64,000 nt of DNA, from contig NZ_CP107811.1 of NCBI RefSeq assembly GCF_036346105.1, positions 5,661,501 through 5,725,500 of the forward strand, read 5' to 3'. The position numbers and the translations under genes were made by a program. The notes beneath the pieces are model-generated. The model had not been told where the DNA came from. It searched no databases and worked only from the letters and a program-made list of their open reading frames with translations. How positions within the stretch are numbered: position 1 is the first letter of the stretch; every line of letters starts with the position of its first letter. The DNA comes from Streptomyces sp. NBC_00539 (GTDB lineage Bacteria; Actinomycetota; Actinomycetes; Streptomycetales; Streptomycetaceae). Of this stretch, positions 1 through 64,000 are shown piece after piece.

Positions 1-1145
1 AGCGGGTACTGGATGCCCAGGTAGTGCCGGTTGCCGGCGCTGAACTGCTGCTCGTTGCAGATCCGGGTGATCTCGTGCGGCTTCACGAGGAAGGTGTCGA
101 CGTCCTCGCCGGTGGGGCGGGCCACTTCGGTGGCGCCCTCGCCGATCGGCGTGACGATCCAGTGCTGGATCGAGGCGGCCGGGAAGCCGCCGGTGTGCAG
201 GGGGCCGCGCTCCAGCTTGCGCAGCTCGGCGTCGACCGCGCGTATGACGTCCCAGCTGCGGAACGGGTGGATCTCGGCGCCGTCCGTCTTCGGGACCAGT
301 TCCTCCGCCATCTGCCAGCTGCCCCAGCGGGTGCCCATGCCGAGGATGCCCTTGGGACCGGCGTAGAAGACGGAGTTGCTGCGGTCCTCGGCGGTCAGCT
401 TCGCCAGCTGGCGGCGCAGGTCCTCGCGGGCCTTCTCGTCGGGGTTGCCGGGCACCGCCTCGGGGATCTTCGCGGCGACCCCGCCGCCGCCGAGCAGCCC
501 GTCCCAGCGGGAGCGCATGTCGGCGGCGGTGGCCTCGCAGAGCCGGCGGGCCAGGAACCAGCCCGCGGCCGGGGCGATGACCATGGCGCGCAGGTAGAGG
601 CCGAAGAAGCCGGTGAACGGCAACCGGAACATCAGCACGGCGATGACGATGCCGACGCCGACCAGGAGCGCGGTGCCCGCCCAGGACCCCCGCTTGCCCT
701 TGGCGAGCCACTTGCGGAGCTGGAACAGGCCGAGCCAGAGCATCAGCCCGGGCAGGAACACCACCCCGCACACCAGGGTGATCAGGCGCAGCTTGCGGTC
801 GCGTTCCTTGCGGATGCGGGACGCGGCCAGGCAGTGCTCCACGACGGTCTGCGGGTCGGCGCCGAACGACTGGATCAGGGGTTTGCGGGCGGGGCCCAGG
901 GTGCGGGCCTCCACGGCCCGGCAGAAGGCCTCGCCGAGGTTGGGTTCGAGCAGGGAGATCTTGCCCGGCTTGACCTTCGACTCGTGGTACTCGTTGTTGG
1001 CCTTGAGGATCTCGTCGACCTTGCCGTCGCGGTAGGCGGCGGAGGCGAGCGCGTTGGTCGCGGCGGTCTGCCCCCCGCCCCCCTGCAGCGGAATCTGCGC
1101 GCCGGGCCTGAAGTCGAATCCGTCGTCCGCCACCGTTGCCCCCAT
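1..1145 (-). CDS. Hypothetical two-helix membrane protein (3' end outside window)
   Basis: Reading frame open from an ATG at 1145 to the window edge, at least 381 residues; the stop lies beyond base 1. The start reads MGATVADDGFDFRPG, followed by a Gly/Gln-rich patch and a soluble stretch. Two hydrophobic segments follow at roughly residues 115-138 and 152-195, separated by a basic linker rich in Lys, Arg, Gly and Trp. A long, mainly soluble C-terminal part follows. I do not recognise a catalytic motif or a named family. It lies on the same strand as the EF-G2 gene, with 165 bases between them, so it could be co-transcribed or have its own promoter (a TAGGCT-like box lies upstream on the minus strand). 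No strong Shine-Dalgarno is visible, so the start is moderately sure. Confidence 0.7.
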   Translation of the reverse strand, partial: MGATVADDGFDFRPGAQIPLQGGGGQTAATNALASAAYRDGKVDEILKANNEYHESKVKPGKISLLEPNLGEAFCRAVEARTLGPARKPLIQSFGADPQTVVEHCLAASRIRKERDRKLRLITLVCGVVFLPGLMLWLGLFQLRKWLAKGKRGSWAGTALLVGVGIVIAVLMFRLPFTGFFGLYLRAMVIAPAAGWFLARRLCEATAADMRSRWDGLLGGGGVAAKIPEAVPGNPDEKAREDLRRQLAKLTAEDRSNSVFYAGPKGILGMGTRWGSWQMAEELVPKTDGAEIHPFRSWDVIRAVDAELRKLERGPLHTGGFPAASIQHWIVTPIGEGATEVARPTGEDVDTFLVKPHEITRICNEQQFSAGNRHYLGIQYP

Positions 1146-1310
1146 CGACGTGCCGTCATACGTGCTGCTCCGCCTGCGGTTCGCCCGCCGGCGTGGTGTG
1201 TCCGCCCCGCCGAAGAGCCTATCGGCGGAGCCCACCCCGTGGTCATGGGACAGGGAAATACCGCCCACCGCAACAAGGTTGAGTAGGCGGCATCCCGTGT
1301 GCTATGTGGA

Positions 1311-3506
1311 TTAACTTCCCTTCTCGGCCTGTTCGCGAACCTTGTCCGCCAGCTGCGGGGGCATCGCCTCGTGCCGGGCGTACGTACGGCTGAACCCGCC
1401 CGTGCCGTGCGATACGGAACGCAGCTCCACCGCGTACCGGCCGATCTCGATCTCGGGGATCTCGGCGCGCACCCGGGTCCGCCCGGAACCGGCCTGGTCT
1501 GTGCCGACGACGCGGCCGCGGCGGCCCGCGAGGTCGCTCATGACGGGGCCCACGTACTCGTCCGGGACCAGGACGTCGAGTTCCGCGACGGGCTCCAGCA
1601 GGTGGATCGGGGCCTCGGCGGCGGCTTCGCGCAGGGCGAGGGCGCCCGCGGTCTGGAACGCGGCGTCGGAGGAGTCGACCGAGTGCGCCTTGCCGTCGAG
1701 CAGGGTGACGCGGACGTCGACCAGCGGATAGCCGGCCGCCACGCCCCGGGCGGCCTGGGCGCGCACGCCCTTCTCCACGGACGGGATGAACTGCCGCGGC
1801 ACGGATCCGCCGACGACCTTGTCCACGAACTCGATGCCGCTGCCCGCCGGGAGGGGTTCCACCTCGATCTCGCAGATGGCGAACTGTCCGTGCCCGCCGG
1901 ACTGCTTGACGTGCCGCCCGCGCCCGGCGGCCTTGGCGCCGAAGGTCTCGCGCAGGCTCACCTTGTGGGGGACGGGGTCGACCTGCACCCCGTAGCGGGT
2001 GCGCAGCCGCTCCAGGGCGACGTCCTGGTGGGCTTCCCCCAGGCACCACAGCACGAGCTGGCCGGTGTGCGGGTTCTGTTCCAGCCGCATGGTCGGGTCC
2101 TCGGCGACGAGCCGGGCCAGGCCCTGGGAGAGCTTGTCCTCGTCGGCCTTGCTGTGGGCCTCGATGGCGAGGGGCAGGAGGGGTTCGGGCATCGGCCAGG
2201 GCTCCATGAGGAGCGGGCCGTCCTTGGCCGAGAGGGTGTCGCCGGTCTCGGCCCGGCCCAGCTTCGCCACGCAGGCGAGGTCACCAGCGACGACGTGCGT
2301 GAGGGTGCGCTGCTGTTTGCCGAAGGGGGAGGTCAGGGCGCCGATCCGCTCGTCGACGTCGTGGTCCTCGTGGCCCCTGTCGGACAGGCCGTGCCCGCTG
2401 ACGTGCACGGTCTCCTCCGGGCGCAGGGTGCCCGAGAAGACGCGGACGAGGGAGACGCGGCCCACGTAGGGGTCGGAGGAGGTCTTGACCACCTCGGCGA
2501 GGAGCGGCCCGTCCGGGTCGCAGGTGACCTCGGGGCGGGCGGCGCCGTCGGGGGCGGTGACGGTGAGGGGGGCGCGTTCCAGCGGGGTGGGGAAGCCGCC
2601 GGTGACCAGTTCGAGGAGTTCGACGGTGCCCAGGCCCTGGCGGGCCCCTTCGGCGGCGGGCGCGGCCATCAGGACGGGGTGGAAGGTGCCGCGGGCGATG
2701 GCCCGCTCCAGGTCGTCGATCAGGGTCTTGAGGTCGATGTCCTCGCCGCCGAGGTAGCGGTCCATGAGGGTCTCGTCCTCGCTCTCCGCGATGATCCCCT
2801 CGATCAGGCGGGAGCGGGCCTCGGAGATCAGCGCGAGCTCGGCGGGGTCGGGATCGCGCTCGGTGCGCTCGCCGGAGGTGTAGTCGTAAACCCGCTGGGA
2901 CAGCAGCCCGAGCAGGCCGGTGACGGGTGCGTGCCCGTCGGGCCCGGCGGGGCCGTGCAGGGGCAGGTAGAGCGGGATGACGGCGTCCGGGTCGTCGCCG
3001 CCGAAGATCTCGCCACAGACCGTGGTCATCTGCGTGTAATCCGCCCGGGCTGCCTCCAAATGGGTGACGACGATGGCCCGCGGCATGCCCACCGCCTCGC
3101 ATTCGTCCCAGACCATGCGGGTGGCCCCGTCGATCCCGTCGGCGGCCGAGACGACGAAGAGGGCCGCGTCCGCGGCGCGTAGACCGGCCCTGAGTTCCCC
3201 GACGAAGTCGGCGTATCCGGGGGTATCGAGCAGATTGATCTTGATTCCGCCCCATTCGACGGGGACGAGGGAGAGCTGGATGGAGCGCTGGCGGCGTTGT
3301 TCGATCTCGTCGTAGTCGGAGACGGTGCCGCCGTCCTCGACCCTTCCGGCCCTGTTGACGGCCCCTGCGGTCAGGGCCAGGGCTTCGACCAGCGTGGTCT
3401 TCCCGGCGCCGCTGTGGCCGACCAGCACGACGTTCCGTACGGATGCGGGGCGGTCGGCCGTCAGTGCCCTGCCGGCGGCCCCGGCTTGGTGTGATGTGGC
3501 TCCCAT
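1311..3506 (-). CDS. Elongation factor G-like protein EF-G2
   Basis: 731-residue, full-length EF-G-like translation GTPase, with a G domain, domain II and the later EF-G domains in the usual order. G1 is intact (GHSGAGKT, residues 30-37). The other nucleotide motifs are degenerate: the switch I region reads RQRSIQLS rather than RGITI. G3 is DTPGYADF (94-101), with Tyr98 in place of the catalytic His. The G4 position reads VTHLE (147-151) instead of NKxD. This matches the second EF-G class of actinobacteria; the mycobacterial EFG2 is reported to bind nucleotide but lack ribosome-dependent GTPase activity. The true translocase is presumably encoded elsewhere. The ATG is preceded by GGGAGG about 10 bases upstream. 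Its cellular role is not established. It diverges from pgsA across a 242-base gap. Confidence 0.92.
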   Translation of the reverse strand: MGATSHQAGAAGRALTADRPASVRNVVLVGHSGAGKTTLVEALALTAGAVNRAGRVEDGGTVSDYDEIEQRRQRSIQLSLVPVEWGGIKINLLDTPGYADFVGELRAGLRAADAALFVVSAADGIDGATRMVWDECEAVGMPRAIVVTHLEAARADYTQMTTVCGEIFGGDDPDAVIPLYLPLHGPAGPDGHAPVTGLLGLLSQRVYDYTSGERTERDPDPAELALISEARSRLIEGIIAESEDETLMDRYLGGEDIDLKTLIDDLERAIARGTFHPVLMAAPAAEGARQGLGTVELLELVTGGFPTPLERAPLTVTAPDGAARPEVTCDPDGPLLAEVVKTSSDPYVGRVSLVRVFSGTLRPEETVHVSGHGLSDRGHEDHDVDERIGALTSPFGKQQRTLTHVVAGDLACVAKLGRAETGDTLSAKDGPLLMEPWPMPEPLLPLAIEAHSKADEDKLSQGLARLVAEDPTMRLEQNPHTGQLVLWCLGEAHQDVALERLRTRYGVQVDPVPHKVSLRETFGAKAAGRGRHVKQSGGHGQFAICEIEVEPLPAGSGIEFVDKVVGGSVPRQFIPSVEKGVRAQAARGVAAGYPLVDVRVTLLDGKAHSVDSSDAAFQTAGALALREAAAEAPIHLLEPVAELDVLVPDEYVGPVMSDLAGRRGRVVGTDQAGSGRTRVRAEIPEIEIGRYAVELRSVSHGTGGFSRTYARHEAMPPQLADKVREQAEKGS

Positions 3507-3687
3507 GGTGATCGTGCCTCCCGGTGTCGCGGTGAGGAGGGTGACTGGGGTTCTTCGAGCTTTGCACCGCCGTCACACTGCGTCCATACGTCGTACCGGG
3601 TGCTGTCCGGAGCGTGACGCGGGGGTTGCGCGGGGATTGTCCGGCGCGAACCGGTGGGTGCGGGGCGGTGGGGGTCCGGGGCGCTGG

Positions 3688-3693
3688 CTACGA
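3688..3693 (+). promoter_or_regulatory. Possible -10 box for the pgsA-patA-pimA operon
   Basis: TACGAT fits the Streptomyces housekeeping -10 pattern TAnnnT and lies 55 bases before the pgsA ATG. No convincing -35 was seen. The gap 3507-3748 separates the divergent EF-G2 and pgsA genes and holds no gene. Confidence 0.35.
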
Positions 3694-3748
3694 TGGGCCA
3701 GCCGGTGGCCGATGGGGCCGTGCGGCCCAGCGACCCTCCGGGAAGGCC

Positions 3749-4414
3749 ATGCTGAACAAGTACGCGCGTGCATTCTTCACGCGTGTTCTCACGCCATTCG
3801 CCGCTTTTCTCCTCCGTCGGGGGGTGAGCCCGGACGCGGTCACGCTGATCGGCACGGCCGGAGTGGTGGCGGGAGCGTTGGTCTTCTTCCCCAGGGGCGA
3901 GTTCTTCTGGGGCACGATCACCATCACCCTGTTCGTGTTCTCGGACCTGGTGGACGGGAACATGGCCCGCCAGGCCGGGGTCTCCAGCCGCTGGGGCGCG
4001 TTCCTCGACTCCACCCTCGACCGGGTGGCGGATGCGGCGATCTTCGGGGGGCTCGCACTCTGGTACGCGGGCTCCGGCCACGACAACGTGCTGTGCGCGG
4101 TGGCGATCTTCTGCCTGGCCAGCGGGCAGGTGGTCTCGTACACCAAGGCCCGCGGCGAGGCGATCGGTCTTCCGGTCGCCGTCAACGGGCTCGTCGAGCG
4201 CGCCGAGCGGCTTGTGATCTCGCTGGTCGCGGCCGGTCTCTCCGGGCTGCAGACCTTCGGGGCGCCGCCTTGGATCGGCGTGCTGCTGCCGGTCGCGCTG
4301 TGGGTGGTGGCGGCGGGCTCGCTCGTCACGCTGATCCAGCGCGTGGTGACCGTGCGGCGCGAGGCGGCGGAAGCCGACGCCGAGGCGCACCTGTCCGAAG
4401 GCGGCGCGGCCTGA
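3749..4414 (+). CDS. pgsA: CDP-alcohol phosphatidyltransferase, phosphatidylinositol phosphate synthase type
   Basis: 221-residue polytopic membrane enzyme. The CDP-alcohol phosphatidyltransferase signature D-x2-D-G-x2-A-R-x8-G-x3-D-x3-D is intact: it starts DLVDGNMAR and ends GAFLDSTLD, so all four metal-binding Asp residues are present. In actinobacteria, the copy next to the PIM genes makes phosphatidylinositol phosphate from CDP-diacylglycerol and inositol phosphate. That assignment comes from the neighbours; the motif alone does not separate it from glycerol- or inositol-using relatives. Several hydrophobic segments support an integral membrane location. The start is the ATG after the GGGAAGG-like Shine-Dalgarno. 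The stop TGA overlaps the next ATG (TGATG), so it is coupled to the acyltransferase gene. Confidence 0.93.
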   Translation: MLNKYARAFFTRVLTPFAAFLLRRGVSPDAVTLIGTAGVVAGALVFFPRGEFFWGTITITLFVFSDLVDGNMARQAGVSSRWGAFLDSTLDRVADAAIFGGLALWYAGSGHDNVLCAVAIFCLASGQVVSYTKARGEAIGLPVAVNGLVERAERLVISLVAAGLSGLQTFGAPPWIGVLLPVALWVVAAGSLVTLIQRVVTVRREAAEADAEAHLSEGGAA

Positions 4415-5316
4415 TGGGCAAGGCGCAGGACCGGCTCGTCGACGGGCTCTACGGGCTCGGCTGGGCGGCCGTCAAAAAGCTGCCGGAGCCGACCGCGGTG
4501 GCCCTGGGCCGCCGGATAGCCGACACGGCGTGGAAGCGGCGCGGCAAGAGCGTGCTGCGGCTGGAGTCGAACCTGGCCAGGGTCGTTCCCGACGCGGGCC
4601 CGGACCGGCTGCGGGAGCTGTCCCGGGCGGGCATGCGCTCGTACATGCGGTACTGGATGGAGTCCTTCCGGCTGCCGGCGATGGACGCGCGGCGGTTCTC
4701 GGCCGACGTGGAGATGGCCGACGAGCACATCCTGCGCGAGGCCATCGCCTCCGGGCGGGGGGTCGTCGTGGCCCTGCCGCACCTGGCGAACTGGGACCTG
4801 GCCGGGGCCTGGGCGACCAGCCACCTCGGCATCCCGTTCACCACGGTCGCCGAACGGCTCAAGCCGGAGTCCCTGTACGACCGGTTCGTGGCCTACCGCG
4901 AGAGCCTGGGCATGGAGGTACTGCCGCACAGCGGCGGGGCCGCCTTCGGCACGCTCGCGCGCCGGCTGCGCTCCGGCGGCCTGGTCTGTCTGGTCGCCGA
5001 CCGGGACCTGTCCGCCTCCGGGGTCGAGGTGGACTTCTTCGGCGCGACGGCACGGATGCCGGCCGGGCCCGCGCTGCTGGCGCAGCAGACCGGGGCGGCG
5101 CTGCTGCCCGTGACGCTGCACTACGGCGAGACCCCGCGGATGTACGGGCGGATCCACCCCGAGGTGCCGGTGCCGGCGGCCGGGACGCGGACCGAGAAGA
5201 CCGCCGTCATGACGCAGGCGGTCGCCGACGCGTTCGCGGCGGGGATCGCCGCACACCCCGAGGACTGGCACATGTTGCAGCGGCTGTGGCTGGACGACCT
5301 GGAGGAGCGCGCCTAG
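4414..5316 (+). CDS. Phosphatidylinositol mannoside acyltransferase (PatA-like, LpxL/HtrB family)
   Basis: 300-residue lysophospholipid-type acyltransferase of the LpxL/HtrB fold. The catalytic H-x4-D motif is HLANWD (His123, Asp128). Further conserved patches are RYWMESFR, and LVADRDLS, FFG and MPAGPALLA in the acyl-binding half. Its place between pgsA and pimA makes it the acyltransferase that adds a fatty acid to the mannose of PIM1 or PIM2, as PatA does in mycobacteria, at the inner face of the membrane. Both ends overlap neighbours: its ATG shares a base with the pgsA stop, and its TAG shares a G with the pimA GTG. It is often annotated as lipid A lauroyl acyltransferase, which is only a fold-level name because Gram-positive bacteria make no lipid A. 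Confidence 0.9.
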   Translation: MGKAQDRLVDGLYGLGWAAVKKLPEPTAVALGRRIADTAWKRRGKSVLRLESNLARVVPDAGPDRLRELSRAGMRSYMRYWMESFRLPAMDARRFSADVEMADEHILREAIASGRGVVVALPHLANWDLAGAWATSHLGIPFTTVAERLKPESLYDRFVAYRESLGMEVLPHSGGAAFGTLARRLRSGGLVCLVADRDLSASGVEVDFFGATARMPAGPALLAQQTGAALLPVTLHYGETPRMYGRIHPEVPVPAAGTRTEKTAVMTQAVADAFAAGIAAHPEDWHMLQRLWLDDLEERA

Positions 5317-6476
5317 TGAAGATCGGCATCGTGTGCCCGTACTCGTGGGACGTGCCGGGCGGCGTCCAGTTCCACATCCGGGACCTGGCGGAACACCTGA
5401 TCCGCCTCGGCCACGAGGTGTCGGTCCTCGCCCCCGCGGACGACGAGACCCCGCTGCCGCCGTACGTGGTCTCGGCGGGGCGGGCGGTGCCGGTGCCCTA
5501 CAACGGGTCCGTCGCCCGGCTGAACTTCGGCTTCCTGTCGGCGGCGCGGGTACGGCGCTGGCTCCACGACGGGGTCTTCGACGTGATCCACATCCACGAA
5601 CCGGCCTCCCCGTCGCTGGGCCTGCTGTCCTGCTGGGCGGCGCAGGGCCCGATCGTGGCCACCTTCCACACCTCCAACCCGCGCTCGCGGGCGATGATCG
5701 CGGCCTACCCAATCCTCCAGCCGGCCCTGGAGAAGATCAGCGCCCGGATCGCGGTGAGCGAGTACGCGCGGCGCACGCTGGTGGAGCACCTGGGCGGGGA
5801 CGCGGTGGTCATCCCGAACGGGGTGGACGTGGACTTCTTCGCCTCCGCCTCGCCCAAGGCGGAGTGGGGCGGCAAGACCCTCGGCTTCATCGGCCGGATC
5901 GACGAGCCGCGCAAGGGCCTGCCCGTGCTGATGGCGGCGTTCCCGCGGATCGTCGAGGAGTGCCCCGACGTACGCCTCCTGGTGGCCGGCCGCGGCGACG
6001 AGGAGGAGGCTGTGGCCTCCCTCCCGGCCGGCCTGCGCTCGCGGGTCGAGTTCCTGGGCATGGTCTCCGACGAGGACAAGGCCCGGCTGCTGCGCAGCGT
6101 CGACGTGTACGTCGCCCCGAACACGGGCGGGGAGAGCTTCGGGATCATCCTGGTCGAGGCACTGTCGGCGGGGGCGGCCGTCCTGGCCTCGGACCTGGAC
6201 GCGTTCGCCCAGGTCCTGGACCAGGGCCGGGCGGGCGACCTCTTCGCGAACGAGGACTCCGACGCCCTGGCCGCGGCCGCGGTCCGCCTCCTCCACGACC
6301 CGGCCCGCCGCGCGGAACTCAGCGCCCGCGGCTCCGCGCACGTACGCCGCTTCGACTGGTCGACGGTCGGCGCGGACATCCTGGCCGTCTACGAAACGGT
6401 CACGGACGGCGCCGCCGCCGTGGCCACGGACGAACGCATCCCCCTCCGCACCCGCCTGGGCCTCTCCCGGGACTGA
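5316..6476 (+). CDS. pimA: Phosphatidylinositol alpha-mannosyltransferase (GT4)
   Basis: 386-residue GT-B glycosyltransferase of family GT4. The N-terminal acceptor domain begins VKIGIVCPYSWDVPGGVQ, with the loop typical of PimA. The C-terminal nucleotide-sugar domain carries GFIGRIDEPRKGL and the E-x7-E element of GESFGIILVEALSAG. PimA transfers the first mannose from GDP-mannose to the 2-position of phosphatidylinositol, at the cytoplasmic face of the membrane. The GTG start overlaps the stop of the acyltransferase gene, so the three lipid genes form one translationally coupled unit. The C-terminal 15 or so residues are Arg-rich. The 115-base gap after it is where the accessory cassette begins. 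Confidence 0.93.
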   Translation: MKIGIVCPYSWDVPGGVQFHIRDLAEHLIRLGHEVSVLAPADDETPLPPYVVSAGRAVPVPYNGSVARLNFGFLSAARVRRWLHDGVFDVIHIHEPASPSLGLLSCWAAQGPIVATFHTSNPRSRAMIAAYPILQPALEKISARIAVSEYARRTLVEHLGGDAVVIPNGVDVDFFASASPKAEWGGKTLGFIGRIDEPRKGLPVLMAAFPRIVEECPDVRLLVAGRGDEEEAVASLPAGLRSRVEFLGMVSDEDKARLLRSVDVYVAPNTGGESFGIILVEALSAGAAVLASDLDAFAQVLDQGRAGDLFANEDSDALAAAAVRLLHDPARRAELSARGSAHVRRFDWSTVGADILAVYETVTDGAAAVATDERIPLRTRLGLSRD

Positions 6477-6591
6477 CGGGGCGAACGGACGTACGGGACA
6501 ACCTCGTTCGGGTGTATCTCAACCGGGGTGAGCCGTGTTGTGGTGTGGGTAGTCTCGCCTTCGTGCCGCAGGGGTGCGAGGGGGAGTCTTC

Positions 6592-9090
6592 ATGTCCATC
6601 AGGCCGCGTTACCGACGGGTTTCCGCATTACAGAGGCAATTCTTCAATCGCGAGGGGTTGCTCGCGGTGTACGACGAGGAGCTACAGGCGATCTCGGAAC
6701 GCCCCAGGGTCCTCAACATCGTGGGTGTCGGAGGCATCGGGAAGTCCCGTCTGTTGCAGGAGTTACGGCTCCGCACGCCCGAACGCCACCGCACGGCCCG
6801 GCTGGACCTCCAACTGCCGACCTTGCGGCAGCAGGAGGACGCCCTGGCCGTGCTCCGCACCGAATACGGTGCCCAGGGAGTGAAGTTCGACCGGTTCGAC
6901 ATCGCCTACGCGGTCCTGTGGCAGCGGGTGCACCCGCAACTGCAGATGGACCGGAAGAACACCCCCTTCGCCGAGGAGAGCGAGGTGCTCTCGAAGATCC
7001 TGGACGATGCCATGGGGTTGCCGGTCTTCGGCACCGCGGCGGGCCTGGTGAGGCTCACCGGCCGGGCGGTCGCCAATCGCCAGCGCAGGCAGCGCATCGA
7101 AGCGGACCCCACGCTGCGGGAACTCGACGGCCTCTCCAATGCGGAACTGGGTCACGCCGTGACCTACCTGTTCGCCGAGGATCTGCGGCAGTCGGCTCGG
7201 GAGCAGCCGTTCGTGCTGTACGTCGACGCTTACGAAGCGATGGTGCCCGCACCGCTCCCGGGCGGCCGCAGCTTCGCCTCGGACGCCTGGCTTCGCGATC
7301 TGCTGGGGCAGTTGCACGGTGGTCTCACCGTGCTGGCGAGCCGCGAGCCGCTCGCATGGGCGGCGTACGACAAGGACTGGGACGCGGTGATCCGCCGGGT
7401 GCGGGTGGAAGGCCTGCCGATGGACGCCCGGCTCGACTTGTTGCGTCAGGCGGGGATCACGGAGCTCCCGAGGCAACGGTCGATCGCCGAGGCCAGCGCC
7501 GGTGTCCCGTTCTACCTCCACCTGGCAGTGGACACACATGTCCAGCATCCCGGGCGTACGGAGGACGCCGGAACGTCTGAGGAGATCGTCCAGCGCTTCC
7601 TGCAGCACGTGGCCCCTGACGAGGTCAGGATTCTCGAACTGCTCAGCGTCGCCAGAACCTTCGACCTCGACGTGTTCCGCACCGTCGGGCGACACTTCGA
7701 CCTGCCCGCCAACTTGCTGACCTGGGAATCCCTCACGGCGTACTCCTTCGCGTACCCGTTGCCCGAAGGCTGGTACCGGCTGCATCAGCTGATGGTCTCC
7801 GCGCTGCAAGGGCACCTGTCGCCCGCGGTGAAACGCGAGGTGCACGCGGTGCTGGCTACACATTGGGAAGGGCTCGCGGACCGTATCGAGCGGGGAGCGG
7901 AAAGGACGGGCGTGGCCCGGTCGTCCCCCCTCAGGGAGGCGGTGTACCACGGGCTGCGCGCCGGCAACCTGTCGCCGGACGAGATTCTCAGGCACGCCGA
8001 CCGCGCCCTCGGGATGAGCAGCCGACAGGCCGTGGACGGAATGGTCAAGGACCTGAGGGACCACCTGGCATCCGCGGACCCTCAGCAGGACCGGTCGTCC
8101 GTGGCAGTCGTCCGTGACGTCGCCGACTGTCTGGAAGCGGAATCCCGGTTGGAGCTGGGGGACACCGGCGCGGCGATCGCGCTGACACCTGTGCGCGAGA
8201 CGCCCGCACGGTCGATGGTCGCGGCCAGGCTGGCGCTCGCCGGGGCCAATGCCCGGCGGATCGCCGGCGAGAGCGGACTGGCCTCCACGATCTTCGAACG
8301 GGTCTGGCAGGACCACGCGGGCGAGGCTCGGACCTCGGCCGGCTTCTGCGTCGCGGACATCCGCATGTGGCAGGGCGACTTCCAAGGGGCCTTCGCCCTC
8401 GCCGAGGAAGTCCACGCCATCTGTTCTCCCCGGGAGCGGGCCGTCCGAGGTGACCTCAAGAGACTGATGCACCTGGGCCATCGGTTCTTGATGGACTTCG
8501 CGAGCGCCGAGGACCTGCTGGAGCAGGCGGAAGAGGACTATCGCGCGGTCGACTCGGTGATCGGTATGGCCAACGTCCGGACGAACCGGGCGGAGCTCCT
8601 CGCCTTCACCGATCCTGAGGCCGCCGTCGCCGAAGCGGGTGCCGCTCTCGACGTGCAGCGGGAGCTCGGCGCGCAGCATGAGATCGGCAAGGTTTACACC
8701 GCCATGGCCCTTGCGCAGATCCGGCTGGGACAACTGGAACGCGCCGAGTTGTCTTTCCGCAACGCCAATGCGGCCCTCGACCGGGCGGGCTACCGCTCTG
8801 GCCGGGCGCGCGCCGACATGTTCCGCTCCTTCCTGCTCCTGCGCCGAGGGGAGCGGGATGCGGCGGGAGCGCTGCTGCGTCACGCGACTCGTGAGTTCGA
8901 GGTGTGCCAGGTCTATCCCTCACTGATCCTCGCCATCCACCGGGCGACCGAGTTGATCGGTTTAGAGGACGCGTACATCACGGCGGCGGCCGACCGGGCG
9001 CGCCCCGCTATCCGACCCCTGGGGGCGGCGCGAGAGCTGGAAGAACGCACGGAGTACGTCCTGTCGATGTTCGTCGAGGTGGACTCATGA
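6592..9090 (+). CDS. STAND-type NTPase with C-terminal TPR-like repeats
   Basis: 832 residues. A short N-terminal lead (FFNREGLL, about 18-25) precedes a P-loop (GVGGIGKS, 45-52). A Walker B-like strand FVLYVDAYE (207-215), a sensor-like SRE (250-252) and a GVP (304-306) in the STAND GxP position follow. A winged-helix-like region comes next. From about 490 to the end, helical repeats rich in Ala, Leu and Arg resemble tetratricopeptides. No DNA-binding, protease or nuclease domain is visible, so the protein looks like an NTP-driven switch acting through partners. Three in-frame TTA codons (residues 13, 58, 791) suggest bldA-dependent translation. I chose the ATG at 6592 over an upstream GTG (6574) because GAGGGGGAG lies just before it. 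Its stop overlaps the next ATG (ATGA). It is probably horizontally acquired, and its function is unknown. Confidence 0.85.
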   Translation: MSIRPRYRRVSALQRQFFNREGLLAVYDEELQAISERPRVLNIVGVGGIGKSRLLQELRLRTPERHRTARLDLQLPTLRQQEDALAVLRTEYGAQGVKFDRFDIAYAVLWQRVHPQLQMDRKNTPFAEESEVLSKILDDAMGLPVFGTAAGLVRLTGRAVANRQRRQRIEADPTLRELDGLSNAELGHAVTYLFAEDLRQSAREQPFVLYVDAYEAMVPAPLPGGRSFASDAWLRDLLGQLHGGLTVLASREPLAWAAYDKDWDAVIRRVRVEGLPMDARLDLLRQAGITELPRQRSIAEASAGVPFYLHLAVDTHVQHPGRTEDAGTSEEIVQRFLQHVAPDEVRILELLSVARTFDLDVFRTVGRHFDLPANLLTWESLTAYSFAYPLPEGWYRLHQLMVSALQGHLSPAVKREVHAVLATHWEGLADRIERGAERTGVARSSPLREAVYHGLRAGNLSPDEILRHADRALGMSSRQAVDGMVKDLRDHLASADPQQDRSSVAVVRDVADCLEAESRLELGDTGAAIALTPVRETPARSMVAARLALAGANARRIAGESGLASTIFERVWQDHAGEARTSAGFCVADIRMWQGDFQGAFALAEEVHAICSPRERAVRGDLKRLMHLGHRFLMDFASAEDLLEQAEEDYRAVDSVIGMANVRTNRAELLAFTDPEAAVAEAGAALDVQRELGAQHEIGKVYTAMALAQIRLGQLERAELSFRNANAALDRAGYRSGRARADMFRSFLLLRRGERDAAGALLRHATREFEVCQVYPSLILAIHRATELIGLEDAYITAAADRARPAIRPLGAARELEERTEYVLSMFVEVDS

Positions 9091-10076
9091 CCTGGTTGGG
9101 CCTTTTCGGGCAGGCACAGAAGGCGGAGGGGGCCGCAGCCGGCTACTACAACCGCAACGTAGGGGTTCGGACTGCCGACGGGAAGGTCAACGTGCGTATT
9201 CCGCTGGCGGCCGCCGACACCATGGATCTGCGGCTGTGGCGTGAGGAAGACGTTCTGACCTGCATCGAACCGTACGTCGTGCGGGTGCCGGAGCTGCGCC
9301 ACGTTTCCGAGGAGCCCCGCTTCCAGGTGCACCACTTCATCGAGGGGCGCGTCCTCGACGTCTTCTCGCCACGGGGTGCAGCGGTTCCCCCGCACGTGAT
9401 CGGTGATGTGGTCGTGCTGTTGGACCAGCTCCGCCGTATCCCGGCGGAGAAGACACCACCACTGCCGGAGCACTGGCCCGCCTCCGGTGACAGCAGCGGA
9501 TTCGCACGCCTGTTGACCCGGCTCACCCGTCAGGTCCACACGACGTACCGCGACGAGTACCGGGAGGTTTTCGCCGGGCTCGGCATCCCGGATGATCCCC
9601 TGGAAGTCGTGGAGACCCGCTGGGACTCCCTCACGCCGCGGCCGTTCTCGGTGCTCCACGCCGACCTCCACCGGAAGAACATGATCGTGGCGGACGGAGC
9701 CACCTGGTTCCTCGACTGGGAGCTCGCCCTGTGGGGTGACCCGTTGTACGAAATTGCCATCCACCTCCACAAGATGGACTATCCGGACGAGCAGCGGACC
9801 GAGGTCCTGAGGTTGTGGCGAGAGACCCTTCCGGAGCGGTCCACCGTCGGTCCGTCCGATGACCTCGACCTGTACGCGGCACACGAGCGGATCAAGTCGG
9901 CGATCGTGGACACCGTCCGCTACTCGAAGCAACTGGCGGGCTCCACCCAGAAGGAGAGGGACTTCCTCATCGAGCGTCTGACGAAGAAGACCAATGCCGC
10001 ACGCCAGGTGTGGGCCTTGCTGCCCGACCTGACACCCCGGCGGGTCGGCTCCCTCCTCGCTCCCTGGAAGAAGTGA
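9087..10076 (+). CDS. APH-fold phosphotransferase, first of a tandem pair
   Basis: 329 residues of the aminoglycoside phosphotransferase/choline kinase fold. The catalytic loop is HADLHRKN (191-198), with base Asp193 and Asn198. The metal-binding element is LDWELALWGDP, with Asp210. The N-lobe is short; its beta3-like strand reads VNVRIP, with Arg where these kinases usually have the ATP-binding Lys, though the alignment there is uncertain. The substrate cannot be read from sequence. This could be a drug kinase, a small-metabolite kinase, or a kinase acting on a protein or nucleic acid partner of the NTPase. Its ATG lies inside the stop of the NTPase gene (ATGA), and the second kinase begins two bases after its own stop, so the three genes form one unit. 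Confidence 0.85.
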   Translation: MTWLGLFGQAQKAEGAAAGYYNRNVGVRTADGKVNVRIPLAAADTMDLRLWREEDVLTCIEPYVVRVPELRHVSEEPRFQVHHFIEGRVLDVFSPRGAAVPPHVIGDVVVLLDQLRRIPAEKTPPLPEHWPASGDSSGFARLLTRLTRQVHTTYRDEYREVFAGLGIPDDPLEVVETRWDSLTPRPFSVLHADLHRKNMIVADGATWFLDWELALWGDPLYEIAIHLHKMDYPDEQRTEVLRLWRETLPERSTVGPSDDLDLYAAHERIKSAIVDTVRYSKQLAGSTQKERDFLIERLTKKTNAARQVWALLPDLTPRRVGSLLAPWKK

Positions 10077-10078
10077 CC

Positions 10079-11080
10079 ATGGACCCGATCGCCCTGTACA
10101 AGGAAGCCTGCGAGCGGGGTGCGGCCCTGTCGGGGCACTACCACCGCAACGTCAGGGTGGAGGCGGACAGCGGACCGGTCGTCGTACGCATCCGCACGGG
10201 CAAGTCCGAGCCCATGGACCTGACCTTGTGGCCGGAGGCGGAGGTGCTGGCGGCGATCGCCCCCTGGGTGCCGTCGGCTCCGCGACTGCTGTACGAGGGC
10301 GCCGATCCCGCGTTCCAGATCCACCGGTTCGTCGCCGGGCGCCGCGTCGACGAGCTGGTGCCCGAGGGCAAGCCGTTGCCCGAGACCGTGGCGAGGGGCA
10401 TCGTGGGCCTTTTCGGCGAGCTGTCCCGGGTGCCTCGGTCCGCGCTGCCCACCACCCCGCCGGACTGGCCGGCGGACGGCGATGCGCGTGGTTTCGCCGA
10501 GCGTCTGCTGGAGCTGGTAGGGGTGATCCGCGGGCGGGCGGACGATCGAGTCGAAGGGCTCTACCGGGCCCTCGGGGTCCCGGCGGACCCCTGTCGGACG
10601 CTGCGCGACAGGGTGCGCGATCTGAGGGGACGCCGCTTCGGGCTCCTGCACGCGGACATCCACCGACAGAACATGATCGTCACCGAGGACGGCGGAATCG
10701 CACTCCTGGACTGGGAGCTCGCTCTGTGGGGTGACCCCGTGTACGAACTGGCCGATCACCTGCACAAGATGGCTTACGGACCGGCCGAGCGGCGCGCGGT
10801 GGCACAGGGGTGGGAGCGGCAGGTTCCCGACGGGTACCGCCAGGGCTGGAGGGCCGATCTCGAGTACTACCTTGCCTACGAGGCGGTGAAGTCCGCTGTG
10901 GTGGACACCGTGCGCTGGGGGCGGCGGATCGCCGGGGAGCAGGATGCCGCGGTCAGGCTGGAGCTCTCGCGGCAGCTCGCGGACAAGCTGGCCGCAGCGG
11001 CCCCGCACTGGGGCGAGCACGCGTCTGCAGTGCTTCACCCCGGCGAGATCGAGGCGGCAGTGTGCCGTCAAGCGGCCTGA
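10079..11080 (+). CDS. APH-fold phosphotransferase, second of a tandem pair
   Basis: 333 residues, clearly paralogous to the gene just upstream. The shared blocks include G-x-Y-x-R-N-V near residue 20, MDL-x-LW, HAD(L/I)HR(K/Q)NMIV, DWELALWGDP, HLHKM and KSA(I/V)VDTVR. Catalytic residues are Asp193, Asn198 and Asp211. The N-lobe again has a V-x-V-R-I strand, with Arg in the likely ATP-Lys position. The ATG at 10079 follows a GGAAGAAG ribosome site in the tail of the previous gene. The C-terminal 30 residues are helical and Ala-rich. The two copies are well diverged, which suggests an old duplication or joint inheritance with separate roles. No terminator is obvious before the LemA-like gene. 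Substrate unknown. Confidence 0.85.
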   Translation: MDPIALYKEACERGAALSGHYHRNVRVEADSGPVVVRIRTGKSEPMDLTLWPEAEVLAAIAPWVPSAPRLLYEGADPAFQIHRFVAGRRVDELVPEGKPLPETVARGIVGLFGELSRVPRSALPTTPPDWPADGDARGFAERLLELVGVIRGRADDRVEGLYRALGVPADPCRTLRDRVRDLRGRRFGLLHADIHRQNMIVTEDGGIALLDWELALWGDPVYELADHLHKMAYGPAERRAVAQGWERQVPDGYRQGWRADLEYYLAYEAVKSAVVDTVRWGRRIAGEQDAAVRLELSRQLADKLAAAAPHWGEHASAVLHPGEIEAAVCRQAA

Positions 11081-11127
11081 GAAGAGCCTCGAGCCGGAGG
11101 CCGGGCATGCGTAGTGTGGCCGGGCGG

Positions 11128-11133
11128 TAGGCT
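11128..11133 (+). promoter_or_regulatory. Possible -10 box giving a leaderless LemA-like mRNA
   Basis: TAGGCT matches TAnnnT and ends eight bases before the GTG at 11142, which has no Shine-Dalgarno. That arrangement is typical of leaderless transcripts in Streptomyces. It would give this core gene its own promoter, independent of the upstream cassette. Confidence 0.45.
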
Positions 11134-11141
11134 CGCGGTCC

Positions 11142-11681
11142 GTGATCGAAACCCTTGTCTGGATCGTCCTCGCGCTCGGTGTCGTCGGCGTGTACCTGAG
11201 CTGGACCGCCGGGCGGCTCGACCGGCTGCATTCGCGGATGGACGCCGCGCGGGCCGCGCTCGACGCGCAGTTGGTCCGGCGGGCCTCCGTGGTGCTGGAG
11301 GTGGCCACCTCCGGGGTGCTCGACCCCGCGTCCTCGCTGGTGCTGTACGAAGCGGCGCACGCGGCGCGGCAGGCCGAGGAGGAGCAGCGCGAGGTGGCCG
11401 AGAGCGAGCTGAGCCAGGCGCTGCGCGCGGTGTTCGCCGACGCGGACCAGGTCGATGCGGTGAAGGCGGCGCCCGGTGGGGTGGCGGCCGCGGAGGAGCT
11501 CGCGGCGGCCGTGCGCCGGGTGCCGATGGCCCGGCGCTTCCACAACGACGCCGTGCGGGCCGCCCGGGCCCTGCGCAGGCACCGCAAGGTGCGCTGGTTC
11601 CGCCTGGCGGGCCACGCCCCCTTCCCGCTCGCCTTCGAGATGGACGACGAGCCGCCCGCGGACCTCGCCGACCGCCCCTGA
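11142..11681 (+). CDS. LemA-like membrane-anchored helical protein
   Basis: 179 residues. An N-terminal hydrophobic helix (about 4-21) is followed by a mainly helical, charged domain. The pattern ARRFHNDAVRAARALR, followed by a hydrophobic PFPLAFEMDD tail, resembles the LemA family, although the usual Tyr-Asn residues are partly lost, so I call it LemA-like only. Function is unknown; LemA proteins are single-pass proteins with a soluble helical bundle. A protein of this type lies between pimA and pdxS in Streptomyces (from memory of gene order), so this gene marks the return from the accessory cassette to core sequence. The GTG start has no clear ribosome site and fits leaderless translation. 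Confidence 0.75.
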   Translation: MIETLVWIVLALGVVGVYLSWTAGRLDRLHSRMDAARAALDAQLVRRASVVLEVATSGVLDPASSLVLYEAAHAARQAEEEQREVAESELSQALRAVFADADQVDAVKAAPGGVAAAEELAAAVRRVPMARRFHNDAVRAARALRRHRKVRWFRLAGHAPFPLAFEMDDEPPADLADRP

Positions 11682-11792
11682 GGGCTGCCGGGGACCCGTC
11701 GGCGTGCGTACTTGTACCGGATGGCCAAATCGGAAGGAGCCACCGGCTCCTCATTGGCCCTTGCAGTGGACTGGACGCGGGGGGTTTCCTCA

Positions 11793-11812
11793 GTGCTGTA
11801 GTACCGCAGCAC
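11793..11812 (+). promoter_or_regulatory. Inverted repeat around a possible -10 upstream of pdxS
   Basis: GTGCTG and CAGCAC flank eight bases that include TAGTAC, about 28 bases before the pdxS GTG. This could be an operator over a -10 box, or chance. A second small hairpin (11735-11751, seven-base arms, three-base loop) lies further upstream. No other gene is seen in 11682-11839. Confidence 0.35.
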
Positions 11813-11839
11813 CCTTCTTCCTTCGAGTGAGGTCAATCC

Positions 11840-12757
11840 GTGAGCACGCTTCCCTCCACCCCGCAGTCCGCTGAGTCGGCTATCGGCACCTCCCGCGTCA
11901 AGCGCGGCATGGCCGAGCAGCTCAAGGGCGGCGTGATCATGGACGTGGTCAACGCCGAGCAGGCGAAGATCGCCGAAGACGCCGGCGCCGTCGCCGTCAT
12001 GGCCCTGGAGCGGGTCCCGGCCGACATCCGCAAGGACGGCGGGGTCGCCCGCATGTCCGACCCGAACATGATCGAAGAGATCATCGAGGCCGTCTCGATC
12101 CCCGTCATGGCCAAGTCCCGCATCGGCCACTTCGTCGAGGCCCAGGTCCTGCAGTCCCTCGGCGTCGACTACATCGACGAGTCCGAGGTCCTCACCCCGG
12201 CCGACGAGGTCAACCACTCCGACAAGTGGGCGTTCACCACCCCCTTCGTCTGCGGTGCCACCAACCTCGGCGAGGCCCTGCGCCGCATCGCCGAGGGCGC
12301 GGCCATGATCCGCTCCAAGGGCGAGGCCGGTACCGGCAACGTCGTCGAGGCCGTCCGCCACCTGCGCCAGATCAAGAACGAGATCGCCAAGCTGCGCGGC
12401 TTCGACAACAACGAGCTGTACGCCGCCGCCAAGGAGCTGCGCGCCCCGTACGAGCTGGTCAAGGAAGTCGCCGAGCTCGGCAAGCTCCCCGTCGTGCTGT
12501 TCTCCGCCGGTGGCGTGGCCACCCCGGCCGACGCCGCCCTGATGCGTCAGCTCGGCGCCGAGGGCGTCTTCGTCGGTTCCGGCATCTTCAAGTCCGGCGA
12601 CCCGGCCAAGCGCGCCGCCGCCATCGTGAAGGCCACCACCTTCTACGACGACCCGAAGATCATCGCGGACGCCTCCCGCAACCTGGGCGAGGCCATGGTC
12701 GGCATCAACTGCGACACCCTGCCCGAGGCCGAGCGTTACGCCAACCGGGGCTGGTAA
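11840..12757 (+). CDS. pdxS: Pyridoxal 5'-phosphate synthase subunit PdxS
   Basis: 305 residues, the usual PdxS length, with a (beta/alpha)8 barrel. The N-terminal block [19 protein letters not shown] and the phosphate-binding [16 protein letters not shown] and [10 protein letters not shown] loops are conserved. PdxS condenses ribose 5-phosphate, glyceraldehyde 3-phosphate and ammonia to PLP; the ammonia comes from PdxT in a 12+12 complex. The GTG start has GAGTGAGG upstream. Its TAA shares an A with the pdxT ATG, so the two subunits are translated together. A cytosolic, single-step route to vitamin B6. Confidence 0.97.
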
Positions 12758-13347
12758 TGACGACTCCCACCATCGGTGTCCTGGCTCTGCAGGGCGACGT
12801 ACGGGAGCACCTGATCGCCCTGGCCGCGGCGGACGCCGTGGCCAGGCCGGTCCGGCGTCCCGAGGAGCTGACCGAGGTCGACGCCCTGGTCATCCCCGGC
12901 GGCGAGTCCACGACCATGTCGAAGCTGGCCGTGCTGTTCGGCATGCTGGAGCCGCTGCGCGAGCGCGTGCGGGCCGGGATGCCGGTCTACGGCACCTGTG
13001 CGGGCATGATCATGCTCGCGGACAAGCTGCTGGACGGCCGTGAGGACCAGGAGACGCTCGGCGGCATCGACATGATCGTGCGCCGCAACGCCTTCGGGCG
13101 GCAGAACGAGTCCTTCGAGGCGAAGATCGACTTCGCGGGCATCGGGGGCGGCCCCGTCGAGGGCGTCTTCATCCGTGCCCCGTGGGTCGAGTCGGTCGGC
13201 GCGGCCGCCGAGGTGCTCGCCACGTACGACGGCCACACCGTCGCCGTGCGGCAGGGCAACGTGCTGGCCACCTCGTTCCACCCGGAACTCACCGGCGATG
13301 ACCGCGTTCACGCGTACTTCGTCGACATGGTGCGCGCGGGGCTGTAA
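12757..13347 (+). CDS. pdxT: Pyridoxal 5'-phosphate synthase glutaminase subunit PdxT
   Basis: 196-residue class I glutamine amidotransferase. The oxyanion loop [10 protein letters not shown], the nucleophile Cys in YGTCAGM and the His-Glu pair in SFHPELTGD are all present. It hydrolyses glutamine and channels ammonia to PdxS. The ATG overlaps the pdxS stop. Downstream, a 57-base gap separates it from yebC and includes TAGGAT (13359-13364), a possible yebC -10. Confidence 0.97.
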
Positions 13348-13404
13348 TCAGGTCCCGGTAGGATCGGTGACGAACACTGTTGGTGACGCGAAGGAGACAG
13401 GCGG

Positions 13405-14157
13405 ATGTCCGGCCACTCTAAATGGGCTACGACGAAGCACAAGAAGGCCGTGATCGATGCCAAGCGCGGCAAGCTCTTCGCGAAGCTGATCAAGAACATC
13501 GAGGTCGCGGCCCGGATGGGCGGCGCCGACATCGACGGCAACCCGACGCTCTTCGACGCCATTCAGAAGGCCAAGAAGAGCTCGGTCCCGAACAAGAACA
13601 TCGACTCCGCGGTCAAGCGCGGCGGCGGCCTCGAGGCCGGCGGCGCCGACTACGAGACGATCATGTACGAGGGCTACGGCCCGAACGGTGTCGCGGTGCT
13701 CATCGAGTGCCTCACCGACAACCGCAACCGTGCCGCCTCCGACGTCCGCGTCGCCATGACCCGCAACGGCGGTTCGATGGCCGACCCGGGCTCGGTCTCG
13801 TACCTGTTCAACCGCAAGGGCGTCGTCCTGCTGCCCAAGGGCGAGCTCACCGAGGACGACGTCCTGGAGACGGTGCTCGAAGCCGGGGCCGAAGAGGTCA
13901 ACGACAACGGCGACACCTTCGAGATCATCAGCGAGCCCACCGACATGGTCGCGGTCCGGACCGCGCTCCAGGAGGCGGGCATCGACTACGACTCGGCCGA
14001 CTCCAGCTTCGTCCCGACCATGCAGGTCGAGCTCGACGAGGAGGGCGCGCGCAAGATCTTCAAGCTGATCGACGCGCTGGAGGACAGCGACGACGTGCAG
14101 AACGTCTTCGCCAACTTCGACGTCTCGGACGAGGTCATGGAGAAGGTCGACGCGTAG
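13405..14157 (+). CDS. yebC: YebC/PmpR family protein (TACO1 type)
   Basis: 250 residues with the family start [15 protein letters not shown] and the acidic C-terminal domain. YebC proteins bind DNA and/or the ribosome: some members repress transcription, and YebC2/TACO1 members relieve stalling at polyproline stretches. The sequence alone does not tell me which applies here. In actinobacteria the gene precedes ruvCAB, as here. The ATG has GAAGGAGA upstream. A strong terminator hairpin follows, so read-through into ruvC is probably limited. Confidence 0.93.
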
Positions 14158-14183
14158 GACTTCGCTTCCGCCCAGCGTGTGGT

Positions 14184-14218
14184 GACGGGCCGACGGGGAC
14201 ACACCCCGTCGGCCCGTC
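14184..14218 (+). terminator. Intrinsic terminator after yebC
   Basis: A perfect 15-base-pair GC-rich stem (14184-14198 with 14204-14218) with a five-base ACACA loop. There is no long T run, as usual in Streptomyces. It lies between the yebC stop and the ruvC leader. Confidence 0.75.
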
Positions 14219-14282
14219 GTCATGTCAGTGCGGCCCGATAGCCTGCACACGGACAGGCGAGCGAAAGAGGGGGGAGGGCGAG

Positions 14283-14819
14283 GTGCGCGTACTCGGTGTG
14301 GACCCGGGGCTGACGCGGTGCGGTGTCGGCGTGGTCGAGGGGGTCGCCGGCCGTCCCCTCACCATGCTCGGAGTGGGGGTCGTGCGGACGCCCGCCGACG
14401 CCGAGTTGGGGCTGCGGCTCGTCGCCGTCGAACGCGGCATGGAGGAGTGGCTGGACGAATACCGGCCCGAAGTCGTCGCCGTGGAGCGGGTCTTCAGCCA
14501 GCACAACGTCAGCACGGTGATGGGCACCGCCCAGGCCAGTGCCGTCGCCATGCTGTGCGCGGCCCGGCGCGGCCTGCCGGTCGCCCTGCACACCCCGAGC
14601 GAGGTCAAGGCCGCCGTCACCGGCTCCGGCCGGGCCGACAAGGCGCAGGTCGGGTCGATGGTGACCCGGCTGCTGCGGCTGAGCGCCCCGCCCAAACCGG
14701 CCGACGCCGCCGACGCCCTCGCGCTCGCCATCTGCCACATCTGGCGGGCCCCCGCCCAAAACCGCCTCCAGCAGGCGGTCGCCCTGCATGCCTCCGCCGT
14801 GAAAGGCCGCCCCTCATGA
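14283..14819 (+). CDS. ruvC: Holliday junction resolvase RuvC
   Basis: 178-residue RNase H-fold endonuclease. The acidic catalytic residues sit in [12 protein letters not shown], in the VERVF strand and in the C-terminal [12 protein letters not shown] helix, as in E. coli RuvC. It cuts Holliday junctions symmetrically after RuvAB branch migration. The GTG at 14283 follows GGGGGAGGGCGAG, a strong ribosome site. The stop TGA overlaps the ruvA ATG. Confidence 0.96.
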
Positions 14820-15442
14820 TCGCGTTCGTCAGCGGCCCGGTCGCCGCCCTCGCCCCCGCCCTGGCCGTGATCGAGGTCGGGGGAGTGGGCATGGCCGTCC
14901 AGTGCACGCCGGCCACCATCGCCGGCCTGCGGCTGGGGGAGACGGCCAGGCTGGCCACGTCCCTGGTCGTACGGGAGGACTCGCTCACCCTGTACGGCTT
15001 CGCCGACGACGACGAACGTCAGGTCTTCGAGCTGCTCCAGACCGCGAGCGGGGTCGGTCCCCGGCTCGCCCAGGCCATGCTCGGCGTCCACAGCCCCGAC
15101 GCCCTGCGCCTGGCCGTCTCCACGGGCGACGAGAAGGCCCTGATGGCGGTGCCGGGCATCGGCAAGAAGGGCGCGCAGAAGCTGCTGCTGGAGCTCAGGG
15201 ACAAGCTGGGTGCGCCGCTGGGCGCCGTCGTGGGGGCCCAGCGGGCCGCCGCCACCGGCCCCGCGCCCTGGACGGAGCAGCTCTCCGCCGCCCTCATCGG
15301 CCTCGGCTACGCCTCCCGCGAGGCCGAGGAAGCCGTCACCGCCGTCACCCCGCAGGCCGAGGCCGCCCTCGCCGCGGGCGGCTCGGCGCCGGTCCCGCAG
15401 CTGCTGCGCGCCGCCCTGCAGTCCCTGAACCGGGCCCGCTGA
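14816..15442 (+). CDS. ruvA: Holliday junction DNA helicase subunit RuvA
   Basis: 208 residues. The N-terminal OB-fold ([10 protein letters not shown]) is followed by paired helix-hairpin-helix motifs ([30 protein letters not shown]) and a C-terminal domain III that contacts RuvB. RuvA tetramers clamp the four-way junction and load RuvB. The linker before domain III is Ala/Pro-rich, as usual in actinomycetes. The ATG overlaps the ruvC stop (ATGA). Confidence 0.96.
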
Positions 15443-15504
15443 CCCGCACACCGCCGCGGGCGGGACGATGATCACCGTACGAACCGAGAAGGCAGACTGA
15501 CACC

Positions 15505-16575
<1,071 letters not shown>

Positions 16576-16738
16576 CGGCGCGGAGGTTCGACCGCCCAGG
16601 AACCGCGGTGCCATGCTGGGCGTTGTTCCATCGGTGCGGACTCGCCTAGACTCCGCCGATGCCGACCCTTCGGGTCGGTATGCCCACCCCCGTAGAAAAG
16701 GCCGCCTCCCGCGCGGTCGTGCGAAGGATCTTCGTCCC

Positions 16739-17221
16739 GTGAATATCGGCATGCTCCTCCCATTCATCGTGCTCATCGGGGCGATGTTCCTGATGACCCG
16801 CTCCGCCAAGAAGAAGCAGCAGGCCGCCGCGCAGATGCGCGAGCACCTGACGCCCGGCACCGGCGTCCGCACCATCGGCGGCATGTACGCCACCGTCAAG
16901 GAGATCGGCGACGACACCCTCACCCTCGAGGTGGCCCCCGGTGTCCACGCGATCTACGCCAAGAACGCCATCGGCGCGGTCCTGGAGGACGCGGAGTACA
17001 ACCGCATCGTCCACGGCATCACCGATGAGCCGGTCGGCGACGCGCCGGTCGTACCGGACGACGCCTCCTCGCTGACCGCGGGCGAGACGGACGAGCCGGT
17101 CAAGACCGACCTCTCCAAGGACCAGGACGAAGCTCCCAAGCTCGACCTGGGCAAGAAGGACGAGCCCAAGGGCGACGAGCCGAAGGACGGCAAGACCGAC
17201 GGCGAGGCCGGCGCCAAGTAG
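16739..17221 (+). CDS. yajC: Sec translocon accessory protein YajC
   Basis: 160 residues with one N-terminal membrane helix (VNIGMLLPFIVLIGAMFLM), followed by the YajC domain (RSAKKKQQ and GTGVRTIGGMYATV) and a long Asp/Lys-rich C-terminal tail of about 50 residues. YajC associates with SecDF at the membrane. I chose the GTG at 16739 because the next codons match family starts; the longer upstream frame is Arg-rich and unlike YajC. The 163-base gap after ruvB holds no gene. Confidence 0.93.
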   Translation: MNIGMLLPFIVLIGAMFLMTRSAKKKQQAAAQMREHLTPGTGVRTIGGMYATVKEIGDDTLTLEVAPGVHAIYAKNAIGAVLEDAEYNRIVHGITDEPVGDAPVVPDDASSLTAGETDEPVKTDLSKDQDEAPKLDLGKKDEPKGDEPKDGKTDGEAGAK

Positions 17222-17230
17222 CGACCGGCC

Positions 17231-17272
17231 GGGGACCGCGACGGCGCCTGACCGGCGGCCGGCGCGGTCCCC
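17231..17272 (+). terminator. Hairpin between yajC and secD
   Basis: Ten-base perfect arms (17231-17240 and 17263-17272) enclose a 22-base GC-rich loop that can fold further. It could be a terminator or an intercistronic stabiliser that sets the yajC:secD ratio. Confidence 0.5.
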
Positions 17273-17374
17273 GTCAGCGACACTTCTGCGGGGGGCAGGG
17301 GTCCCCACCACACATTTCGTGGCCGTCCGCGCGCTGACCCGGCGCGGGGCGGTTGGACAGGGAGATACGACAAG

Positions 17375-19186
17375 GTGGCAGCACCGAAGAAGGGCCGGCG
17401 GCCCACGGGGGCTCAGGGGAGGCCGGGGCGCGCCCTGGCCATCATCCTGATCGCGATGGTGGCGCTCACCGCGGGGATGTTCCTCACGAAGCAGACGACG
17501 CCCCGGCTGGGCATCGACCTCGCGGGCGGCACGAGCATCACGCTCAAGGCCAAGAGCGAGCCCGGCAAGCCGGACGCGGTCAACGAGACCAACATGAACA
17601 CGGCGGTCGGCATCATCGAGCGCCGCGTCAACGGTCTCGGCGTCTCGGAGGCCGAGGTCCAGACGCAGGGCCGCGACCACATCATCGTGAACATCCCCCG
17701 CGGGATGAACGAGCAGCAGGCGCGCGAGCAGGTCGGTACCACCGCCCAGCTGTACTTCCGCCCTGTCCTGGCCTTCGCCGACGGCGCCCCGATCACCCCG
17801 CAGGGGACGCCCAGCCCCTCCACGAGCGGTGCACCGAGCCCCTCCGCGAGCGGTTCCGGCGCCCCCAAGGCGGAGAACGGCAAGCCCGGCTCCTCGGCCA
17901 CCCCGTCGTCCAGCGCCACTTCCCAGGGACGTGTGCTCAGCGAGGCCCTCAAGGCCCCGGGCGCCCCCTCTCCCTCGCCTTCGGCGAGCGAGTCGAAGAA
18001 GGCAGACGACAAGGCGCCGACCCCGGCCCCGACCCCGTCGGGCGCCGACGCCGCCGTCGCGGACCTGCAGGCGAAGTTCGCCGCGCTGGACTGCAACGAC
18101 GAGAAGCAGCGCGCCACGGTGGGCAAGGACGTCAAGCCCGAGGACCCGACGCTCGCCTGCGGCAAGCGCGGTAACACCTGGGGCAAGTGGGTGCTCGGCC
18201 CGGCCGCCGTCAACGGCCAGGACGTGGACAACGCCAAGGGCGCGATCAACCCGCAGAGCGCCCAGTGGATCGTCACCATGCAGTTCACCGACAAGGGCGC
18301 CGACAAGTTCGCCAAGATCACCGGTGAGCTCGCCACCAAGCAGTCCCCGCAGAACCAGTTCGCCATCGTCCTCGACGGCGAGGTCATCTCCGACCCGTCC
18401 GTGAGCCAGGCGCTGACCGGCGGCAACGCCGAGATCTCGGGCGGCTTCACCCAGCAGTCCGCCCAGGACCTGGGCAACATGCTGTCGTACGGCGCGCTGC
18501 CGCTCTCCTTCCAGGAGGACAGCGTCACCACCGTCACGCCCGCGCTCGGCAGCGAGCAGCTCCAGGCCGGCCTCATCGCCGGCGCGATCGGCCTCGCGCT
18601 CGTCGTGATCTACCTGCTCGTGTACTACCGGGGTCTGGCCTTCATCGCCATCGTCAGCCTCCTGGTGTCCGCGCTGCTCACCTACACGATCATGGCGCTG
18701 CTCGGGAAGGGCATCGGGTTCGCGCTGAACCTGCCCGCCGTCTGCGGTGCCATCGTCGCGATCGGCATCACGGCGGACTCGTTCATCGTGTACTTCGAAC
18801 GCATCCGCGACGAGATCCGCGAGGGCCGCACCCTGCGTCCGGCGGTGGAGCGTGCCTGGCCGCGGGCCCGGCGCACCATCCTGGTCTCCGACTTCGTGTC
18901 GTTCCTCGCCGCCGCGGTGCTGTTCATCGTCACCGTCGGCAAGGTGCAGGGCTTCGCCTTCACCCTGGGTCTGACCACCCTGCTCGACGTGGTCGTGGTG
19001 TTCCTCTTCACCAAGCCCGTCATGACCCTGCTGGCGCGGACGAAGTTCTTCTCCAGCGGCCACCCGTGGTCCGGGCTGGACCCCAAGCGCCTGGGCGCCA
19101 AGCCGCCGCTGCGCCGGTCCCGTCGTACCGCCGGCGGAGCGACCGCCACGGCCGTGCCCGCCCCCGTCGACGCAAAGGAGGCGTGA
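17375..19186 (+). CDS. secD: Protein translocase subunit SecD
   Basis: 603 residues with six membrane helices: one at the N-terminus and five after about residue 400. The first periplasmic-side motif is LGIDLAGGTSITL (canonical D-L-x-G-G), and the second half has the SecD/SecF membrane domain with GIGFALNLPAVCG. SecDF uses the proton gradient to pull secreted proteins outward after SecA-YEG translocation. The extracellular P1 domain carries a Ser/Pro/Ala-rich low-complexity insertion at about residues 150-225, common in streptomycetes and probably a flexible linker. The GTG start follows GGGAGATACGACAAG. secF begins one base after the stop. Confidence 0.96.
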   Translation: MAAPKKGRRPTGAQGRPGRALAIILIAMVALTAGMFLTKQTTPRLGIDLAGGTSITLKAKSEPGKPDAVNETNMNTAVGIIERRVNGLGVSEAEVQTQGRDHIIVNIPRGMNEQQAREQVGTTAQLYFRPVLAFADGAPITPQGTPSPSTSGAPSPSASGSGAPKAENGKPGSSATPSSSATSQGRVLSEALKAPGAPSPSPSASESKKADDKAPTPAPTPSGADAAVADLQAKFAALDCNDEKQRATVGKDVKPEDPTLACGKRGNTWGKWVLGPAAVNGQDVDNAKGAINPQSAQWIVTMQFTDKGADKFAKITGELATKQSPQNQFAIVLDGEVISDPSVSQALTGGNAEISGGFTQQSAQDLGNMLSYGALPLSFQEDSVTTVTPALGSEQLQAGLIAGAIGLALVVIYLLVYYRGLAFIAIVSLLVSALLTYTIMALLGKGIGFALNLPAVCGAIVAIGITADSFIVYFERIRDEIREGRTLRPAVERAWPRARRTILVSDFVSFLAAAVLFIVTVGKVQGFAFTLGLTTLLDVVVVFLFTKPVMTLLARTKFFSSGHPWSGLDPKRLGAKPPLRRSRRTAGGATATAVPAPVDAKEA

Positions 19187-19187
19187 G

Positions 19188-20243
19188 ATGTCGAAGCTGG
19201 GAGATCTCGGCGCCAGGCTGTACCGCGGTGAGGTCGGATACGACTTCGTCGGCAAGCGCTTTCTCTGGTACGGCGTTTCCATCCTGATCACCATCACGGC
19301 GATCGTGGCCCTGGCCGTTCAGGGCCTCAACATGGGCATCGAGTTCAAGGGCGGTGCCGTCTTCACCACCCCGAAGACGGCCGTCTCGGTCGCCCATGTG
19401 ACCGAGGACGCCAAGAAGGCCTCCGGTCACGAGGCGATCGTCCAGGAGCTCGGCACCGGCGGCATGCGGATCCAGATCTCGGGTCTGGACACCGACGACG
19501 CGACCGGCGTGAAGAAGCAGCTCGCCACCGACCTCAAGGTCGACGCGAACCAGATCAACGCCGACCTCGTCGGCCCCAGCTGGGGCGAGCAGATCGCCAA
19601 CAAGGCCTGGACGGGCCTCGGCATCTTCATGGTCCTCGTGGTGCTCTACCTCGCCATCGCCTTCGAATGGCGGATGGCGGTGGCCGCCCTGGTCGCGCTG
19701 ATCCACGACCTCACCATCACCGTCGGCGTGTACGCGCTGGTCGGCTTCGAGGTCACGCCGGGCACCGTGATCGGTCTGCTGACGATCCTCGGTTACTCCC
19801 TCTACGACACCGTCGTCGTCTTCGACGGTCTCAAGGAGGGCTCGAAGGACATCACGAAGCAGACCCGCTACACGTTCAGCGAGGTCGCCAACCGCAGCAT
19901 CAACGGCACGCTCGTCCGCTCGATCAACACCACGGTCGTGGCGCTGCTCCCGGTCGGCGCGCTGCTGTTCATCGGCGGCGGTTTCCTGGGCGCGGGCATG
20001 CTCAACGACATCTCGCTGTCGCTGTTCGTCGGTCTCGCGGCCGGCGCGTACTCCTCGATCTTCATCGCGACCCCGCTGGTCGTCGACCTCAAGGAGCGCG
20101 AGCCGGCTATGAAGGCGCTGCGCAAGCGGGTGCTCGCCAAGCGGGCGGCCGCGGCTGCCAAGGGAGAGTCCCCGGACGACGGGCCCGACGCCGAGGACGG
20201 CCCGCAGGTCGTCGCGCAGGGCCAGGGAAGGCGGCGCCGGTGA
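19188..20243 (+). CDS. secF: Protein translocase subunit SecF
   Basis: 351 residues with six membrane helices. It has the SecF signature GIEFKGGAVF near the start and the GYSLYDTVVVFD segment in the membrane domain. The C-terminal tail is charged and cytoplasmic. It partners SecD in the proton-driven late step of export. AAGGAGG precedes the ATG at the end of secD. The TGA overlaps the apt GTG. Confidence 0.96.
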   Translation: MSKLGDLGARLYRGEVGYDFVGKRFLWYGVSILITITAIVALAVQGLNMGIEFKGGAVFTTPKTAVSVAHVTEDAKKASGHEAIVQELGTGGMRIQISGLDTDDATGVKKQLATDLKVDANQINADLVGPSWGEQIANKAWTGLGIFMVLVVLYLAIAFEWRMAVAALVALIHDLTITVGVYALVGFEVTPGTVIGLLTILGYSLYDTVVVFDGLKEGSKDITKQTRYTFSEVANRSINGTLVRSINTTVVALLPVGALLFIGGGFLGAGMLNDISLSLFVGLAAGAYSSIFIATPLVVDLKEREPAMKALRKRVLAKRAAAAAKGESPDDGPDAEDGPQVVAQGQGRRRR

Positions 20244-20791
20244 CCGCGTGCACGCCCGAGGTGCGCGAGCTGCTCCTCAGCAGGATCAAGGACGTACCGG
20301 ACTACCCCAAGCCGGGTGTGACGTTCAAGGACATCACCCCCCTGCTCGCCGACCCGAAGGCCTTCGCGGCGCTGACGGACGCGCTGGCGTCGCTGGCGCT
20401 GCGGTACGGCGCGACGAAGATCGTCGGGCTGGAGGCACGCGGGTTCATCCTGGCCGCGCCGGTGGCCGTGCAGGCCGGGATCGGCTTCGTGCCGGTGCGC
20501 AAGGCCGGCAAGCTGCCCGGTGCGACGCTGGGGCAGGCGTACGACCTGGAGTACGGGACCGCCGAGATCGAGGTCCACGCGGAGGACCTCGCGATCGGTG
20601 ACCGGGTCATGGTCATCGACGACGTCCTGGCCACCGGCGGCACCGCGGAGGCTTCGCTCTCGCTGATCCGGCGGGCCGGAGCCGAGGTCGCGGGGGTGGC
20701 GGTCCTGATGGAGCTGTCCTTCCTGCCCGGACGCGCGAGGCTGGAGCCCGCCCTCGGCGGCGCCCCGCTGGACGCGCTGATCGTGGTCTGA
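20240..20791 (+). CDS. apt: Adenine phosphoribosyltransferase
   Basis: 183 residues. The PRPP-binding signature VMVIDDVLATGGTAEA and the adenine-pocket strand KIVGLEARGFILAAPVA are both present. The enzyme salvages adenine to AMP with PRPP. The GTG start lies inside the secF stop (GTGA), so it is coupled to the export genes. From memory, the order secF-apt-relA is conserved in Streptomyces. A strong terminator hairpin follows. Confidence 0.96.
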   Translation: MTACTPEVRELLLSRIKDVPDYPKPGVTFKDITPLLADPKAFAALTDALASLALRYGATKIVGLEARGFILAAPVAVQAGIGFVPVRKAGKLPGATLGQAYDLEYGTAEIEVHAEDLAIGDRVMVIDDVLATGGTAEASLSLIRRAGAEVAGVAVLMELSFLPGRARLEPALGGAPLDALIVV

Positions 20792-20809
20792 CGGCGCCGA
20801 GGCGCCGCG

Positions 20810-20845
20810 GCGGCGGGTACCCGGGATCTCCCGGGTACCCGCCGC
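20810..20845 (+). terminator. Intrinsic terminator after apt
   Basis: A 17-base-pair perfect stem (20810-20826 with 20829-20845) and a two-base apical gap, followed by TTTCG. It ends the yajC-secDF-apt unit and isolates relA, which has TACCAT (20909-20914) as a possible -10. Confidence 0.8.
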
Positions 20846-20991
20846 TTTCGCGTACGCGACCGTTCCGCGAACCGGGAGGAGGCTCGGAGAACGGGGGGAC
20901 GCAACCCTCGCTACCATGGGTTATCCGGACCTGACCGGGGCTCCGGATCCTCCTCCGGACTGCGTCCGGGGGGACCCCCAGAGGAGCGCTC

Positions 20992-23448
<2,457 letters not shown>

Positions 23449-23467
23449 GCTCGGTCGCACGGAAGGC

Positions 23468-23493
23468 GGCCCCGGTACGCGCGTACCGGGGCC
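23468..23493. terminator. Bidirectional terminator between relA and the DUF349 gene
   Basis: A perfect 26-base palindrome (13-base arms, no loop bases) in the gap between convergent genes, so it can act on both strands. Two 15-base direct repeats (23496-23510 and 23514-23528, CTTCTTCCGCGCAGG) follow it. Confidence 0.7.
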
Positions 23494-23540
23494 AACTTCT
23501 TCCGCGCAGGCGCCTTCTTCCGCGCAGGAGGGCGGCGAGA

Positions 23541-24770
23541 TCAGCCGCCGAACTCCTCAAGGCCCTTGAGCGCCTGGTCCAGCAGGGCCTGGCGGCCCTC
23601 CAGCTCCCGGGACAGCTTGTCGGCCTTCGCGTTGTTGCCCGTGGCGCGGGCCGCGTCGATCTGCTCGCGCAGCTTGTCGACGGCCGCCTGCAGCTGACCC
23701 GTCAGACCGGCCGCCCGGGCCCGCGCCTCCGGGTTCGTACGCCGCCACTCGCCTTCCTCGGCCTCCTGGATGGCCCGCTCCACCGCGTGCATCCGGCCCT
23801 CGACCTTGGGCCGCGCGTCACGCGGTACGTGGCCGATGGCCTCCCACCGCTCGTTGAGGGAGCGGAACGCGGCCCGGGCCGCCTTCAGGTCCGTCACCGG
23901 GACGAGCCTCTCGGCCTCCTCGGCCAGCTCCTCCTTGAGCCGCAGGTTCTCCACCTGCTCGGCGTCGCGCTCCGCGAAGACCTCGCTGCGGGCCGCGAAG
24001 AACACGTCCTGCGCACCGCGGAAGCGGTTCCACAGGTCGTCCTCCGCCTCCCGCTGCGCCCGGCCCGCCGCCTTCCAGCTCTCCATCAGCTCCCGGTAGC
24101 GGGCGGCCGTCGGACCCCAGTCCGTCGACTTCGACAGCGACTCGGCCTCGGCGACCAGCTTCTCCTTGGCCTTGCGGGCCTCCTCGCGCTGCGCGTCCAG
24201 CGAGGCGAAGTGCGCCTTGCGGCGCTTGGAGAACGCCGAGCGGGCGTGCGAGAAACGGTGCCACAGCTCGTCGTCCGACTTGCGGTCGAGCCGGGGCAGC
24301 CCCTTCCAGATGTCCACCAGGGCGCGCAGCCGCTCGCCCGCGCTGCGCCACTGGTCGCTCTGTGCCAGCTGCTCGGCCTCGGTGACCAGCGCGTCCTTGG
24401 CCGCCCGGGCCTCGTCCGCCTGCTTGGCCTTCTGGACCTTGCGCTCCTCGCGCCGCGACTCCACCGTCGCGACCAGCTTGTCCAGCCGGACGCGCAGCGC
24501 GTCGAGGTCACCCACGGCGTGGTGCTCGTCCACCTGCGTACGCAGGTGGTCGATCGCGGTCTGGGCGTCCTTGGCGGACAGATCGGTGGTCCGCACCCGC
24601 CGTTCGAGGAGGCCGATCTCGACCACCAGGCCCTCGTACTTGCGCTCGAAGTAGGCCAGGGCCTCCTCAGGGGTGCCCGCCTGCCAGGAGCCGACGACCT
24701 GCTCGCCCTCGGCAGTACGCACGTACACGGTGCCGGTCTCGTCGACTCGGCCCCACGGGTCGCTGCTCAC
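23541..24770 (-). CDS. DUF349 domain-containing coiled-coil protein
   Basis: 409 residues, almost wholly helical and charged. At least three DUF349-type repeats are visible, each with a W-x-x-A/G-x-R/L-x-x-L pattern followed by a D/R-x-L-W-x-R-F block (for example DELWHRF and DDLWNRF). The first 60 residues form a small beta-rich start (GRVDETGTVYVRT). Function is unknown; it is cytosolic, with no signal or membrane segment. The start is a GTG with GGAGGAGGCGCT just upstream on the minus strand. It is convergent with relA. Its upstream gap (24771-24965) has an eight-base-pair hairpin (24834-24852) and a TATGTT that could be a -10. Confidence 0.9.
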   Translation of the reverse strand: MSSDPWGRVDETGTVYVRTAEGEQVVGSWQAGTPEEALAYFERKYEGLVVEIGLLERRVRTTDLSAKDAQTAIDHLRTQVDEHHAVGDLDALRVRLDKLVATVESRREERKVQKAKQADEARAAKDALVTEAEQLAQSDQWRSAGERLRALVDIWKGLPRLDRKSDDELWHRFSHARSAFSKRRKAHFASLDAQREEARKAKEKLVAEAESLSKSTDWGPTAARYRELMESWKAAGRAQREAEDDLWNRFRGAQDVFFAARSEVFAERDAEQVENLRLKEELAEEAERLVPVTDLKAARAAFRSLNERWEAIGHVPRDARPKVEGRMHAVERAIQEAEEGEWRRTNPEARARAAGLTGQLQAAVDKLREQIDAARATGNNAKADKLSRELEGRQALLDQALKGLEEFGG

Positions 24771-24965
24771 AGCGCCTCCTCCACCTGATGCCTCGCGAGG
24801 GGTTCACCCCCGGGCATCGTCCACAGTTTCCTGGGGCGGGCCGCGCCCGCCCTGCACAACGCCAACATAGGCGACCGCCGGGCCGGCTGTCCGCATCCCG
24901 CACGACGCAATATCGACGTACGGGCGCCGGGCCGGCCGCGTCCGGCCGCCGCGTCCGAGTCCCGG

Positions 24966-25745
24966 TCAGTTCTTGGTGACGGTGCCCTTCTCGATGGTCA
25001 CGGGGTTCTTCGGAGCGCCGTCCTGGGCCCCGTCGGCCGTCCCCGCCTTGGCGATGTCCTCCACGACCTTGAGTCCGGCCGCGTCGATCTTGCCGAAGGG
25101 CGTGTAGGAGGGCGCGAGCGGGCTGTCCTTGTACACGAGGAAGAACTGGCTGCCGCCGGTTCCGGGCTGGCCGGTGTTGGCCATCGCCACCGTGCCCGCC
25201 GGGTAGATCACCTGGCCCTGCGCGTTCGGCTTGCCCAGGGCGTCGAGGTTCTCGTCCGGGATGGTGTAGCCGGGGCCGCCCATGCCGGTGCCCTGGGGGT
25301 CACCGCACTGGAGCACGAAGATGCCGCTGGTGACCAGGCGGTGGCACTTGGTGTTGTCGAAGAAGCCCTTGTCGGCGAGCGACTTGAACGAGTTGACGGT
25401 CTGGGGGGTCTTCGCCGCGTCCATCTCGAACGTGACGTCGCCCGCGCTCGTCTTGAGGGCGAAGGTGTACTTCGCCTTGTCGTCGATCGCCATCGCCGGC
25501 GGCGACTGCTTGGGGGTCGGGGACGCGGAGGGCGAGGGGGTGCTGGACGCCTCGGTCTTCTCGTCCTTGCCGTCGAAGACGCCGCCCGCCACGAGGCCGA
25601 CCAGCGTCGCGACCACCACGGCCGCGGCCGCGCCGACCACCGCCGCCCGGCGGCGCGCCTTGCGCCGGGCCTCTGCCCGCCGCTGCTGCTGGCGCTCGTA
25701 CTTCTCCCTGGCGAGCTGTCGCCGACGCTGATCGCTGCTGACCAC
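24966..25745 (-). CDS. Membrane-anchored cyclophilin-type peptidyl-prolyl isomerase
   Basis: 259 residues. A basic, Gln/Arg-rich cytoplasmic head (QRRRQLAREKYERQQQRR) is followed by one membrane helix near residues 42-58, a Ser/Pro linker, and an extracytoplasmic cyclophilin domain. Conserved blocks include CHRLVTSGIFVLQCGDPQGTG and AMANTGQPGTGGSQFFL. It probably assists folding of exported proteins outside the membrane. I place the start at the GTG at 25745: AAGGAG sits seven bases upstream. A longer frame from 25823 would add 26 Arg-rich residues with no ribosome site. Confidence 0.9.
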   Translation of the reverse strand: MVSSDQRRRQLAREKYERQQQRRAEARRKARRRAAVVGAAAAVVVATLVGLVAGGVFDGKDEKTEASSTPSPSASPTPKQSPPAMAIDDKAKYTFALKTSAGDVTFEMDAAKTPQTVNSFKSLADKGFFDNTKCHRLVTSGIFVLQCGDPQGTGMGGPGYTIPDENLDALGKPNAQGQVIYPAGTVAMANTGQPGTGGSQFFLVYKDSPLAPSYTPFGKIDAAGLKVVEDIAKAGTADGAQDGAPKNPVTIEKGTVTKN

Positions 25746-25908
25746 CGGTCGTCTCCTTGTACGTCTCTGGTACCGCTGTCCGGGCTGGGGCAGTCCGTAC
25801 CGTATATGGGTTCGCTGTGTCATGAGCCGCCCCGGTAGGCTCTGATCAGCGGCATCGCGCCCCGTGCGCGCCGCCCGAGCTCACGCCGGACGACGATTGA
25901 GGACGAAC

Positions 25909-26619
25909 GTGCTGATTGCCGGGTTCCCCGCAGGGGCCTGGGGGACCAACTGCTATGTGGTCGCCCCCGCCGCCGGTGAGGAGTGCGTCATCATCGACCC
26001 GGGCCACCAGGCCGCCCAGGGCGTCGAGGAGACGTTGAAGAAGCACCGGCTCAAGCCCGTCGCGGTCGTCCTCACCCATGGCCACATCGATCATGTGGCC
26101 TCGGTGGTCCCGGTGTGCGGAGCACACGACGTACCGGCCTGGATCCACCCGGAGGACCGCTACATGATGAGCGACCCGGAGAAGGCCCTCGGCCGCTCCA
26201 TCGGGATGCCGCTCATGGGCGAGCTGACCGTCGGCGAACCGGACGACGTCCGCGAACTGACCGACGGAGCGGGCCTCAAGCTGGCCGGGATGGACTTCTC
26301 GGTGGCCCACGCGCCCGGACATACCAAGGGGTCGGTGACCTTCCGGACGCCGGAGACCGCGGACATCCCGTCCGTCTTCTTCTCCGGCGACCTGCTCTTC
26401 GCCGGCTCCATCGGACGCACCGACCTGCCCGGCGGCTCCCACGCCGAGATACTCCGCTCGCTGGCCCGCGTGTGCCTGCCGCTGGACGACTCGACGGTGG
26501 TGCTCTCCGGCCACGGTCCCCAGACCACCATCGGGCGCGAGCGCGCGACCAACCCGTACCTGCGGGACGTCGCCGCCGGCCTGGGGGACGGCGCAGCCGC
26601 CCCACGACGAGGAATGTGA
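25909..26619 (+). CDS. Metallo-beta-lactamase-fold hydrolase (glyoxalase II-like)
   Basis: 236 residues. The zinc motif is [10 protein letters not shown] (H-x-H-x-D-H), with further ligands in the APGHTKGS block and in the C-terminal [10 protein letters not shown] strand. Family members hydrolyse thioesters such as hydroxyacylglutathione or related thiol conjugates. Actinomycetes use mycothiol, so the substrate here is open. The GTG at 25909 has GAGG seven bases upstream and is preferred to an Arg-rich extension from 25864. It diverges from the cyclophilin gene across 163 bases and lies 10 bases before hisS, probably in the same transcript. Confidence 0.88.
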
Positions 26620-26629
26620 CGAGACTTCC

Positions 26630-27889
26630 GTGAGCACCTTCAAGGCCCCCAAGGGCACCTACGACCTGATCCCGCCGGTCTCCGTGAAGTTCCTGGCGGT
26701 ACGTGAGGCCATCGCCGCACCGCTGAGGAACTCCGGCTACGGCTACATCGAGACGCCCGGTTTCGAGGACGTCGGCCTGTTCGCGCGCGGCGTCGGCGAG
26801 TCCACCGACATCGTCTCCAAGGAGATGTACGCCTTCGAGACCAAGGGCGGCGACCAGCTGGCGCTGCGTCCCGAGGGCACGGCCTCGGTGCTGCGCGCGG
26901 CACTCGAGGCGAGCCTGCACAAGAAGGGCAACCTGCCGGTCAAGCTCTGGTACTCGGGCTCCTACTACCGCTACGAGCGCCCGCAGGCGGGCCGGTACCG
27001 CCACTTCTCGCAGGTCGGCGCCGAGGCCATCGGTGCCGAGGACCCGGCCCTGGACGCCGAGCTGATCATCCTGGCCGACCAGGCGTACCGCTCGCTGGGC
27101 CTGCGCAACTTCCGCATCCTGCTGAACTCGCTCGGCGACAAGGAGTGCCGCCCGGTGTACCGGGAGGCGCTCCAGGCCTTCCTGAGCGGCCTCGACCTCG
27201 ACGCGGAGACCGTGCGCCGGGCCGAGATCAACCCGCTGCGCGTCCTCGACGACAAGCGGGCCGACGTGCAGAAGCAGCTCGTCGGTGCCCCGGTGCTGCG
27301 GGACTACCTGTGCGACGCGTGCAAGCAGTACCACGAGGAGGTGCGGGCGCTGATCACGGCGGCCGGCGTCCCCTTCGAGGACGACGAGAAGCTGGTGCGC
27401 GGGCTGGACTACTACACGCGCACCACCTTCGAGTTCGTCCACGACGGTCTCGGCTCGCAGTCGGCGGTCGGCGGCGGTGGCCGCTACGACGGCCTGTCCG
27501 AGATGATCGGCGGCCCGGCGCTGCCGTCGGTGGGCTGGGCGCTGGGCGTGGACCGTACGGTGCTGGCGCTCGAGGCGGAGGGCGTCGAGCTGGACACCCC
27601 AGCGGCCACGTCGGTCTTCGCGGTGGCGCTCGGCGAGGCGAAGCCGGTGCTGTTCGGGCTGGTCACGGAGCTCCGCCGGGCCGGTGTCGCGGCGGACATC
27701 TCGTACGGCGGCAAGGGCCTCAAGGGGGCCATGAAGGACGCGAACCGCTCCGGCGCCCGCTTCGCGATCGTCGCGGGCGACCGGGACCTCGCCGAGGGCG
27801 TGGTGCAGCTCAAGGACCTGGAGTCCGGTGAGCAGAACCCGGTGGCCCTCGCCGAGGTGGTCGAGGTGCTGCGGGCGCAGCTGGCCTGA
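26630..27889 (+). CDS. hisS: Histidyl-tRNA synthetase
   Basis: 419 residues, class II aminoacyl-tRNA synthetase. Motif 2 is [20 protein letters not shown], the histidine-binding loop is [12 protein letters not shown], and motif 3 is the segment around [13 protein letters not shown]. The N-terminal block FKAPKGTYD is typical. The C-terminal anticodon-binding domain has [19 protein letters not shown]. It charges tRNA-His with histidine. The start is the GTG at 26630, with only a weak GAG-type ribosome site, which suggests coupling to the hydrolase gene just upstream. Confidence 0.96.
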
Positions 27890-27904
27890 CGGCCGGCGCC
27901 GGGG

Positions 27905-27940
27905 AGGGGCGGGCCGGGGGAGAGCCCCCGGCCCGCCCCT
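27905..27940 (+). terminator. Intrinsic terminator after hisS
   Basis: A 16-base-pair stem (27905-27920 with 27925-27940) with an AGAG loop, followed by TT. It lies just after the hisS stop. Confidence 0.8.
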
Positions 27941-28052
27941 TCGCCGTGACCGGCCCCCGGGACCGTCCTTATCTCCATCGAACGGCCCCGGGGCTCCCGC
28001 GTGCGGCACAATGGCCGGTGCTTGATGACCTTGCAGATGTGGAGCGGGCGGG

Positions 28053-28664
28053 ATGACGACAACAGGCTCTGACGCGGACACCGCCCGGACCTCCGGCGGC
28101 AGCCGGGCCCTGGCGCTGCTGCTGGTGATCACGGGCGCGGCCGGGCTGCTGGCCGCCTGGGTGATCACCATCGACAAGTTCAAGCTGCTGGAGGACCCGA
28201 ACTTCACCCCGGGCTGCAGCCTGAACCCGATCGTCTCCTGCGGCAACATCATGAAGAGCGACCAGGCGGCCGTCTTCGGGTTCCCGAACCCGATGCTGGG
28301 GCTCGTGGCCTACGGGATGGTGATCTGCGTCGGCATGAGCCTGCTGGCGGGGGCGCGCGTGCGCCGCTGGTACTGGCTCACGTTCAACGCGGGCACCGCG
28401 TTCGGCGTCGGCTTCTGCACCTGGCTGATGTACCAGTCGTTGTACAACATCAACTCGCTGTGCCTGTGGTGCTGCCTCGCCTGGGTCGCCACGATCCTCA
28501 TGTTCTGGTACGTGACCGCCCACAACGTGCGCACGCGCATGCTGCCGGCCCCCGGCTGGCTGCGGGGCTTCCTCGACGAGTTCACCTGGGTGCTGCCCGT
28601 CCTGCACATCGGGATCATCGGGATGCTGATCCTGACCCGCTGGTGGGACTTCTGGACCTCCTGA
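28053..28664 (+). CDS. Vitamin K epoxide reductase (VKOR) family membrane protein
   Basis: 203 residues with about five membrane helices. The redox Cys residues are present: Cys55 and Cys63 in the loop C-x7-C, and Cys137-x2-Cys140 (CLWC) near the quinone site. Bacterial VKOR reoxidises a DsbA-like partner and passes electrons to menaquinone, supporting disulfide formation in exported proteins. No thioredoxin domain is fused here, and no dsbA-like gene is adjacent. The start is ATG, with GGAGCGGGCGGG upstream. rarA begins about 50 bases downstream and is probably a separate unit. Confidence 0.9.
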   Translation: MTTTGSDADTARTSGGSRALALLLVITGAAGLLAAWVITIDKFKLLEDPNFTPGCSLNPIVSCGNIMKSDQAAVFGFPNPMLGLVAYGMVICVGMSLLAGARVRRWYWLTFNAGTAFGVGFCTWLMYQSLYNINSLCLWCCLAWVATILMFWYVTAHNVRTRMLPAPGWLRGFLDEFTWVLPVLHIGIIGMLILTRWWDFWTS

Positions 28665-28715
28665 CGGCCCCGTGAGGGCCCCCTGGCTGTCAGCGGCCTC
28701 GCTTAGGCTTCCGGT

Positions 28716-30071
28716 GTGGAACCAGATCTCTTCACCGCCGCCGCCGAGGACCGCCAGGAGAAGGACCCGTCCAGTTCTCCGCTCGCCGTCCGGATGCGCC
28801 CGCGCACCCTGGACGAGGTCGTGGGCCAGCAGCACCTGCTCAAACCCGGCGCGCCGCTCCGGCGGCTGGTGGGGGAAGGCGCCGGGGGACCGGCAGGCGC
28901 GTCCTCGGTGATCCTGTGGGGTCCTCCCGGCACCGGGAAGACCACCCTCGCCTACGTCGTCAGCCAGGCGACACAGAAACGGTTCGTGGAGCTGTCGGCG
29001 ATCACCGCGGGCGTCAAGGAAGTGCGCGCCGTCATCGAGGGCGCCCGGCGGGCGGCCGGCGGGTACGGCAAGGAGACGGTCCTCTTCCTCGACGAGATCC
29101 ACCGGTTCAGCAAGGCGCAGCAGGACTCGCTGCTCCCGGCAGTGGAGAACCGCTGGGTCACCCTCATCGCGGCGACCACCGAGAACCCGTACTTCTCGAT
29201 CATCTCGCCGCTGCTCTCCCGCTCCCTGCTGCTGACGCTGGAGCCGCTGACGGACGACGACCTCAGCGCGCTGGTACGGCGCGCACTCACCGAGGAGCGG
29301 GGACTGGGCGGGGCCGTGACCCTGCCGGCCGACGCCGAGGCGCACCTGCTGCGCATCGCCGGGGGCGACGCCCGCCGGGCCCTGACGGCGCTGGAGGCGG
29401 GCGCCGGATCGGCGATCGCCAAGGGGGAGCCGGAGATCACCCTCCAGACGCTCGAGGAGTCGGTCGACCGCGCGGCCGTCAAGTACGACCGGGACGGCGA
29501 CCAGCACTACGACGTGGCGAGCGCGCTGATCAAGTCGATCCGGGGCTCGGACGTGGACGCGGCCCTGCACTACCTGGCCCGGATGATCGAGGCGGGGGAG
29601 GACCCCCGGTTCATCGCGCGGCGCCTGATGATCTCCGCGAGCGAGGACATCGGACTGGCGGACCCGACGGCCCTGCCGCTCGCTGTCGCGGCGGCCCAGG
29701 CCGTGGCCATGATCGGCTTCCCGGAGGCGGCGCTGACCCTGTCGCACGTGACGATCGCGCTGGCGCTGGCCCCCAAGTCGAACACCGCGACGACGGCGAT
29801 CGGCGCGGCCCTGGCCGACGTACGGGCGGGGCTGGCCGGCGCGGTCCCGGCGCACCTGCGGGACGGACACTACAAGGGCGCCGCCAAGCTCGGCCACGCG
29901 GTGGGGTACGTGTACCCGCACGACGTGCCGGGCGCGATCGCCGCACAGCAGTACGCACCCGACGAGATCCATGGCAAGCGGTACTACGAGCCGACGCGCT
30001 ACGGCGCCGAGGCGCGGTACGCGGACGTGGTGGAGAAGGTCCGCGAACGGCTGCGCGGGGAGCGCGCCTGA
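28716..30071 (+). CDS. rarA: Replication-associated recombination protein A (RarA/MgsA)
   Basis: 451-residue AAA+ ATPase of the clamp-loader subfamily. Walker A is GPPGTGKTT, Walker B is LFLDEIHRF, and the C-terminal tetramerisation domain includes the [12 protein letters not shown] and PNTATTAI-like blocks (here [10 protein letters not shown]). RarA acts at stalled forks and gaps. The N-terminal FTAAAEDRQ segment stands where family members carry a SSB- or clamp-contact peptide. The GTG start has no strong ribosome site. A 479-base gap then separates it from rpsD. Confidence 0.93.
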
Positions 30072-30550
30072 CCTGCCCGGGGGCCGCCCCGCGCCCGCCG
30101 CGGCCTCGGATACGATGGTCCACGGAAACCGGCGCCACATCCGTGATCTCGATCACGGGGTGAGGCCGGACCTGGACGTGAGCGGCGGCCCCTGCGGCCG
30201 CGGATTCCGCGGAAACACGGAGGATCGCGTCCCCGTCCGGGGTGACGGCCGAAAGCGGCCGGCCCCCCTGTCCCGCACCGCGGCGGCTCCTGGTGTCAGG
30301 AGCATCCGCCCACGTGGGGGATACTGAGGCGTTGGACTCTACGAGGGTTCGTACGCGTTCGGCTCCGGTGAGCTGCCGAACGCCTTCCCTGGGACGCGGC
30401 TGACCCTGCTTAACGTCGTCGAAAGCGGATTCCGTTTCGTTGGAACCCGAACTCCGATGCGCACTGGGCAGGGGGATCCCATGTGGTCGAGACATTACGT
30501 CCCCCTCGTTACCGGTAAGTCTCACCTGACTACATGGAGGTAGGTTCCAC
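30072..30550 (+). promoter_or_regulatory. Long structured leader region upstream of rpsD
   Basis: 479 bases without a credible gene. Hairpins visible by eye are 30141-30158 (eight-base arms CCGTGATC and GATCACGG), 30246-30261 (CGGCCG-AAAG-CGGCCG) and 30286-30303 (GCTCCTG-GTGT-CAGGAGC), plus an imperfect one at 30427-30448. TACGAT (30111-30116) could be a -10, which would give an mRNA leader of about 430 bases. Ribosomal protein S4 controls its own operon in other bacteria, so autoregulation is possible. I do not recognise a published RNA motif here. Confidence 0.5.
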
Positions 30551-31162
30551 GTGAACCAGAAGCGACCCAAGGTCAAGAAGTCGCGTGCCCTCGGCATTGC
30601 GCTGACCCCGAAGGCCGTCAAGTACTTCGAGGCCCGCCCCTACCCGCCGGGCGAGCACGGCCGTGGCCGCAAGCAGAACTCGGACTACAAGGTTCGTCTG
30701 CTCGAGAAGCAGCGTCTGCGCGCCCAGTACGACATCTCTGAGCGTCAGATGGCCCGCGCCTACGACCGCGCCAAGAAGGCCGAAGGCAAGACGGGCGAGG
30801 CGCTGGTCGTCGAGCTCGAGCGTCGCCTCGACGCCCTGGTCCTGCGTTCGGGCATCGCCCGCACCATCTACCAGGCCCGCCAGATGGTGGTCCACGGCCA
30901 CATCGAGGTCAACGGTGCCAAGGTCGACAAGCCGTCGTTCCGCGTCCGCCCGGACGACGTGATCACGGTTCGCGAGCGCAGCCGCGAGAAGGTTCCGTTC
31001 CAGGTTGCCCGTGAGGGTGGCTACGCAGGCGAGGGCGAGACCCCCCGTTACCTGCAGGTCAACCTGAAGGCCCTGGCCTTCCGCCTGGACCGCGACCCGA
31101 ACCGCAAGGAAATCCCGGTCATCTGCGACGAGCAGCTCGTCGTCGAGTACTACGCCCGCTGA
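30551..31162 (+). CDS. rpsD: 30S ribosomal protein S4
   Basis: 203 residues. It has the N-terminal S4 domain and the C-terminal S4 RNA-binding domain ([25 protein letters not shown]). The N-terminus has no zinc-binding Cys cluster, so this is the Cys-free (C-minus) form. S4 starts assembly of the 30S body and helps proofread the ribosomal A site. The GTG start follows GGAGGTAGG. The gene stands alone, outside the alpha operon, as is usual in Streptomyces. Codon use is strongly biased, as in highly expressed genes. Confidence 0.97.
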
Positions 31163-31194
31163 TCTTCCGGCGGTCGTAGCCCCACAGGCTGGTC

Positions 31195-31240
31195 AGCCCG
31201 CCGGTTCCCCCTCGGGGGAGCCGGCGGGCTTCCTGTTTTC
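31195..31240 (+). terminator. Intrinsic terminator after rpsD
   Basis: A long GC-rich stem (31195-31210 with 31214-31230, one bulge) is followed by TTCCTGTTTTC, an unusually T-rich tail for this genome. It ends the rpsD transcript. Confidence 0.85.
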
Positions 31241-31343
31241 CGGGCCCGTGCCGGAATTCCGGTACGGCCGGGGATCTCCGGCGCGATAGGGTCGGAGAAG
31301 ACTTTTCATACCCAGCGATCTATGTGCAGGAAGCGGTGCAAAC

Positions 31344-31772
31344 GTGTCCGGTGGAGAGGTGGCCGGGATCCTCGTGGCCGTCTTCTGGGCCATCCTGGTC
31401 TCTTTCCTCGCCGTGGTGCTGGTGAGACTGGCCCAGGTGCTCAAGGCGACCACCAAGCTCGTGGCGGACGTGACCGAGCAGGCGGTTCCGCTGCTCGCCG
31501 ACGCCTCCACCACCGTGCGCTCCGCACGCACCCAGCTCGACCGGGTCGACGCGATCGCGAGCGACGTCCAGGAGGTCACCTCCAACGCCTCCGCGCTGTC
31601 CTCGACCGTGGCCTCCACCTTCGGTGGTCCGCTGGTCAAGGTCGCGGCCTTCGGCTACGGGGTGCGCAAGGCCCTGGGCAGGACCGACGCCGAGCCCACC
31701 AAGACCCCCCGACGCACTGTGATCGTCGGCCGTACGGTGCCGGCCGCCCGGCGCCGGAAGCAGAAGGGCTGA
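31344..31772 (+). CDS. DUF948 family membrane protein
   Basis: 142 residues. One N-terminal membrane helix (about 6-27) is followed by a helical heptad-like stretch (residues 30-90) and a basic tail (AARRRKQKG). This fits DUF948, which includes general-stress proteins of unknown function. The start is GTG with GGAAG about 11 bases upstream. A TAGGGT near 31286 may be the -10 for the whole alaS unit. It lies eight bases before the DUF6167 gene and in the same direction as alaS. Confidence 0.88.
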   Translation: MSGGEVAGILVAVFWAILVSFLAVVLVRLAQVLKATTKLVADVTEQAVPLLADASTTVRSARTQLDRVDAIASDVQEVTSNASALSSTVASTFGGPLVKVAAFGYGVRKALGRTDAEPTKTPRRTVIVGRTVPAARRRKQKG

Positions 31773-31780
31773 GACCTCCG

Positions 31781-32152
31781 ATGTTCCGCCGAGCCTTCTG
31801 GTTCACCGCAGGCGCCGCCGCCGGCGTGTGGGCCACCACCAAGGTCAACCGGCAGCTCAAGAAGCTGACGCCGGAGAGCCTCGCCGCACAGGCCGCCGAC
31901 AAGGCCGTCGAGGCGGGCCACCGCCTCAAGGACTTCGCCCTGGACGTCAAGGCGGGAATGACGCAGCGCGAAGAAGAGCTGAACGACGCACTGGGCCTGC
32001 ACCAGGACGCCGACAAGCCGGCCCTGGCCGACAACGTCACGGCCCTGCCCGGGCCCCGGCGGATGCGGGCCATCGCGCTCGACCCGTCCGACCAGACCAC
32101 CCACCGCCCGAACATCTCGTACAACTCGTACAACCGGAATGAGGACCACTGA
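31781..32152 (+). CDS. Small DUF6167-type protein upstream of alaS
   Basis: 123 residues. A short hydrophobic N-terminus (about 5-20, Ala/Gly-rich) could be a weak membrane anchor. A helical Lys/Glu-rich middle and a hydrophilic Asn/Tyr tail follow. It resembles the small protein usually found between the DUF948 gene and alaS in streptomycetes. Its function is unknown. The ATG follows the DUF948 stop by eight bases, and its TGA shares an A with the alaS ATG. Confidence 0.85.
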
Positions 32153-34821
32153 TGGAGTCGGCTGAAATCCGCCGCCGCTGGCTGAGCTTCTTCGAGGAGC
32201 GCGGTCACACCGTTGTCCCTTCGGCGTCGCTCATCGCGGACGACCCGACTCTGCTGCTGGTACCCGCGGGCATGGTGCCGTTCAAGCCCTACTTCCTGGG
32301 CGAGGTCAAGCCGCCGGCCCCGAGGCTGACCAGCGTGCAGAAGTGCGTCCGCACCCCGGACATCGAAGAGGTCGGCAAGACCACCCGCCACGGCACGTTC
32401 TTCCAGATGTGCGGCAACTTCTCCTTCGGGGACTACTTCAAGGAAGGCGCCATCAAGTACGCCTGGGAGCTGCTCACCAGCTCCGTGGCGGACGGCGGCT
32501 ACGGCCTCGAGCCCGAGAAGCTCTGGATCACCGTCTACCTCGACGACGACGAGGCCGAGCAGATCTGGCGCGACGTGATCGGCGTGCCCGCCGAGCGCAT
32601 CCAGCGCCTGGGCAAGAAGGACAACTTCTGGTCCATGGGCGTCCCCGGCCCCTGCGGCCCCTGCTCCGAGATCAACTACGACCGCGGCCCCGAGTTCGGC
32701 GTCGAGGGCGGCCCGGCCGTCAACGACGAGCGGTACGTGGAGATCTGGAACCTGGTCTTCATGCAGTACGAGCGTGGCGCCGGCGACGGGAAGGAAGACT
32801 TCCCGATCCTCGGTGACCTGCCCTCGAAGAACATCGACACCGGCCTCGGTCTCGAACGCCTCGCCATGATCCTGCAGGGCGTGCAGAACATGTACGAGAC
32901 CGACACCCTGCGCGTGGTCATGGACAAGGCCACCGAACTGACCGGCGTCCGCTACGGCGCCGCCCAGGGCACCGACGTCTCGCTGCGCGTGGTCGCCGAC
33001 CACATCCGCACCTCGACGATGCTCATCGGCGACGGCGTCACCCCCGGCAACGAGGGCCGCGGCTACGTGCTGCGCCGCATCATGCGCCGCGCCATCCGCA
33101 ACATGCGCCTCATGGGTGCCACCGGCCCGGTCGTCCAGGACCTCATCGGCGTCGTGATCGACACGATGGGACAGCAGTACCCGGAGCTCATCACCGACAG
33201 GAAGCGCATCGAGACCGTCGCGCTCGCCGAAGAGGCCGCCTTCCTCAAGGCCATCAAGGGCGGCACGAACATCCTCGACACCGCCGTGACCGAGACCAAG
33301 GCCACGGGCGGCACGGTCCTCTCCGGTGACAAGGCCTTCCTGCTCCACGACACCTGGGGCTTCCCGATCGACCTGACCCTGGAGATGGCCGCCGAGCAGG
33401 GCCTCTCCGTGGACGAGAGCGGCTTCCGCCGCCTCATGCAGGAGCAGCGCGACCGCGCCAAGGCCGACGCCAAGGCCAAGAAGACCGGCCACGCGGACAT
33501 GTCCGCCTACCGGGAGATCGCCGACGGATCCGGCGCCACCGAGTTCACCGGCTACGCCACCAACCAGGGCGAGTCCACGATCGTCGGCCTCCTGGTCAAC
33601 GGCGTCTCCGCGCCCGCCGCCTCCGAGGGCGACGAGGTCGAGGTCGTCCTCGACCGCACCCCCTTCTACGCCGAGGGCGGCGGCCAGCTCGCCGACCAGG
33701 GCCGGATCAAGCTCGACTCCGGCGCCGTCATCGAGGTCCGCGACGTCCAGCAGCCCGTCCCGGGCGTCTCCGTGCACAAGGGGTCGGTGCAGGTCGGCGA
33801 GGTGACCGTGGGCGCCTCCGCCTACGCCGCCATCGACGTCAAGCGCCGCCGGGCCATCGCCCGCGCCCACTCCGCCACGCACCTGACCCACCAGGCGCTG
33901 CGCGACGCGCTGGGCCCGACGGCCGCCCAGGCCGGTTCCGAGAACTCGCCCGGCCGCTTCCGCTTCGACTTCGGCTCGCCGAACGCCGTCCCCGGCACGG
34001 TCCTCACCGACGTCGAGCAGAAGATCAACGACGTGCTCGCCCGTGAGCTGGACGTCACCGCCGAGGTCATGAGCATCGACGAGGCGAAGAAGCAGGGCGC
34101 CATCGCCGAGTTCGGCGAGAAGTACGGCGAGCGCGTGCGCGTCGTGACCATCGGAGACTTCTCCAAGGAGCTGTGCGGCGGCACCCACGTCGGCAACACC
34201 AGCCAGCTCGGCCTGGTCAAGCTGCTCGGCGAGTCCTCCATCGGCTCCGGCGTACGCCGCGTCGAGGCCCTGGTGGGCGTGGACGCGTACAACTTCCTCG
34301 CCAAGGAGCACACGGTCGTCGCCCAGCTCCAGGAGCTGGTCAAGGGCCGTCCGGAGGAGCTGCCGGAGAAGATCGCCTCCATGCTCGGCAAGTTGAAGGA
34401 CGCCGAGAAGGAGATCGAGAAGTTCCGCGCGGAGAAGGTCCTCCAGGCCGCCGCGGGGCTCGCCGAGAACGCCCAGGACATCCGCGGCGTGGCTCTCGTC
34501 GTGGGTCAGGTGCCCGACGGCACCGGCGCCGACGACCTGCGCAAGCTGGTCCTCGACGTGCGGGGCCGGATCCAGGGCGGCCGCCCGGTCGTCGTGGCCC
34601 TGTTCACCGTGGCGGGCGGCCGCCCGCTGACGGTCATCGCCACCAACGACGCCGCCCGCGAGCGCGGTCTCAAGGCCGGTGACCTGGTCCGCGCCGCCGC
34701 CAAGACCCTCGGCGGCGGCGGTGGCGGCAAGCCGGACGTGGCCCAGGGCGGCGGCCAGAACCCGGCCGCCGTGCCGGAGGCCATCGCCGCGGTCGAGCGC
34801 CTCGTCGCCGAGACGGCCTGA
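32152..34821 (+). CDS. alaS: Alanyl-tRNA synthetase
   Basis: 889 residues with the full AlaRS layout: a class II catalytic domain (motif 2 region [18 protein letters not shown]), tRNA-recognition domain, editing domain with HSATH and CGGTH zinc motifs, and a C-terminal coiled coil plus Gly-rich C-Ala domain (about 720-885). It charges tRNA-Ala and clears mischarged Ser- and Gly-tRNA. The ATG overlaps the preceding stop, and ruvX begins two bases after its own stop. Confidence 0.97.
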
Positions 34822-34823
34822 CG

Positions 34824-35294
34824 ATGACGCTGCGCCGCGGCCGCCGACTGGCCATCGACGTCGGGGACGCCCGGATCGGGGTCGCTTCCTGCGACCCCGA
34901 CGGGGTGCTGGCCACACCGGTGGAAACCGTGCCGGGCCGGGACGTCCCGTTCGCCCACCGGCGGCTGCGGCAGCTCGTGCAGGAGTACGAGCCGCTCGAA
35001 GTCGTGGTCGGCCTCCCCCGCTCGCTCAGCGGGCGGGAGGGGCCGGCCGCGGCCAAGGTGCGCGCCTTCGCGGGCGAACTCGCCAAGGGCATCAAGCCGG
35101 TGACGGTCCGTCTGGTGGACGAGCGCATGACCACGGTCACCGCCGCACAGGGGCTGCGGGCCTCGGGCAGGAACGCCAAGAAGGGGCGGGCGGTCATCGA
35201 CCAGGCCGCCGCCGTGGTGATCCTCCAGAACGCTCTTGAGACCGAACGGGTATCAGGTAATCCGCCCGGTGAGTGCGTCGAAGTGGTTGTCTGA
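34824..35294 (+). CDS. ruvX: RuvX/YqgF family pre-16S rRNA nuclease
   Basis: 156 residues with an RNase H-like fold. The first strand AIDVGDARIGVASCDP carries the acidic residue, VVGLPRSLSG follows, and VRLVDERMTTV has a second acidic pair. The family is linked to processing of the 16S rRNA 5' end and, in some reports, to junction resolution. The ATG lies two bases after the alaS stop. From memory, alaS-ruvX-mltG-aroE is a conserved actinobacterial order. Confidence 0.93.
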   Translation: MTLRRGRRLAIDVGDARIGVASCDPDGVLATPVETVPGRDVPFAHRRLRQLVQEYEPLEVVVGLPRSLSGREGPAAAKVRAFAGELAKGIKPVTVRLVDERMTTVTAAQGLRASGRNAKKGRAVIDQAAAVVILQNALETERVSGNPPGECVEVVV

Positions 35295-35419
35295 TCGCGA
35301 TACGGTAACGTTCCGCGCGATGTGACGGCATTCGAACAGCCGTCGCCCACCACTTCAGAGGCGGAACCGGGTGCCGCGGCGACGAGCCGCTGCCTCCGTC
35401 TCGCGGCTCTAGGGGACCG

Positions 35420-37165
35420 ATGACTGAGTATGGCCGGGGCCGCGCCCCCGAACCGTGGCACCCCGAGGACCCCTTGTACGGGGACCAGGGGTACGACGGG
35501 CATCCGGCCCAGCAGGGTCAGCTGCCTTACGCCGGTGACCAGCAGCAGTACGCGCAGGCGCCGCAGCACCAGGACCCCCAGTTCCAGGCCCCTCAGTTCC
35601 AGGACGGCCAGTTCCAGGACGGCCGGCAGTACCAGCAGCACCCGGAGCAGCTCCAGCAGCAGTACCAGCAGTACCCGCAGGAGGGTTTCCTCCCGCACCA
35701 GCAGTACCAGCAGAGCGACCAGCCGCAGCCGGCGTACGGGGGCCAGCCCTGGGACACCGGCCAGGGCCAGTACGCGGGCGCGCCCGCGCCGGCGGATCCG
35801 TACACGGGTGCGGGTGCCGACCCGTACGCGGGCGCCGAGCCGTACGCCCAGCAGACCGGCGCCGGTTTCCCCGGCGAGGCCCCCGACCTGTACGCGACCC
35901 CGGAGGCCTACCCGCCGCCGGTGCCCCCGAGCCGGCGCCACCTGGAACCGGAGCCGGGGAGCCAGGACACCGACCTCCTCACCGAGGACCCCGAGGAGGA
36001 CCCCGAGCCCGCCGACGACGACGAGGGCCGCGGCGGCGGTGGCCGCCGCGGGGGCCGTTCGAAGAAGGCGAAGACGAAACCCAGACGCCGCGGCGTGTCC
36101 TGCCTGGTCGCGGCCGTGGTCGTCGCGGCCGTCCTCGGCGGTGGCGGCTACTACGGCTACACCTACCTCAAGGCCCGCTACGGCCCCGGCGAGGACTACG
36201 CCGGCCCCGGCCTCGAAGAGACCGTGGACGTCGAGATCCCCAAGAACGCCACCCTCGCCCAGATGGGCAGCATCCTGGAGAAGGCGGGCGTCGTCGCGAG
36301 CGCCAAGGCGTTCATCACCGCCGCGGACACCCCCAAGGGCAAGGGCATCCAGCCCGGCACCTACCCGCTGAAGAAGAAGATGTCCGCCGCCGCCGCCGTC
36401 GCGCTGATGACGGACCCCTCGAAGCTGAACGTCATCATCGTTCCCGAGGGCAAACGCAACGTCGACGTCTACGCCATGATCGACAACAAGCTCGGCAAGC
36501 CGCAGGGCACCACCCAGGACATCGCGAAGCGCGAGGCCAAGAACCTCGGCCTGCCGGCCTGGGCCGCCTCCAACCCGAAGGTCATGGACCCGCTCGAAGG
36601 GTTCCTGTACCCGACGCGCTACGACCTGGCCAAGGACATGGCCCCCGAGGTGCTGCTCAAGCAGATGGTCAAGAACGCGAGCGACAAGTACGCGTCGCTC
36701 GGCCTCGAAGCCAAGGCCAAGGACCTCGGACTGGAGAACCCGCTCCAGGTCGTCACGGTCGCCAGCCTCGTCAACGCGGAGGGCATGAACCACGACGACT
36801 TCCGCAAGATGTCCGACGTCATCTACAACCGACTCAAGAAGACGAACGACGTCACCAACCAGAAGCTCGAATTCGACTCCACGATCAACTACCTCAAGGG
36901 CACGAGCAACATCAACGTCTCGCGCGCCGAGACCAAGACGCTCGACCACCCGTACAACACCTACTTCTACAAGGGCCTGCCGCCGGGTCCCATCGGCAAC
37001 CCCGGCTCCGACGCCCTGAACGCCTCGCTCAACCCCGACAGGGGCGGCTGGATGTTCTTCGTGTCGGTCGACGGCCAGAAGACGACCTTCACCAAGACGT
37101 TCGCGGAGCACGAGAAACTGGTGGCGGAGTTCAACGAGCGGCAGAAGCAGAAGAACGGCGGATAG
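35420..37165 (+). CDS. mltG: Endolytic murein transglycosylase MltG
   Basis: 581 residues. A long cytoplasmic N-terminus (about 1-225) is very Gln/Pro/Tyr-rich at first and acidic later, then comes one membrane helix (about 227-248) and the extracellular YceG/MltG domain. The catalytic Glu is Glu454 in the A-S-L-V-N-A-E-G motif, equivalent to the E. coli active-site Glu. MltG cuts nascent peptidoglycan strands and is thought to set glycan length. The Gln-rich head is of unknown role but is common in Streptomyces. The ATG follows a weak purine stretch. aroE begins six bases after its stop. Confidence 0.93.
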   Translation: MTEYGRGRAPEPWHPEDPLYGDQGYDGHPAQQGQLPYAGDQQQYAQAPQHQDPQFQAPQFQDGQFQDGRQYQQHPEQLQQQYQQYPQEGFLPHQQYQQSDQPQPAYGGQPWDTGQGQYAGAPAPADPYTGAGADPYAGAEPYAQQTGAGFPGEAPDLYATPEAYPPPVPPSRRHLEPEPGSQDTDLLTEDPEEDPEPADDDEGRGGGGRRGGRSKKAKTKPRRRGVSCLVAAVVVAAVLGGGGYYGYTYLKARYGPGEDYAGPGLEETVDVEIPKNATLAQMGSILEKAGVVASAKAFITAADTPKGKGIQPGTYPLKKKMSAAAAVALMTDPSKLNVIIVPEGKRNVDVYAMIDNKLGKPQGTTQDIAKREAKNLGLPAWAASNPKVMDPLEGFLYPTRYDLAKDMAPEVLLKQMVKNASDKYASLGLEAKAKDLGLENPLQVVTVASLVNAEGMNHDDFRKMSDVIYNRLKKTNDVTNQKLEFDSTINYLKGTSNINVSRAETKTLDHPYNTYFYKGLPPGPIGNPGSDALNASLNPDRGGWMFFVSVDGQKTTFTKTFAEHEKLVAEFNERQKQKNGG

Positions 37166-37171
37166 CAACAC

Positions 37172-37996
37172 ATGTCACGCATACGGGCCGCGGTGCTGGG
37201 GTCGCCCATCGAGCACTCCCTCTCACCGGTGCTCCACCGCGCCGCGTACCGCGAGCTCGGCCTCGCCGACTGGACCTACGACCGGTTCGAGATCGACGAG
37301 GCTGCGCTGGCCGGGTTCCTGGCGGGACTCGGACCCGAGTGGGCGGGGCTGTCACTGACCATGCCGCTCAAGCGGGCGGTCATCCCACTGCTCGACGCAG
37401 TCAATGACACCGCAGCCTCCGTGGAGGCCGTCAACACCGTGGTCTTCACCGAGGACGGCCGCCGCCTCGGCGACAACACCGACATCCCCGGCATCGTCGC
37501 CGCGCTGCACGAGCAGGGCGTCGACAAGGTGCCGGCCGCCGCGATCCTCGGCGCCGGCGCCACCGCCTCCTCCGCGCTGGCCGCACTCGCACGGATCTGC
37601 ACCGGCGAGGTCACCGCGTACGTGCGCTCCCGCGCCCGGGCGGACGAGATGCGGCAGTGGGGCGAGCGGCTCGGTGTCGAGGTCCGCACGGCCGACTGGT
37701 CGCGGGCGGCCGAGGCACTGGCCGCCCCCCTGGTCATCGCCACCACCCCGGCCGGCGCCACGGACGAGCTGGCCCCCGCCGTGCCCGCCGCCCCCGGCAC
37801 CCTGTTCGACGTCCTGTACGACCCCTGGCCCACCGCCCTCGCCGCCGTCTGGTCCGCCCGCGGCGGCGCACTGGTCGGCGGCCTCGACCTGCTCGTGCAC
37901 CAGGCCGTCCTCCAGGTCGAGCAGATGACCGGCCGCGCTCCCGGCCCGCTCGCCGCCATGCGGGCCGCCGGTGAGCGGGCGCTCGCCGCGCGTTAG
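37172..37996 (+). CDS. aroE: Shikimate dehydrogenase
   Basis: 274 residues. The shikimate-binding start GSPIEHSLSPVLH and the catalytic Lys in LTMPLKRAV are present, as is the conserved N-x-x-x-x-D in DNTDIPG. The nucleotide-binding loop GAGATASSAL fits an NADP enzyme. It reduces 3-dehydroshikimate to shikimate. It lies directly behind mltG and 134 bases before aroC, so it may be expressed from the mltG transcript, while aroC-K-B-Q may have an additional promoter. Confidence 0.95.
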   Translation: MSRIRAAVLGSPIEHSLSPVLHRAAYRELGLADWTYDRFEIDEAALAGFLAGLGPEWAGLSLTMPLKRAVIPLLDAVNDTAASVEAVNTVVFTEDGRRLGDNTDIPGIVAALHEQGVDKVPAAAILGAGATASSALAALARICTGEVTAYVRSRARADEMRQWGERLGVEVRTADWSRAAEALAAPLVIATTPAGATDELAPAVPAAPGTLFDVLYDPWPTALAAVWSARGGALVGGLDLLVHQAVLQVEQMTGRAPGPLAAMRAAGERALAAR

Positions 37997-38130
37997 GCGC
38001 ACGGGCCGTCCGATAGCTGGACCGGAGCGTGGTGCACCGGCCCGGACGTGGGAGGATCGGGTACGGCGGATCCGGGCCGCGCACCCCGATCGCGCCGTGG
38101 CTGTACCAGGCGCGAGCATGAGGAGCATCG

Positions 38131-41355
<3,225 letters not shown>

Positions 41356-41435
41356 CGGTGCTGGTGGGCGGCTCGGGCTCCGCGGTCATATAACGTTCTC
41401 GCATCAGTCGCCGGAACGAGACGGAGTGGCAGCGG

Positions 41436-42245
41436 ATGCAGCAAGGAGTGGGGAGCGGCGGCTGGGGGCAGCCGGGGCAGCATCCGCAGGCGCCCCCGCA
41501 GCCGCCCATGGCCCCGGCGCAGGGCTGGCCCCCTTCCGGGCAGCCGACGCCGCCCGGGCAGCCGACGCCGCACGACCGGTCCCCGGCGCAGGACAGCGGC
41601 GGATACGTTCCGCTGCCGCCCGCCCAGTCGCCGTCGCCCGAGCCCACCGGGCACATCCCGCTGCCGCCAGCGGTCGCCCCCGGCACCGGCGCGGCCACCC
41701 TCGCGGTGCTGCTGATCGGCCCGGCGGGCGCGGGCAAGACGACCGTGGCACGGCACTGGGCCGCCACCCGGCCGGTGCCGACCGCGCACGTCAGCCTGGA
41801 CGACGTCCGCGAATGGGTCTGCTCGGGCTTCGCGGACCCCCAGGCGGGCTGGAACGACCACTCCGAGGCCCAGTACCGCCTGGCCCGCCGCACCTGCGGT
41901 TTCGCCGCCCGCAACTTCCTGGCGAACGGCATCTCCTGCATCCTGGACGACGCCGTCTTCCCCGACCGGCCCGTGGTGGGCCTGGGCGGCTGGAAACGGC
42001 ACGTGGGCCCGGCCCTGCTGCCGGTCGTGCTGCTGCCCGGCCTGGAGGTCGTCCTGGAGCGCAACGCGGCCCGTTCCGGCAACCGCAGGCTCTCCGACGA
42101 GGAGGTCGCCCGGATCCACGGGCGGATGGCCGGCTGGTACGGGTCCGGCCTGCCGATCATCGACAACTCCCAGCTCGACGTCGAGGGCACGGCCCGCGCG
42201 CTGGACGAGACCCTGGCCCGCGTCATCGGCTCGCCCGCCTACTGA
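41436..42245 (+). CDS. P-loop kinase-like protein with Pro/Gln-rich N-terminus
   Basis: 269 residues. The first 80 or so are low-complexity Pro, Gln and Gly. A zeta-toxin/AAA_33-like P-loop domain follows: Walker A GPAGAGKT (95-102), then LDDVREWVCSGF, the ILDDAVFPDR strand, and basic residues in RNAARSGNR that suit a kinase lid. The fold is that of small-molecule or polynucleotide-type kinases; no substrate can be named. It has its own likely promoter and lies between the aro cluster and an M24 peptidase homologue. No antitoxin-like gene is adjacent, so a toxin role is not supported. Confidence 0.82.
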   Translation: MQQGVGSGGWGQPGQHPQAPPQPPMAPAQGWPPSGQPTPPGQPTPHDRSPAQDSGGYVPLPPAQSPSPEPTGHIPLPPAVAPGTGAATLAVLLIGPAGAGKTTVARHWAATRPVPTAHVSLDDVREWVCSGFADPQAGWNDHSEAQYRLARRTCGFAARNFLANGISCILDDAVFPDRPVVGLGGWKRHVGPALLPVVLLPGLEVVLERNAARSGNRRLSDEEVARIHGRMAGWYGSGLPIIDNSQLDVEGTARALDETLARVIGSPAY

Positions 42246-42263
42246 GGGCCGCCCGGCCACCGC

Positions 42264-42299
42264 GGCCCGCCCGCCCGCCGGGGCCCGCCCGCCCGCCGG
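42264..42299 (+). repeat. Two tandem 18-base GC-rich repeats
   Basis: GGCCCGCCCGCCCGCCGG occurs twice head to tail in the gap between the kinase gene and the M24 homologue. It is probably replication slippage in a GC-only tract. Confidence 0.8.
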
Positions 42300-42345
42300 C
42301 CGCCCCGTACGGCGGCTCTCGCCAGGCCGGATGGGCGGTGCGCTC

Positions 42346-42351
42346 GTACGC
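42346..42351 (+). promoter_or_regulatory. Possible -10 box for a leaderless M24 peptidase mRNA
   Basis: TACGCT ends eight bases before the ATG at 42360, and no Shine-Dalgarno is visible. This fits a leaderless transcript. Confidence 0.4.
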
Positions 42352-42359
42352 TCGAATAC

Positions 42360-43466
42360 ATGTCAGACGTGTACGCGGCCCGTCGGGCCCTGCTTCGCGA
42401 CCGCTGCGCCGCCGCGGGCAACGCCGCCGCGCTGATCACGCGTCCGGCGAACGTCCGCTACCTCACGGGAGCCGCCCCGCCGGGCGCCGTCCTGCTGGTC
42501 GGTCCGGCGGAGGAGGTGCTGTTCTGCGGGGGCGCGCCGACCGGCGAGAACGACGAGGGCCGCCTGGACGAACGGCTGCGGGTCACCGTGCTGGACGCCC
42601 CGGGCGGGGATCCCGCCGTGGCGGCCGCCGATCTGGCCGCCTCGGTACGGGCCGAGTCCCTCGCGGTCGAGGAGCACCACATCACCGTCGGCCGTCACCG
42701 CGCCCTGCACTCCGTCGCGCCGAAGCTGCGCCTGGCGGACCTCGGGCTCGCCGTGGAACAGCAGCGCCTGGTCAAGGACGAGGAGGAGATCGCCTGCCTG
42801 CGCATCGCCGCCGAGATCGCCGACCAGGCCCTCGGCGAGCTGCTGGAGTCGATCCTCGTCGGCCGCACCGAACGCCACCTCGCGCTGGAGCTGGAGCGCC
42901 GCCTGGTCGACCACGGGGCGGACGGCCCCGCCTTCCCCACCTCCGTCGGTACCGGCCCCCACTCCGGCCGCTCCCGGCACCGGCCCTCCGACCGCCGGGT
43001 CGAGGAGGGCGACTTCCTCTCCGTGTGCCTCGGAGCGAACTACCGCGGCTACCGCTGCGAGATCGGCCGTACGTTCGTGATCGGCACCACCCCGGCCTCG
43101 TGGCAGATCGAGCTGTACGACCTCGTGTTCGCCGCCCAGCGGGCCGGCCGGGAGGCCCTCCTGCCGGGCGCCGCCTGCCGCGACGTCGACCACGCGGCGC
43201 GCTCCGTACTCGACTCGGCGGGGTACGGCGAGGCACTGGCCGCGTCCACCGGACACGGCGTCGGCCTCGAAATCGACGAGGACCCGCAGCTTGCACCTAC
43301 GGCCATGGGTAAACTGGACGCTTGCGTGCCGGTCACCGTCGAACCGGGGGTTCACCTCCCGGGCCGGGGAGGTGTCCGGATCGATGACACGCTCGTCGTA
43401 CGCCCCGAGGCGGACGGCGGTCCAGAGCTACTCACCATTACGACCAAGGAGCTGCTCGCGCTCTAG
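42360..43466 (+). CDS. M24 family (aminopeptidase P-like) protein with altered metal ligands
   Basis: 368 residues. An N-terminal creatinase-like domain (1-130) is followed by a pita-bread catalytic domain. Aligned to aminopeptidase P, the five metal ligands are Cys223 (normally Asp), Glu234 (normally Asp), His299 (kept), Glu328 in VEPG (kept) and Asp342 in RIDD (normally Glu). The 11-residue spacing between the first two positions is conserved, so the alignment is firm. The family removes N-terminal residues before proline using Mn or Co. Here activity may be changed or lost. It directly precedes efp, a common pairing. The ATG at 42360 seems leaderless. Confidence 0.88.
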
Positions 43467-43525
43467 CCCGCTCGGCCGGGCTGTGCGCGCACCCGTGGTC
43501 TTCCAGTGCAGGAGATTCCGCAACC

Positions 43526-44092
43526 GTGGCTTCCACGAACGACCTCAAGAACGGCATGGTGCTGAAGCTCGACGGGGGCCAGCTCTGGTCCGTCGTCGAG
43601 TTCCAGCACGTCAAGCCCGGCAAGGGCCCGGCCTTCGTGCGCACCAAGCTCAAGCACGTGCTCTCCGGCAAGGTCGTCGACAAGACGTTCAACGCCGGCA
43701 CCAAGGTCGAGACGGCCACCATCGACCGCCGTGACATGCAGTTCTCGTACATGGACGGCGAATACTTCGTCTTCATGGACATGGAGACCTACGACCAGCT
43801 GATGGTCGACCGCAAGGTCGTCGGCGACGCCGCCAACTTCCTCATCGAGGGCTTCACCGCCTCCGTGGCCCGTCACGAGGGCGAGGTGCTCTACGTCGAG
43901 CTCCCGGCCGCGGTCGAACTGGTCATCGAGCACACCGACCCGGGCGTCCAGGGCGACCGCTCCACCGGTGGCACCAAGCCGGCGCGCCTGGAGACGGGCC
44001 ACGAGATCCAGGTCCCGCTCTTCGTCACCACCGGCGAGAAGATCAAGGTCGACACCCGCACCAGCGACTACCTCGGCCGGGTGAACAGCTAA
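43526..44092 (+). CDS. efp: Translation elongation factor P
   Basis: 188 residues with three EF-P domains. The loop that enters the ribosome reads PGKGP with Lys33. This PGKGP core is typical of actinobacterial EF-P that is reported to work without lysine modification, and no modification gene is seen nearby. EF-P rescues ribosomes stalled at polyproline; several proteins in this window (RelA, SecD, the Pro-rich kinase) carry such stretches. The GTG start has AGGAGA about 11 bases upstream. nusB follows after two bases. Confidence 0.96.
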
Positions 44093-44094
44093 CC

Positions 44095-44523
44095 GTGGCT
44101 GCCCGGAGCAACGCGCGAAAGCGCGCTTTCCAGATCCTCTTCGAGGCCGATCAGCGCGGTGTGCCCGTGCGCGAGGTCCTCGCGGACTGGATCCGCCACG
44201 CGCGGTCGGACGACCGGCAGCCGCCGGTCAACGCCTACACGATGGATCTCGTCGAGGGGTACGCCGACAAGGTGAACCGCATCGACGACCTGATCGTCAC
44301 CTACGCCGTGGACTGGGACCTCGACCGCATGCCGGTCGTGGACCGGAACATCGTCCGTCTCGGCGCGTACGAGCTGATCTGGGTGGACGAGACCCCGGAC
44401 GCCGTGGCGATCGACGAGGCCGTCCAACTGGCCAAGGAGTTCTCCACGGACGAGTCGCCCTCGTTCGTGAACGGGCTGCTGGGCCGGTTCAAGGACCTCA
44501 AGCCGAGCCTGCGCCGCGAGTAG
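44095..44523 (+). CDS. nusB: Transcription antitermination factor NusB
   Basis: 142 residues, all-helical NusB fold. The Arg-rich start ARSNARKRAFQILFEAD binds boxA RNA, and the C-terminal block AIDEAVQLAKEFS-x-FVNGLLG contacts S10/NusE. It acts in rRNA antitermination. The GTG lies two bases after the efp stop, so both are on one mRNA. A very strong terminator follows. Confidence 0.95.
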   Translation: MAARSNARKRAFQILFEADQRGVPVREVLADWIRHARSDDRQPPVNAYTMDLVEGYADKVNRIDDLIVTYAVDWDLDRMPVVDRNIVRLGAYELIWVDETPDAVAIDEAVQLAKEFSTDESPSFVNGLLGRFKDLKPSLRRE

Positions 44524-44543
44524 TGGTCCCGCAGGACCGGTGA

Positions 44544-44591
44544 CAACGGGAGGGCCCGCGGCGCATCACGGCGCCGCGGGCCCTCCCGTTG
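44544..44591 (+). terminator. Intrinsic terminator after nusB
   Basis: A perfect 21-base-pair stem (44544-44564 with 44571-44591) and an ATCACG loop, among the longest in the window. It faces the convergent bldD gene and can serve both strands. Confidence 0.85.
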
Positions 44592-44637
44592 TGCGTGCTG
44601 CGTCATCGGCCCCGTGTCCTCGGGCCGGAACGCGAAA

Positions 44638-44677
44638 CGGCGGGTGCCGGACCCCCTGGGGGATCCGGCACCCGCCG
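44638..44677 (-). terminator. Intrinsic terminator after bldD
   Basis: A 14-base-pair stem (44638-44651 with 44664-44677), extended by a CCCCC/GGGGG pair inside. On the minus strand it is followed by TTTCGCG. It lies 32 bases after the bldD stop. Confidence 0.8.
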
Positions 44678-44709
44678 GTAACGTTTCTGCTGGTCCTGTG
44701 CCCGGGGGG

Positions 44710-45210
44710 CTAGACGTCCTCGTGGGCCACGGCGCGCCGGGCGTCCGCGTCCAGCACGCCCCAGCTGATGAGCTGCTCGGTCAGGACCGAGGGGGACTGG
44801 TCGTAGATGACCGCGAGGGTGCGCAGGTCGTCCTGGCGGATCGAGAGCACCTTGCCGTTGTAGTCGCCGCGCTGGCTCTGGATGGTGGCGGCGTAACGCT
44901 GGAGCGGGCCGGCCTTCTCGGCGGGCACGCCCGCCAGCCGCTCCAGGTCCAGGCGCAGCTTCGGCGGCGGCTCGGCCGCTCCGCCCGGGGTGGTGCCCGG
45001 CAGGAGTTCCTGGACCGGAACCCCGTAGAAGTCCGCCAGCTCGGCGAGGCGCTGGACGGTCACGGCGCGGTCCCCGCGCTCGTAGGAACCGACCACCACG
45101 GCCTTCCACCGGCCCTGGGACTTCTCCTCCACACCGTGGAGGGAAAGGCCCTGCTGGGTGCGGATGGCGCGGAGCTTGGCCCCGAGCTGTTTGGCGTATT
45201 CGCTGGACAT
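44710..45210 (-). CDS. bldD: Developmental master regulator BldD
   Basis: 166 residues. The N-terminal HTH (about 1-70) has the XRE-type pattern with RWKAVVVGSYERGDRAVTVQRLA. The C-terminal domain carries the c-di-GMP signature RGD (114-116) and RQDD (125-128), with the same residues and numbering as known for S. coelicolor BldD. A c-di-GMP tetramer joins two C-terminal domains and lets BldD repress sporulation genes during vegetative growth. It also represses its own gene; a candidate site lies at 45281-45301. The ATG follows a GGGAGCGTT-like ribosome site. It lies divergent from the pyrimidine operon. Confidence 0.97.
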   Translation of the reverse strand: MSSEYAKQLGAKLRAIRTQQGLSLHGVEEKSQGRWKAVVVGSYERGDRAVTVQRLAELADFYGVPVQELLPGTTPGGAAEPPPKLRLDLERLAGVPAEKAGPLQRYAATIQSQRGDYNGKVLSIRQDDLRTLAVIYDQSPSVLTEQLISWGVLDADARRAVAHEDV

Positions 45211-45280
45211 AACGCTCCCGGACGCTGTGACGCTGTGACGACATGGACGGCATGACCACGAGCGGCTCCGCCGCGCGGCT

Positions 45281-45301
45281 GGTAACTCACTGTGAGGTTA
45301 C
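45281..45301 (-). promoter_or_regulatory. bldD: Candidate BldD operator upstream of bldD
   Basis: The core CTCAC-T-GTGAG is a perfect dyad, with outer GTAA and GTTAC arms. On the minus strand it contains TCACAGTGA, built from the AGTGA and TCAC half-sites of the BldD consensus. It lies 71 to 91 bases upstream of the bldD ATG, where autoregulation is expected. Confidence 0.55.
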
Positions 45302-45366
45302 GCAGCGTTACTTGGATGCGTCAAGCCGAATGCTCTTCAACCCCCACTTACGAGGGGTCCCGCCTC

Positions 45367-45390
45367 GTGCCCGGTGGACGGACCGGGCAC
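45367..45390 (+). promoter_or_regulatory. Inverted repeat in the pyrR promoter region
   Basis: GTGCCCGGT and ACCGGGCAC are perfect nine-base arms around GGACGG. The repeat ends 10 bases before TACGGT (45401-45406), the likely pyrR -10, so it covers the -35 region and could be an operator. Confidence 0.45.
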
Positions 45391-45400
45391 ATCGGCCTGC

Positions 45401-45406
45401 TACGGT
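45401..45406 (+). promoter_or_regulatory. Possible -10 box of the pyrimidine operon
   Basis: TACGGT matches TAnnnT. Transcription would begin near 45413 and leave a leader of about 57 bases that contains the PyrR-binding loop. No good -35 is seen. Confidence 0.4.
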
Positions 45407-45433
45407 GGAACGCGAACATCAGACGTCCTTTAA

Positions 45434-46048
<615 letters not shown>

Positions 46049-46156
46049 CCCGAACCGGTACGGGTCCCGCCACGGGTGCCCGGCCGCAGCATGCCCTGCG
46101 CGCGACACCAGCCAGACAGCCCGCCTGCCTGCCCTCCTGACCTACGGAGCACCCAG

Positions 46157-47146
46157 ATGAAGCGCCACCTCATCTCGGCCGCCGACCTCACCCGCGACGA
46201 CGCCGTCCTCATCCTCGACACCGCCGAGGAGATGGCCCGCGTCGCGGACCGGCCGATCAAGAAGCTGCCCACCCTGCGCGGCCTCACCGTCGTCAACCTC
46301 TTCTTCGAGGACTCGACCCGCACCCGGATCTCCTTCGAGGCGGCCGCCAAGCGGCTCTCCGCCGACGTCATCAACTTCTCCGCCAAGGGCTCCTCGGTTT
46401 CCAAGGGCGAATCCCTCAAGGACACCGCCCTGACCCTGGAGGCGATGGGCGCGGACGCCGTCGTCATCCGCCACCACGCCTCCGGCGCCCCCTACCGCCT
46501 CGCCACCTCCGGCTGGATCGACTCCGCCGTGGTCAACGCCGGTGACGGCACCCACGAGCACCCCACCCAGGCCCTGCTCGACGCCTTCACCATGCGCCGC
46601 CGCCTGGTCGGGCGCGACGCCGGCCTCGGCAAGGACCTGAACGGCCGCCGGATCACGATCGTCGGCGACGTCCTGCACAGCCGGGTCGCCCGGTCCAACG
46701 TCCAGCTGCTCCACACGCTGGGCGCGGAGGTCACCGTGGTGGCCCCGCCGACGCTGGTCCCGATCGGCGTCGAGAGCTGGCCCTGCGAGGTCTCGTACAA
46801 CCTGGACGAGGTGCTGCCGAAGTCCGACGCGGTCATGATGCTTCGTGTGCAGCGCGAACGCATGAACGCCGCCTTCTTCCCCACCGAGCGCGAGTACTCC
46901 CGCCGGTACGGGCTCGACGGCGACCGCATGGCCAAGATGCCCGAACACGCCATCGTGATGCACCCCGGCCCGATGAACCGCGGCATGGAGATCACCGCCG
47001 AGGTCGCGGACTCCGACCGCTGCACGGCCGTGGAGCAGGTGGCCAACGGCGTCTCCACCCGGATGGCCGTCCTGTACCTGCTGCTCGGCGGTTCCGAGCC
47101 CGCCGTCACCACCACCAGCACGCCCCGCATCGAGGAGAGCAAGTAA
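46157..47146 (+). CDS. pyrB: Aspartate carbamoyltransferase catalytic subunit
   Basis: 329 residues. The carbamoyl-phosphate loop [13 protein letters not shown], the [14 protein letters not shown] block and the HPGPMNRG block are present. It condenses carbamoyl phosphate with aspartate, the committed step. No pyrI regulatory subunit is seen. I chose the ATG at 46157, which has GGAG about eight bases upstream; a longer frame from 46076 would add Pro/Cys-rich residues unlike the family. The gap after pyrR is 108 bases without a strong terminator. pyrC follows by two bases. Confidence 0.96.
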
Positions 47147-47148
47147 CC

Positions 47149-48435
47149 ATGAGCAAGATCCTGATCCGTGGCGCGAAGGTACTCGGTGGCGAGGCGCAGG
47201 ACGTCCTGATCGACGGCGAGACCATCGCCGAGGTCGGCCAGGAGCTGTCCGCAGAGGGCGCCCAGGTCATCGAGGCGGCCGGCCAGGTCCTCCTCCCGGG
47301 CCTCGTCGACCTGCACACCCACCTGCGCGAGCCCGGCCGCGAGGACTCCGAGACCGTGCTGACCGGCACCCGGGCCGCCGCCTCCGGCGGCTACACGGCC
47401 GTCTTCGCCATGGCGAACACCTTCCCGGTCGCCGACACCGCCGGCGTGGTGGAGCAGGTCTGGCGCCTGGGCAAGGAGTCCGGCTACTGCGACGTGCAGC
47501 CCATCGGCGCCGTCACCGTCGGCCTGGAGGGCAAGCAGCTCGCGGAGCTCGGCGCCATGCACGACTCCGCGGCCCGTGTCACCGTCTTCTCCGACGACGG
47601 CAAGTGCGTGGACGACGCGGTGATCATGCGCCGGGCCCTGGAGTACGTGAAGGCCTTCGGCGGCGTCGTCGCCCAGCACGCCCAGGAGCCCCGCCTCACC
47701 GAAGGCGCCCAGATGAACGAGGGCGTCGTCTCCGCCGAGCTGGGTCTGGGCGGCTGGCCCGCCGTCGCCGAAGAGTCGATCATCGCCCGCGACGTGCTCC
47801 TCGCCGAGCACGTTGGCTCCCGCGTGCACATCTGCCACCTCTCCACCGCCGGCTCCGTCGAGATCGTCCGCTGGGCCAAGTCCCGCGGCATCGACGTCAC
47901 CGCCGAGGTCACCCCGCACCACCTGCTCCTCACCGACGAGCTGGTGCGCTCGTACAACGCGGTGTACAAGGTCAACCCGCCGCTGCGCACCGAGCGCGAC
48001 GTGATGGCCCTGCGCGAGGCGCTCGCCGACGGCACGATCGACATCGTCGCCACCGACCACGCCCCGCACCCGCACGAGGACAAGGACTGCGAGTGGGCCG
48101 CCGCCGCCATGGGCATGGTGGGCCTGGAGACCGCGCTGTCCGTCGTCCAGCAGACGATGGTGGAGACCGGGCTGCTCGACTGGGCGGGCGTCGCCCAGCG
48201 CATGTCCTTCGCCCCGGCGCGCATCGGCGGCCTGGAGAACCACGGCCGGCCCGTCTCGGCAGGTGAACCCGCGAACCTGACCTTGGTCGATACCTCGTAC
48301 CGTGGTGTCGTGGACCCCGCACACTTCGCCTCCCGCAGCCGCAACACGCCTTACGAGGGCCGTGAGCTGCCGGGGCGCGTCACTCACACCTTCCTGCGGG
48401 GCCGGGCAACGGTCGTGGACGGGACGCTGGCGTGA
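47149..48435 (+). CDS. pyrC: Dihydroorotase
   Basis: 428 residues, amidohydrolase superfamily, class I dihydroorotase. Metal ligands sit in [10 protein letters not shown], in the QHAQEP and ICHLSTAGS regions, and in [12 protein letters not shown]. It closes carbamoyl aspartate to dihydroorotate. The ATG is two bases behind the pyrB stop. Its TGA overlaps the GTG of the next gene. Confidence 0.96.
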
Positions 48436-49013
48436 CACCTGCAGTAATCCAACTGGCCGCCGAGGCCGCAGAACGACACTCGGCGGAGGTGACGGACTGG
48501 GGCGCCCGCATCGCGTGGGTGATCGGTCTGCTCGTCTTCGTCGCGTTCGTCTACTGGCTGATGCGGCAGGGCTGGAAATGGCGCGGCACCCTGCAGGGCG
48601 ATCTGCCGGAGCTGCCCGCCGCCCCGGACGGTCTGCCCGCCCACCGGCTCGCCCTGACCGGCCGGTACCACGGGTCCACCACCGCCGGACAGTGGCTCGA
48701 CCGGATCGTCGCCCACGGCCTGGGGGTGCGCAGCCGGGTCGAGCTCACGCTCACCGACGCGGGCCTCGACGTGGTCCGTCCGGGGGCCACCGACTTCTTC
48801 GTACCGGCCGCGCAGCTGCGCGGCGCCCGCCTCGACAAGGGAATCGCGGGCAAGGTACTCACCGAGGGCGGTCTGCTCGTCGTCACCTGGGCGCACGGCG
48901 ACAAGCTGATCGACTCCGGATTCCGCTCCGACCGGGCGGCCGAACACGCCGCCTGGGTCGAAGCCCTCAACCTCATGAACCCAACCATCACGACGGAAGG
49001 CGCCGAACGATGA
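48432..49013 (+). CDS. Membrane protein with PH-like domain inside the pyr operon
   Basis: 193 residues. One membrane helix (about 27-45, [17 protein letters not shown]) is followed by a compact beta-rich domain with Gly-x-Tyr-x-Gly and a C-terminal amphipathic helix ([12 protein letters not shown]), as in bacterial PH-like folds. Its job is unknown. A similar gene lies between pyrC and carA in mycobacteria (the Rv1382 position, from memory), so the association is old. The GTG overlaps the pyrC stop, and its TGA overlaps the carA ATG, which strongly suggests coupled expression with pyrimidine synthesis. Confidence 0.85.
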
Positions 49014-50159
49014 CGACCTCCACCAGGGGAGCAGCCAAAGCTCCCGCCGTACTCGTCCTGGAGGACGGCCGGATCTTCCGCGGCCGCGCCTACGGCGCTG
49101 TGGGGGAGACCTTCGGCGAGGCCGTGTTCTCCACCGGCATGACCGGCTACCAGGAGACCCTGACCGACCCGTCCTACCACCGCCAGGTCGTCGTGATGAC
49201 CGCCCCGCACGTCGGCAACACGGGTGTCAACGACGAGGACCCCGAATCCTCCCGGATCTGGGTGTCGGGCTACGTGGTGCGCGACCCCGCCCGCAAGCCC
49301 TCCAACTGGCGCTCGCAGCGTTCCCTGGACGAGGAGCTGACCGCCCAGGGCGTCGTCGGGATCTGCGGCATCGACACCCGGGCGCTGACCCGCCATCTGC
49401 GCGAGCGCGGCGCCATGCGCGTCGGCATCTTCTCCGGCGAGGCGGTGATGGACGACGCCGTGCTGCTGGCGAAGGTCCAGGACGCCCCCCAGATGAAGGG
49501 CGCGAACCTCTCCGCGGAGGTCGCCACCAAGGAGACCTACGTCGTCCCCGCCATCGGTGAGAAGAAGTTCACCGTGGCCGCCGTGGACCTCGGCATCAAG
49601 GGCATGACCCCCCACCGGATGGCCGAGCGCGGCATCGAGGTGCACGTGCTGCCCGCCACCGCCACCGTCGAGGACATCTACGCCGTCTCCCCGGACGGGG
49701 TGTTCTTCTCCAACGGCCCCGGCGACCCGGCCACCGCCGACCACGCGGTCTCGGTGATGCAGGGCGTCCTGGAGCGCAAGACCCCGCTCTTCGGCATCTG
49801 CTTCGGCAACCAGATCCTCGGCCGCGCGCTGGGCTTCGGCACGTACAAGCTCAAGTACGGCCACCGCGGCATCAACCAGCCGGTGCAGGACCGCACCACG
49901 GGCAAGGTGGAGGTCACCGCGCACAACCACGGCTTCGCCGTGGACGCGCCCCTCGACAAGGTGTCCGAGACCCCCTTCGGCCGCGCCGAGGTCTCGCACG
50001 TCTGCCTCAACGACAACGTCGTGGAGGGCCTCCAGCTGCTCGACCAGCCGGCCTTCTCCGTCCAGTACCACCCCGAGGCGGCCGCGGGCCCGCACGACGC
50101 CGCGTACCTCTTCGACCGCTTCACGTCTTTGATGAGCACCACCCAGATGGAGGCCGAGC

Positions 50160-50167
<8 letters not shown>
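49010..50167 (+). CDS. carA: Carbamoyl-phosphate synthase small (glutaminase) subunit
   Basis: 385 residues. The N-terminal CPSase small domain is followed by a class I glutamine amidotransferase with nucleophile Cys in [14 protein letters not shown] and the His-Glu pair in [10 protein letters not shown]. It supplies ammonia to CarB. The ATG overlaps the stop of the preceding gene. Its stop lies eight bases inside carB, so the two subunits are coupled. The product feeds both pyrimidine and arginine synthesis. Confidence 0.97.
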
Positions 50168-53468
<3,301 letters not shown>

Positions 53469-53481
53469 CAGCCCGTACGAG

Positions 53482-53523
53482 GAGGGGGACACCGGATTCG
53501 CGACAGCGACGGGTGTCCCCCTC
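53482..53523 (+). terminator. Hairpin between carB and pyrD
   Basis: Twelve-base perfect arms (53482-53493 and 53512-53523) with an 18-base loop, followed by TTC. It may end part of the transcript and lower expression of pyrD-pyrF relative to carAB. Confidence 0.65.
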
Positions 53524-53552
53524 TTCATGAGCGCACAAGGATCCCCACGCCG

Positions 53553-54662
53553 ATGTACAAACTCTTCTTCAACCTCGTCTTCAAGCGGATGGACCCGGAG
53601 CAGGCCCACTACACGGCCTTCCGCTGGATCCGCCTCGCGGCCCGCACCCCGGGCCTGCGCGTCTTCGTCGCGGCCGTCCTCGCCCCCCGGTACGAGGCGC
53701 TGCGCACCGAGGCGCTGGGCCTGCGCATGCACGGCCCCTTCGGGCTCGCGGCCGGCTTCGACAAGAACGCCGTCGCCATCGACGGCATGTCGATGCTCGG
53801 CTTCGACCACGTCGAGATCGGCACGGTCACGGCCCGGCCACAGCCGGGCAACCCGAAGAAGCGGCTGTTCCGCCTCGTCCCCGACCGGGCGCTGATCAAC
53901 CGGATGGGCTTCAACAACGAGGGCTCGGCGGCCGTCGCCCAGCGCCTGGCGGCCCGCAAGGCGGTCTTCAAGACGGTCGTGGGCGTCAACCTCGGCAAGA
54001 CGAAGGTCGTGCCGGAGGAGGAGGCGGTGGCCGACTACGTCGCCTCCACCGAGCGCCTGGCCCGCCACGCCGACTACCTCGTCGTCAACGTCTCCTCGCC
54101 GAACACCCCGGGCCTGCGCAACCTCCAGGCCACCGAGTCCCTGCGCCCGCTGCTGAGCGCCGTACGGGAGGCCGCCGACCGGGTGGTGACCGACCGCCGG
54201 GTCCCGCTGCTGGTCAAGATCGCCCCCGACCTCGCCGACGAGGACGTCGACGCCGTCGCCGACCTCGCCCTGGAGCTCGGCCTGGACGGCATCATCGCGA
54301 CGAACACCACCATCGCCCGCGAGGGCCTGGGCCTGCGGTCCGAGCCCGCCCTGGTCAAGGAGACCGGCGGACTGTCCGGCGCCCCCGTCAAGGCGCGCTC
54401 CCTGGAGGTGCTGCGCCGCCTGTACGCCCGTGTGGGGGACCGGCTGGTCCTGGTCGGGGTCGGCGGCATCGAGAACGCGGAGGACGCCTGGCAGCGCATC
54501 CTGGCGGGCGCCACGCTCATCCAGGGCTACAGCGCCTTCATCTACGAGGGCCCCGGCTACGCCCGCGCGATCCACAAGGGCCTGGCCGTGCGCCTGGCCG
54601 ACAGCCCGTACGAGACGCTCGCCGACGCGGTGGGCGCCGAGACCCGGAAGGCCTCCCAGTGA
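53553..54662 (+). CDS. pyrD: Dihydroorotate dehydrogenase, class 2 (quinone-dependent)
   Basis: 369 residues. The N-terminal helical extension ([23 protein letters not shown]) is the membrane-docking and quinone-tunnel element of class 2. The FMN barrel has [28 protein letters not shown] (with the catalytic Ser) and TNTTI. It oxidises dihydroorotate and passes electrons to menaquinone. The ATG at 53553 follows a weak AAGG site. The stop overlaps the pyrF GTG. Confidence 0.96.
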
Positions 54663-55513
54663 CCTCTGCGACCCCTGTGACCCCCTTCGGCGCCCGTCTG
54701 AGGGCGGCGATGGACTCCCGCGGTCCGCTGTGCGTCGGGATCGACCCGCACGCCGCCCTGCTCGCGTCGTGGGGTCTGAACGACGACGTCGCCGGGCTGG
54801 AGACCTTCTCCCGCACGGTCGTCGAGGCCCTCGCGGACTCGGTCGCCGTCTTCAAGCCGCAGGCCGCCTTCTTCGAGCGGTTCGGCTCGCGGGGCATCGC
54901 GGTGCTGGAGCGCACCGTGGCCGACGCCCGCGCGGCCGGGACGCTGGTCGTGATGGACGCCAAGCGCGGGGACATCGGCTCCACGATGGCCGCCTACGCC
55001 GAGACGTTCCTCTCCCCGGACTCGCCGCTGTTCTCCGACGCCCTGACCGTCTCCCCGTACCTCGGCTACGGCTCGCTCGCCCCGGCGGTGGACCTGGCGC
55101 GCCGCTCGGGCGCCGGCCTCTTCGTCCTGGCCCTCACCTCCAACCCCGAGGGGGCCGAGGTCCAGCGGGCCGTGCGCTCCGACGGCCGCTCGATCGGCGC
55201 GACGATGCTGGCCCACCTGGCGGCGGAGAACGAGGGGGCCGAGCCGATGGGCTCCTTCGGGGCCGTCGTCGGCGCGACGCTCGGCGACCTCTCCTCCTTC
55301 GACCTGGACATCAACGGCCCGCTCCTGGCGCCCGGCATCGGCGCGCAGGGTGCCACGGCCGCCGATCTGCCGCAGGTCTTCGGTGCGGCCGTCGGCAACG
55401 TCGTCCCGAACGTCTCCCGGGGCGTCCTGGGTCACGGTCCGGACGTCGCAGCCCTGCGGGCCGCGGCGGCCGGCTTCGCGGCCGAGATCCGCGCGGCGGT
55501 CCCCTCCGCCTGA
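54659..55513 (+). CDS. pyrF: Orotidine 5'-phosphate decarboxylase, type 2
   Basis: 284 residues, type 2 family, as in mycobacteria. The catalytic Lys-Asp block is DAKRGDIGSTMAAYA, with FKPQAAFFERFG before it and VPNVSRG near the C-terminus. It converts OMP to UMP, the last step of the de novo path. pyrE (orotate phosphoribosyltransferase) is not in this window. The GTG overlaps the pyrD stop, and it ends the operon. Confidence 0.95.
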   Translation: MTSATPVTPFGARLRAAMDSRGPLCVGIDPHAALLASWGLNDDVAGLETFSRTVVEALADSVAVFKPQAAFFERFGSRGIAVLERTVADARAAGTLVVMDAKRGDIGSTMAAYAETFLSPDSPLFSDALTVSPYLGYGSLAPAVDLARRSGAGLFVLALTSNPEGAEVQRAVRSDGRSIGATMLAHLAAENEGAEPMGSFGAVVGATLGDLSSFDLDINGPLLAPGIGAQGATAADLPQVFGAAVGNVVPNVSRGVLGHGPDVAALRAAAAGFAAEIRAAVPSA

Positions 55514-55588
55514 CCGGTGCGGTGAGCTGCGACGGGCTCCGCAGGGGGTGTCCGTCGCACTGCTTGACGAAAACCGAGCGCCCTCGAC

Positions 55589-55614
55589 CGGACAAAACCG
55601 GGGTAATTTGTCCG
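55589..55614 (+). promoter_or_regulatory. Inverted repeat in the pyrF-sIHF gap
   Basis: CGGACAAA and TTTGTCCG are perfect eight-base arms 10 bases apart. The spacer and right arm include TAATTT, a possible -10. AT-rich for this genome, it could be an operator or an alternative sIHF promoter. Confidence 0.45.
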
Positions 55615-55662
55615 TGATGTACGTTTCAACGGAGGCTGACCAGGACTTTTCGTCCGTTCTCG

Positions 55663-55691
55663 CTGACTGGAGCGGCCCAGGCCGCTAGTCT
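55663..55691 (+). promoter_or_regulatory. Candidate promoter of the sIHF gene
   Basis: CTGACT (55663-55668) and TAGTCT (55686-55691) are spaced by 17 bases, a fair housekeeping -35/-10 pair. Transcription would begin near 55698, leaving a leader of about 115 bases. The gap 55514-55812 holds no gene. Confidence 0.5.
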
Positions 55692-55812
55692 CCGAGCAGA
55701 GTCAACGAACAGCGGACGAGTATCACCGCCGTTCGGGAGCTCGCCTGGTGTGGTGCCTCCTGGCTCCGCGCCGGTCCGTATCCGACAGTTCGACATCCGA
55801 GGTGACGTAGGC

Positions 55813-56136
55813 GTGGCTCTTCCGCCCCTTACCCCTGAACAGCGCGCAGCAGCGCTCGAAAAGGCCGCCGCGGCTCGCCGGGAGCGGGCCGAGGTGAAGA
55901 ATCGACTCAAGCATTCCGGCGCCTCACTCCACGACGTCATCAAGACGGGACAGGAGAACGACGTCATCGGCAAGATGAAGGTCTCCGCCCTCCTTGAGTC
56001 GCTGCCCGGCGTGGGCAAGGTCCGCGCCAAGCAGATCATGGAGCGCCTCGGCATCTCCGAATCCCGGCGTGTGCGAGGTCTCGGCTCCAACCAGATCGCC
56101 TCTCTGGAGCGTGAGTTCGGCGGTAGCGGCGCCTGA
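55813..56136 (+). CDS. mihF: Integration host factor, actinobacterial type (sIHF)
   Basis: 107 residues, the usual sIHF length, beginning [31 protein letters not shown] long N-terminal helix precedes the helix-two-turn-helix fold with [21 protein letters not shown], which grips DNA. sIHF is a nucleoid protein needed for normal sporulation and antibiotic output. I chose the GTG at 55813, with GAGGTGA about seven bases upstream, because it gives the family start; an upstream frame from 55750 adds 21 unrelated residues. It is followed by gmk and rpoZ, in the typical order. Confidence 0.95.
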
Positions 56137-56197
56137 GGCGTCGCCCGAAGTTCTCCCGGCGTTCTCAGGCAGTCCCTGGAACCTGGATAATCGCTCT

Positions 56198-56761
56198 ATG
56201 GCAGCAGAGGTTCGTCCGCGGCTGACCGTGCTCTCCGGCCCCTCAGGGGTCGGCAAGAGCACGGTCGTCGCGCATATGCGCAAGGTCCACCCCGAGGTAT
56301 GGCTCTCGGTGTCGGCCACCACCCGCAAGCCGCGGCCCGGTGAGCGACACGGTGTCCACTACTTCTTCGTCGGCGACGACGAGTTCGACAAGCTGATCGC
56401 CAACGGCGAGCTGCTGGAGTGGGCCGAGTTCGCGGGCAACCGCTACGGCACTCCGCGCGGCGCGGTACTGGAGCGCCTGGAGAACGGCGAGCCGGTCCTG
56501 CTGGAGATCGACCTCCAGGGCGCCCGACTGGTGCGCCAGTCGATGCCGGAGGCCCAGCTGGTCTTCCTGGCGCCGCCGAGCTGGGACGAGCTGGTCCGCC
56601 GCCTCACCGGCCGCGGTACCGAGTCGGCCGAGGTCATCGAGCGCCGCCTGGCAGCCGCCAAGATCGAACTTGCTGCCGAGCCCGAGTTCGACACCACCCT
56701 GGTCAACACCTCCGTCGAGGACGTGGCGCGCGAGCTGCTAGCCTTGATGGACGTTGTCTGA
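56198..56761 (+). CDS. gmk: Guanylate kinase
   Basis: 187 residues. The P-loop is [10 protein letters not shown], and the GMP-binding block is [13 protein letters not shown] followed by GVHYFFV. It phosphorylates GMP to GDP and so feeds (p)ppGpp and DNA/RNA synthesis. The ATG at 56198 has no strong Shine-Dalgarno; GGATAATCGCTCTATG just before it could also hold a -10 (GATAAT) for a leaderless mRNA. Confidence 0.95.
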
Positions 56762-56822
56762 TCGTTGTCCGGTATTTGTCCGGATGACGCAAGATCTTTC
56801 ACCCATCTTCGGAAGGTAGAGC

Positions 56823-57095
56823 GTGTCCTCTTCCATGACTGCGCCCGAGGGCATCATCAACCCGCCGATCGACGAGCTGCTCGAGGCCACGGACTCGAAG
56901 TACAGCCTCGTGATCTACGCGGCCAAGCGCGCGCGTCAGATCAACGCGTACTACTCGCAGCTCGGTGAGGGCCTGCTCGAGTACGTCGGCCCGCTGGTGG
57001 ACACCCACGTCCACGAGAAGCCGCTTTCGATCGCGCTGCGCGAGATCAACGCGGGTCTGCTGACCTCCGAGGCCATCGAGGCCCCGGCCCAGTAA
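56823..57095 (+). CDS. rpoZ: DNA-directed RNA polymerase omega subunit
   Basis: 90 residues, with the omega helices ([26 protein letters not shown]). Omega clamps the beta' subunit and helps polymerase assembly; in other bacteria it is also part of the ppGpp site. The GTG start has GGAAGG upstream. A strong terminator separates it from coaBC. Confidence 0.95.
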
Positions 57096-57113
57096 GGCAC
57101 CAGGAATTCCTTT

Positions 57114-57152
57114 CACCACAGGCCCGGCAGAACATCTGCCGGGCCTGTGGTG
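57114..57152 (+). terminator. Intrinsic terminator after rpoZ
   Basis: A perfect 18-base-pair stem (57114-57131 with 57135-57152) and an ACA triloop. It ends about 40 bases before coaBC. Confidence 0.85.
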
Positions 57153-57193
57153 TGTCATAGGTGCAGAGAAGGTTCCTCGAAGGGGAGTGCGTG

Positions 57194-58408
57194 GTGGGTA
57201 AGCCGAAGGTCGTGCTGGGTGTCAGCGGCGGGATCGCCGCCTACAAGGCGTGCGAGCTGCTGCGCCGGCTGACCGAGTCCGGCCACGACGTACGGGTCGT
57301 GCCGACGGCCGCGTCGCTGAACTTCGTCGGGGAGGCCACCTGGGCCGCGCTGTCAGGCAACCCGGCCTCCACCGAGGTCTGGGAGAGCGTCCACGACGTC
57401 CCGCACGTGCGCATCGGACAGTCCGCCGACCTGGTCGTCGTCGCCCCGGCCACCGCCGACATGCTGGCCAAGGCCGCCCACGGGCTGGCCGACGACCTGC
57501 TCACCAACACGCTGCTCACCGCACGCTGTCCCGTGGTCTTCGCACCCGCGATGCACACCGAGATGTGGGAGCACCCCGCCACCCAGGAGAACGTGGCCAC
57601 CCTGCGCCGGCGCGGCGCCGTCGTCATCGAGCCCGCCGTCGGCCGGCTCACCGGCAAGGACACCGGCAAGGGACGGCTGCCCGACCCCGACGAGATCTTC
57701 GAGGTGTGCCGCAGGGTCCTCGCCCGGGGCGCCGCAGAGCCGGACCTGGCCGGGCGCCACGTGGTGATCAGCGCCGGGGGCACCCGGGAACCGCTGGACC
57801 CGGTCCGCTTCCTCGGCAACCGCTCCTCGGGCAAGCAGGGCTACGCGCTCGCCCGCACCGCCGTGGCGCGCGGCGCCCGGGTCACGCTCGTCGCGGCCAA
57901 CACCGCTCTGGCCGACCCCGCGGGAGCCGACGTCGTACGGGTGGGGACCGCCCTGCAGCTGCGGGAAGCGGTGCTCAAGGCGGCCGCCGACGCCGACGCC
58001 GTGGTGATGGCAGCCGCCGTGGCCGACTTCCGGCCCGCCCAGTACGCGGGGGGCAAGATCAAGAAGCAGGACGGGCAGGACCCCGCGCCGGTGGCGCTCG
58101 TCCGCAACCCCGACGTGCTGGCCGAGATCTCCGCCGAACGCGCCCGGGAGGGCCAGGTGGTGGTGGGTTTCGCCGCGGAGACCGACGACGTCCTCGCCAA
58201 CGGGCGGGCCAAGCTCCGGCGCAAGGGATGTGATCTTCTCGTCATCAACGAGGTCGGCGAGACCAAGACCTTCGGTTCCGAGGAGAACGAGGCGGTCATC
58301 CTTTCCTCCGACGGGGCTGAGACGCCTGTGGCCCATGGACCGAAGGAAGCGCTGGCGGATGCGATTTGGGACCAGGTCGCTCCCCGCCTCGCGCCGCGAC
58401 GCGCCTGA
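57194..58408 (+). CDS. coaBC: Bifunctional phosphopantothenoylcysteine decarboxylase / phosphopantothenate-cysteine ligase
   Basis: 404 residues. The N-terminal CoaC flavoprotein half has GVSGGIAAYKACELLRRL and APAMHTEMW (CoaC-type PxMNxxMW, here with His for Asn). The C-terminal CoaB half begins near residue 190 (VISAGGTREPLDPVRFLGNRSSGKQG). It carries two successive steps of coenzyme A synthesis. Two adjacent GTG codons compete. I prefer 57194, which is six bases after GGGGAG and gives the family start V/MGKPKVVLG; 57191 would be too close. Confidence 0.94.
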   Translation: MGKPKVVLGVSGGIAAYKACELLRRLTESGHDVRVVPTAASLNFVGEATWAALSGNPASTEVWESVHDVPHVRIGQSADLVVVAPATADMLAKAAHGLADDLLTNTLLTARCPVVFAPAMHTEMWEHPATQENVATLRRRGAVVIEPAVGRLTGKDTGKGRLPDPDEIFEVCRRVLARGAAEPDLAGRHVVISAGGTREPLDPVRFLGNRSSGKQGYALARTAVARGARVTLVAANTALADPAGADVVRVGTALQLREAVLKAAADADAVVMAAAVADFRPAQYAGGKIKKQDGQDPAPVALVRNPDVLAEISAERAREGQVVVGFAAETDDVLANGRAKLRRKGCDLLVINEVGETKTFGSEENEAVILSSDGAETPVAHGPKEALADAIWDQVAPRLAPRRA

Positions 58409-58603
58409 GCGGATCGCCTTCCCGCTGGGGAATCCGTACGTCAGAATGTAGTGCCGCAGGTCACACGGCTCCCACAAGGCGAGACGGGTGGTCCGGCAAA
58501 CGGTGGCGACCGATAAACTGCACCTGGAACACGACCGGGCGCAGCCCCCGGTAAGGTTCCGCCAAATGATCAGCCAGCAGCCGCTGCAACCCCAGGGAGC
58601 GTT

Positions 58604-59812
<1,209 letters not shown>

Positions 59813-59830
59813 GCGACAGACCCCTGGTGC

Positions 59831-59860
59831 GAGGCCCCGGACCCTGAGGTCCGGGGCCTC
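59831..59860 (+). terminator. Intrinsic terminator after metK
   Basis: A 13-base-pair stem (59831-59843 with 59848-59860) and a CTGA loop. Confidence 0.8.
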
Positions 59861-59902
59861 GTGCATGTCCGGGTGTCAGTGGCATTTGGTAAGAATGCGG
59901 GT

Positions 59903-62035
59903 GTGAGCAGCACGGACGAGTCGGATCAGCGGGGCGGGGAGAGCAATCCCGGCGGCCCGCCGGAGCAGCTCGCGCTCATCCGGGACATCGTGGCCGAGGC
60001 GAAGGCCAAGGCACCCAAGGCCAAGCCCCGCACCTGGCGCGGGGCGGCCCTCGCCGAGGAACTGCCCGTCGCCCGCGTCCTGGTCAACAAGGGCGTGCTC
60101 CACCTCGACCAGCTGTGGGACTACGCGGTGCCCGCCGAGCTGGCCGAGGCCGCGCAGCCGGGCGTCCGGGTCCGGGTCCGCTTCGGTGCGGGCGCCCACC
60201 AGGTGCACGGCGGGCGCCGCGAGGGCGGCGGACTGATCGACGGCTTCGTCATCGAGCGGCGCGCCGAGTCCGACTACAACGGGGCCCTGGCGGCCCTGGC
60301 GCAGGTCGTTTCTCCCGAGGTCGTGCTCACCCCGGGCCTGCTGGCGCTCGCCCGGGCCGTCGCCGACCGGTACGCGGGCAGCCTCGCGGACGTCCTCCAG
60401 CTGGCCCTGCCCCCGCGCAGCGCCCGCGCCGAGGCGAAGCCCTCGCCGGAGCCGCTGCCGCCGCCCCCGGCGCCCGAGCCCGGAAGCTGGCAGCGGTACG
60501 GGGCCGGCCCGGCCTTCCTGCGGGCCCTGGCGAGCGGGGGCGCTCCCCGCGCCGTGTGGACGGCCCTGCCCGGCCCCGGCTGGGCCGGTGAACTCGCCCT
60601 GGCCATGGCCGCCACCCTCGCCTCCGGCCGGGGCGCCCTCGCCGTCCTGCCCGACGGGCGGACCGCCGCCCGGGTGGACGCGGCGCTCACCGCCCTGCTC
60701 GGCGAGGGGCGGCACGCGCTGCTGACCGCCGAATCCGGGCCGGAGAAGCGCTACCGCCAGTGGCTCGCGGTGAGCCGGGGCTCGGTACGGGCCGTCATCG
60801 GCACCCGCGCCGCGATGTTCGCACCCGTACGGGACCTCGGACTGGTTGCCGTCTGGGACGACGGGGACTCCAGCCACAGCGACGACCGCGCGCCGTTCCC
60901 GCACGTCCGCGAGGTGCTGGAGCTGCGCGCGGTGACCGACGGCTGCGCCTTCCTCGCCGGGGGCACGAGCTGCACCGTCGAGGCCGCCCAGCTCGTCGAG
61001 TCCGGCTGGGCGCGGCCGCTGGTCGCCGACCGCGAGACGGTACGGGCCTGCGCGCCCCGCATCAGGACCGTCGGCGACGAACTGCTGGCGCGGGACGAGG
61101 CCGCCCGGGCCGCGCGCCTGCCCAGCCTCGCGTGGGAGACCGTGCGCGAGGGCCTCAAGGCCGGACCGGTGCTGGTGCAGGTGCCCCGGCGGGGGTACGT
61201 GCCCCGGCTGGCTTGCGAACGCTGCCGGGAACCGGCCCGCTGCCGGACCTGCGCCGGGCCCCTGGAGGCCCCGGACGAGCGGGACCTGCGGTGCGGGTGG
61301 TGCGGGCGCGAGGAGCCGTCGTGGCACTGCGGGGAATGCGGGTCGTTCCGGCTGCGGGCCCGGGTGGTCGGCGCGCGGCGCACCGCCGAGGAGCTGGGGC
61401 GGGCGTTCCCCGCCGTGCCGGTGCGCACCTCCGGGCGCGATCACGTACTGGATGAGGTGCCGGACCGGCCCGCACTGGTGGTGTGCACCCCCGGGGCGGA
61501 GCCCGTCGCGTCCGGCGCGGGGTACGCGGCGGCGCTGCTGCTGGACGGCTGGGCCATGCTGGGCCGGCCAGACCTGCGGGCCGGGGAGGAGGCGCTGCGG
61601 CGCTGGATCGGCGCCGCCTCGCTGGTCCGGGGGGAGGGCCAGGTGGTGGTCATCGCCGAGCCGACGCTGCGGCCGGTGCAGGCGCTGGTGCGCTGGGACC
61701 CGGTGGGACACGCGGTGCGGGAGCTCGCGGAGCGGGCCCAGCTGGGCTTCCCGCCGGTGTCGCGGATGGCGGCGGTGGCCGGACGGCCCGAGGCACTGGA
61801 GGCGTTCCTCGCCGCTGCCGAACTGCCACCGGACGCGCAGATCCTGGGGCCGGTGCCGCTGCCGGGCCGGCGCGGGGAGCCTTCGCCGGGGGAGCGGGTC
61901 CTGATCAGGGTCCGGCCCGGCAGCGGGGCGGATCTGGCGAGGGCCCTCAAGAACGCGCAGGCCGCCCGGCTGGCGCGGGGGGTGACGCCCGCGGAATCGG
62001 TCCGGATCAGGATCGACCCGCCGGACATCGGCTGA
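59903..62035 (+). CDS. priA: Primosomal protein N' (PriA), helicase motifs degenerate
   Basis: 710 residues. The N-terminal DNA-binding domain (VARVLVNKGVLHLDQLWDYAVP) and the zinc region with four Cys pairs (residues 438-479: CERC, CRTC, CGWC, CGEC) are well kept. The ATPase core is not: the P-loop region (about 223-232) reads GPGWAGELA without GKT, and the DEAH position reads WDDGDSSH (318-325). Actinobacterial PriA proteins are known to lack helicase motifs and may only recognise forks. I prefer the GTG at 59903; TAAGAAT just before it could give a leaderless mRNA. An extension from 59861 is possible. Confidence 0.9.
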   Translation: MSSTDESDQRGGESNPGGPPEQLALIRDIVAEAKAKAPKAKPRTWRGAALAEELPVARVLVNKGVLHLDQLWDYAVPAELAEAAQPGVRVRVRFGAGAHQVHGGRREGGGLIDGFVIERRAESDYNGALAALAQVVSPEVVLTPGLLALARAVADRYAGSLADVLQLALPPRSARAEAKPSPEPLPPPPAPEPGSWQRYGAGPAFLRALASGGAPRAVWTALPGPGWAGELALAMAATLASGRGALAVLPDGRTAARVDAALTALLGEGRHALLTAESGPEKRYRQWLAVSRGSVRAVIGTRAAMFAPVRDLGLVAVWDDGDSSHSDDRAPFPHVREVLELRAVTDGCAFLAGGTSCTVEAAQLVESGWARPLVADRETVRACAPRIRTVGDELLARDEAARAARLPSLAWETVREGLKAGPVLVQVPRRGYVPRLACERCREPARCRTCAGPLEAPDERDLRCGWCGREEPSWHCGECGSFRLRARVVGARRTAEELGRAFPAVPVRTSGRDHVLDEVPDRPALVVCTPGAEPVASGAGYAAALLLDGWAMLGRPDLRAGEEALRRWIGAASLVRGEGQVVVIAEPTLRPVQALVRWDPVGHAVRELAERAQLGFPPVSRMAAVAGRPEALEAFLAAAELPPDAQILGPVPLPGRRGEPSPGERVLIRVRPGSGADLARALKNAQAARLARGVTPAESVRIRIDPPDIG

Positions 62036-62279
62036 GGGGCGGCGCCGACGGGGCCGGCCCGCGTGCCGCGCAGGCGTCCGGCGCAGGCGTGTCGGGCAGG
62101 TCCACCGACCCAGACGAGACGTCCGCCTACGTGGACGAGACGTGCCGTGCAGGAGTCCCGCGCAGGCGGCCGCCCCCCTGCGGGAGCGGCCTCGGGGGAG
62201 GGTTGCTCCGCCGGGGGGCGGGGTCAGGGCTGGGCGCGCCCGGCCGTCAGGGGTCGGCGTCCCGGCGGCAGGCCGCGCG

Positions 62280-62813
62280 TCAGCCGTTGCGCGGGCCGGG
62301 GAACGCGGGCGACCGGGAGGCCGCCGCACCCTGTGCCCCGGCGGCCGACTCCTCGCGCACGGGCTGCGGCGGTACGGAGCGCGCCGCCGGGACGGTCGGG
62401 AGCGGCGCCAGGGTCCGGGTGGTGGTCGTCCCGTCGGCGGCCACTTCGACGGGCTCGGCGGCCTGGGCGCGCCGGGCCCCGTAACGGCGGTGCACGGCCT
62501 GCTTGGTGACGCCGAGCGCCGAGCCGACGGCGTCCCAGGAGAAGCCGAGCGAGCGGTCGAAGTCCACCGCGGCGGTGACCAGCGTCTCGACGCTGTCCCG
62601 CAGTTCCTGCGCGAGCCGGACGGTGGGGGCGGGGGCCCTGCCGTAGACGACGAAGCCCGTGGAGGGACCGGAGCGGCGCGGGCGGTACACGTTGCCGAGC
62701 TGGGCGGTGAGCGTGCGCAGAGCATCCACCTGCCGGCGGACCCGCTCGATGTCCCGCACCAGGAGATGCAGGCTGGCCCGTGCTTGGGCGTCGTGGGTGG
62801 CGTGGTCGGCCAT
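62280..62813 (-). CDS. Small helix-turn-helix protein of unknown function
   Basis: 177 residues. A helical N-terminus ([24 protein letters not shown]) is followed by a sigma-region-4-like HTH ([22 protein letters not shown], about 90-112) and an Ala/Pro/Ser-rich disordered tail of about 60 residues. It may bind DNA. I chose the ATG at 62813, which has GAGAGG seven bases upstream; a start at 62861 would add 16 residues with no ribosome site. It is convergent with priA across 244 bases (62036-62279). That gap holds only GC-rich sequence and two 10-base direct repeats (GACGAGACGT at 62113 and 62134). Confidence 0.82.
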
Positions 62814-63016
62814 GAAGAAGCCTCTCGAACCGTGCTTAAGAGCGGATCGGGCCGCAGACACCGTTCTCGATCGCGGCCCGTTTCGGTCAATCTCTCTTGA
62901 CCAACGCGTCAGCGGTCGTCCAGGTCACGCTCCGGGGGCGTGTCGGCATATGCGAGAGGCGCGCGTCCCGCGGTACGCCCCGGGCGCACGGAGTGGGCCG
63001 TGCGCGGCGCGGCCCA

Positions 63017-63022
63017 TAGACT
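63017..63022 (+). promoter_or_regulatory. Possible -10 box of fmt
   Basis: TAGACT matches TAnnnT and lies 40 bases before the fmt GTG. No clear -35 was seen. Confidence 0.4.
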
Positions 63023-63061
63023 GGTGCGCTGCTGACAGCCGAGATAGCGAGGTAGGACCCA

Positions 63062-64000
63062 GTGAAGCTCGTCTTCGCAGGCACCCCCGAGGTCGCCGTA
63101 CCCGCCCTGGACGCCCTGATCGCCTCCGGGCGCCACGAGGTCGCGGCCGTCGTCACCCGGCCCGACGCCCCGGCCGGGCGGGGCCGCCGGCTCGTGGCCA
63201 GTCCCGTCGCCGAACGCGCCGAGGAGGCCGGGATCGAGGTCCTCAAGCCGGTGCGGCCGCGCGACCCGGAGTTCCAGGCGCGGCTGCGCGAGATCGCGCC
63301 GGACTGCTGCCCGGTCGTCGCGTACGGGGCGCTGCTCCCCAAGAGCGCCCTCGACATCCCCAAGCACGGGTGGGTCAACCTGCACTTCTCGCTGCTGCCC
63401 GCGTGGCGCGGGGCCGCCCCCGTCCAGCACTCGATCATGGCGGGTGACCAGGTCACCGGCGCGTCCACCTTCCTCATCGAGGAGGGACTGGACTCCGGGC
63501 CGGTCTACGGCCACCTGACCGAGGAGATCCGGCCCACCGACACCAGCGGCGATCTGCTGACCCGGCTCGCCTTCGCCGGGTCGGGCCTGCTCGTCGCCAC
63601 CATGGACGGCATCGAGGACGGCACCCTGCGCGCCGTGCCGCAGCCCACCGACGGGATCTCCCTCGCACCCAAGATCACGGTCGAGGACGCCCGGATCGAC
63701 TGGAAGGCCCCCGCGATGCGCGCCGACCGCGTCGTGCGCGGCTGCACCCCCGCACCCGGCGCCTGGACCGTCTTCCGCGGGGAGCGCCTCAAGCTGATCT
63801 CGGTCGCTCCGGTGCCCGACCGCACGGACCTGGAGCCCGGCGTGCTGGCCCCGGCCAAGAACAACGTCCACGTCGGCACCGGCTCGCACGCCGTGGAACT
63901 GCTCTGGGTCCAGCCCCAGGGCAAGAAGCCGATGAAGGGCGCCGACTGGGCGCGCGGGGTGCGGATCGCGCCCGGCGAGCGCCTGGGCGGAGCAGACGTA
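63062..64000 (+). CDS. fmt: Methionyl-tRNA formyltransferase (3' end outside window)
   Basis: At least 313 residues, open to the window edge. It begins [19 protein letters not shown]. The formyl-donor domain has the signature [17 protein letters not shown], with the catalytic His in LHFSLLP, and the Asp in LDSGPVY. The C-terminal OB-like domain starts near residue 208. It formylates Met-tRNA for initiation. The GTG follows GAGGTAGG. The protein nears the usual family length at the edge, so only a short tail is missing. Confidence 0.94.

What the first reader, a model, noticed from the sequence alone, without database searches (positions are those of the whole stretch)
6592..11080. Three-gene cassette: STAND NTPase-TPR with two coupled APH-fold kinases
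Seen: an 832-residue P-loop protein with Walker A, a Walker B-like strand and a GxP element plus TPR-like repeats. It is joined by an ATGA overlap to an APH-like kinase, which a two-base gap joins to a second one. STAND proteins are usually sensor-switches with an effector fused at one end; only about 44 residues precede the P-loop here and no effector is visible. Inference: the kinases are the separate effectors or modifiers of the switch. This would fit a defence, self-recognition or developmental signalling module. I know of no described system with this layout.
Basis: partly seen in the sequence, partly recalled or inferred. Interest (0 to 1): 0.75.

Follow-up and report, generated by a model that had tools for sequence, protein, structure and literature searches.

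The report
Portable STAND switch with kinase outputs
Three adjacent Streptomyces genes form a portable unit in which an NLR-like ATPase switch travels with, and in some related bacteria is fused to, a small-molecule-type kinase, so the kinase is very probably what the switch controls; what it senses and phosphorylates is unknown.

Summary
In detail: an 832-aa STAND-like NTPase-TPR gene (6592-9090), an ATGA overlap, an APH-fold kinase (9087-10076), a 2-nt gap and a second, paralogous kinase (10079-11080). The inference that the kinases belong functionally to the NTPase is now well supported. In 29 of 29 genomes with a full-length NTPase in one piece, a kinase is directly downstream or fused. 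In 7 of them (plus one contig-split copy) both are a single open reading frame. Kinase and NTPase distances agree, catalytic residues are kept in 42 of 42 kinases, and all three genes are under purifying selection. The cassette sits at several unrelated places, is missing at this site in 28 of 28 readable relatives, has the poorest codon scores of 58 window genes and is broken in several genomes: a portable accessory module. The coupling is not absolute from the kinase side: one Nocardia plasmid kinase inside the same clade has no NTPase. A distant NTPase homologue on a Priestia plasmid is paired with a HEPN-annotated gene. Anti-phage or other conflict function is the leading inference but unproven; defence genes are not convincingly enriched around it. 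I file it as a new variant of a known kind.

The parts
6592..9090 (+). STAND-like NTPase with winged-helix region and C-terminal TPR-like helical solenoid (832 aa); the presumed sensor and switch
   Evidence: alignment A1 with invariant Walker A (45-52), D212, E215, R251, G304/P306, H398
9087..10076 (+). APH-fold kinase K1 (329 aa); groups with the single kinases that accompany or are fused to the NTPase in other genera
   Evidence: Pfam APH 1.3e-21; R37, E53, H191, D193, N198, D210 in 42 of 42; tree; model pLDDT 92.5
10079..11080 (+). APH-fold kinase K2 (333 aa), divergent paralogue of K1 (about 40% identical), found only in the 11 genomes of the Streptomyces/Yinghuangia clade
   Evidence: Pfam APH 1.2e-21; all catalytic residues kept; tree; dN/dS 0.27-0.33
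9087..9090 (+). ATGA start/stop overlap NTPase-K1; ATGA or GTGA at the same place in 12 of 13 Streptomycetaceae copies (CTGA in L008)
6477..6591 (+). left junction: intergenic DNA between the glycosyltransferase gene and the NTPase
   Evidence: in 28 relatives without the cassette the two flanking genes lie 35-1190 bp apart
11081..11141 (+). right junction before the conserved hypothetical gene 11142-11681

Best explanation
The locus is one functional unit: a STAND-type NTPase switch (sensor arm: TPR solenoid) whose output arm is an APH-fold kinase, supplied in trans in Streptomyces (K1, plus a diverged second kinase K2) and as a C-terminal domain in part of its relatives. Shown: gene coupling, natural fusion, agreement of distances, intact catalytic residues in both halves, portability and dispensability. 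Inferred: a ligand bound by the TPR arm opens the ADP-bound NTPase, which assembles and activates or positions the kinase; the kinase then phosphorylates a small molecule (or a related hydroxyl or amine substrate), changing growth or metabolism. I judge it more likely than not (about 0.55) that the purpose is a conflict response, such as anti-phage growth arrest.
For: Coupling: kinase directly downstream or fused in 29 of 29 genomes with a one-piece full-length NTPase (window, L003-L010, L041, L042, L045, L046, L125-L140); in a 30th, G1053, the NTPase is split between two contig ends and its C-terminal part is fused to a kinase (L141, L142). Fusion: one in-frame open frame of 1152-1254 residues in L125, L127, L129, L130, L131, L137, L140; Pfam order AAA_16-TPR-APH in the 4 of 7 scanned, AAA_16 sub-threshold. 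42 kinases from these loci are one side of a branch against 17 comparison kinases, SH-aLRT 100, and all 42 have R37, E53, H191, D193, N198, D210 and Q80, K229, K270. Distance matrices of NTPase and kinase agree: r 0.93 (K1, 11 loci), 0.77 (K2, 11 loci), 0.94 (30 loci); 0 of 2000 permutations as high. dN/dS 0.10-0.33. Portability: eight other Streptomycetaceae sites judged from different neighbours, no cassette at this site in 28 of 28 readable relatives, codon scores ranked 1-3 lowest of 58 called genes. Conflict hints: JetA/B/C and GmrSD_N beside L046; a homologue of the NTPase (hhalign 99.4%, E 1.8e-21, 416 columns) paired with a HEPN-annotated gene, with an Mrr endonuclease about 2 kb away, on a Priestia plasmid.
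Against: No ligand, substrate or phenotype is known. Kinase without NTPase: a Nocardia plasmid kinase (L222) nests inside the NTPase-linked clade, sister to the fused L140 (0.998), yet no NTPase is annotated beside it. Of the five remnant copies two (L144, L147) show no kinase in the stretch fetched and three (L145, L146, L148) do. The PADLOC neighbour test (112 proteins, 22 loci, against 106 from 20 random places) gave 75 against 8 model names at 1e-10, but only 25 of the 75 are shown; these are mostly names hit by one protein each and come from one Jet locus, a protein kinase and a helicase, and the control held a JetA3 hit at 1.5e-180, so I do not read it as enrichment. No copy in viral contigs or phage records. 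A kinase after the TPR arm is not the usual STAND order. The NTPase part of the model is of low confidence. The agreement of distances is partly shared ancestry, which the permutation test does not remove.
Confidence: 0.66

Rival explanations
1. Regulated small-molecule modification module: the STAND NTPase senses a metabolite or antibiotic and the kinases inactivate or activate it (resistance or secondary-metabolism control), with no immune role.
For: APH fold; Foldseek's best hits are macrolide and other drug kinases and choline/ethanolamine kinases; the comparison kinases next outside the clade sit with a HAD-type gene (motif at 13 of 14 loci; Pfam HAD, GntR and APH confirmed at one, L054).
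Against: Matches are superfamily-level only (10-18% identity in the 50 rows shown) and far below every NCBIfam cut-off; reading the gene calls by eye, no biosynthetic, transport or regulator gene recurs beside the cassette; no DNA-binding domain seen.
Confidence: 0.25
2. Reverse direction: the kinases are upstream regulators that phosphorylate and set the NTPase (as AfsK does for the STAND-like regulator AfsR; recalled), and the NTPase-TPR is the output scaffold.
For: The NTPase shows no other effector; two kinases of one clade could be antagonistic inputs.
Against: APH/choline-kinase-like family rather than a Ser/Thr protein kinase; a C-terminally fused kinase is an odd input arm; one distant NTPase homologue has a HEPN-annotated partner instead.
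Confidence: 0.12
3. Co-located but functionally independent genes kept together by co-transcription and shared transfer.
For: Operons can hold unrelated genes (general knowledge); one clade member lives without the NTPase.
Against: 29 of 29 co-occurrence from the NTPase side, natural fusions, conserved order and overlap.
Confidence: 0.05

Closest known systems
STAND NTPases of NLR type used in bacterial immunity (AVAST/Avs, bNACHT; features recalled)
   Same: P-loop STAND NTPase followed by a TPR-type C-terminal arm; patchy, portable, dispensable
   Different: No conserved N-terminal effector; output is a separate or C-terminal APH-fold kinase; not recognised by PADLOC models; no anti-phage test
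APH-like kinase effectors in VMAP ternary conflict systems (Kaur et al. 2020, PMC7159879; passages seen)
   Same: A catalytically intact APH-superfamily kinase proposed as an effector that might act on low-molecular-weight substrates
   Different: There a rare domain in MoxR-vWA-VMAP systems; here the partner of a STAND NTPase-TPR
Actinobacterial HAD-APH kinase operons (one sentence in PMC7159879; comparison loci L047-L060 here)
   Same: Related kinases with the same catalytic core: E53, D193, N198, D210 in 19 of 19, R37 in 17 of 19 with 2 gaps
   Different: Partner is a HAD-type gene and often a GntR regulator, no NTPase seen; Q80, K229 and K270 in 0 of 19
Priestia megaterium plasmid NTPase-TPR + HEPN-annotated pair (NZ_CP026738.1)
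   Same: Homologous NTPase and winged-helix region over 416 columns, TPR arm, separate partner gene
   Different: Partner annotated HEPN and upstream; in Bacillota; single example found
AfsK/AfsR of Streptomyces (recalled)
   Same: A kinase acting with a STAND-TPR protein
   Different: AfsR carries a DNA-binding domain and AfsK is a Ser/Thr protein kinase

Membership tests
STAND NTPase superfamily | Walker A with GxxGxGK[ST] | tested here: met
   GVGGIGKS, residues 45-52, invariant in 13 of 13 rows
STAND NTPase superfamily | Walker B strand, sensor-like Arg, GxP element and winged-helix region | tested here: met
   D212/E215, R251, G304/P306, H398 invariant in 13 of 13 rows; motif assignment recalled; this part of the model has low confidence
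STAND NTPase superfamily | Curated profile hit above cut-off | tested here: not met
   AAA_16 25.2 bits against cut-off 32.6
STAND NTPase superfamily | C-terminal repeat arm (TPR) | tested here: met
   TPR_12 E 0.006, below Pfam's cut-off; helical solenoid model; Foldseek hits to TPR proteins including 6mfv and 1hz4
NLR-type bacterial defence STAND (AVAST, bNACHT) | N-terminal fused effector | tested here: not met
   44 residues before Walker A; homology starts at the same Met in all 13 rows
NLR-type bacterial defence STAND (AVAST, bNACHT) | Match to a described defence model | tested here: not met
   PADLOC: none for the NTPase; E 0.019-0.063 for the kinases
NLR-type bacterial defence STAND (AVAST, bNACHT) | Protects against phage | not testable with these tools
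   needs a strain test
APH/choline-kinase superfamily | APH fold with HxDxxxxN catalytic loop and following Asp | tested here: met
   PF01636 about 1e-21; H191, D193, N198, D210 in 42 of 42; Foldseek
Known drug, choline, thiamine or sugar kinase | Match above an equivalog cut-off | tested here: not met
   Best NCBIfam GntI 37-40 bits against 357, ThiK 27-32 bits against 299
VMAP / MoxR-vWA ternary conflict system | MoxR, vWA and VMAP components alongside | tested here: inconclusive
   profiles name the window's neighbours as PIP synthase, PIM acyltransferase, glycosyltransferase, PdxS and PdxT; neighbours at other loci were read by eye, not searched with those models

The most novel reading that the evidence does not exclude
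A so far undescribed class of NLR-like bacterial immune module in multicellular actinobacteria, in which a STAND-TPR sensor drives a small-molecule (APH-fold) kinase as its toxic or signalling output, with effector swapping on a common NTPase (kinase in actinobacteria, HEPN-annotated protein in Priestia) and a second, diverged kinase added in Streptomyces.
Probability: 0.4. Interest if true: 0.75.

Novelty: new variant of a known kind. Interest (0 to 1): 0.55.

Why it matters
STAND proteins are the common root of NLR immunity and of many bacterial defence systems, but their outputs in bacteria are mostly nucleases, proteases, TIRs and pore formers (general knowledge). A family in which the output is a metabolite-type kinase, fused in one lineage and split and doubled in another, gives a simple, testable system for asking what such kinases phosphorylate. 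It also ties in the actinobacterial HAD-APH kinase operons, whose substrate I did not find described in the passages read.

Tried and rejected
Defence-island test: PADLOC at 1e-10 on 112 neighbours (up to 3 genes each side, 22 loci) gave 75 model names (25 shown) against 8 for 106 proteins from 20 random places in mostly the same genomes. The shown names are nearly all hit by one protein each (JetA/JetB at L046; PD-T4-6 and C3a189, presumably the protein kinase at L127 13137-15278; BrxHI, a helicase; mad2, mad3, mad8), and the control held JetA3 at 1.5e-180. I do not use it as proof of defence. Left out of the neighbour set: the window, L003, L004, L007, L009, L125, L130, L139, L141, L142 and remnants L144-L147 (mostly shared sites or broken copies). 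Eleven of the 22 loci are from one family (f90), so the test is weak.

Mobile-element test: no NTPase relative in IMG/VR viral contigs by the pattern scan or phage records, and no actinobacterial plasmid copy at 1e-20. The window's flanks are core genes; an integrase-like gene lies beside the remnant in L147.

A Nocardia plasmid kinase without an annotated NTPase nests in it.

Recent duplication of K1 into K2: K2 branches outside the other NTPase-linked kinases, but a K1+K2 clade is not rejected (p-AU 0.214); left open. Fusion once or twice: two changes on the tree, one clade not rejected (p 0.412). Two very divergent comparison domains (L049_k2, L050_k2) were left out of the trees; they were.

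Substrate by homology: PDB sequence and fold searches gave superfamily-level matches only. The NTPase had no PDB sequence match and its profile only weak hits to other proteins, best E 0.0099. Pfam PTS_IIA and NCBIfam RecX hits to the NTPase were taken as chance.

Literature: seven searches listed no paper that I could see describing this gene pair; the library holds open-licence PMC papers, and I saw passages only of PMC7159879, PMC13092281, PMC12419801 and PMC10907252, other papers as listings.
Full report
What is there. The window lies in a 7.5-Mb genome whose closest relatives at this locus are Streptomyces. At 6592-11080 there are three genes on the + strand exactly as described: NTPase 832 aa, kinase K1 329 aa starting in the ATGA of the NTPase stop, kinase K2 333 aa two bases after K1. 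Profiles name the neighbours as PIP synthase, PIM acyltransferase and a family-4 glycosyltransferase upstream, and an unnamed 179-aa protein, PdxS and PdxT downstream (the label pimA used in scripts is mine). K1 and K2 are about 40% identical and were the only two matches of K1 in the genome.

The NTPase. Pfam gives AAA_16 and TPR below their cut-offs. In 13 aligned rows the Walker A, D212/E215, R251, G304/P306 and H398 are invariant and homology begins at one Met; six of 12 relatives have extra in-frame starts upstream, not pursued. The model is good for the C-terminal helical part only; Foldseek lists TPR proteins, among them a solved STAND-TPR protein and MalT domain III. So 'STAND-like NTPase with TPR arm' is a fair description.

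The kinases. Both hit APH (PF01636) at about 1e-21. Foldseek on K1 lists macrolide kinases, choline/ethanolamine kinases and similar at 10-18% identity in the 50 rows shown. No NCBIfam equivalog comes near its cut-off. The fold is clear and the substrate is not.

Co-occurrence. A genome-contig scan with K1 found 8 loci, all with NTPase, K1 and K2 in this order. Further searches: K2 in 298 genomes of the family (156 matched, mostly distant kinases; 20 places were fetched, of which 6 hold the NTPase); NTPase profile in 395 genomes of the family (10 matched, 8 full-length including the own genome, one 45-residue remnant, one partial hit to residues 14-202, 32% identical where aligned); in 396 of the phylum (47 matched, only the own genome full-length, the others short weak matches); and in 394 of the class (23 matched; besides G000 and G150, 16 full-length, one split between contigs, 4 remnants). 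Together, with L003, L005 and L008 recognised as G729, G227 and G001 by identical scores or contig lengths, this gives 29 distinct genomes with a one-piece full-length NTPase: the window, L003-L010, L041, L042, L045, L046 and L125-L140. In 29 of 29 a kinase lies directly downstream on the same strand or is fused. G1053 (L141, L142) is a thirtieth, split by contig ends. Eleven genomes of one Streptomyces/Yinghuangia clade have two kinases; the other 18 and G1053 have one. nifH above cut-off was found in 4 of 7 tested genomes of the main non-streptomycete family f90, and in none of 4 others tested, so f90 is probably Frankiaceae (inference).

Fusions. In L125, L127, L129, L130, L131, L137 and L140 NTPase and kinase lie in one open frame of 1152-1254 residues without a stop; L141 shows the same for its C-terminal part. 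The four scanned with Pfam read AAA_16, TPR, APH from N to C, AAA_16 sub-threshold in each. This is the strongest single argument that the kinase works with the NTPase.

Evolution. The 42 kinase domains from these loci (including L148, whose NTPase is a remnant) are one side of a branch against 17 comparison kinases, SH-aLRT 100. All 42 keep R37, E53, H191, D193, N198 and D210. Q80, K229 and K270 are in 42 of 42 and 0 of 19 comparison domains, H228 in 42 of 42 and 5 of 19. This suggests a common substrate type for K1, K2 and the fused kinases. The clade is not exclusive: adding the Nocardia plasmid kinase L222 (40% identical to K1, no NTPase annotated beside it) places it inside, sister to the fused L140 with support 0.998; it keeps Q80, K229 and K270 but not H228. 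K1 groups with the single kinases, K2 branches first, but a K1+K2 clade is not rejected. NTPase and kinase distances agree closely, with shared ancestry contributing. dN/dS against three same-site relatives is 0.10-0.12 (NTPase), 0.15-0.22 (K1) and 0.27-0.33 (K2): all three genes are maintained, K2 most loosely.

Portability and loss. Of 61 Streptomyces genomes searched for the downstream flanking gene, 60 matched and loci of 30 were given. Besides the own one, 28 of 29 show both flanking genes, 35-1190 bp apart and without the NTPase; the 29th lacks the upstream gene on its contig. The remaining matches were not read. L003, L004 and L007 have the cassette at this very site; L005, L006, L008, L009/L010, L041, L042, L045 and L046 have other neighbours. 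The three genes, as called, have the three lowest codon scores of 58 called window genes, many of them housekeeping genes. In genus g281 the site with intact copies in L125 and L127 holds remnants in L145, L146 and L147, judged from shared neighbours. Of five remnant copies, L145, L146 and L148 keep kinase sequence and L144 and L147 do not in the stretch fetched. I saw no pathway gene recurring beside the cassette (read by eye).

The comparison kinases. The more distant relatives at L047-L060 lie in loci with a HAD-type DFDGP motif at 13 of 14, close to the kinase at most of them; Pfam confirmed HAD, GntR and APH at the one locus tested, L054. Kaur et al. [quoted passage not shown] So an APH kinase as a conflict effector has been proposed before, but I saw none with a STAND-TPR partner.

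Conflict or not. For: L046 lies near a GmrSD_N protein and JetA/B/C; a remnant in L145 has a TIR protein with a sub-threshold AAA_16 part next to it; L045 and L140 have helicase genes with only partial defence-model matches; a Priestia megaterium plasmid holds a protein homologous to the NTPase over 416 columns (hhalign probability 99.4, E 1.8e-21) directly after a gene annotated HEPN, with an Mrr endonuclease about 2 kb further and a DUF87 protein. The HEPN label is NCBI's; Pfam and NCBIfam gave nothing at my cut-offs, though an RxxxxH motif is present. Against: the neighbour scan shows no convincing general enrichment; no viral or phage copies were found and no PADLOC match. I hold the switch-plus-kinase unit as well supported and its use in defence as a leading but unproven inference.

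Verdict. A real module, undescribed in the searches made, but not categorically new: a new variant of STAND-type sensor switches, with APH-fold kinases as separate or C-terminal outputs.

Noticed in passing
L049, L050 and other loci among L047-L060: HAD-type gene with APH kinase (and often GntR) recurs in Streptomyces; in several (for example L049, L050) two kinase domains are fused in one frame of 700 or more residues. Substrate unknown.
   Followed up: partly
L046 (2961-15085): NTPase-kinase pair lies between a GmrSD_N protein and a JetA/JetB/JetC set.
   Followed up: partly
L221 (3622-7955), plasmid NZ_CP026738.1 of Priestia megaterium: Distant homologue of the NTPase paired with a gene annotated HEPN, near an Mrr endonuclease and a DUF87 protein.
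   Followed up: partly
L159, L164, L169, L171, L172 (between the glycosyltransferase and the 179-aa gene): The same intergenic spot is 655-1190 bp long in some Streptomyces and in four of these five holds another called gene, so it may be a small insertion hot spot.
   Followed up: no
L222 (6857-7924), Nocardia plasmid NZ_CP109567.1: A kinase of the same clade without an annotated NTPase, between an HTH protein and a terpene synthase.
   Followed up: partly
L132 (17048-17479) / L208 (2514-2945): A half-length kinase remnant about 6.4 kb downstream of an intact NTPase-kinase pair.
   Followed up: partly
L130 (5395-5784), L131 (6398-6787): A similar 129-aa protein lies just upstream of the fused NTPase-kinase gene in two genomes; the L130 one has no Pfam match.
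   Followed up: no
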